From: a virus
DNA: 29,572 nt
IMG/VR virus record: IMGVR_UViG_3300034375_008961
Location: 1 to 29,572 of that record
Direction: 5' to 3' (one strand)
Position 1 is the first letter of the stretch, and each line of letters begins with the position of its first letter. Both the position numbers and the translations under genes were made by a program. This document shows, piece by piece, positions 1-29,572 of this stretch. The notes beneath the pieces were generated by a model that was not told the origin of the DNA, ran no database searches, and saw only the letters and a list, made by a program, of their open reading frames with translations.

Positions 1-718
1 CGTCGGTGCGGGGCAGGGCCTGCAGATTGATCTGCCCGCTCGCAAATCCACAGCACATCTTCGCCAGCAACGTCTTGCCCGATCTGCTCTTATTTGCATT
101 GAATATAAACGCAGGCACATGCGCGTATCTCGGCAGCAGCTCGCGTGAAAACATGGCCAGCATCGCCGCCACCTGCACGCACTCGCCACCCTCCCCGATG
201 AACGGGAAATCCCGATAAATCGCCTTCAGGTGCCGCACCGCCTGCGACAGTGACCAATCCGCAGGATACTCCAGGAGCGGCCTCGTATAGATTCCAGTGC
301 GCGCATCGTAGCCCTCGCGCAGCAGTTCAACTCCGCCGCTCTCGCGGCGCACCGGCATCCGCAGCGTGTTCACCCGCCTGATCTCGCGCAGTCGCTCGAG
401 GAACGCATCAGAAACTAGCACCTTTGCGGCAGTATCAGCCGCCAGACTCTTTCGCGCCCGCTTCTCGCCGCGCACCTGGAAAAACTCAATGTATTGCTCC
501 ACCCATGAGCAAAACTTAAGCGGCACCATCTCCTGCAATGATCCCTCGCGCGAGACCACCGTCGGGATGCCATCGCGCACAAATATCGGCTTGGTAGCCA
601 GCAGCGAGCCGATCTCGCTCGCCAGCTCGCTGATCACCGGCCCGATCTCCACCTCATGGCGATCGATATCCAGGCCGCCCTCATTGGCAGCATCGTCTAA
701 GCCCTGCAGTTCTGCCAT
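1..718 (-). CDS. Phage replicative helicase/ATPase (D5-like), partial at window edge
   Basis: The reading frame is open from the ATG at 718 to the left edge of the window (about 239 codons), so the C-terminus is missing. The start is preceded by a good GGGAGG ribosome site and lies 30 bases after the primase-like gene, so the two are probably co-transcribed. Near residues 203-216 there is a beta-strand followed by a P-loop, FIFNANKSRSGKT, then LLAKM. This is a Walker A in which the first glycine of GxxxxGKT is Asn209. The N-terminal 200 residues look like the linker region seen in phage primase-helicases, but I cannot name a domain. Pairing with an AEP-like primase supports a role in phage DNA unwinding at the origin. 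Walker B and sensor motifs would be in the missing part. Helicase is likely; the exact superfamily (SF3/D5 or another AAA+ type) is inference. Confidence 0.65.
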   Translation of the reverse strand, partial: MAELQGLDDAANEGGLDIDRHEVEIGPVISELASEIGSLLATKPIFVRDGIPTVVSREGSLQEMVPLKFCSWVEQYIEFFQVRGEKRARKSLAADTAAKVLVSDAFLERLREIRRVNTLRMPVRRESGGVELLREGYDARTGIYTRPLLEYPADWSLSQAVRHLKAIYRDFPFIGEGGECVQVAAMLAMFSRELLPRYAHVPAFIFNANKSRSGKTLLAKMCCGFASGQINLQALPRTD

Positions 719-747
719 CTATTCGATCGCCTCCCGTTGTGCTGTTG

Positions 748-1893
748 TCATAGTTTGAAAAATCGGCGCGCGTCATCACTCCTGCCCCACTTGGCACGCA
801 CCGACCGCTTTTCCGGCAGATCAGCGATCGCGCGCACATCTGCCCTCGGTGCGAGGTATAACAGTTTTTGCAGCCGCCCTGCTCGATAGCAGCCTGGCAG
901 CCGCGTCATCCGCACCGCCGTCAGGGCCTTCGGGTCTGCGCCATGCGAGACCAGGTGCCTCTTATAACGGTCGCGCGTCGCGTCCCATTCATCCTTGCTC
1001 GCATCATCCAGGCGCAGGAGCGCGTGCACACTCCTGCCGCCGCTGGTATAGATCGCCTCGATCGGCAGGGCTGCGGCCACCAGGAAGGCCATCCACTCGC
1101 GATGGAATCCCTCGACATCAATCTCTAGCACCATATACCGCCATGCAGTCACCGCGCCACGCGCCCACCACGATCCATCGGCAGGCTCGCCGCGCACCGG
1201 CTGGGCCATAAACCACGCCCCGCCCTCGGTGCCCAGCGCATCAGCAGGCAGCTCACCGAGCAAGCCTGCGCCACGCGAGAGCGTCGGCGTCTGCGTCGAC
1301 CAGTCTGTCTTGAGCGGCGAGAATCCCCACCGATCCCGATCGAACAAAAAACTCCCCTTTCCCAGTGCGCCAGTGCAGACCACAAAAAACTCGCCATCGT
1401 GCGCGATCGAGGACAAGAACAGCCCAGGCGATCGATACGAGTACGGATCGACAGGCGAGCGATTAGCCAGCCACTCCGTGGTCACCTCGAAGCCCAAGCG
1501 AGCCGCCTGTCGCTGCAGCACCTCCGGCTGGAACTCTGGCTCGGTCTTTTCCTCCAACGAAGCCGGGGCCGGAGCCCCCGATCCCGTGGACGTCGATGCT
1601 GCCCGTGCCCTCTTCCGCTCCGTCTCATTATCTCCCAGCAGCCACCCCACCTCCTTGTCGCCTGGATGCTTCCAAGCCGAAGTCACCTTGTGCCGCAGCT
1701 CCTTCTCCGACCAGGGCGGCTGGCAACCGGGATTAAAATGCGAGCGCATGAGATCCAAGCTCTTTTCGTCGCCCAAATCGAATCCCACGACGAGGGCCTT
1801 CGCCGCCTTGAAGCACGCATCGTGCCCACCCGATCCAGCGATCGAGGGCGGGCACTTCGCCAGGTAAGCAATGGCCCGCTCAACCGCGTCCAC
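748..1893 (-). CDS. AEP-like primase / replication protein with N-terminal PriCT-like domain
   Basis: 381 residues. The GTG start at 1893 has a GGAGG site just upstream. Residues about 1-85 (AKCPPSIAGSGGHDACFKAAK, then NPGCQPPWSEKELRHKV, then AWKHP) look like the small helical domain that accompanies phage and plasmid primases (PriCT-like). Residues about 250-340 look like an archaeo-eukaryotic primase core: a hydrophobic strand ending in EID (257-259), SGGRSVHA (284-291, the histidine-containing nucleotide-binding motif) and RMTRLPG (328-334). The accessory domain is N-terminal here, the reverse of the usual order. The probable role is primer synthesis or origin recognition for phage replication, together with the downstream helicase. 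Its stop (748-750) is followed 30 bases later by the helicase start. The assignment rests on motifs only; a RepA-like initiator is the main alternative. Confidence 0.65.
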   Translation of the reverse strand: MDAVERAIAYLAKCPPSIAGSGGHDACFKAAKALVVGFDLGDEKSLDLMRSHFNPGCQPPWSEKELRHKVTSAWKHPGDKEVGWLLGDNETERKRARAASTSTGSGAPAPASLEEKTEPEFQPEVLQRQAARLGFEVTTEWLANRSPVDPYSYRSPGLFLSSIAHDGEFFVVCTGALGKGSFLFDRDRWGFSPLKTDWSTQTPTLSRGAGLLGELPADALGTEGGAWFMAQPVRGEPADGSWWARGAVTAWRYMVLEIDVEGFHREWMAFLVAAALPIEAIYTSGGRSVHALLRLDDASKDEWDATRDRYKRHLVSHGADPKALTAVRMTRLPGCYRAGRLQKLLYLAPRADVRAIADLPEKRSVRAKWGRSDDARRFFKL

Positions 1894-1934
1894 ATGCCCT
1901 CCAATCGCTTTTAACTGCCTTTAAACCGCGTTTA

Positions 1935-2141
1935 TTGCTGCAGTGTTTTGCTGCAGCGATCGCGCACCCTTTTCTAACTCGTTGATTCTTAAGAGCCAGG
2001 TATCGGATTCGAACCGATGACCTACTGATTACAAATTTTGCGCCCACGGTGTAACTCGTTGATAATGAGCGGTCGGATCTGCTTACTGCTGATGCAAAGC
2101 GGTTAATTCCGTTGCTTTTGCTGCAGCGATTTGCTGTAGTG
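1935..2141. other. attP: Phage attachment site attP (tRNA-Thr core with flanking arm repeats)
   Basis: The core (about 1990-2035) is the 3' half of a tRNA-Thr gene on the minus strand. It contains the anticodon loop TTTGTAA (anticodon TGT), a T-arm with a 5-bp stem (2002-2018) and the 3' acceptor strand ACCTGGC. The 5' half of the anticodon stem does not pair, so the similarity stops at the loop, as expected when a phage carries only the crossover half. On the left TTGCTGCAGTG (1935-1945) is followed by TTTTGCTGCAGCGAT (1946-1960). On the right the identical TTTTGCTGCAGCGAT (2116-2130) is followed by TTGCTGTAGTG (2131-2141). A 12-base direct repeat TAACTCGTTGAT (1975-1986, 2052-2063) brackets the core. 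The integrase gene starts immediately to the right. Arm sites on both sides argue for an intact attP rather than attL or attR. Confidence 0.7.
1990..2035 (-). tRNA. tRNA-Thr(UGU) 3' half, att core (not a functional gene)
   Basis: Read on the minus strand, this gives loop TTTGTAA, then TCAGT, a variable loop, T-arm ATCGG-TTCGAAT-CCGAT, the acceptor strand ACCTGGC and a discriminator base, followed by CTTA instead of CCA. The upstream CAAAA cannot pair with TCAGT, so the D-arm half is absent and this is only a fragment. It restores the 3' end of the host tRNA gene after integration. Confidence 0.75.
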
Positions 2142-2146
2142 GTCGC

Positions 2147-3229
2147 ATGGGCCGACGAAATCAAACAGGGGTGCAGGGGATGTATCAGCGATGGCACCGC
2201 AACGCGCGTGGCGAGAAGGTGCCGGGATTCTGGTATTGGCAACCGCCCACGGCCGAGGGACATGCTCGGCCGCAGGCGATGTCGCTGCGCACCAAGTCGT
2301 ACGACGAGGCCGCGGCCATGGTGGGCGACTTGATGACTCGCAGACTTGCAGACGATCGCACCGGCCACCTCGAGGAAGTGGCCGAGCAGGTCGTCGCTGC
2401 CAAACTCAAACACAAAAAGTGGACTCCCAAAACGGCCCGCGAGGCGCGCGCGTCGCATCGGCGACTGATCGCCTTTATGGGCAACCGCAAGCCAGACCAC
2501 GTATCGCGCGATGATCTGCTCCGATGGCATGCGTCGATGCTCGAGGAGGGCCTGTCGGCGGCCAGCGCGGCGCACCATATCCGCCAGGCGCGCTCGGTAT
2601 TCTCGTCGCTGCTTGAGATGGGCATCACAGTGCGCAACCCAGCGGCGGCACTCAGATTGCCGACGGTGCAGTCGTCGAGGCGCGACCGATTCTGCTCGGC
2701 CGAGGAGCGCGACCGCCTGATCGACGCGGCGGCGGATCGGCCGCACCTCCAGCTCATCCTTTACTGCGGATTCCACGCAGGCATGCGCTACGGCGAAATC
2801 GTGCACGCGCGGCCAGAGTGGATTCAGCGATCGAGCGGCGGCGGCGGCTCGATCACCGTCCAGGCAGACGAGGCCGCCGACTGGGTGCCGAAGGGCAAGA
2901 AGGCGCGCTCGGTGCCGCTGTCGCGCGCATTCGCAGGATTCCTCGATCGATTCGATGCGCCTGGGCCGTATCTGCTGCGCCCCGACAAGCCACCTGGCGG
3001 GCGGCACCAGTATCGATACGATGCGAAACGCGCCTTCAAGAATTTGGCAGCGGCGAACGGCCTGCCGTGGGTTACATTCCACACGATGCGGCACACGTTT
3101 GGATCGCTGCTCTCGATTGCTGGAGTCAGCGATTTGAAAATCCGACGCTGGATGGGCATCTCCACAGAGGTCTTCGAGCGCCACTACGCTGGACTCCACC
3201 CCGAGGATCCCGATATCGATCGCATGTGA
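2147..3229 (+). CDS. int: Tyrosine site-specific integrase
   Basis: 360 residues, a typical length for a phage tyrosine recombinase. Residues about 70-170 form a SAM-like core-binding domain (YDEAAAMVGDLM, then LSAASAAHHIRQARSVFSSLLEMG). The catalytic domain follows: Arg214 in GFHAGMRYGEI, a lysine-bearing beta-turn near 249-253 (KGKKA), His312-x-x-Arg315 in FHTMRHTF, and nucleophile Tyr347 in ERHYAGL. The usual His/Trp of the LGHSS box is Ile338 (MGIST), a noticeable substitution. The N-terminus (GVQGMYQRW) resembles an arm-binding domain. The gene lies directly beside attP and points away from it, converging on the early operon with a 6-base gap. It would catalyse integration into a tRNA-Thr gene, probably with the excisionase-like protein at 3582-3794. 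The ATG at 2147 has no clear ribosome site; the ATG at 2180 is a possible alternative. Confidence 0.93.
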   Translation: MGRRNQTGVQGMYQRWHRNARGEKVPGFWYWQPPTAEGHARPQAMSLRTKSYDEAAAMVGDLMTRRLADDRTGHLEEVAEQVVAAKLKHKKWTPKTAREARASHRRLIAFMGNRKPDHVSRDDLLRWHASMLEEGLSAASAAHHIRQARSVFSSLLEMGITVRNPAAALRLPTVQSSRRDRFCSAEERDRLIDAAADRPHLQLILYCGFHAGMRYGEIVHARPEWIQRSSGGGGSITVQADEAADWVPKGKKARSVPLSRAFAGFLDRFDAPGPYLLRPDKPPGGRHQYRYDAKRAFKNLAAANGLPWVTFHTMRHTFGSLLSIAGVSDLKIRRWMGISTEVFERHYAGLHPEDPDIDRM

Positions 3230-3235
3230 CATCGA

Positions 3236-3580
3236 TCAACTCCGCGGGCGCGCATAGCGTCGGCGCAGGTATAGCTTGCACGGGAACAGTCCAGGCGCGC
3301 GATCCTTGCGCGGGCAAACTGGCAGGAGCAGCAGATCGTTCTCGACGTCGTAGTCGGCGGCCTCGAGGCGGCTGATATCTGAGGCCAGCCTGGCGATGAC
3401 ATCATCGCGCCCGTGATACGTGCGATGCGAAAGGCGCGTCGGCGAATTATGGGTGCCGCAGCAAGTGCCTTCGCGGAATTCTGGCGGCGGCGTGGATCCG
3501 AGCCGAGCGCGTGGCACGCGGTTAATCGTCGCGACGATTTCCTCGGCGGTCATCTTGAGGGGCGGCGGTTGGACAGGCAT
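3236..3580 (-). CDS. Hypothetical protein, last gene of early operon
   Basis: 114 residues, of unrecognised family. It starts one base after the stop of the excisionase-like gene, so it is probably translated by coupling. The N-terminus (MTAEEIVATINRV, from residue 10) is predicted helical, and a second helix lies at about 60-77 (DVIARLASDISRLEAADYD). The C-terminus is strongly basic (KLYLRRRYARPRS). Cysteines include a CC pair (about 40-41) and two later ones in VCPRKD and FPCK, which could bind metal; this is not established. It ends 6 bases from the convergent integrase stop. Confidence 0.6.
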   Translation of the reverse strand: MPVQPPPLKMTAEEIVATINRVPRARLGSTPPPEFREGTCCGTHNSPTRLSHRTYHGRDDVIARLASDISRLEAADYDVENDLLLLPVCPRKDRAPGLFPCKLYLRRRYARPRS

Positions 3581-3581
3581 C

Positions 3582-3794
3582 CTAGCAGTGCCCCCTTCCT
3601 GCCTCGGCGATCATCTTGTCGATGATCGAGTCGATAGCTTTTTTCGCGTAGCGTGTCCGCTTGTGTCCAGTGATCACGGGATTCAAGCCCCGATCGATCA
3701 GCTGCTGCAGTGTAATCTCCCCGTCGAGATATCGCTCGGCCGTGGCTGGCGACATCAGTGCGGGCCAATGGTTTATGGATAATTGATGTATCAT
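3582..3794 (-). CDS. Excisionase-like small DNA-binding protein
   Basis: 70 residues. After a short leader the sequence MSPATAERYLDGEITLQQLIDRGLNP reads like a MerR/Xis-type winged-helix segment, followed by a basic stretch (GHKRTRYAKKAID) and a C-terminal helix. Size, basic character and position in the operon that runs toward int and attP fit a directionality factor. The ATG at 3794 is 2 bases after the ParB-like stop; an internal ATG at 3755 (MSPATAERY) is an alternative start. The excisionase role is inferred from size and context; a small transcriptional regulator is the alternative. Confidence 0.6.
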   Translation of the reverse strand: MIHQLSINHWPALMSPATAERYLDGEITLQQLIDRGLNPVITGHKRTRYAKKAIDSIIDKMIAEAGRGHC

Positions 3795-3796
3795 AG

Positions 3797-5152
3797 TTAG
3801 GAATTTTCTGCGTCAGCGTGCCACGGCACGCCGAAGTGCTTCAGCGCGCCCTGCACGATGTGCCCGCTGCGACCAGATCGGCGCAGATCAGTCGCGACCA
3901 GCACCAGCAGCAGCATGGCGATCCGCTGGCGATCACTCGCCAATGCGCGGCCCACCAGGATCAACTTGTCCGCTGGGTATAAATCCGGCCTGATTGAGCT
4001 CTCGATGTTCGCCTCGATCTCGGGCGCATACTCGCGCAGCAGCCACTCAAGCCCGCTCTCATGCGCCTGTGAGATCGCAAACGTGAGCGTGTGCAGTATC
4101 AGCGGAAAGTATCCTTGATCCTCGGGCCGCTGGTTCAGGGCGTGGCCAAACTGGACGAATCCCGGCGCAGTCTCGGCGGTGCATGCTGCGCGGAGTCGGC
4201 CCAACCACTGGCGGCGGTGCTCGATCTCGCGCTGCTGCTCCTGCTGCGCCTGGCCTTTCTCCGCCTGCCGCGGACTAATCGGCCGCTTGCGGAATATTTC
4301 GAGCGGCGGCGGCAGGCTCTGGATCGCCTCGATGGCCAGCGCGCGCTGCGCATAAAAATACCACTCGGTGCCCTCGGCATCGAGATACTCGACCGTCGTC
4401 GGCACCTCACGATCGGCCAGCAGCTCGCCCCATGTCGGCACGCTCTCATATCCGACCTCGCTGCGGATCTCCTCTGGACAAGGGCGCAGGTGCAGGCCCA
4501 CCCATGCAGGATTCTCGCCGCGGCCAGTCTCCGCAGTGGGCTCGATATCCATATCCTGCAGCACGCCATGATTGCCCAGGCTCTCAGCAGCCTGATCCCA
4601 AAGGCTCACCTCTCGCCGCATCGCACGCGACGCTGGCTGCGCAGTGCGCTCCCGGCCATCTGCTCCGACTCGCGTCTCTGCAGCCATCCCCGGATGCTCC
4701 TGCTCGAGCTGCGCACGCACCTTAGAGACCATCCGCCGATCCACCCGGCAGACATTCGCCAGCTGGCGATCACTCATGCAGCGCAGTCGATCATTCGTGA
4801 GTGCTCGCTCGCAGGCCAGGCGGCGGTCGGCGGCGGTGCGGCGCAGGCCGTGCCGCTCGTTTGCCTGCAGCGCGTGCTCGAGAGCCTCCTGGCGGCCGCC
4901 TGGACGCACCGCGCACTCTGGCTCGGTGACGCCCGCAGCGCGCGCCGCTGCCAGTCGATGGAATCCATCGCCCACAAAGTATGTGCCATCCTCATCGGGG
5001 CCGAATACATCAGGCGGCGGCAGCTTGGTGCCGTTCGTCAGATACTCCGTGTAGTCGTCGATCGTATGCGGGCAGAGCCGCACGCGGCACTGCGTGGTCG
5101 CGTCGCTGGTCGCGATGCGACCAAGCGGTATGGATTGGCGGGCTGGTTTCAT
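3797..5152 (-). CDS. ParB-like protein (ParB/Srx nuclease-type domain plus HTH)
   Basis: 451 residues. Residues 1-100 form a ParB/sulfiredoxin-type domain with the signature GDGFHRLAAARAAG (61-74). QANERHGLRRTAADRRLA (about 97-114) is the typical helix after it. A helix-turn-helix follows at about 127-148 (SDRQLANVCRVDRRMVSKV). The remaining 300 residues carry no recognisable motif apart from a charged coiled-coil-like stretch (RQAEKGQAQQEQQREIEHRRQW, about 300-320). It begins 3 bases after the preceding stop. Known relatives bind DNA and can act in partition, as CTP-dependent clamps or as nucleases; no ParA is present in the window, so classical partition is not shown. It is more likely an early regulator or nuclease of the phage. 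Confidence 0.8.
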   Translation of the reverse strand: MKPARQSIPLGRIATSDATTQCRVRLCPHTIDDYTEYLTNGTKLPPPDVFGPDEDGTYFVGDGFHRLAAARAAGVTEPECAVRPGGRQEALEHALQANERHGLRRTAADRRLACERALTNDRLRCMSDRQLANVCRVDRRMVSKVRAQLEQEHPGMAAETRVGADGRERTAQPASRAMRREVSLWDQAAESLGNHGVLQDMDIEPTAETGRGENPAWVGLHLRPCPEEIRSEVGYESVPTWGELLADREVPTTVEYLDAEGTEWYFYAQRALAIEAIQSLPPPLEIFRKRPISPRQAEKGQAQQEQQREIEHRRQWLGRLRAACTAETAPGFVQFGHALNQRPEDQGYFPLILHTLTFAISQAHESGLEWLLREYAPEIEANIESSIRPDLYPADKLILVGRALASDRQRIAMLLLVLVATDLRRSGRSGHIVQGALKHFGVPWHADAENS

Positions 5153-5155
5153 AAA

Positions 5156-5740
5156 TCAAATGTCCACCGACACGCGAGTACTCGGCGGGCTGCCGATGTG
5201 TCGGTTACGGTTATTCGTTGCGCTCGCGGCCGCTCGGCGGCGATGCGTCTCGCTCTTGGCGGTCGGGCGGCGGCCCCACTCCTCGAGCATCTTATTGCGC
5301 ACAGACTGCGCGGCCCTCGTCTCGCCCAGCATCAGCGCGAGATCCTCTCCCGACAGGCCATCGAGCAGGTCGGGGCGGAATGTCGTAGCGAGAGCCACGA
5401 TGCGGCGCACCCAGTTCCCAGGGTGCAGCGGGCCGCGGAATACCCACTCGAGCAGGGCCATGCCAGCGCGCAGGTCGTCCTCCGAATGCGAGAGCCCACT
5501 GTCGGCCATCGCCGCCTGGAGCAGCTCGACCTCATCAGGATACAGATCCTCACCTGCGCGGGCGCGCGCCAGGATATCCTGCACCTCGCGGGCCATGATC
5601 TCGTCGCTCGGATCCTGGCCCGTCTCGTAGCCCTCCCATGCCCCGGTGCCATCATCGGCGCGCCGGTAGTGCGCCTGCAGGACGCGATGGCAGCGCACCT
5701 CGAGCGGGGCCTGTTCGATGTCGGTCAGAAATGCTGGCAT
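5156..5740 (-). CDS. Hypothetical early protein with basic C-terminal tail
   Basis: 194 residues from ATG 5740, which lies 2 bases after the stop of the upstream gene; the frame extends further up but the overlap would then be implausibly long. Mostly helical and acidic (DEIMAREVQDILARARAGEDLYPDEVELLQAAM), then a segment LSGEDLALMLGETRAAQSVRNKMLEEWG (about 140-170) that could be a helix-turn-helix. The tail is basic and low in complexity (RRRAAASATNNRNRHIG). Its position just before the ParB-like gene and the possible HTH suggest DNA binding, but I do not recognise the family. Confidence 0.6.
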   Translation of the reverse strand: MPAFLTDIEQAPLEVRCHRVLQAHYRRADDGTGAWEGYETGQDPSDEIMAREVQDILARARAGEDLYPDEVELLQAAMADSGLSHSEDDLRAGMALLEWVFRGPLHPGNWVRRIVALATTFRPDLLDGLSGEDLALMLGETRAAQSVRNKMLEEWGRRPTAKSETHRRRAAASATNNRNRHIGSPPSTRVSVDI

Positions 5741-5742
5741 CT

Positions 5743-6003
5743 CTAGTCGCGCTTGCGCACTCGGCGCACTACATGCACGGGCAGGCATGGGCCGCAGTGT
5801 CGATCGCCGCACCGGTCGCAGCGATCGACAGGCCCATCGTCGTCGGCGGAGCAGCCCTCCTCGGCTGCGTGCTCCTTTTCTTCGACTGCCGCTGCGATCG
5901 CGGCCTCGGCGCGGTTGCGACGCCAAGCTCCGAAGAAATACGCGGCCATAAACAATCCAGACGAGATGGCCCAAACTGACGCCAATGTTATCAGCCCCTC
6001 CAT
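5743..6003 (-). CDS. Small membrane protein with CxxC-x4-CxxC zinc-binding motif
   Basis: 86 residues from the ATG at 6003, which overlaps the MarR-like stop (TGATG). One transmembrane segment at about 4-27 (LITLASVWAISSGLFMAAYFFGAW) is followed by WRRNR, suggesting a cytoplasmic C-terminus. An acidic helix comes next, then C62-DR-C65-GDRH-C70-GP-C73, a zinc-ribbon knuckle, and a basic end. The combination of a membrane anchor and a zinc knuckle in an early phage operon is unusual. Its function is unknown; a host-membrane-associated inhibitor or superinfection factor is only a guess. Confidence 0.6.
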   Translation of the reverse strand: MEGLITLASVWAISSGLFMAAYFFGAWRRNRAEAAIAAAVEEKEHAAEEGCSADDDGPVDRCDRCGDRHCGPCLPVHVVRRVRKRD

Positions 6004-6431
6004 CACAGGTAGCTGCCGCGCTCGATCAGCGTGTCCAGCTTGTAGGCGCACGCCGCCTTGAATGCCTCGATATTGCTGCGGCCCTCTGGCAGCAGGTGCA
6101 CGTAGACCACGCGCCTATCGTCATCAGATCGGCGGCGCGCGATCAGCTTTTCGTCCTCCAGGAAATCGATGTGCCCTGCGATGTATTGCGGGGAACAACG
6201 CGCATACAGCGCAAGGTCGGTGCAGCTCGGCGGGTTATCCTCGCCGAGCGTTCGCAGCCGCTCGAGCAGAGCCAGGCGGAACACTGAATACCCGCGCTGC
6301 TGCGCGACCATCATCACCGGGAAAAACGTACCGAGCGCGACGTCGATGCATACCTCGCCCTGCGTTTTTGCCATCGACTCCTCGAGGCCGAGGTCAGCCT
6401 CAAGCTCGGGGCCTGCAGTCGCGAGGCTCAT
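6003..6431 (-). CDS. MarR-like winged-helix transcriptional regulator
   Basis: 142 residues. The winged helix spans about 67-118: CTDLALYARCSPQYIAGHIDFLEDEKLI provides the recognition helix, and RRRSDDDRRVVYVHLLPEGR is the beta-wing with the DxRR pattern typical of MarR. Helices before (VFRLALLERLRTLG) and after (NIEAFKAACAYKLDTLIERG) would form the dimer interface. The start overlaps the upstream stop by ATGA (6428-6431). It probably controls phage or host promoters in the lysogenic or early programme; its targets are unknown. Confidence 0.75.
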   Translation of the reverse strand: MSLATAGPELEADLGLEESMAKTQGEVCIDVALGTFFPVMMVAQQRGYSVFRLALLERLRTLGEDNPPSCTDLALYARCSPQYIAGHIDFLEDEKLIARRRSDDDRRVVYVHLLPEGRSNIEAFKAACAYKLDTLIERGSYL

Positions 6432-6736
6432 GATGCGGCCCTCCCCAGCTTATGGTTTTCGTTCAGCGCGCACGCCATGCACGCCAGCGCACCGGGATCG
6501 ATGCGGCGCATGAGCTCGACCAGGTGCTCGAATGACTTCGAGCCCATCGCCTTTGCCACGCGGTGCGATGCCTGGCTCGCCCATATTCTCGCAGCCACCT
6601 CGGGCGAGGTGCCGTTCTGCAAGCAAAATGCCGCCTGCCAGAGCAGCGGCTGCATCAGCGACACTTGCGGACTCTGGTAAACAGCACTGGACGGCCGCTT
6701 CGCTGGTAGTGTTGGTGTTGTTTTCGTTTTGTTCAT
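6428..6736 (-). CDS. Hypothetical early protein
   Basis: 102 residues, of unrecognised family. The N-terminus is basic and flexible (MNKTKTTPTLPAKRPSS). The rest is helical (LLWQAAFCLQNGTSPEVAARIWASQASHRVAKAMGSKSFEHLVELMRRI), with a C-terminal ACMACAL segment. The region around SPEVAARIWASQASHRVAKAM could hold a helix-turn-helix. The ATG lies behind an A-rich leader (AATAAAAATCAAACT) with no Shine-Dalgarno sequence. The stop overlaps the MarR-like start, so the two are coupled. Confidence 0.6.
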   Translation of the reverse strand: MNKTKTTPTLPAKRPSSAVYQSPQVSLMQPLLWQAAFCLQNGTSPEVAARIWASQASHRVAKAMGSKSFEHLVELMRRIDPGALACMACALNENHKLGRAAS

Positions 6737-6757
6737 AGTTTGATTTTTATTGTCATG

Positions 6758-7255
6758 TCAGAGCCAGTCGGCATCTGGTGATTCGTCGTCTGCGTCGTCT
6801 GGATCCCAGACCGCCTCGAGATGGGCTGCGATCATGTCGGCCATGCGGTCGACGGGCAGCACCACGAACCCGCACTCCATGGCACTGTTCGCGTGCCGCT
6901 GGACGCGGAAGACAGTCGCGCCATCGATCGTCGGGTGCGCGTACCCCATCGCCTCATGCCAGCTCTCGGCATCGAGATCAGCGTCGCTGGTGATGATGTC
7001 ATGATAAGACGCGAACGCAGCCGTGGGGCCAGCCTCAGCCACGCACATCTGGCGACCGTTGAGCATGTCCACCACCACGCAGCCGTTCGCAAAATGAGCG
7101 GGCCGCTGGTCGTCGGTCGAATCCTGCGCCAGCGGTTGCAGCTCCGCAGTGGGCGGCACCTGACTCAGTTCGCGCTGCACCGCGGCCAGCGTCGAGATCA
7201 GCGCGTCGGCCTGTGCGCGCAGGATGTCGGCCCATTCGGATCGCTTACCTGTCAT
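6758..7255 (-). CDS. Hypothetical acidic early protein
   Basis: 165 residues from the ATG at 7255, whose ATGA overlaps the stop of the 38-aa ORF upstream. An extended frame to a GTG at 7312 exists but would read through a perfect hairpin, so I prefer 7255. An N-terminal helix (ADILRAQADALISTLAAVQREL) is followed by an alpha/beta-like region and a very acidic end (DPDDADDESPDADWL). This acidic tail could mimic DNA, as in some phage inhibitors, but that is only a possibility. No family is recognised. Confidence 0.6.
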   Translation of the reverse strand: MTGKRSEWADILRAQADALISTLAAVQRELSQVPPTAELQPLAQDSTDDQRPAHFANGCVVVDMLNGRQMCVAEAGPTAAFASYHDIITSDADLDAESWHEAMGYAHPTIDGATVFRVQRHANSAMECGFVVLPVDRMADMIAAHLEAVWDPDDADDESPDADWL

Positions 7256-7368
7256 CGCACAAAAATGCCGGGGCAGGTCTGCACCTGCCCCGGCTCTCCT
7301 TTGTTCTCCCACCGATGGCAGGCAACCACAAAACCTGCCTCGGTTGCGAATTCACTGGCGGCCATCAT
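7252..7368 (-). CDS. 38-aa ORF containing a terminator-like hairpin
   Basis: The frame starts MMAASEFATEAG and ends PGIFVR. Its ATGATG overlaps the RHH stop upstream (7365-7367) and its TGA overlaps the next start as ATGA (7252-7255). That double overlap is the pattern of genuine genes in this operon. Codons about 25-34 form a 12-bp perfect inverted repeat followed by ATTTTTG. It may be a translated leader whose ribosomes control an attenuator, a real small protein, or a spurious ORF over a terminator. Confidence 0.35.
   Translation of the reverse strand: MMAASEFATEAGFVVACHRWENKGEPGQVQTCPGIFVR
7261..7294 (-). terminator. Strong intrinsic-terminator-like hairpin
   Basis: The arms GCCGGGGCAGGT (7267-7278) and ACCTGCCCCGGC (7283-7294) pair perfectly over 12 bp with a 4-base loop. 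On the minus strand the stem is followed directly by ATTTTTG. This is the shape of a rho-independent terminator, oriented to stop transcription from the RHH gene before the rest of the early operon. It lies inside the 38-aa ORF, so it may work as an attenuator rather than a constitutive stop. Confidence 0.7.
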
Positions 7369-7532
7369 GCGTCGGCCTCCTCCTTGTGCTTCTCGATGTC
7401 GGCCACAACCAGGTGCAGCAGGTAGCTGCTCCAGTTCACCCGCTGCGCTGCCCCGTGAATGTTCTCGACCTTTTCGATCAGCTCCTCATCGATCTGCACG
7501 CTTTTTTTTGTCTTCTTCTTCTCAACTGTCAT
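7365..7532 (-). CDS. Small ribbon-helix-helix (RHH) DNA-binding protein, first gene of early operon
   Basis: 55 residues. The N-terminus is basic (MTVEKKKTKK). A beta-strand (SVQI) and helix A (DEELIEKVENI) follow, then a turn (HGAAQRVNW) and helix B (SSYLLHLVVADIEKHK). This is the order and length of a CopG/Arc-type RHH protein, which dimerises through the strand to contact DNA. It is the promoter-proximal gene of the minus-strand early operon and sits opposite a second RHH gene across the control region 7533-7703. Autoregulation is therefore likely. Too short for automatic ORF lists but well supported by structure pattern and by its overlap with the next frame. Confidence 0.65.
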   Translation of the reverse strand: MTVEKKKTKKSVQIDEELIEKVENIHGAAQRVNWSSYLLHLVVADIEKHKEEADA

Positions 7533-7703
7533 GAATCGTTATTTACTGTTGATAACTGCAAAAAAAAAAACGCTCAATGCGCGCCCGCAGCCCTTAATAA
7601 CTGTTAATTATTGTTAATGGTTATTAACCATCTATAACGACGCGTAACGGTTGGCAATCTTTTTTTTCGCCATTTGCGCACTTTTCGGCTAGGGTGCGCC
7701 ATC
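7533..7703. promoter_or_regulatory. AT-rich divergent control region with GTTA/TAAC half-sites
   Basis: 171 bases between two divergent RHH genes, far more AT-rich than its surroundings. It holds an 11-base A run (7560-7570) and at least eight GTTA or TAAC tetramers. A near-perfect palindrome ATGGTTATTAACCAT lies at 7617-7631. A plausible minus-strand promoter is TTGAGC (7572-7577) and TATCAA (7549-7554) with 17-base spacing, leaving a very short leader before the ATG at 7532. No convincing plus-strand promoter was found. Likely operators for one or both RHH proteins. Confidence 0.55.
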
Positions 7704-7898
7704 ATGGCAAAGAAATCCAAGTCTGCGCCAGGCCCTAGTTCCTCCAACAACAGGGTATTTAAAACCAAGTCGATTTCCATACACCCCGACATCCTAGCCG
7801 ATGTCGAGGCCCGCATGGAGAAAGCCAGGATACACTCGTTCTCCGAGTACATCGCGAGCTTGATCAGGGAGGATCTTTCGCGACACAACCCTAAATAA
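7704..7898 (+). CDS. Ribbon-helix-helix (RHH) DNA-binding protein, divergent
   Basis: 64 residues from the ATG at 7704; an upstream in-frame ATG at 7674 would add an implausible cysteine-containing leader. The flexible basic N-terminus (MAKKSKSAPGPSSSNN) is followed by strand TKSISI, helix HPDILADVEARMEKA and helix SFSEYIASLIREDL, the classic RHH layout. It is one of only two plus-strand genes in the window and diverges from the early operon, the position normally held by a lysogeny repressor. It ends just before a 14-bp hairpin shared with SSB. Its role as a phage repressor is inferred from context. Confidence 0.75.
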   Translation: MAKKSKSAPGPSSSNNRVFKTKSISIHPDILADVEARMEKARIHSFSEYIASLIREDLSRHNPK

Positions 7899-7904
7899 AG
7901 ATTC

Positions 7905-7937
7905 GCAGCAGGTGCACGCCTCCCGTGCGCCTGCTGC
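7905..7937. terminator. Bidirectional hairpin between convergent RHH and SSB genes
   Basis: GCAGCAGGTGCACG (7905-7918) pairs with CGTGCGCCTGCTGC (7924-7937) over 14 positions with one G-U wobble and a 5-base loop. On the minus strand it is followed by the T-rich GAATCTTTATTT. It sits between the RHH stop (7898) and the SSB stop (7946), so it can terminate both transcripts. Confidence 0.7.
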
Positions 7938-7945
7938 CCCCTTCC

Positions 7946-8287
7946 TTAATCCCTGCGACCGCCGAGCAGCTGGATATTCTCAGCCACGATCTGGAGCTTG
8001 CTGCGCTTTTGGCCAGACTCCTTGTCGAGCCAGGTATCCTGCTCCAGGCGGCCCTCCACGTATAACGGCGCGCCCTTGGTGCAGTACTGCGCCACGACTT
8101 CAGCCTGGCGGCCCCAGACCTTGATGTCGACGAACGTCGCGCGTTCGTGCTTCTCGCCCGCGTCGTCCTTCCAGACATGATTCACTGCGAGCGCGTTCTC
8201 GAGCAGAGCGGTGCCCCTCGGCAGGTGCCGCAGTTCGACCTCGCGCGCGAGGTTTCCGATCGTGATCGTTTTATTTACGTTTGCCAT
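7946..8287 (-). CDS. ssb: Single-stranded DNA-binding protein
   Basis: 113 residues. The OB-fold features are clear: ITIGNLAREVELRHLPRGTAL, then FVDIKVWGRQAEVVAQYCTKGAPLYVEGRLEQDTW, then LQIVAENIQLLGGR. The acidic C-terminal peptide that recruits partner proteins in bacterial SSBs is absent; the protein stops at GGRRD. It would coat single-stranded phage DNA during replication. Here it is the last gene of the late/lysis transcript, away from the primase and helicase. Its start overlaps the end of the zinc-ribbon ORF. Confidence 0.92.
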   Translation of the reverse strand: MANVNKTITIGNLAREVELRHLPRGTALLENALAVNHVWKDDAGEKHERATFVDIKVWGRQAEVVAQYCTKGAPLYVEGRLEQDTWLDKESGQKRSKLQIVAENIQLLGGRRD

Positions 8288-8403
8288 TTTGGATTCAGAA
8301 ATAGAAATTTACAGGTGATACAGATCGGCCCCGCAGTACCAACAGACATCACTCGCCGCCGATAGCAGCGAGGACAAAGCGGTCGCCGCTTGCGGCCGGT
8401 CAT
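8275..8403 (-). CDS. 42-aa zinc-ribbon microprotein
   Basis: The ATG at 8403 overlaps the endolysin-like stop as ATGA, and the TAA (8275-8277) lies inside the first codons of ssb. The overlaps on both sides argue that it is translated. The peptide is very basic at its start (MTGRKRRPL) and has CPRC (10-13) and CITC (28-31), two CxxC knuckles 14 residues apart that fit a single zinc ribbon. No family name can be given; a small nucleic-acid-binding protein is likely. It is short enough to be missed by most gene callers. Confidence 0.5.
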   Translation of the reverse strand: MTGRKRRPLCPRCYRRRVMSVGTAGPICITCKFLFLNPKWQT

Positions 8404-9038
8404 AAATAGCGAGCACTTACCAAGAGATCACCGCGGCGGCGAGCGGTCTCATCGATCAGCACATAATCGAACGAGCGCACTGACGCGCCCCAGTCGTTCT
8501 TCCGCTGCGGAGCGTGGTAATGCTCGAGCAGGCGGTAGACATGCGGGCGCAGCGTGGCCCAGACGTCGGGCGGATTCGTCTGGCAGCCGAGGCTGCTCGT
8601 CGAGGATCCGCTGCCACTGTGCCAGTTGATCGCATGCCAGCCTGTATGCTCGTATGGGCCATCTTCCCCGTCGCGCAACACCGTGAACTTTTCGCACTGG
8701 CGAAACGCGACGCGGCCGCGGTGCAGTCCAGTGCCGTAGCGATGGATCCCGGTCTTCAGCATGGCCATGCCCTTGCGCGCGCCGGTGCCGTGGCCCGCGC
8801 GATACCCATTCGGATCTGTATTCGCCTGGGCGGCCAGATACCCGTCCGGCCAGCAGACGAAGTGGGCATCGTCGTATATCCGCCGATCATTCGCACCCGC
8901 CTCGCCCATGCTATCGAGATAGTATCCGCGTATCGCGACGACGGCGACAGGGCTGCGCGCCTGGGTGACTCCATTCGCCTCGAGGATCGCGCGCACCTTC
9001 GCCTCGGGCAGGCGTGGTTTTTTCGTCTTTGGTCTCAT
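8400..9038 (-). CDS. Putative endolysin / L,D-transpeptidase-like peptidoglycan enzyme
   Basis: 212 residues with no signal peptide. The C-terminal half contains INWHSGSGSSTSSLGCQTNPP (137-157 region), where His140 and Cys152 sit in an HxGx(n)SxGCQ arrangement. This resembles the His/Ser-x-Gly-Cys site of L,D-transpeptidase-fold proteins and several phage cell-wall proteins. The N-terminus is basic with an embedded helix (AKVRAILEANGV). It follows a small membrane protein and lipoproteins and overlaps the preceding stop by ATGA, so it closes a lysis-like cassette. Enzyme class is inferred from one motif plus context; a wall-acting virion protein is an alternative. Confidence 0.55.
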   Translation of the reverse strand: MRPKTKKPRLPEAKVRAILEANGVTQARSPVAVVAIRGYYLDSMGEAGANDRRIYDDAHFVCWPDGYLAAQANTDPNGYRAGHGTGARKGMAMLKTGIHRYGTGLHRGRVAFRQCEKFTVLRDGEDGPYEHTGWHAINWHSGSGSSTSSLGCQTNPPDVWATLRPHVYRLLEHYHAPQRKNDWGASVRSFDYVLIDETARRRGDLLVSARYL

Positions 9039-9232
9039 TCGCCTGCGTAGGTTCGTGCGATCTTTTCCAAACTGTCGGTCTGCCGCTCGAGCAGCTGGCG
9101 ATAGATGCCATCACGATCCTGCATCGCCGCGATTCGCTCCTTGTGCGCGAGCCAGAGCATCAGCCCGATGAGAGCCGCGAGCACCGTCGCGATGCTCGCA
9201 TTGGTGATCAGTTTAATCGTTTCGAGCGTCAT
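9035..9232 (-). CDS. Small inner-membrane protein, holin- or i-spanin-like
   Basis: 65 residues from the ATG at 9232, which overlaps the lipoprotein stop as ATGA. One N-terminal transmembrane segment (NASIATVLAALIGLMLWLA, about 11-29) is followed by a charged coiled-coil region (HKERIAAMQDRDGIYRQLLERQTDSLEKIARTYAGE). A single anchor with an extramembrane coil fits an Rz-type inner-membrane spanin. Paired with the preceding lipoprotein it could form a spanin complex, though the order is the reverse of classical Rz/Rz1. A holin is the alternative. Confidence 0.55.
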   Translation of the reverse strand: MTLETIKLITNASIATVLAALIGLMLWLAHKERIAAMQDRDGIYRQLLERQTDSLEKIARTYAGE

Positions 9233-9360
9233 CGATCGAGCCGTGCATTCTCCGCCTCCCACAGAGCACGCGACCAGGGCGCATACGCCCTGTTCTGCGA
9301 AGACAGACATCCAGCCGATAGCAGCGCAACGATGGCAGCGATAATGAGAGCAGGCCTCAT
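9229..9360 (-). CDS. Small lipoprotein, o-spanin (Rz1)-like
   Basis: 43 residues from the ATG at 9360, whose ATGA overlaps the upstream stop. The signal sequence MRPALIIAAIVALLSAGC has a clear lipobox (LLSAGC, Cys18), leaving a mature lipoprotein of about 26 residues (SSQNRAYAPWSRALWEAENARLDR). This size matches outer-membrane spanin subunits. It overlaps the membrane/coiled-coil gene that follows. Confidence 0.55.
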   Translation of the reverse strand: MRPALIIAAIVALLSAGCLSSQNRAYAPWSRALWEAENARLDR

Positions 9361-9551
9361 GGTGTGTCCGACTCCGACGTCGGCGGCGGATTGCGCTGCG
9401 CTCGCTCGATCAGGTCGGCGAGCGTCACCCACTGGCCATCCACCCAAATCTCAAACGGTCGGCCTGGAAAGGCTCGCGTGCGAAAGTCGCCCTCGGCCTC
9501 GATCGCGCCTGGCTCGCGACTCGGTATAGGCAGGTCTCCGAATGCGGTCAT
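9357..9551 (-). CDS. Hypothetical small protein in the lysis region
   Basis: 64 residues, soluble, of unrecognised family. It contains the run FPGRPFEIWVDGQWVTLADLIERAQ (about 28-52), a beta-hairpin-like stretch and a helix. The ATG is 2 bases after the stop of the preceding lipoprotein and its stop overlaps the next start (ATGA), so it is part of the operon. Confidence 0.55.
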   Translation of the reverse strand: MTAFGDLPIPSREPGAIEAEGDFRTRAFPGRPFEIWVDGQWVTLADLIERAQRNPPPTSESDTP

Positions 9552-9553
9552 GA

Positions 9554-9910
9554 TTATTCAGCGAATTGCAGGCGACGCGTATTCTGGCGCAGCGTCTCGA
9601 GCCGCACGCGCTCCTGCGCGCTGATCGACTGGCTCTGCAGCGCAGCGTCTGTATCGACCGCCTCGTTGTCGTAGTAATTATCCGACAGCTGATTGATACC
9701 ATCGACCACCACCTTCGCGGTGATCGTCTTGCGCGCGGCGTCGACCAGTGCGTCGAGACTGTGATCGTTATTGTGCGCCGCCTCGAATCCAGGCGCGCGC
9801 ACCTCGCCGCGGCCGCCGAGGCTCCAGTGCGTGGTCGATGTGCCATCGGTGGCGCTGTAGCTGCAAGCCGCCAGCAGAGTCGGTATGATTATCATGCCGT
9901 GCCGGTTCAC
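9554..9910 (-). CDS. Predicted lipoprotein with helical mature domain
   Basis: 118 residues from GTG 9910, chosen because GTGA overlaps the preceding stop exactly as other junctions here do. It also supplies basic residues (NRHG) to the signal peptide; the ATG at 9895 is the alternative. The signal NRHGMIIIPTLLAAC ends in a lipobox (LLAAC). The mature part is polar, with helices DALVDAARKTITAKVVVDGINQL and SAQERVRLETLRQNTRRL. Its function is unknown; an envelope-attached lysis or superinfection-exclusion protein would fit. Confidence 0.55.
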   Translation of the reverse strand: MNRHGMIIIPTLLAACSYSATDGTSTTHWSLGGRGEVRAPGFEAAHNNDHSLDALVDAARKTITAKVVVDGINQLSDNYYDNEAVDTDAALQSQSISAQERVRLETLRQNTRRLQFAE

Positions 9911-10158
9911 TTTCCTGTGCCGATACCGCTCACCGGGATCGATGTGTCGACTGATCGCTCGCGATTGATCCAGATCCCGATGCCTGGCTTCCACTCGCCG
10001 AGCGGCAGCTCGATGCCGAAGACTGTGCGGCGACCGATGACGAGCTCGCCGCGCGCACCAGCGTCAGCGTCGGCGGTGCGCAGGATGCCCGTCGTAGTGC
10101 ATCCACCACCGAGCAGGACGATGGCCAGACTGACTGCGATAGCGCGTAGAGGTCTCAT
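9907..10158 (-). CDS. Predicted lipoprotein
   Basis: 83 residues. The signal MRPLRAIAVSLAIVLLGGGC has a basic start and a lipobox (LLGGGC, Cys20). The mature part has about 63 residues and looks beta-rich (ELVIGRRTVFGIELPLGEWKPGIGIWINRE). The start overlaps the previous stop (ATGA) and the stop overlaps the next start (GTGA). Family not recognised. It is one of three lipoproteins in this cassette. Confidence 0.6.
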   Translation of the reverse strand: MRPLRAIAVSLAIVLLGGGCTTTGILRTADADAGARGELVIGRRTVFGIELPLGEWKPGIGIWINRERSVDTSIPVSGIGTGK

Positions 10159-10436
10159 AATGCGGCATCCTCCGCTGCATTCGTTTCAGGCCCTGCCCAT
10201 CCGTCGACGGTCGCGCCGATCTTAGCCTGCCGCTTGCGGATGAACCTGGCGTCCAGCGAGCGCACCGTCCAGTCGGCCAGCGCGCCGAGCAGCACTGCGA
10301 TCGCGCCGATGATCGCCTGCGCGTTGTCCTCCGTAGCAATGCCCCAGGAAGCCAGCGCGGCCCCACCCTTGGAGGCCAGATTCTGCGCCACCTTGCCGAG
10401 CGTGGAATGAATAAAAATCAGCGTTTTTTCCAACAT
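10155..10436 (-). CDS. Holin-like small membrane protein
   Basis: 93 residues from the ATG at 10436. One strong transmembrane segment lies at about 39-58 (AQAIIGAIAVLLGALADWTV), and a weaker hydrophobic region at about 20-33 (ASKGGAALASWGIA) could form a second. The segment after the membrane is basic (RSLDARFIRKRQAKIG). Size, position before the lipoproteins and membrane content suit a holin. A TTG at 10535 overlapping the upstream stop (TTGA) would add 33 arginine-rich residues; I regard that as less likely. Confidence 0.5.
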   Translation of the reverse strand: MLEKTLIFIHSTLGKVAQNLASKGGAALASWGIATEDNAQAIIGAIAVLLGALADWTVRSLDARFIRKRQAKIGATVDGWAGPETNAAEDAAL

Positions 10437-10531
10437 AAACGGAACGATGCGTGCGCGCTCAATCCGCTTCGGTCGTCGCTGCGATATTCGAGTGCGGCCC
10501 ACGCCGACAGACCGCCTGTCAATCTGGCAGC

Positions 10532-10864
10532 TCAATCTGACAGCTCGTCCTTGCGCACGAAGTCGCGCGTAAACTCGTCAGCGACCGCACGCAGCATGGT
10601 GCGCAGCTCCCGAATCTCGAGCTCAATATTCGCCATGCGCGCCCTGGTGTCAGGCGGCGGCAGCGCGTCGAATCGCCGATCGATCCTGGTCTCGAGAGCC
10701 CATGCATCCTGGGCGGTGAATCTTACTCCTTGCGAGAACGAGGAATTATGCTCGATGAGACTCTTCGTCACCCAGACACTCCACGGCAGACCGACGAGCA
10801 GCGCGAGGCGCGAGGCGACCTTCACCACATCAGAGTCGAGCGCGCTCCTGATTTGCTCAGTCAT
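10532..10864 (-). CDS. Membrane-anchored coiled-coil protein (holin/spanin-like)
   Basis: 110 residues. A hydrophobic segment (VASRLALLVGLPWSVWVTKSLI, about 16-37) is followed by a polar region and a coiled coil (ARMANIELEIRELRTMLRAVADEFTRDFVRKDEL, about 75-108). The start ATGACTGAG overlaps the stop of the 31-aa membrane ORF upstream. A role as accessory holin or membrane-bound lysis regulator is inferred from context. Confidence 0.55.
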   Translation of the reverse strand: MTEQIRSALDSDVVKVASRLALLVGLPWSVWVTKSLIEHNSSFSQGVRFTAQDAWALETRIDRRFDALPPPDTRARMANIELEIRELRTMLRAVADEFTRDFVRKDELSD

Positions 10865-10952
10865 ACCAATTTTTCACGCGCTGCAGCCGCCATATCAGCC
10901 ATGCAGCCAGCAGGGCCGCGCCTGCCACCATGCCGAGGAGAAACACAATCAT
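10857..10952 (-). CDS. 31-aa single-span membrane peptide
   Basis: The frame begins MIVFLLGMVAGAALLAAWLI and ends WRLQRVKNWYD. It is a single hydrophobic helix followed by a basic tail, so topology is N-out/C-in. The start overlaps the upstream stop as ATGA (10949-10952), and the stop overlaps the next gene's start region. The double overlap suggests real translation. Tiny membrane peptides of this kind occur in phage lysis cassettes (for example pinholin or antiholin roles), but no homology is claimed. Confidence 0.5.
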   Translation of the reverse strand: MIVFLLGMVAGAALLAAWLIWRLQRVKNWYD

Positions 10953-11470
10953 GTTACATTCGTGTCCGTGCCTGCGATCAGGATATCGACATTCGCGCCT
11001 GTCGCCGAATTACACTCAAACGTCAGGCTGGCACCAGATCCAGGCACTGCCAGACCGCTGGGCGCGAATCGTATGATCGAGTCCTCGCGCGTCGCTGTGG
11101 CGATCAGGTTAACCGTGCCAGCGGCGGCCTCGAAAAACGGATTGCCTGCCCACCCCACCACATCGATATCGATCTCGCTGTCGTTCGCACCATCGGCGGA
11201 GGCCACGCGCACCAAAACATATTTTATTGTATCTGGATCGATCGTGTCGCCGAATTCAGTTGTGCGGCCTCCCATGGTATCCATCGGATCGATCGCGATC
11301 GTCTCAGCAGCAGCCTCGAACTGGTGACTAATCTTGAGATACCAGTCCATCTCTGACGGCACCAGCTGCATATCGACGTTGATATCGGCGCTTGCGCCGA
11401 ATCCGCTGGTTACCGCCTTCGCTGCTGCGGTCGCGCGGACATTTGCGCGCAAGTGAAAGCTCGAGGCCAT
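10949..11470 (-). CDS. Phage structural protein (distal tail / virion, beta-rich)
   Basis: 173 residues, of unrecognised family. The composition is that of a beta-structured virion protein: rich in Thr, Ala, Gly, Asp and Ile with short strands (DWYLKISHQF, IKYVLVRVASADG, SLTFECNSATGANVDILIAG). There is no membrane segment. It follows the large distal-tail protein and precedes the membrane cassette, so it is probably the last virion gene. Confidence 0.6.
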   Translation of the reverse strand: MASSFHLRANVRATAAAKAVTSGFGASADINVDMQLVPSEMDWYLKISHQFEAAAETIAIDPMDTMGGRTTEFGDTIDPDTIKYVLVRVASADGANDSEIDIDVVGWAGNPFFEAAAGTVNLIATATREDSIIRFAPSGLAVPGSGASLTFECNSATGANVDILIAGTDTNVT

Positions 11471-11492
11471 GATCGAGGCCAGAGGTCAATCC

Positions 11493-12704
11493 CTAGTCGC
11501 CGTCGATCTCTACACCGATCCCGCCAATCTCGACCGAGGTGCCGCCGATCTCGACATTACTCGCCGACTCCATACACTTCTTCACCTCGTACGTGGTGCC
11601 CGTGCCCTCGTCCTGCGTCTTGGTGATCGTTCGCTGGCCGAAGTCGACCTCGAAGGCGATATCGTACAACTCGAATAAGTAACAGTTCGCATCCGAGGGC
11701 GGAGTCTCCGAGAGCTTGATGCACTGAAACGATACAGAGTCAGTGCCCTTCTCGAGCGGCTCGCACCAGGTGTAGTCCCCCTCCCACTCGACATCGGTGA
11801 TCTCGTTGTTTTTCACCGCAAACAGCCGCACCACGCGCAAGCCAGTGCCGCCCACGCCCCACGCCGCGCCTGTCTGGATCGATGCGCCAGTCATCCTCTG
11901 GTGCCACTCGCCAGCCACCACCGACGTCGAATAGCTGATCTCCACCCACACGTAAGTTTTCGTCGCAGGCGATGCCGCCCACGCCTGGCTCACCTGGATT
12001 GCGTTGTTGCTGCCGGTCTCCTCGATCGTGCCCTCACTGACCTGATACTCCCAGCCGCCCGAGCCATCGCTGCGCACCTGCCCGATCAATCGATGGTTGC
12101 GGCCGAATCCAGGACGCGAGAAGGGCATCGGGAACGGCAGGCGCGTCTCCGAGATATACGGCCGGTTCCCGTCCCATAATATATCGCACCACTCCACCCA
12201 CTCAGTGGCCGAGCCCTCCGACGTCACCGCAGGCGTATCGCCCAGGTCGCGCAGCACGAACTCCCACCCCTCGGGCGTCGCCGTGATATCGGCCGCTTGG
12301 GCCAGTCGCTCGCCAGGGTCGCCAATCTCGTAATCCTGCCGCAGCCAGAGCGTCTTGTCGGTGCCGGTCTCGCCCACTAGCGACAGGCGCAGCGGCGGAT
12401 CCGCTGGAGCAGGCGCATCGCCGTCATAAACGCCAGAGCCCATCTGCCACGGCACGCGGCCGAAGTCACGCTGGCCGAATGCAACCAGCATGCGCCCCGG
12501 ATGCAGGTGCACGTACCACCCCGCATCGTAATCGAGATACGGCTCGAGCGGGAACCTCCGCTTCTGCCAAGGTTGATCGTCCCCGTCAACGCGAGCGAAC
12601 AACCGACCGAGCAGCGCAATGAGCGTGTTCCAGCTGCGCAGGCCAGGGATCCCACCCCTGCGCAGGCGCAGGTTATCGAGCTCGGTGCGATCGCTCCGTT
12701 TCAT
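11493..12704 (-). CDS. Distal tail / baseplate protein with repetitive C-terminal tail
   Basis: 403 residues from the ATG at 12704, one base after the upstream stop. Large aromatic- and Gly-rich beta regions (PYLDYDAGWYVHLHPGRMLVAFGQRDFG, then TKTYVWVEISYSTSVVAGEWHQRMTG) look like a tail-tip or adhesin module, possibly carbohydrate-binding. The last 26 residues are a repetitive motif: NVEIGG, TSVEIGG, IGVEIDGD. A similar repeat closes the protein at 18943-19503. The position two genes after the tape measure matches baseplate or receptor-binding proteins. No family recognised. Confidence 0.65.
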   Translation of the reverse strand: MKRSDRTELDNLRLRRGGIPGLRSWNTLIALLGRLFARVDGDDQPWQKRRFPLEPYLDYDAGWYVHLHPGRMLVAFGQRDFGRVPWQMGSGVYDGDAPAPADPPLRLSLVGETGTDKTLWLRQDYEIGDPGERLAQAADITATPEGWEFVLRDLGDTPAVTSEGSATEWVEWCDILWDGNRPYISETRLPFPMPFSRPGFGRNHRLIGQVRSDGSGGWEYQVSEGTIEETGSNNAIQVSQAWAASPATKTYVWVEISYSTSVVAGEWHQRMTGASIQTGAAWGVGGTGLRVVRLFAVKNNEITDVEWEGDYTWCEPLEKGTDSVSFQCIKLSETPPSDANCYLFELYDIAFEVDFGQRTITKTQDEGTGTTYEVKKCMESASNVEIGGTSVEIGGIGVEIDGD

Positions 12705-12705
12705 G

Positions 12706-13380
12706 CTACTGCTGCTTGTCGGCGGTAGCGTCCCAACCCGTGCCCCGGTACTGGTAAACGAACGTCTCCGACCACCAGCGGCCATCGCGGCCGTTGCTGC
12801 CGTCGATGACTTTCCACTTGTTGTCGCCCGCCTCGCCTGGCGGATTTTCCAGCGCGCCGAGCGAGCTCTCGAGCAGGCTGCCGGGATCTGAGCTGTAGTA
12901 TGTCGTGACCGATACCTCCGAGGAGATGTCCCACCAGTGGCGACGCCCTGCCAGCTCCTCGGGCACTCCCGAGCCAGACATCAGTCGCTCCGAAAATTCG
13001 TCCCAGAACAGGTCGAGGTTGCCATCAAAATCAGGGTGCTCGCGCATGTCCCTCTCATTCTGCCCAGCGCGGCGGCGGATCACAGGCGGCGGCGGAGTCT
13101 CGCCAGGATCGGGCACCGTCTGCTCGTAGCGCAGCGCATACATGGCGCGGTCACCGACTTTATCCTGCGTGACCGTACAGCCCTGATACGCCAGCAGCGG
13201 CATCTGCGGCAGGCCATCAGGGCGCGCGCCGTCCACCGGCAGGAACGAAAGGTATGCTGGATACGCTGCCACGATCGAGCGGTCGAGACTGCGGCGCACG
13301 CGATCCGATGTGATCTTATCCTTTACCTCGATGATATAGGCGGATCCGTTGAGCGGCGTCCCTGTGTCTGTGCTGGCCAT
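12706..13380 (-). CDS. Distal tail protein (hypothetical)
   Basis: 224 residues, following the tape measure. It starts with a strand-like segment (SAYIIEVKDKI). It contains an acidic/proline linker (TVPDPGETPPPPVIRRRAGQNERDM, about 88-112) and a Trp-rich C-terminal part (HWWDISSEVSV, KWKVIDG, RWWSETFVYQYRGTGW). Gene order (tape measure, this, then large tail protein) suggests a distal-tail or tail-tip connector. Family not recognised. Confidence 0.6.
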   Translation of the reverse strand: MASTDTGTPLNGSAYIIEVKDKITSDRVRRSLDRSIVAAYPAYLSFLPVDGARPDGLPQMPLLAYQGCTVTQDKVGDRAMYALRYEQTVPDPGETPPPPVIRRRAGQNERDMREHPDFDGNLDLFWDEFSERLMSGSGVPEELAGRRHWWDISSEVSVTTYYSSDPGSLLESSLGALENPPGEAGDNKWKVIDGSNGRDGRWWSETFVYQYRGTGWDATADKQQ

Positions 13381-13391
13381 GAGTGAGTCGG

Positions 13392-14564
13392 TTACTGGCT
13401 GGCGGATTCGATCGGCGATTCAGTTTCGACGCGGATGCCATCACGCAGCTGGTCGCGTATCTGCTGCAGCACCTCCACGGGCAGGCTGCCCACTGCTCCT
13501 GCCGCCGCCACGGTGCCACCCACGGCAGTCGCCGATGCGAGGCCAGCGCGCTGCCGAGCGCGCTGCGCTTGCTGCAACCGCATCGTCTTCTCGACCTCCT
13601 TGCGAAAAAAGTGGTCGCGCAGCTCGTCGTCAGGTATCGCACTGATATCCTCCCCATTCACCACACTCGGCGCGACGCCACGCTTCCGGCCTGCGATGAT
13701 ACTATCCGCCAGGACGCGCGCCTTGCGATTCCGCTCGAGCTGGTTCGTCTCATCGCCCGCCTGCCGCGTCGCGTCCGCATTTATGTCGGATTCGCTGCGG
13801 AACGCGCTGCGCAATGCCGCGCCGAACTTGCTCGCAGGATCCAGCAGCTGGTTCAGCAGCTCGAGCATCTGCGGCAGCCAGGTCGCGACCACCACGCTGA
13901 TGTTCTTTTTGAAGTCCGCCATCGCATTGTTCATCTTCTCGATCGACTCCAGCTGCTCGGCGGTCATCACGTTTTTAAGCGCATCGCCCGAGTCATTGAT
14001 TGCGGCCGCTCCGCCCTCGAAGGCCAGCTTGAACTTCTTGGCGTCGTCCTCGAGCAACTTAAACAGGGCGGCGAATGCTTCCTGCTTGTCACCTGCGTTT
14101 GCGTAAGCGTCAGCGAGGGCTAGCACCTGCTTGTCAGGTGAGAGTGCGGCGAACTCCTCGACGTTGAGGTTGAGCCGACGCATCGCCTCGGTAATAGCCT
14201 CGTTGCCATCCTTCGCCTCGGCCAATTTACGGCCCATGCGAACCACTCCAGCGGTGTATTCGTCTACCCCTACGCCCGCTTTCTCAAACGCGTGCTGCTG
14301 ACGCTGGAATGTTTCAGGATCCATGCCCGCCTGGCGCGCCTTCTTGGCGATGCTGTCGTAACCTGTCAGGATGCGATCGAGCACCAACGCGAACGTTCCG
14401 CCGCCTAGCGCAGCGGTCGCCAGCGAGCCCTTGATGCTATCGCCGACGCGCTTCCAACCGGCCTGCGTCTTTTTGCGAAATGACTTCGCGTGGCCCTGCG
14501 CCTTGTCCAAGCCCGCCTTGAACTGCGCCGTTTTGGCCGTGATCCCTACCAGTACTCCGGCCAT
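13392..14564 (-). CDS. Tail tape measure protein (short)
   Basis: 390 residues. Typical tape-measure features are a start resembling GITAKTAQFKAGLDKAQGHAKSF, long alanine-rich helices and coiled coils (about 40-260), and a hydrophobic stretch near the C-terminus (ASATAVGGTVAAAGAVGSLPV, about 343-363). The helical segment IEKMNNAMADFKKNISVVVATWLPQMLELLNQLL resembles tape-measure cores. It starts inside the stop of the previous gene (TGATG). At roughly 0.15 nm per residue it predicts a tail near 58 nm, shorter than most siphophage tails. Confidence 0.8.
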   Translation of the reverse strand: MAGVLVGITAKTAQFKAGLDKAQGHAKSFRKKTQAGWKRVGDSIKGSLATAALGGGTFALVLDRILTGYDSIAKKARQAGMDPETFQRQQHAFEKAGVGVDEYTAGVVRMGRKLAEAKDGNEAITEAMRRLNLNVEEFAALSPDKQVLALADAYANAGDKQEAFAALFKLLEDDAKKFKLAFEGGAAAINDSGDALKNVMTAEQLESIEKMNNAMADFKKNISVVVATWLPQMLELLNQLLDPASKFGAALRSAFRSESDINADATRQAGDETNQLERNRKARVLADSIIAGRKRGVAPSVVNGEDISAIPDDELRDHFFRKEVEKTMRLQQAQRARQRAGLASATAVGGTVAAAGAVGSLPVEVLQQIRDQLRDGIRVETESPIESASQ

Positions 14565-15217
14565 CAGGCAGGCCCTCCCTCATCGCCAACGGCCACGGCT
14601 GCTTGCTGTAATTTCGCGCGCTCGACCTCGGCGAGCAGTGCCGACACATCGCCCAGCAGTGCAGTGCGCTCGCCACGCTGCTCGCGCATTGCGAGGATCA
14701 TATAGTGCGCCTCGTCGATTTTCGTCTCCCACGCGGCGCGCTTGTCCAGGTGCGCGAACTGCATGAGCTCAGTCGCCATGCCGAACCAGAGCGGCACGCG
14801 CGACCTAAACGTCGACTTGTTATCCACCTTCAGATTCGCCACGCGCGGGAATGAGAGAGCCTCGGTGCGATAACCCCAGAACCTCTCGAGCTCGTCACAC
14901 AGCCTTACCGGCTGGCTGTAATAGCGTCGCCAGAATACCCGCTGGCGGCTCGGCCATGCGGCAGAGTGCGGATCATAGCCGCCCGAACAGATGGCCACTG
15001 CCTGGGCGAGGGCGGCGAACACGGTCGCGAGCCCGTCGTCGACCGCGCTCTCGGTCAACCATGCGAATGGATCGATGCCACTGTGCGCGCCGAGCGGATT
15101 CTCGAGAATCTCGAGCAGGTGCGCGTGCCACAGGCTAAACGGCCTCAGCGTGCGCCCGAGGACTCGGCAGTCCTCCGGGGCAGCGTGCAGTGTTGCGAGG
15201 CCAATAGTGCGATCCAC
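14564..15217 (-). CDS. Putative tail assembly chaperone (position of lambda G)
   Basis: 217 residues from the GTG at 15217. Mostly helical (LWHAHLLEILENPL, then DDGLATVFAALAQAVAIC, then WFGMATELMQFAHLDKRAAWETKIDEAHYMILAM). It lies directly before the tape measure, overlapping it by TGATG, which is the usual site of the tail assembly chaperone. No slippery heptamer for a G/GT frameshift was found near its 3' end, and the overlap leaves no room for a second chaperone ORF. The chaperone role is by position only. Confidence 0.55.
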   Translation of the reverse strand: MDRTIGLATLHAAPEDCRVLGRTLRPFSLWHAHLLEILENPLGAHSGIDPFAWLTESAVDDGLATVFAALAQAVAICSGGYDPHSAAWPSRQRVFWRRYYSQPVRLCDELERFWGYRTEALSFPRVANLKVDNKSTFRSRVPLWFGMATELMQFAHLDKRAAWETKIDEAHYMILAMREQRGERTALLGDVSALLAEVERAKLQQAAVAVGDEGGPA

Positions 15218-15229
15218 ATCGTCTATGCG

Positions 15230-15604
15230 TTACAGCAGCGTGTCCATATGGGCGTCGCGCCGCAGCGTGCCCTCCTGCATCAGCGTCCCATCCATCTCGG
15301 CGATGTCGGTCACGCTCATCACCACCCAGTACTCCCCCTGGCCAGTGACGCGAGTCGAGTCGGTAGCTTCGAGGGCGACGCCTTTGATCGGCTTTGTCTG
15401 GCCTGAGATAACGGCCCAGCGCGCGGATACCTCATACTGCCGCAGACCACGCACAGACATATTCTCGAATCCCTCCTGCGAGTGGAACTCGCTGGCTGGC
15501 GTCGTGTCCTCCTCGCTCCATCCGTTCTCAGAATCGATGACAATTTCCGCGAAAAACGGAATCTCCTTGCTCTCTTTTGTGCGTCCAGTTTGCGTGGCGG
15601 CCAT
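15230..15604 (-). CDS. Putative tail tube or tail structural protein
   Basis: 124 residues, beta-rich (KEIPFFAEIVIDSENGW, QYEVSARWAVISG, GEYWVVMSVTDIAEMDGTLMQ). It lies just upstream of the chaperone-position gene, where the major tail (tube) protein normally sits, but it is smaller than most tube proteins. Family not recognised. Confidence 0.5.
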   Translation of the reverse strand: MAATQTGRTKESKEIPFFAEIVIDSENGWSEEDTTPASEFHSQEGFENMSVRGLRQYEVSARWAVISGQTKPIKGVALEATDSTRVTGQGEYWVVMSVTDIAEMDGTLMQEGTLRRDAHMDTLL

Positions 15605-15628
15605 GGTGTTTTGCTAAGGTCAAAGTTT

Positions 15629-15946
15629 TTACTCTGCGGCATCGGCAGCCGCCGCATCATCAGCGATCCACTGGCGCAGCGGTGCGACCGCTGCCAGGAT
15701 GCTGCTATAAGCAGCAGCGACCTCGGGCACCTGCGCTGCGGCCTCGAGGAGCTTATCAGTTGTGATCGACTCGGCGCGACTGTTGCTGATCTCCTGCGTC
15801 GCGCCGTCGTATGCCAGCGTCTCGATCTTGATATAACCCTGCTGTGCGTTCGCAGTGCGTATCACGATTGATTTGATCCAGAGGTCTGGATACACGCGCG
15901 CCTCGACGGCGGCCTGCTCGGTTGGATTGCTTGCGGGTATTGCCAT
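15629..15946 (-). CDS. Hypothetical tail-region protein
   Basis: 105 residues from the ATG at 15946. N-terminal half beta-like (DLWIKSIVIRTANAQQGYIKIETLAYDG), C-terminal half a helical Ala-rich segment (DKLLEAAAQVPEVAAAYSSILAAVAPLRQWIADDAAAADAAE). It lies between the fibre-like gene and the tube-like gene. The intergenic space upstream holds a short tetranucleotide repeat (TCGG, 15951-15966). Family not recognised. Confidence 0.55.
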   Translation of the reverse strand: MAIPASNPTEQAAVEARVYPDLWIKSIVIRTANAQQGYIKIETLAYDGATQEISNSRAESITTDKLLEAAAQVPEVAAAYSSILAAVAPLRQWIADDAAAADAAE

Positions 15947-15966
15947 GGAATCGGTCGGTCGGTCGG

Positions 15967-18927
15967 TTAAAGCTCGGTGATCACCAGCACGCACTTCTCG
16001 GCCGTGATCGTGTCGGAGGTCGATGCGTTCAAGTCCACGAACACCTCGACAAATTCATTCGTTGCCAGCTCGACGATGGCACTGGTCGATACACTGCCAA
16101 CATCGCTGCCCGTGCCAATCTTGCGCTCAGTCTCGCTCTTGGCGAGTGCCGCGCCCCCCTCAGCGATAAAGATGGACATCACCTCGTTACCTTTCGTCGA
16201 GGTTGCCGAAACGCGTGCAGTCACCCTGAAACGCTTGGTGAGCGTGCCTGTATAGGTTGCGCGACCTCCCGTCGCAGTGGCAATCGTGAAATCGCTCGAC
16301 GAATCGCCTGCCGTTGCCGTGCCACCGATCTCGATAGGAGTCCCAGCCGTGATAGCCGCAGACGCAGCAGGCGTCGAGATGTAATATTCGGCGTAGGATC
16401 GCTTGCCGATCGTAGCTGCACTGTGATCGTAAAGTGTAACCGTGTTGGTGGTCGCTCCCGCCTGCACCTCCAGCATGATGTCGCCATCGTCGCCGCTCCC
16501 GGTGCCGTCTGATTGCCAGATGACATGCTCGCCCTCGGCTGGTGCAGTCGGGTCTGCTGACAGTTCAGCAGCATACATCGCCCCTGCGTTGTTCACTCGG
16601 AACAGACTCGTCCCATCAACAGCCAGATTGAGTAGGTTGTTCCCGTCGCCGGTCGATCCATTTCCCTGACTTGCATGCGTCGCCTCATCCACGTTGACGT
16701 AAATACCGTCATATGCTGCCGTCCCGCTCTGGTTAATTAGCGGCGATACTTTAATAAATGCCTGCCGCCCATCAGTATCGTTGAGATAATCCCCCGCTTT
16801 TGTTTCGAACGAAAACGTATCACCGTCAGAAAGAGGCGCGGTCAATTGATAGGTCTGTTTTGCGGGGCCCTGCACTAATGCTCCCTGAGAGAACGTAATA
16901 ATACTGTTGCTGTTGGTCGCCCATATCCGAACATAATCATCAACCAAATCCCCTCCTTCGTGGAAGTACGCGCCACCATCAAAGCGGGTTGCTGATCCAC
17001 CTGCATTGCCAATAACCAGCTCCTGCACCGCCCCGCCACTCGTCGCCGTCGCAATCCGGCATACGTCCGGCGTCGTCTGCCAGTCCAGTTCCAACCATTC
17101 CTCGACGCCACCAGTGGCGTCATTATACAGGCGGAAGGACTGCGCGTTGCCACTTCTAGCCAACGACAGCACGTCCGCCGCCGAGCGTTGCAACACCACG
17201 TCTTGCGCGATGCCGAACATGACGCGCGCGCCGTCGTCCAGGTAAAGGTCGCCTATTTCGTTGGTAGCGTTTCCGAGCGAATACCCCGCGACATTGGGAA
17301 TTAGATCATTTCCCGATTCTGACCAATTGGTCAACCCGCCGCCGCCTGCAAGAAGGTCGGTTACCGTGCCGATGGAATCCCGAAAATACAGCTTAGTCGT
17401 CGAGGCGTCATCCGCCACGTACAGTCGGCCAGTGTTGGCTGCCGGATCCGCTGGCGCGACCATTTCGGTCATCTCCAGGTAACCGCCATTGATATCGACG
17501 TCGCCCGATACCGCCAGATCCACTTCCGAAGTGACTAACGCATCGGTCATCGTGAAGACTGTGTTTCCGTTCGCCTCAATCTCCAGGTCGCCGTCGTCGA
17601 CCAGTGACGAGTCGCCGAGGCTTAAAATGTTTGTGCCCATCAAAAGGTTTCCCGTCATCGTGCCGCCTGAGAGCGGCAGGAAGTCGAGGCCATCGGATCG
17701 ATAAATCGTCGTGTACGTCGTGCCGTTCTTAACCCACGCGAACAGTATCTCCGCGCCAGCTGCCAGCGCGACCGTGCCCAGGTTTGTCGATCCGTCAGTG
17801 TCCTTGATCGCCGAGTTGAATACCACGTTTCGCGTGATCGCATCGGCGTTTTCTACCCAAAACCCGACACTGTTAATCTCCGGGTTTGTAATATCACCAG
17901 TGATATTTATTGTCGTATCGCCTGCCACGCCGTCCGTGATCGTCACCCCCTGGAACTGCGTGCTGGTGCCATAGTCCAGGTTTATAGTCGTATCGTTCAG
18001 CTGCAGCGCAGCATTCGCGAGATACTGGCTGCTGAATACAGATCCGCCCAAAAAATTCAGCGTGTGCGGCCCCACCGTTACAGTACGATCGCCTGACAGC
18101 GATCCATCGCGCGAGTAAAAATCATTCGCCGTCGATATCCAAGTGCCGGTGCCAGCGTCGACGTACTCGTAAATGCCCAGCGAGTCTACGCTGTCCGTTC
18201 CATCCGTCGTCCCATCCAGCGATTCGCCAGATTGCACCGCCACCGTGACCGCATTCGACGCATCCTCTGGCGTGATACGCACGCGCTTCCTGGAACCAGT
18301 CGCAGCAGGCAGCGTCGTCGTAAACGATCCGCTCGATGCATCGGTGAGGTATGTGTTGTTCTTGGCCAGCGTCGCAGTCGTCGTGATCTTGCCGCCGTCC
18401 TCGAGCTTGAACGATAGATTTGTCGTTCCCACTGCGTCGCTGAAGTACAGCTCAGTGCCGCCCGTGGCAGCATTCGGCCGCGCGTAAATGCGCGCGATAT
18501 CCGCCCCCGGCGCGGCAGGAGTGGCGATCTCCGAGATATCCAGATACCCCGCCGTCAGCGCCAGGTTTGCCGATGTCGATGTATTGCCAGTGAGATTCCC
18601 ACCCGCGAGCGGCAGGTAGTCAGCCGCGCGCAGATCGACATACGCCTTGTTTGCTGCGTCCGCGTCGGCAGATGGATTCGCGTGGAGTTTTAGAAAATCC
18701 GTCAGCGTGCCGCCTGCCAGCGGCAGACTCGCAGAGCGGATCTCATCGCGCAGCGTCGACCATGTGCCCTTCTTGTATTTCGCTGCGCCCACCTCGCTTT
18801 CGTCCGAGAACGGGATCAGGTCACCATCGGCAGGAGTGCCGATATCGTCGCGCGTGTTCAGCTCCTGCGCCTGGGCGATGCAGGACGACGCGCAAAGAAC
18901 AAGGACTAGGATGGCCTGGCGGAACAT
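15967..18927 (-). CDS. Large fibre-like protein with Sec signal peptide
   Basis: 986 residues, the longest gene here. The tail-fibre signature PLAGG/PLSGG-x-(L/M)TG appears at 68-76, 105-113 and 417-425 (SLPLAGGTLTDF, LPLAGGNLTG, LPLSGGTMTG). A module with the pattern YLDISEIATPAAP...YFSDAVGT (128-168) is repeated as YLEMTEMVAPADP...YFRDSIGT (483-521). The C-terminal 150 residues look like a beta-sandwich trimer head. Strikingly, the N-terminus MFRQAILVLVLCASSCIAQA is a textbook Sec signal peptide with an AQA cleavage site before QE (around 20/21). Phage fibres assemble in the cytoplasm and should not carry one. The stretch 16660-17400 is more AT-rich than its flanks, hinting at a mosaic origin. 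Confidence 0.7.
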   Translation of the reverse strand: MFRQAILVLVLCASSCIAQAQELNTRDDIGTPADGDLIPFSDESEVGAAKYKKGTWSTLRDEIRSASLPLAGGTLTDFLKLHANPSADADAANKAYVDLRAADYLPLAGGNLTGNTSTSANLALTAGYLDISEIATPAAPGADIARIYARPNAATGGTELYFSDAVGTTNLSFKLEDGGKITTTATLAKNNTYLTDASSGSFTTTLPAATGSRKRVRITPEDASNAVTVAVQSGESLDGTTDGTDSVDSLGIYEYVDAGTGTWISTANDFYSRDGSLSGDRTVTVGPHTLNFLGGSVFSSQYLANAALQLNDTTINLDYGTSTQFQGVTITDGVAGDTTINITGDITNPEINSVGFWVENADAITRNVVFNSAIKDTDGSTNLGTVALAAGAEILFAWVKNGTTYTTIYRSDGLDFLPLSGGTMTGNLLMGTNILSLGDSSLVDDGDLEIEANGNTVFTMTDALVTSEVDLAVSGDVDINGGYLEMTEMVAPADPAANTGRLYVADDASTTKLYFRDSIGTVTDLLAGGGGLTNWSESGNDLIPNVAGYSLGNATNEIGDLYLDDGARVMFGIAQDVVLQRSAADVLSLARSGNAQSFRLYNDATGGVEEWLELDWQTTPDVCRIATATSGGAVQELVIGNAGGSATRFDGGAYFHEGGDLVDDYVRIWATNSNSIITFSQGALVQGPAKQTYQLTAPLSDGDTFSFETKAGDYLNDTDGRQAFIKVSPLINQSGTAAYDGIYVNVDEATHASQGNGSTGDGNNLLNLAVDGTSLFRVNNAGAMYAAELSADPTAPAEGEHVIWQSDGTGSGDDGDIMLEVQAGATTNTVTLYDHSAATIGKRSYAEYYISTPAASAAITAGTPIEIGGTATAGDSSSDFTIATATGGRATYTGTLTKRFRVTARVSATSTKGNEVMSIFIAEGGAALAKSETERKIGTGSDVGSVSTSAIVELATNEFVEVFVDLNASTSDTITAEKCVLVITEL

Positions 18928-18942
18928 GCAATCCCGGCGAGG

Positions 18943-19503
18943 TCAATCAGCCCCGATCTCGATGGGCACCCCGCCGATCTCGACGCCAATGCCGCCGATA
19001 ATGACATTACCACCGATCGTCTCAGGCACCGCCACAACCTTGAGCGCGTAGACCGTGCGCCAGTGTGTCTGGTCGCGCGCGTCCAGGCGCGGCACATCAG
19101 GCATCCACCCGATCCGCTCGATCGTCATGCTGGCCGACGTCGCGATGCGCGTCGTGAGCGCATCGACCAGGGCGTCGCGATCCTCCGGCAGCGCGACGTT
19201 GAGGTTATCGTCGAGGACATCGCCGCGCAGCGCATGCAGGTAGCCACGATCCGCGTTAGTCGCATCGAGGCTCTCATCCGCATGCGTAATAATCGACATC
19301 TCGATCGCGACGCAATAGTTGAGGATCCGTTCAAACCCAGACACGCGCCGCTCGGCAAGGATTTCGATGCGGCTCGAGCTGGCGATCTTGCTATCGGCAT
19401 GCGCGCAGATGACGGGCAGGCCAGCGATCACGGTCGATGGCGCGACATCGGTCTCGAGCCAGCTGGCAAACGTCTGCTCCAGGTTATATTCCAGGCTCTG
19501 CAT
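18943..19503 (-). CDS. Putative tail terminator/completion protein with VEIGG-type C-terminal tail
   Basis: 186 residues. An alpha/beta N-terminal region (EYNLEQTFASWLETDV, then RIEILAERRVSGFERILNYCVAIEMSII) is followed by a helical region with DALTTRIATSASMTIERIGWMP. Gene position after the gp10-like protein suggests tail terminator/completion (lambda U-like). The last 23 residues (NVIIGG, IGVEIGG, VPIEIGAD) match the repeat at the end of the 11493-12704 protein. Confidence 0.6.
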   Translation of the reverse strand: MQSLEYNLEQTFASWLETDVAPSTVIAGLPVICAHADSKIASSSRIEILAERRVSGFERILNYCVAIEMSIITHADESLDATNADRGYLHALRGDVLDDNLNVALPEDRDALVDALTTRIATSASMTIERIGWMPDVPRLDARDQTHWRTVYALKVVAVPETIGGNVIIGGIGVEIGGVPIEIGAD

Positions 19504-19510
19504 GCTTTAA

Positions 19511-19545
19511 AGAGAGGGGCGGCTGCAGCAAAAGCAACAGCCACC
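19511..19545 (-). terminator. Intergenic hairpin before tail-completion gene
   Basis: On the minus strand AGGGGGGTGGCTG pairs with CAGCCGCCCCTCT over about 13 bp (with wobble pairs) around a 12-base loop TTGCTTTTGCTG. It is followed by CTTTAAAG rather than a clean T run. It could terminate, attenuate or protect message between 19599 and 19503. The loop and 3' arm contain a 17-base match (19522-19538, inverted) to the attP right-arm region 2111-2127. Confidence 0.5.
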
Positions 19546-19598
19546 CCCCTTGTTCCTCAAACTATGAAACAATTAATCACACTTCCGATCGGAGCGCG

Positions 19599-20441
19599 TC
19601 AAGTCAGGCGGCGACTGGCACGGCGTGCCTGGCGATCGATGGCCACTGCCATCTGCCGCTCCACCTTGCCGCGACGGTTGCGGATCACGGTCGAGACCAG
19701 GCTCTGTCGGATCTGCTGGCGCGCGTAGCTCACCACGTTGATCAGATCGACATGCGGATCGCGCGGCGCATCCGCTCGATCGACAAGGCGGCCCTGCGTC
19801 GTCGTGCCAAGTACTCGCGATATCATCGCGGGCACGTTCCGCCCAAGCCGACGCACCGGGCCAGCCCAACCCGCTTTCAAATTAAAGACACGCGCCTGCG
19901 CCTGGCGTTTCAGGCGCGCCTTGTCGCGCGCCTTCAGCCATCGCTTATTCCGATCAGCAGACTGCGGCACGCGGCCGCGAGTGTTGCGCACCAGCTTGTG
20001 CACCGACTCTATATCGGCAGGGAGGATGTGCCACGATGACGCGGAGGGATGCACCTTGCTCGCGCGCAGGATCGACGCGATGGCATTCGTATCGCCGCGG
20101 CGCACCAGCTTGCGCATGCGGGTCGCCAGTCGCCCCGTCCCCGACATCATCTCGAGCTCGTTGAATGATCCCGCCATGCGATCGATATCCCGCCCCACCG
20201 CGGCGCGACCGATCTTCCGCTGCGCGCTCCAACTCTCCTTCGCGCCCGTGAACTTGCCGACCGGTGGCGTGGCGCGCATCATATCCTCGCCGAGCAGGCC
20301 AGCCTGCTGGCGGAGCACCGCAGCGAGATCACGATCGGTCGCCTCGGCGAATCGCGCCAGCTCATGCTCGAGCAGGCTGATATCGACGTCGATATCCACG
20401 TGCGGCGCGATGGGCGTATTGATATTAGGGGCGAGCGGCAT
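19599..20441 (-). CDS. HK97 gp10-like / minor tail protein
   Basis: 280 residues. The N-terminal half resembles gp10/gpZ-type tail-completion proteins: ISLLEHELARFAEATDRDLAAVLRQQAGLLGEDMM followed by a short TPPVGKFTGAKESW motif and RKIGRAAVGRDI. The rest is very basic (RRASRRLT at the end; KRWLKARDKARLKRQAQARVF at about 165). It is placed between a connector-like gene and the tail-completion gene, as expected. Family is inferred from order and the N-terminal pattern. Confidence 0.6.
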   Translation of the reverse strand: MPLAPNINTPIAPHVDIDVDISLLEHELARFAEATDRDLAAVLRQQAGLLGEDMMRATPPVGKFTGAKESWSAQRKIGRAAVGRDIDRMAGSFNELEMMSGTGRLATRMRKLVRRGDTNAIASILRASKVHPSASSWHILPADIESVHKLVRNTRGRVPQSADRNKRWLKARDKARLKRQAQARVFNLKAGWAGPVRRLGRNVPAMISRVLGTTTQGRLVDRADAPRDPHVDLINVVSYARQQIRQSLVSTVIRNRRGKVERQMAVAIDRQARRASRRLT

Positions 20442-20481
20442 GCTGAAACACTAACAATGTCATCTGGTGCATTGCGCCAGT

Positions 20482-20501
20482 TGATCAGGTCTCCCTGATC
20501 A
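20482..20501. repeat. Perfect hairpin overlapping a stop codon
   Basis: TGATCAGG (20482-20489) and CCTGATCA (20494-20501) form a perfect 8-bp stem with loop TCTC. It overlaps the stop region of the connector-like gene (20485). No T run follows on the minus strand, so an RNA-processing or stabilising hairpin is likelier than a terminator. Confidence 0.45.
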
Positions 20502-20895
20502 GCTCGCACTGATACTCGGCACCATTCGGCGACGCGCGCCAGGACTCGATGCGATACGTGCGCGTCCTGTCCTCGCCTGGCAGCCCATGCGTGATCTCTG
20601 CGCCGAGCGGAGGATCGCAGTCGAATAGCGACAGGAATTCGGCCCGCTCGACCGAGAGCGTGGTGCGGGGCGCATCCTCGAACAGGCCAGCATCCCCGCG
20701 GCGTGCATGCTGCTCGCCTGCCAGGTATCCCGTTGTAATCTCATGGCTGGTGCCATCCTCGAGCGTGCATCGCAGCGGCCACTCTTCGCTGTCAGGATCG
20801 ACCGATGTGCCCTGCCGCCATGCTGCACCGGCCCGAGCCAGTCGCTGCGCCTGGCGGCCGAGGCCCCGTTTGCGGATGTCTGACAGCGATCTCAT
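20485..20895 (-). CDS. Putative head-tail connector protein
   Basis: 136 residues. N-terminal basic helix (LSDIRKRGLGRQAQRLARAG), then beta-rich. The segment LGAEITHGLPGEDRTRTYRIESW followed by GAEYQCELIRET resembles the barrel end of connector/stopper proteins. It lies downstream of the capsid gene and before the tail-completion genes. The assignment is by context and pattern. Confidence 0.5.
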   Translation of the reverse strand: MRSLSDIRKRGLGRQAQRLARAGAAWRQGTSVDPDSEEWPLRCTLEDGTSHEITTGYLAGEQHARRGDAGLFEDAPRTTLSVERAEFLSLFDCDPPLGAEITHGLPGEDRTRTYRIESWRASPNGAEYQCELIRET

Positions 20896-20925
20896 TGTAA
20901 TGTGGTTGATAGGTTAAACGCGAAA

Positions 20926-20958
20926 CGGGGCCGCCACGCCGAACGCGCAACGGCCCCG
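20926..20958 (-). terminator. GC-rich intergenic hairpin
   Basis: CGGGGCCG (20926-20933) pairs with CGGCCCCG (20951-20958) over 8 bp around a 17-base loop. It lies between the stop at 20985 and the start at 20895. On the minus strand it is followed by TTTCGCGTTT, a weak T-rich tail. Possible weak terminator or mRNA-stabilising structure. Confidence 0.45.
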
Positions 20959-20984
20959 CTGGGTCGGGCAGTGACGAGTCGAAA

Positions 20985-21449
20985 CTATACGCCGAGGCTC
21001 GCAGCAGCGACCTCGGGCTCGGGCTCGGCGGGCAGGGCTTGATCATCAGCCGCAGCGAGCGGCGGATCATAGCCCGCGGCGAAAAGTGCATCGACCAGGG
21101 CAGGCTTTTCTGCCGTCGCAGGATCGACCACCAGGCCGCGGCGGTCGGCATCGACCAGCAGCGTCGCGAAGTCGAGCTGCGCGATGCGCTCCTTCCTCGT
21201 GGCCGCCGCATGCTCGGCTGCGGCTGCGTCAGCGGCGCGCATTTTCTCGCGAGCAGCGGTGGCTGCAGGCTTGCAAAGTTTGCGCGTAGCGTTGCCCAGA
21301 TGATCGCACCAGAGCACACGCTCGGCCGTGCCTTTGGCGGCGATCTCGGCATACTTCCCGGCCGCCTCGGCCGCATCGGTGCCGATGTAGTCGGCCTTGT
21401 GACGGCCGGTCTTAGAGATCGATACCACCAAATGGATATTGCTGCGCAT
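20985..21449 (-). CDS. Head protein of the lambda FI position, with HeH/SAP-like C-terminal segment
   Basis: 154 residues directly after the major capsid gene. Ala-rich central helix (AAREKMRAADAAAAEHAAATRKERIAQLDF). Then LLVDADRRGLVVDPATAEKPALVDALFAAGY (about 107-137) fits the shape of a HeH/SAP-type helix-extended-helix motif. The end is acidic (PAEPEPEVAAASLGV). In lambda the gene at this place (FI) helps packaging and docks the terminase to the shell; similarity here is in position and general composition only. Confidence 0.5.
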   Translation of the reverse strand: MRSNIHLVVSISKTGRHKADYIGTDAAEAAGKYAEIAAKGTAERVLWCDHLGNATRKLCKPAATAAREKMRAADAAAAEHAAATRKERIAQLDFATLLVDADRRGLVVDPATAEKPALVDALFAAGYDPPLAAADDQALPAEPEPEVAAASLGV

Positions 21450-21475
21450 AGTGTGTGGAATATTAGATTAATTTC

Positions 21476-21517
21476 GCGGCCCGCCCTTGTCCCCTTCAGA
21501 TTACAAAGGCGGGCCGC
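21476..21517 (-). terminator. Hairpin after the major capsid gene
   Basis: GCGGCCCGCC (21476-21485) pairs with GGCGGGCCGC (21508-21517) over 10 bp with a 22-base loop. It starts 15 bases after the capsid stop on the minus strand and is followed by GAAATTAAT. The position fits partial termination or 3'-end protection of a highly expressed capsid message. Confidence 0.5.
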
Positions 21518-21531
21518 CAGGACAGTGAAAC

Positions 21532-22449
21532 TTACTCGGTCTCTTCGACGATGAATCCGCGATTCACATCGCCTTTCTCGAAGCCGAAGCGCACCGTGAG
21601 ATCGCACTGGAAACCACCGTCTTCCTTGCGGTTCTCGCGCATCAGGGCGGTGATCCCGCTGCCGCCGCTCTGCGGCGCAGCAGATACCAGTCGCGCCCCC
21701 ACCTGCGCAGGTGCAGCAGACGGGAAGTCGGGCAGGTTGGAATCCTGCGGCGGCGCGATGGCACCGACCAGCGCACCAGGTGACAAAAAGACTGCGTTCT
21801 TGTTGTCCGTGCCAGCCTTGAACGCAGGATATTCGTAGATCGTCATCCCGTGGATCTTGAAGGCCATCGGCGCATTCTCAAAGTAATCGGTCGCAGGCCG
21901 CCAGGTGTCGACGTTCGTAACGCGAGTGTCCGTCATCAGGGTATACGCGACGTCTGAATCGACGATGCCGACGCGGCCCTCGAGCGGGCAACCGGCCTTG
22001 TTCATGTCCCGACGAATCGCGCCGATAGTATCGACATCGTAGGCACTGGCCAGGACAACGCGATCGTCCATCTCAGCCTCGACGCACTGGTCGAGCAGCT
22101 CGTCGAATATGGGCTTCATCAGCGCGCCAGCCAGGAGCCCAGCGCGTGCTTTGATATCATACGCGAGATCATCGAGCTCGGCCTGCGTGTACGCAAACGA
22201 CGCACTGTAATGATTCGACGCTGCCACCTCGACGGCCGTGTCGGCGAAGTCGGGCGCAGTGTATCCGCTCGACGCATCGTAGGCAGCGCCAAGACCGAAG
22301 ACGTTCGTTTTGATCTTCTGATTCGCTGCCACGGGCTGCGACGAGAATCCCATGTAAAACCGCATAATCTCAGGATAGAGATTCTCCAGTGCCAACAGAC
22401 TCTCGGTCGCGAGGATGTCGGTAAACTTGGTTCCAAATGTATTAGCCAT
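21532..22449 (-). CDS. Major capsid protein
   Basis: 305 residues. Order in the operon (portal, S49 protease, scaffold-like, this) and sequence pattern fit an HK97-fold coat protein: N-terminal segment NTFGTKFTDILATESLLALENLYP, then NQKIKTNVFG, ASSGYTAPDF, a long spine-like helix (QAELDDLAYDIKARAGLLAGALMKPIFDELLDQCVEAEM, about 90-128) and a C-terminal beta region ending FGFEKGDVNRGFIVEETE. The A-rich leader (about 22450-22490) lacks a Shine-Dalgarno. It forms the icosahedral shell. Confidence 0.8.
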   Translation of the reverse strand: MANTFGTKFTDILATESLLALENLYPEIMRFYMGFSSQPVAANQKIKTNVFGLGAAYDASSGYTAPDFADTAVEVAASNHYSASFAYTQAELDDLAYDIKARAGLLAGALMKPIFDELLDQCVEAEMDDRVVLASAYDVDTIGAIRRDMNKAGCPLEGRVGIVDSDVAYTLMTDTRVTNVDTWRPATDYFENAPMAFKIHGMTIYEYPAFKAGTDNKNAVFLSPGALVGAIAPPQDSNLPDFPSAAPAQVGARLVSAAPQSGGSGITALMRENRKEDGGFQCDLTVRFGFEKGDVNRGFIVEETE

Positions 22450-22498
22450 CTTTTTGGTTCGTTAGATTTTTTCTTGGTAGTCGTTTTTTTGCGGTAGA

Positions 22499-23041
22499 TT
22501 AGTTCCGGCCGATCAGCTGCGAGCGGTGCGATCGGTAGAGTGCGGCGCGGCGGTGCGGATCAGGCTCAGCGGCCATGGCTGCCCCGAGCTCGGCAATACT
22601 GCCGATATCGCTGGCATCCTCCTCGAGCTCAGGCTCAGGCAGAGCGCAGGGATCCTGGCCCTGGGCTGCGATAACGTCAGCGGCCTGCGCAGCCACCTGC
22701 ACGGGCACAGTGGCCGCGAGCTCGCGCGCCTCGTTGATCTCGCCCGCTACGCTCGAGAGCATTGCCAGCAGGCCAGCGTTCTCCGCTCGCAGCGCGTCGT
22801 TCTCATCGTTTAGCCGAGCAAGCTCTGCAGAACTGCCGAACAGGCTCGAGAGCAGGCCGGGCCGAGATGGCTCTGCGGCGGGCTCCACATCGGTCGACTC
22901 CTCCTGCTGGGCAGGCTCAGGCGCAGGCTGCTCTGCGCTTGCGAAAAACGCCTTGGCGTCGTCGAGCGTATTGAACTGGATGGCTGCGGGTGCGCTTACC
23001 CCGGCCGTGGGCGGTGTATCGATGTTGGTCTCTTGAGACAT
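22499..23041 (-). CDS. Putative scaffold/assembly protein
   Basis: 180 residues from the ATG at 23041; the longer frame to 23122 overlaps the protease gene and is less likely. It is acidic and rich in Ala, Glu and Pro (SAEQPAPEPAQQEESTDVEPAAEPSRP), with a coiled coil (AELARLNDENDALRAENAGLLAMLSSVAGEINEARELA, about 73-111). Between the S49 protease and the capsid, this fits a separate scaffold or a decoration protein. Inference from position and composition. Confidence 0.6.
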   Translation of the reverse strand: MSQETNIDTPPTAGVSAPAAIQFNTLDDAKAFFASAEQPAPEPAQQEESTDVEPAAEPSRPGLLSSLFGSSAELARLNDENDALRAENAGLLAMLSSVAGEINEARELAATVPVQVAAQAADVIAAQGQDPCALPEPELEEDASDIGSIAELGAAMAAEPDPHRRAALYRSHRSQLIGRN

Positions 23042-23105
23042 TGCTAGGTTGGTTGGATTGGCCCCCGCGCGTATGATCGGCCGGGAGGATGGATTCGTTG
23101 AGATG

Positions 23106-23930
23106 TCAATGCGCCGCGGCACCTGCGAGATTGGCGAGCAGGTCTGACAGATCGTTTACCAGTCCGTCGACCAAGCCTTTGTGCAGCGCGTCAGCGGCCG
23201 CGAATGCCTGGCCCTGCATATCAGCGTGCTGCACAGTCGGGCGGTGCGTCGTCACGTAAGAACGGAACGCATCGCCCAGCGTATCGACGTCGGCCTGGAA
23301 AGCGGCAGCCTCCTGCTCGGTCGGCTCGCGCCAGGGCGCGCCCATGTCTTTCAGTGCGCCGCTCTTGTAAACGTGCGTTTTGATGCCCATCGCCTCGAGC
23401 ATGGCCTCGAATGTCTCTAGCATGAGAATCACCCCGATAGAGCCCACCTGCGCCGATGGCGTGGCCACGATCGGCAGCGCGCAGAGATTCCAATACATCG
23501 CCGAGCAAGCCATGGTATCGACGAAACCGACGATCGGCTTGCGCTGCGCCAGGGCGGCCAGCCTGTTTGCCGTCTCGGCGCAGCCGACGACCGAGCCGCC
23601 AGGACTCGCCAGATTCAGGACAACGGTCTGCACGCCAGGATCCTCGACGGCCTGGTGCACGGCCGACGTCACCGCATCATAATCGAGGCCCCACCAACCG
23701 CACCGCTTTTGCAGCGTGCCGCTGCCAGTGACGACCGCGATGCCGCGCCATGTCTCATACGGCTGCCACTCGCCGCCGACGCAGTGCTCGCGGATCGCAC
23801 TGCGAGGCTCGACCACATCCGCGCGCGTTTCACAAGGACTATCGAGTAATAGCGCAGTCGCATGCAGCGGCGACAGATACTGCGGCGACGACATCAGCCG
23901 CGCCATGATTTGAGATTGGGTCGGAGTCAT
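23106..23930 (-). CDS. S49-family prohead protease (SppA/lambda C-like)
   Basis: 274 residues. The fold signature is VVLNLASPGGSVVG (oxyanion/nucleotide region, 103-116) followed by FVDTMACSAMYW, with catalytic Ser143. The lysine of the Ser/Lys dyad is Lys194 in VYKSGALKDMGAPWREPTEQE. QVGSIGVI (161-168) is also typical of S49. It overlaps the portal stop by ATGA (23927-23930). It probably cleaves scaffold and capsid precursors in the prohead. Confidence 0.88.
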   Translation of the reverse strand: MTPTQSQIMARLMSSPQYLSPLHATALLLDSPCETRADVVEPRSAIREHCVGGEWQPYETWRGIAVVTGSGTLQKRCGWWGLDYDAVTSAVHQAVEDPGVQTVVLNLASPGGSVVGCAETANRLAALAQRKPIVGFVDTMACSAMYWNLCALPIVATPSAQVGSIGVILMLETFEAMLEAMGIKTHVYKSGALKDMGAPWREPTEQEAAAFQADVDTLGDAFRSYVTTHRPTVQHADMQGQAFAAADALHKGLVDGLVNDLSDLLANLAGAAAH

Positions 23931-25441
23931 TGATTTGTATTAGGCATGCTATCGGTGACGACGTCGCCCTTCTGGTAGGCGACCAGCTCCTGCTCGGTGA
24001 CGCCCTCCTCCGCAGCGATCTCGCGCCGCCTGCGGGCACCCCTGGCCGCCTCGCGCAGCGATTGATCCTGCAGCCGTTCCCACCACTCGCCGAGTTCACC
24101 GGCCCACATGGCCAGAGTGAGCATGCCATTCTCGCGCAGCTTCACCTTCAGCGAACCCTCTCGGCCGACGTCGATCGTCATGTCTGACGGCGATATCCAG
24201 CCACATTTCCACCAATCAGGATCGCGTGGGCGGCGCAGCGCGCCTCGCTTGATCTCCTTCGATATCACGTACACCCACCATCGCTGGCAAAAGTTTTCGA
24301 CCAATTGCTGCTGCTGCGTTTTGATCCATGCCTTCGAGCCCTGGAGGACGAGGCGCACCTCGGCAGAGCCCAGCCCGCTCAGGTAAAATATGATGTGCGG
24401 CGGCAGGCCGATGCCCATCGAGAGCTGCACCATCAGGCGGTCGAGCCACTCCATCGTGTTTGGCCCAGGCCGATCGTCGGCCAGCGTCTTGATCTCCTGG
24501 CGGCCGGTACTCAGGATCTCGACGCCCTTGTGCACCTCCTTCACCAGCACATGCTCCGGGCTCTCGTCGGTGCCATCGTTGACCGACTGGAAGCCCAGCG
24601 AGGGATCAGGCTCACCATTCGTCGGTCGGCCGGAGGTCGTCCGATAGTAGCCGATCTGTGCGCGCAGCTTGGCGGCCGTCTTCAGGTAGAGCTTGAGCTC
24701 AGTCCAGTCGACGCCATCATTAAACCAGTGCATGCCGATCGGCACCCCACGCGATGCACCGCGCCGCTCGGGCGAGCAGAAATGGATCATGTTCTCGCGC
24801 GGCACGATCATCCTCCTGCCATTGCGGCCCCAGAGCTGATAAGCCTGCGCCTTGCCGTGGCGGTCGAGGCGCACCCCATCCTGCCAGCGAGTGGCTGCCA
24901 TCTGGTGCAGCCTGGCCTCCTTATTGCGGCATGCATGCCCCTCGTAAAAGGCCATCATCCCCGCTTGCGATGCAGCCTCGGTCAGCACGCCGAAGTGATC
25001 GCCGTCGCGCAAGGTCGAGAGATAGGCGTATCGCTGGGCCTCGGTAAAGCTCCACCGGCCGCCGAGGTCGAACGCGGAGCGATTCGCTGAATGCATATTG
25101 AACGCGCGCAGCGCGAGCTCATTCCACTCCCGATCCTCGGTCGCAGGGAACGGCATCAGGCCCTTAGGCCCCACCACCAGCATCGGCAGATTCCGGCAGA
25201 CGGCCGTGTACGGCGCAACATTGTTAAAACACCAGCGGCTCTTATTGATCAGCGTCTCGCGAGTCCATGAGTCGATCTCGGTATGCGTCTCGAGATCATT
25301 GAAAAATATCTCGTTGCGGTAGGGAGTATAATTCGCCGAATCAAACGGCGAATTATAAACCGCGCCTGGGACAGGCGGCACAGTGGCAGCCTGGCCGCCG
25401 TTCGCTGCGAGTTGGAGAATGTCGGCCGAGGTGCGCGCCAT
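23927..25441 (-). CDS. Portal protein (lambda B-like)
   Basis: 504 residues. Lambda-type portal patterns are seen: WTRETLINKSRWCFNNVAPYTAVCRNLPMLVVG near the N-terminus, RREMIVPRENMIHFCSPERRGASRGVP-like middle (about 205-235), and MGIGLPPHIIFYLSGLGSAEVRLVLQGSKAWI (about 345-375) followed by a helical C-terminus. It forms the dodecameric ring at the packaging vertex, binds terminase and later the connector. It precedes and overlaps the protease gene. Confidence 0.88.
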   Translation of the reverse strand: MARTSADILQLAANGGQAATVPPVPGAVYNSPFDSANYTPYRNEIFFNDLETHTEIDSWTRETLINKSRWCFNNVAPYTAVCRNLPMLVVGPKGLMPFPATEDREWNELALRAFNMHSANRSAFDLGGRWSFTEAQRYAYLSTLRDGDHFGVLTEAASQAGMMAFYEGHACRNKEARLHQMAATRWQDGVRLDRHGKAQAYQLWGRNGRRMIVPRENMIHFCSPERRGASRGVPIGMHWFNDGVDWTELKLYLKTAAKLRAQIGYYRTTSGRPTNGEPDPSLGFQSVNDGTDESPEHVLVKEVHKGVEILSTGRQEIKTLADDRPGPNTMEWLDRLMVQLSMGIGLPPHIIFYLSGLGSAEVRLVLQGSKAWIKTQQQQLVENFCQRWWVYVISKEIKRGALRRPRDPDWWKCGWISPSDMTIDVGREGSLKVKLRENGMLTLAMWAGELGEWWERLQDQSLREAARGARRRREIAAEEGVTEQELVAYQKGDVVTDSMPNTNQ

Positions 25442-25479
25442 GATGCGCGGCGCGCGTCAATCGACACTGCCCTGGCACT

Positions 25480-25785
25480 CTAGGTGCGCACGTAGCCAGG
25501 CGCGCGCGGCTCGACTACCCCGTCGCTGCCGTAGGTGCCGTCCGCGTTTAGCTTGCCCAGAGCCTGCCGGATCTGCACCAGGGCCTCGCGCGGCGAGAGC
25601 TGCGCCTGGCCGCTCTGTGATTCGCCCGAGAAAGTCACCTGCGTGATCTGCACGCCAGACTGATAGTCCGCAAACACCTCGCTCTGCCACGCCTCGAGCT
25701 GCGTGATCGTCTCTGCGTCGGTCTGGTTCTCTGTGCTCTTGCGCGCCTCATCGATCCAGCACGTAATGATAAAGTCGTCGGCCAT
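25480..25785 (-). CDS. Putative head-tail joining protein in gpW position
   Basis: 101 residues between the terminase (and methyltransferase insert) and the portal, the place of lambda gpW. It has an N-terminal ADDFIITCWIDEARK, a strand-like ITQVTFSGESQ, and a helix SPREALVQIRQALGKLN. The length is greater than gpW (68 residues), so homology is uncertain. Function inferred by synteny. Confidence 0.5.
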   Translation of the reverse strand: MADDFIITCWIDEARKSTENQTDAETITQLEAWQSEVFADYQSGVQITQVTFSGESQSGQAQLSPREALVQIRQALGKLNADGTYGSDGVVEPRAPGYVRT

Positions 25786-25858
25786 GCCCGCTGGCCGTCG
25801 TCAATTCAGCCTTGACGCGATATCACGCCGCTCTGTACAATTTTCCCATTGGACAGCA

Positions 25859-25878
25859 ATTGCTGCCTAGGCAGCAAT
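25859..25878. repeat. 20-bp perfect palindrome downstream of the methyltransferase gene
   Basis: The 20 bases from 25859 to 25878 are self-complementary (ATTGCTGC, centre CTAG, GCAGCAAT). It lies between the methyltransferase stop (25901) and the next gene's start (25785), in otherwise non-coding sequence. It could act as an operator, a hairpin with an 8-bp stem, or a boundary of the inserted gene. There is no T run on either side. Confidence 0.6.
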
Positions 25879-25900
25879 GCGTCAACAGGAGCTGTTCGCC

Positions 25901-26620
25901 TCATAAAAGAATGCCCTGGGCCAGTCGCTCGGCAATTCGTTCGCAATACTCTTCTTCATACTCAATTCCGACCGCTTTGATCGCCAACTCCTTAGCCGCC
26001 ACAAGCGTGCTGCCACTCCCCGCAAACGGGTCGAGGATTGTTCCGCCTCCTACAAACTTGATCGCACGCTTCATTAACGGCAGCGGTTTTTGGCAAGAGT
26101 GCTCTGGCGCGCTTTCTCTCGCAGCTTCCCACACATCGCTTCCCGCCGTATCTGGCAGGGCGGGCTTCCCCTTGTGGAGATACCACGCCAACTCCCACTG
26201 TGGCCTTAGATAGTAGCCCATCCCCCACTGACTTTTTTTCCACACGATGCACCCCTTGATCGTAAACCACTCGCGAAGCACATCAGCCGCCCACGTTTCC
26301 GACCACCCGCCAAACATTAGCGACGCGCTGTCATCCTTCACTGCTTGCGCCATGAGCGGAACGGTTGCCCACCATAACGCCTTTGCCTCGCGGCGACCAT
26401 CGTTGGCAATGGCCTTTGTCTTGCCTCGCTGCGGTTGCAGATCGATTCCATACGGCGGATCACACACCACCGCATCGGCCCAGCCTTGCCCAAGCTGCGG
26501 AAGTATTAGTCGAGCGTCGCCATGATAAAGCGTCACATACTCGTCCGAATAGAAAGGCGAACAAATCGGTGCTACCAACCCGCCCCCCGCTGTGTCTTCG
26601 ATTGTTTCTTGTGATTCCAT
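25901..26620 (-). CDS. DNA adenine/cytosine-N4 methyltransferase (beta-class order)
   Basis: 239 residues. The catalytic motif DPPY is at 54-57 (VVCDPPYGID), then a target-recognition region (about 60-190), then DPFAGSGST (197-205) with VGIEYEEEYCERIAERL after it, the S-adenosylmethionine-binding half. This catalytic-first order is the beta class, as in DNA N6-adenine or N4-cytosine methylases. No restriction partner is in the window, so it is an orphan. It is less GC-rich than its neighbours and sits between terminase and gpW-position genes, a common place for accessory morons. It may protect phage DNA from host restriction. Confidence 0.9.
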   Translation of the reverse strand: MESQETIEDTAGGGLVAPICSPFYSDEYVTLYHGDARLILPQLGQGWADAVVCDPPYGIDLQPQRGKTKAIANDGRREAKALWWATVPLMAQAVKDDSASLMFGGWSETWAADVLREWFTIKGCIVWKKSQWGMGYYLRPQWELAWYLHKGKPALPDTAGSDVWEAARESAPEHSCQKPLPLMKRAIKFVGGGTILDPFAGSGSTLVAAKELAIKAVGIEYEEEYCERIAERLAQGILL

Positions 26621-26747
26621 AGTCTTATTTGCTGCGACGTTCGGCTTTCGGCGGGTGGCAGACCTCTGCGTTCGCTAGAAATTCGTCTCGGCCATCTTGT
26701 GAAATCGAACCTGTAAGCAGGCCTTACAAGTTGGTGGAGGCAACGCC
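26621..26747 (-). other. 127-base gap between terminase and methyltransferase, with hairpins and a short frame
   Basis: The gap holds the hairpin ACGCCC-TAC-GGGCGT (26743-26757), which overlaps the terminase stop, and TGTAAG-CAGGC-CTTACA (26712-26728). One minus-strand frame runs from about 26706 to the TAA at 26625-26627 and ends EVCHPPKAERRSK, stopping 4 bases before the methyltransferase ATG. It has no standard start codon: the frame upstream is closed by a TAA. A second frame encodes PTCKACLQVRF. Together they suggest a decayed small ORF or a Com-like leader, but the evidence is weak. Confidence 0.35.
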
Positions 26748-28694
26748 CTACGGGCGTGCGTCAGCTTTGGCGTCCAACCGATACTCGCGTGTCCTCTTGC
26801 CGCTTTCAGACTGCGCGCGCAGGCGGGCCTCATTGAATCCCCAAACGATAAAATGTTTTTTCATGCAGTCGCCGTAATCATTCGCGGGGCCGACCTTAAT
26901 CCACTGCTGGACGGTCGCCCCGTATTTGTCCTGGGTAGCCAGGAATTTCTCGGCGCAGTTCTCCTCGATAAAATCCTGGTCGACATCGGCGGGCAGATAT
27001 ACGGGCGCGGGGCGGGCATGCTGCAGCCGATCCACATAGTACCGATCCTTCACCTGGCGATCGTCGTAATGGTACGCCTTCACCACGCGGCCTTGATCGC
27101 CCCACGGTTTCTTCACAGACGACACGTACGGCGTGGCACTCGTATGCCGCAGCCCCTTGGACGGGAATATCCGGTACCGAGAGCGCAGCACGTACTCAAA
27201 CACATCCGCCTCCCGGTGCCGAGAGTCGATCAATCCCTGGCCGAAATCATGGCTTACGGCGCGGCCGTCGACATCGCCCATGATCGGGAACTTGCGATCT
27301 AGCTGCTCATCGAATCCTCGAGCGTCCAGGACGACGCCCCAGTCGATCACCCAACAGGATCCGTCGATCTCCCATGCGCAGATCACGAATTTCCAGAGAT
27401 CCCGCTGGACGTCGCCCGTCGCGCTCACCAGCACAGGATCAATCGGACACTGCCCGCGCAGGTAGCGGCGGCCGTGCACCTCGCCACTGTCAGGATTTTT
27501 ACGGCCGCCGATCCAGCGCGTAAACTCAGTCGCACTGATACTGGCCTCCTGCGCGTTGTATCCGCGGCCAGTGTGATTGATCACAAAGTGCGCCAGGCGG
27601 TGCGGATTCCGCTGCGCCTCCAGCAGCATCAGAGCAAGATGCCCCCAGCGCAGCTTTTCATGCAAAGTGTAAAAATCTGAGATTTGCATCGAGACGCGGC
27701 CTGGAAATGGGGCTGGGTATTTGTCGAGGCCCTCGCGCTCAGCGACGCGGAAGTGCTGGCCACTCGGGGCGACATCGGCAGACGTCGGAGTCGGCCGCCA
27801 CGCGCAAGCCTCGAGCATGGCTCGCTTCCACCTTTCCTCGATCGGCTTTTCGCAAGCGGGACATTCGTAGAACGTGCCCTCGATCAGTTCGCGCAAGTCG
27901 TAGCCTCCAGGCACGTCGCCCGAGACGAGATCAGCAGCGAGGTGCTCGTAGCGCAGCCCGCCCTCATGCAGCTCGATGAGATCGTTGCAGTGCGGGCATG
28001 GCAGCAACAGCTTATCCTGAGTGCCGCCGATATACTCGCTCCACAGCAGCCCTCCCCGGTATCGCATCTTGCCGAAAATATACAGCTTGGATCCCGGAAC
28101 GTCGCGCTGCCGGGAGCGAGCCAGATCGGCAGTGGTCTCGTCGCCATCGATGACGGCCATAGTATCGTCGGCCTCATCGATGCCGATCTTTGCGAAGGCG
28201 ATCTCGGTGAAGGGCGACTCGCTGCCTGCGCCGTGCACATGGATCTCCATATTGACCAGGCGAAGCAGCGACTTGCCGACATCGTCGAGATTGCCAGTGA
28301 AGTATTCGCCTGCGCACTTTCGCATCGTCGGAATGATCCGCCGCTGCATCACACTCCGGGCCTTGTCGCGATTCTGCAGCATATACAATATATGGCCTGG
28401 GCTGTAGTGCGGCGCGCGGCGCATTATGTTGAAAAATGCCTCGGTCACGCCAGAGCGCGACGACTTCGGGATGATGATCTCGTCAACGCGAGGATCGGCA
28501 TCGAGCTCCTGCATGCGCCGCGTCCAGGGAGTCTTGTTTGAGTCGTAATAGCCTGCGCGGCCTGGGGCCTGCTGGTTATCGAGGAACACATGCTCCTCTG
28601 CCCATTGCCAAACGTGCTGCGTGGGCGAAGGCTTATAATTCGCGGCAATGGCAGCAACCAGAATGCCCGCAGTCTCGAGATCGCCCGCAGTCAT
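26748..28694 (-). CDS. Terminase large subunit (lambda GpA-like)
   Basis: 648 residues, the length of GpA-family terminases. Residues 76-84 (PKSSRSGVT) form the deviant Walker A of this family, and 170-176 (IGIDEAD) is Walker B. A zinc ribbon uses CPHC (233-236) and CPAC (278-281). The nuclease domain starts near ATGDVQRD (425-432), where Asp428 is a likely metal ligand, and continues through WVIDWGVV. It cuts concatemeric DNA and pumps it into the prohead. Its start overlaps the stop of the small subunit by four bases (28691-28694). Confidence 0.93.
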   Translation of the reverse strand: MTAGDLETAGILVAAIAANYKPSPTQHVWQWAEEHVFLDNQQAPGRAGYYDSNKTPWTRRMQELDADPRVDEIIIPKSSRSGVTEAFFNIMRRAPHYSPGHILYMLQNRDKARSVMQRRIIPTMRKCAGEYFTGNLDDVGKSLLRLVNMEIHVHGAGSESPFTEIAFAKIGIDEADDTMAVIDGDETTADLARSRQRDVPGSKLYIFGKMRYRGGLLWSEYIGGTQDKLLLPCPHCNDLIELHEGGLRYEHLAADLVSGDVPGGYDLRELIEGTFYECPACEKPIEERWKRAMLEACAWRPTPTSADVAPSGQHFRVAEREGLDKYPAPFPGRVSMQISDFYTLHEKLRWGHLALMLLEAQRNPHRLAHFVINHTGRGYNAQEASISATEFTRWIGGRKNPDSGEVHGRRYLRGQCPIDPVLVSATGDVQRDLWKFVICAWEIDGSCWVIDWGVVLDARGFDEQLDRKFPIMGDVDGRAVSHDFGQGLIDSRHREADVFEYVLRSRYRIFPSKGLRHTSATPYVSSVKKPWGDQGRVVKAYHYDDRQVKDRYYVDRLQHARPAPVYLPADVDQDFIEENCAEKFLATQDKYGATVQQWIKVGPANDYGDCMKKHFIVWGFNEARLRAQSESGKRTREYRLDAKADARP

Positions 28695-29512
28695 TTGGCC
28701 ACGCTTGGCGGAGTCTCCTCCTGGATCGCATCGAGCAACCCCTGCGCGCTGCCCAGCGCACGAAAGAGCTTGTCGCGCCGCTCGCGCGCCACCTCCCGGA
28801 TGTCCATGTCCGACGACGGGTCGGCAGTCAGCTCATGGCCGAACGCGACAAGCTCCTCAAGTATCGAATCAGCAAAGTAGCCGTGCACGCGGTGCAGGAC
28901 GCGCAGCACGGTGGCCTTATCGAGGGCCATCCCCCGGCGCAGCGCGATCTGCGGCTCCGAGAGTCGAGTCTGCCGACGCTGGCTCAGTGCCTCATTATAT
29001 TGCTTGTGAGTGATCGCGATCAATTCAGGATTGCGACTTTGAACAGCGGACAAATAAGCCTGGCTCGTTGTATGCACTAAGACGTCGATCTCGTCGCCAT
29101 CGGCTGGCAATGCCACCGATGACCAGGGCGACTCGAAAAGCTCACTCGATGCCCCGCCATGAGCCGCGCAAAACTCGCGCCAAGCCTCAGTGTTTCGATC
29201 TCGGTGCCGCTGCGCAGTACGCCTCGAGCACTCCTTCGCCTTCGCGTATTTAGCGACCAGCACTGCAGACTCTCGACCGCGGCGGGGCGTGCTCTTTTCG
29301 TCGCTCGTTTCCTCGGCGACCACTGGCGAAGGATCGGCCCCCGCCAAGCGTTGCAGCAGGTCGAGCTCCTTGGCAGTGACATCATCCCCCGCCTCAATCC
29401 TAGCTGCGATGGATTCCGCCTTCAACTTGAGCGCAGAGCGCGCCAAGTCTGAAACCGCACTCATAAGAGACTGCGAGATTTTTCGTCGGACATTTATTTT
29501 GCGGCGCGTCAA
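28691..29512 (-). CDS. Terminase small subunit-like DNA-binding protein
   Basis: 273 residues with TTG 29512; the ATG at 29464 (MSAVSDLARSALK) is an alternative that removes 16 basic residues. Helix (LKAESIAARIEAGDDVTAKELDLLQRLAG) then a basic segment with AKYAKAKECSRRTAQRHRDRNTEAW (about 88-112), which has the shape of a helix-turn-helix. The rest is helical. Directly upstream of, and overlapping, the large subunit. Its role would be recognition of the packaging site; no strong family motif, so context carries the call. An unusual perfect inverted repeat lies just before it. Confidence 0.65.
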   Translation of the reverse strand: MTRRKINVRRKISQSLMSAVSDLARSALKLKAESIAARIEAGDDVTAKELDLLQRLAGADPSPVVAEETSDEKSTPRRGRESAVLVAKYAKAKECSRRTAQRHRDRNTEAWREFCAAHGGASSELFESPWSSVALPADGDEIDVLVHTTSQAYLSAVQSRNPELIAITHKQYNEALSQRRQTRLSEPQIALRRGMALDKATVLRVLHRVHGYFADSILEELVAFGHELTADPSSDMDIREVARERRDKLFRALGSAQGLLDAIQEETPPSVAK

Positions 29513-29537
29513 TTAGCGACACTCTGTCTGTCGCTAA
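29513..29537. repeat. Perfect inverted repeat upstream of terminase
   Basis: TTAGCGACA (29513-29521) and TGTCGCTAA (29529-29537) are perfect inverted 9-base arms around CTCTGTC. It is located immediately upstream of the terminase start. It could be a packaging-site element, an operator or a hairpin. On the minus strand a frame ending EGKKREKCSLR then TAG (29534-29572) enters from the right edge and stops inside the right arm, and it may be the tail of an upstream gene. Confidence 0.55.
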
Positions 29538-29572
29538 CGCAGCGAACACTTTTCGCGCTTTTTGCCCTCGGG

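Follow-up and report, generated by a model that had tools for sequence, protein, structure and literature searches.

A divergent pair of probably paralogous ribbon-helix-helix-type genes over a 10-bp phased, operator-like array in a very likely temperate tailed phage

Can two ribbon-helix-helix (RHH) repressors take the place of a CI/Cro switch in a tailed phage? RHH repressors act as secondary regulators in bacterial phages, as Arc and Mnt do in P22, and in the archaeal virus SSV1 one of them, F55, is the lysogeny repressor. The question is raised by a locus in a linear virus record of 29,572 bases (61.5% GC), which was analysed over its full length and is hereafter referred to as the window. 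The original prediction had described at this locus two small RHH genes transcribed away from each other, one of them leading the early operon and the other standing alone, and had suggested that they could form a lysogeny switch.

The window encodes terminase, portal, head protease, major head protein and tape measure, as well as primase, SSB and a ParB-like protein. The tape-measure-like protein (13392-14564, minus strand) has 390 residues and is short for a tailed phage. Nearly all genes are carried by the minus strand, the exceptions being the solitary RHH gene and the integrase gene. The record ends inside a helicase gene, of which about half is missing together with a further part of the genome. 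Shine-Dalgarno-like sequences were observed at only 4 of the 23 starts inspected across the window, a scarcity that could reflect either a host with low use of such sequences or leaderless messages.

A tyrosine-recombinase integrase, XerC/D-like in NCBIfam, is encoded at 2147-3229 on the plus strand (Pfam PF00589, E 4.8e-7, above the cut-off), by an ORF hidden beneath a longer one on the opposite strand. Reading by eye and a repeat search revealed beside it an attP-like segment (1975-2063) that contains the 3' half of a tRNA on the minus strand, with an anticodon loop TTTGTAA corresponding to Thr-UGU and a canonical T-arm (ATCGG-TTCGAAT-CCGAT). This half is bracketed by two exact 12-nt repeats, TAACTCGTTGAT, at 1975 and 2052, and repeats of TTGCTGCAG are found at 1935 and 2118, within the stretch between primase and integrase (1894-2146). 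ARAGORN and Rfam did not call the tRNA half, which was also absent from the other viral contigs searched. Since the integrase adjoins an attP-like tRNA half, the phage is very likely temperate, as judged from gene content, and hence needs a repressor; integration itself is predicted.

The two genes of the original prediction correspond to ORFs for 55 and 64 aa. RHH-A (7365-7532, minus strand, 55 aa) opens the early operon, which runs leftward, in a Cro/Arc-like position, and heads a run of leftward genes that includes a MarR-family and a ParB-like gene. RHH-B (7704-7898, plus strand, 64 aa) is a solitary rightward gene in a CI/Mnt-like position; its likely start is the ATG at 7704, and the mechanically defined ORF starts at a TTG at 7674. 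The locus lies between the lysis genes and the early genes. The remark that no CI/Cro-type HTH repressor was seen in the window agrees with the lack of any HTH_3 match in the record, which is incomplete. The original prediction had overlooked, though, a MarR-family winged-HTH regulator (6003-6431, minus strand; Pfam PF01047, E 3.5e-8, above the cut-off), which belongs to the operon that RHH-A heads and has no relative in the phage collection. With the record truncated within the helicase gene, a CI-type gene may also be located in the missing part.

The likely identity of RHH-B as an RHH protein is one at the level of the fold. Its structure model (pLDDT 79.6) has two helices, at residues 28-41 and 46-61, which follow an extended segment; the RHH core spans approximately residues 22-61 and is preceded by a basic N-terminal tail. 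When the model was compared with the PDB, the majority of the 40 best matches were RHH proteins, led by NikR (probability 0.93, E 0.41) and including CopG, MatP, ParD and Arc, none of them at E<0.001. Sequence comparison of RHH-B gave z 10.3 for its likeness to a ParD antitoxin and z 15.4 for that to an ORF on an Opitutaceae plasmid. The model places RHH-B close to RHH proteins of the NikR/ParD type. In the case of RHH-A, the GC content by codon position (0.59/0.25/0.79) is like that of coding genes, and the AlphaFold model calculated without an alignment consists of one long helix, uninformative on the fold. Its assignment as an RHH protein therefore comes from its similarity to RHH-B. In fact, the 40 residues of the RHH core can be aligned between the two proteins without a gap, at 28% identity (E 1e-4, for a single comparison), a score reached by none of 20,000 shuffles, and they are reciprocal best matches among the 452 ORFs of the window. 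On these grounds, RHH-A and RHH-B are probably paralogues. Neither of them was recognised as an RHH protein at a convincing score by the family libraries, and the Pfam profile RHH_1 matched neither. These negatives are weak evidence against such an identity, because the same profile fails to detect the Arc and Mnt proteins of P22 as well, and RHH_1 was dropped as a test of RHH identity for this reason.

The gap between the two genes (7533-7703) is 171 bp long and has a GC content of 41%, as compared to 61.5% for the window. Nine GTTA/TAAC sites were counted in it, one more than the minimum of eight half-sites of the original prediction, and dinucleotide shuffles averaged 2.2 and never exceeded 8 in 5,000 trials; the density of these sites in the gap is the peak across the whole window. 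The palindrome that had been pointed out, ATGGTTATTAACCAT (7617-7631), has perfect 7-bp arms about one central base. It is contained in an operator-like array (7594-7653) made up of six 10-bp units, TTAATAACTG, TTAATTATTG, TTAATGGTTA, TTAACCATCT, ATAACGACGC and GTAACGGTTG, each with TAA(T/C) in the identical place, in exact 10-bp steps. The longest TAA[TC] run obtained in shuffles, with any period from 6 to 14 allowed, was four (in 4 of 20,000), as compared to the six observed. This motif was picked after the region had been viewed, and a motif-free periodicity test was added, which gave about 0.0005, allowing for nine periods. No segment of the window scores higher for a period of 10 than the array, nothing comparable occurs elsewhere, and the scan of the window found no second copy before the integrase gene or the late genes. 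The strongly non-random order suggests that the array is operator-like and that its units are candidate binding boxes. A second inverted GTTA...TAAC pair (7538-7556) lies near the start of RHH-A and overlaps a possible -10 element. A possible hairpin formed by the DNA of the gap (z -1.1) was discarded as ordinary, and so was a terminator-like site at 7586-7568, which is at chance level. Long A/T tracts are present in and around the region (7502-7509, 7559-7569 and 7660-7667), possibly as bends or UP elements.

Promoters can be assigned here only as weak guesses. A standard sigma-70 scan of the region passed no clear promoter. The top loose sigma-70-like site for RHH-A, TTGAGC-N17-TATCAA, runs from 7577 to 7549 on the minus strand and is below the threshold of that scan. 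For RHH-B, a putative weak promoter, TCGCCA-N17-TAGGGT (7667-7695, plus strand), is suggested by a loose consensus score; it ends 8 bases before the ATG, so that a leaderless transcript is possible.

Relatives of the locus were sought in several collections. For RHH-A and RHH-B, the viral contigs, phages and plasmids yielded either nothing or weak matches, and the same holds for RHH-B in the genome contigs; a homologous locus with the same layout was not found in the viral and genome collections searched. Searches by means of the ParB-like protein, terminase, primase and portal retrieved a near-identical 4.8-kb fragment, Moulinsart-type phages and primase-only matches, and tblastn revealed no RHH or MarR proteins encoded at these related loci. 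The 4.8-kb viral contig (L003) agrees at about 100% identity with the terminase-portal-protease segment of the window and does not include the RHH locus; its sequence marks it as a second record of this virus. Judged by terminase and primase, the closest relative with an annotation is the temperate Akkermansia phage Moulinsart, which is distant and has an annotated integrase-like gene. The regulators annotated in Moulinsart are found in the equivalent position, between the lysis genes and the early operon, and their HTH matches are themselves weak. An unannotated RHH-like ORF on a plasmid of Opitutaceae TAV5 (L046, 7983-8198, plus strand) is 42% identical to RHH-B and has a ParA-like ORF at a distance of about 0.6 kb. 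Since the viral and genome collections searched yielded no relative of either protein, comparison does not bear on the function of the RHH pair, which is read from the anatomy of the locus.

The reading that we favour, at somewhat short of an even chance, takes the locus as the divergent control region of a tailed phage that is temperate, in which the paralogous RHH pair competes on the shared array and so controls the early operon. Dimers of RHH-A and RHH-B would both bind the six boxes of 10 bp, each turn of the helix taking up one dimer, and binding would be cooperative and take place on nearly one face of the DNA. With RHH-B predominant, the array would be filled, the early promoter repressed and the prophage quiet, as with CI or Mnt. 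RHH-A, once produced from the early operon, would compete for the same boxes and turn down first RHH-B and later its own operon, as Cro or Arc would. An operator read by two RHH proteins is consistent with the probable paralogy of the pair and the RHH-type model of RHH-B, with an array beyond chance, with the half-site pair near the start of RHH-A, with RHH-A at the head of the leftward genes, with a locus position like that in Moulinsart, and with what is known of RHH dimers and of F55 in SSV1. Against it stand the MarR gene in the operon, the missing portion of the genome, the occurrence of a single array, the failure of the searches to retrieve relatives that share the layout, an RHH fold that the model of RHH-A did not reproduce, and the want of a clear sigma-70 promoter. 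The further proposal, that the whole lysis-lysogeny decision is taken by two paralogous RHH repressors on a helically phased six-box operator, without a CI/Cro-type HTH repressor, we regard as clearly less likely than not. The lysogeny switch of the original prediction is sustained in part: the related pair, the non-random region, the lack of an HTH_3 match and the temperate phage all fit it, but that the pair decides lysogeny is a proposal, given the MarR gene in the operon, an incomplete record and the lack of relatives.

The main alternative is that the RHH pair is accessory or autoregulatory and only times the early operon, immunity being provided by the MarR-family protein or by a CI-type repressor encoded in the missing part. 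This is a real though lesser possibility, at about one third. The MarR-family gene is a possible immunity repressor located in the operon itself, the sequence breaks off within the helicase gene, and in P22 the divergent RHH pair of immI is secondary to C2/Cro. However, the record contains no HTH_3 match, the RHH locus occupies the usual place of the switch, and RHH-A leads the early operon itself, unlike arc, which leads ant in P22. Considerably less probable is a role of the AT-rich array in replication, as an origin, or in partition, with the RHH proteins acting as replication or partition factors of the CopG or ParG kind. The iteron-like repeats and A-tracts, the DnaA-box-like TTATCAACA at 7547-7555, the adjoining SSB gene and the ParB-like gene of the operon would suit such a role, as would the neighbourhood of the best RHH-B look-alike and a ParA-like ORF on the Opitutaceae plasmid. 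Yet DnaA-box-like sites occur at chance level (8 in the window, 7.9 expected), the GC skew shows no reversal at 7.5 kb and no ParA is seen in the window; moreover, plasmid partition is unneeded, since the phage has an integrase and an attP-like site. Finally, RHH-B is very improbable as an orphan ParD-like antitoxin, with the pair as a toxin-antitoxin remnant that regulates only itself, since in spite of its likeness to ParD it does not have the long C-terminal toxin-binding tail of ParD, and no RelE/ParE-like toxin lies beside either gene, the neighbours being SSB and a protein of 166-184 aa without a family match.

If the RHH pair and its array were a master switch, a duplicated RHH gene and a 10-bp phased operator would represent a different fold arriving at the logic of CI/Cro, and the locus would offer a testable system in which two similar proteins read the same boxes. 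Prophage searches keyed to CI-type repressors would overlook switches of this kind; standard family searches missed both RHH-A and RHH-B.

Among known systems, the immI region of P22 is similar in that Mnt and Arc, short RHH repressors homologous to each other, are encoded divergently over a shared operator region, with one gene alone and the other leading an operon. This likeness is one of layout only. The operator region measures 90 bp in P22 and 171 bp here, and the operators of P22, a single palindrome in each of two places, show no 10-bp period, whereas here an array is present; the P22 pair, moreover, controls the antirepressor. Pairwise comparison of RHH-A and RHH-B with Arc and Mnt gave z values of 0.9 or below, that is, no sequence similarity, and the Arc-like domain PF03869, which Arc and Mnt match at 1e-30, was found in neither protein. 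By sequence, both are outside the Arc/Mnt family of P22. The CopG/ParD/NikR-type repressors provide the best fold matches and the sequence likeness of RHH-B, but the partner toxin, the nickel domain and the plasmid replication gene that go with them are absent here. The likeness to lambda CI/Cro is by analogy, as divergent regulators on one multi-site operator region; those are HTH proteins with 17-bp operators, none of which was seen in the record. In AFV6, AvtR (gp29) and the RHH gene gp30 likewise share an inter-promoter region: the oligomerising protein protects about 100 nt between promoters, and activation or repression by AvtR depends on its concentration (PMC5569661). That virus is, however, filamentous and archaeal, AvtR is monomeric and contains two RHH motifs, and no lysogeny switch is involved. 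Cooperative binding to several sites is a known property of RHH dimers (PMC5569661). F55 of SSV1, an RHH protein of 55 aa, is responsible for maintaining lysogeny and recognises sites made of tandem repeats in early promoters (PMC5569661; PMC9608457); it differs in being a single protein of an archaeal virus that acts on several promoters through the repeat ATAGATAGAGT, with no paired paralogue described there. In its layout the locus resembles P22 mnt/arc and the AvtR pair, and in its proposed logic SSV1 F55, and by sequence it is a member of none of these three.
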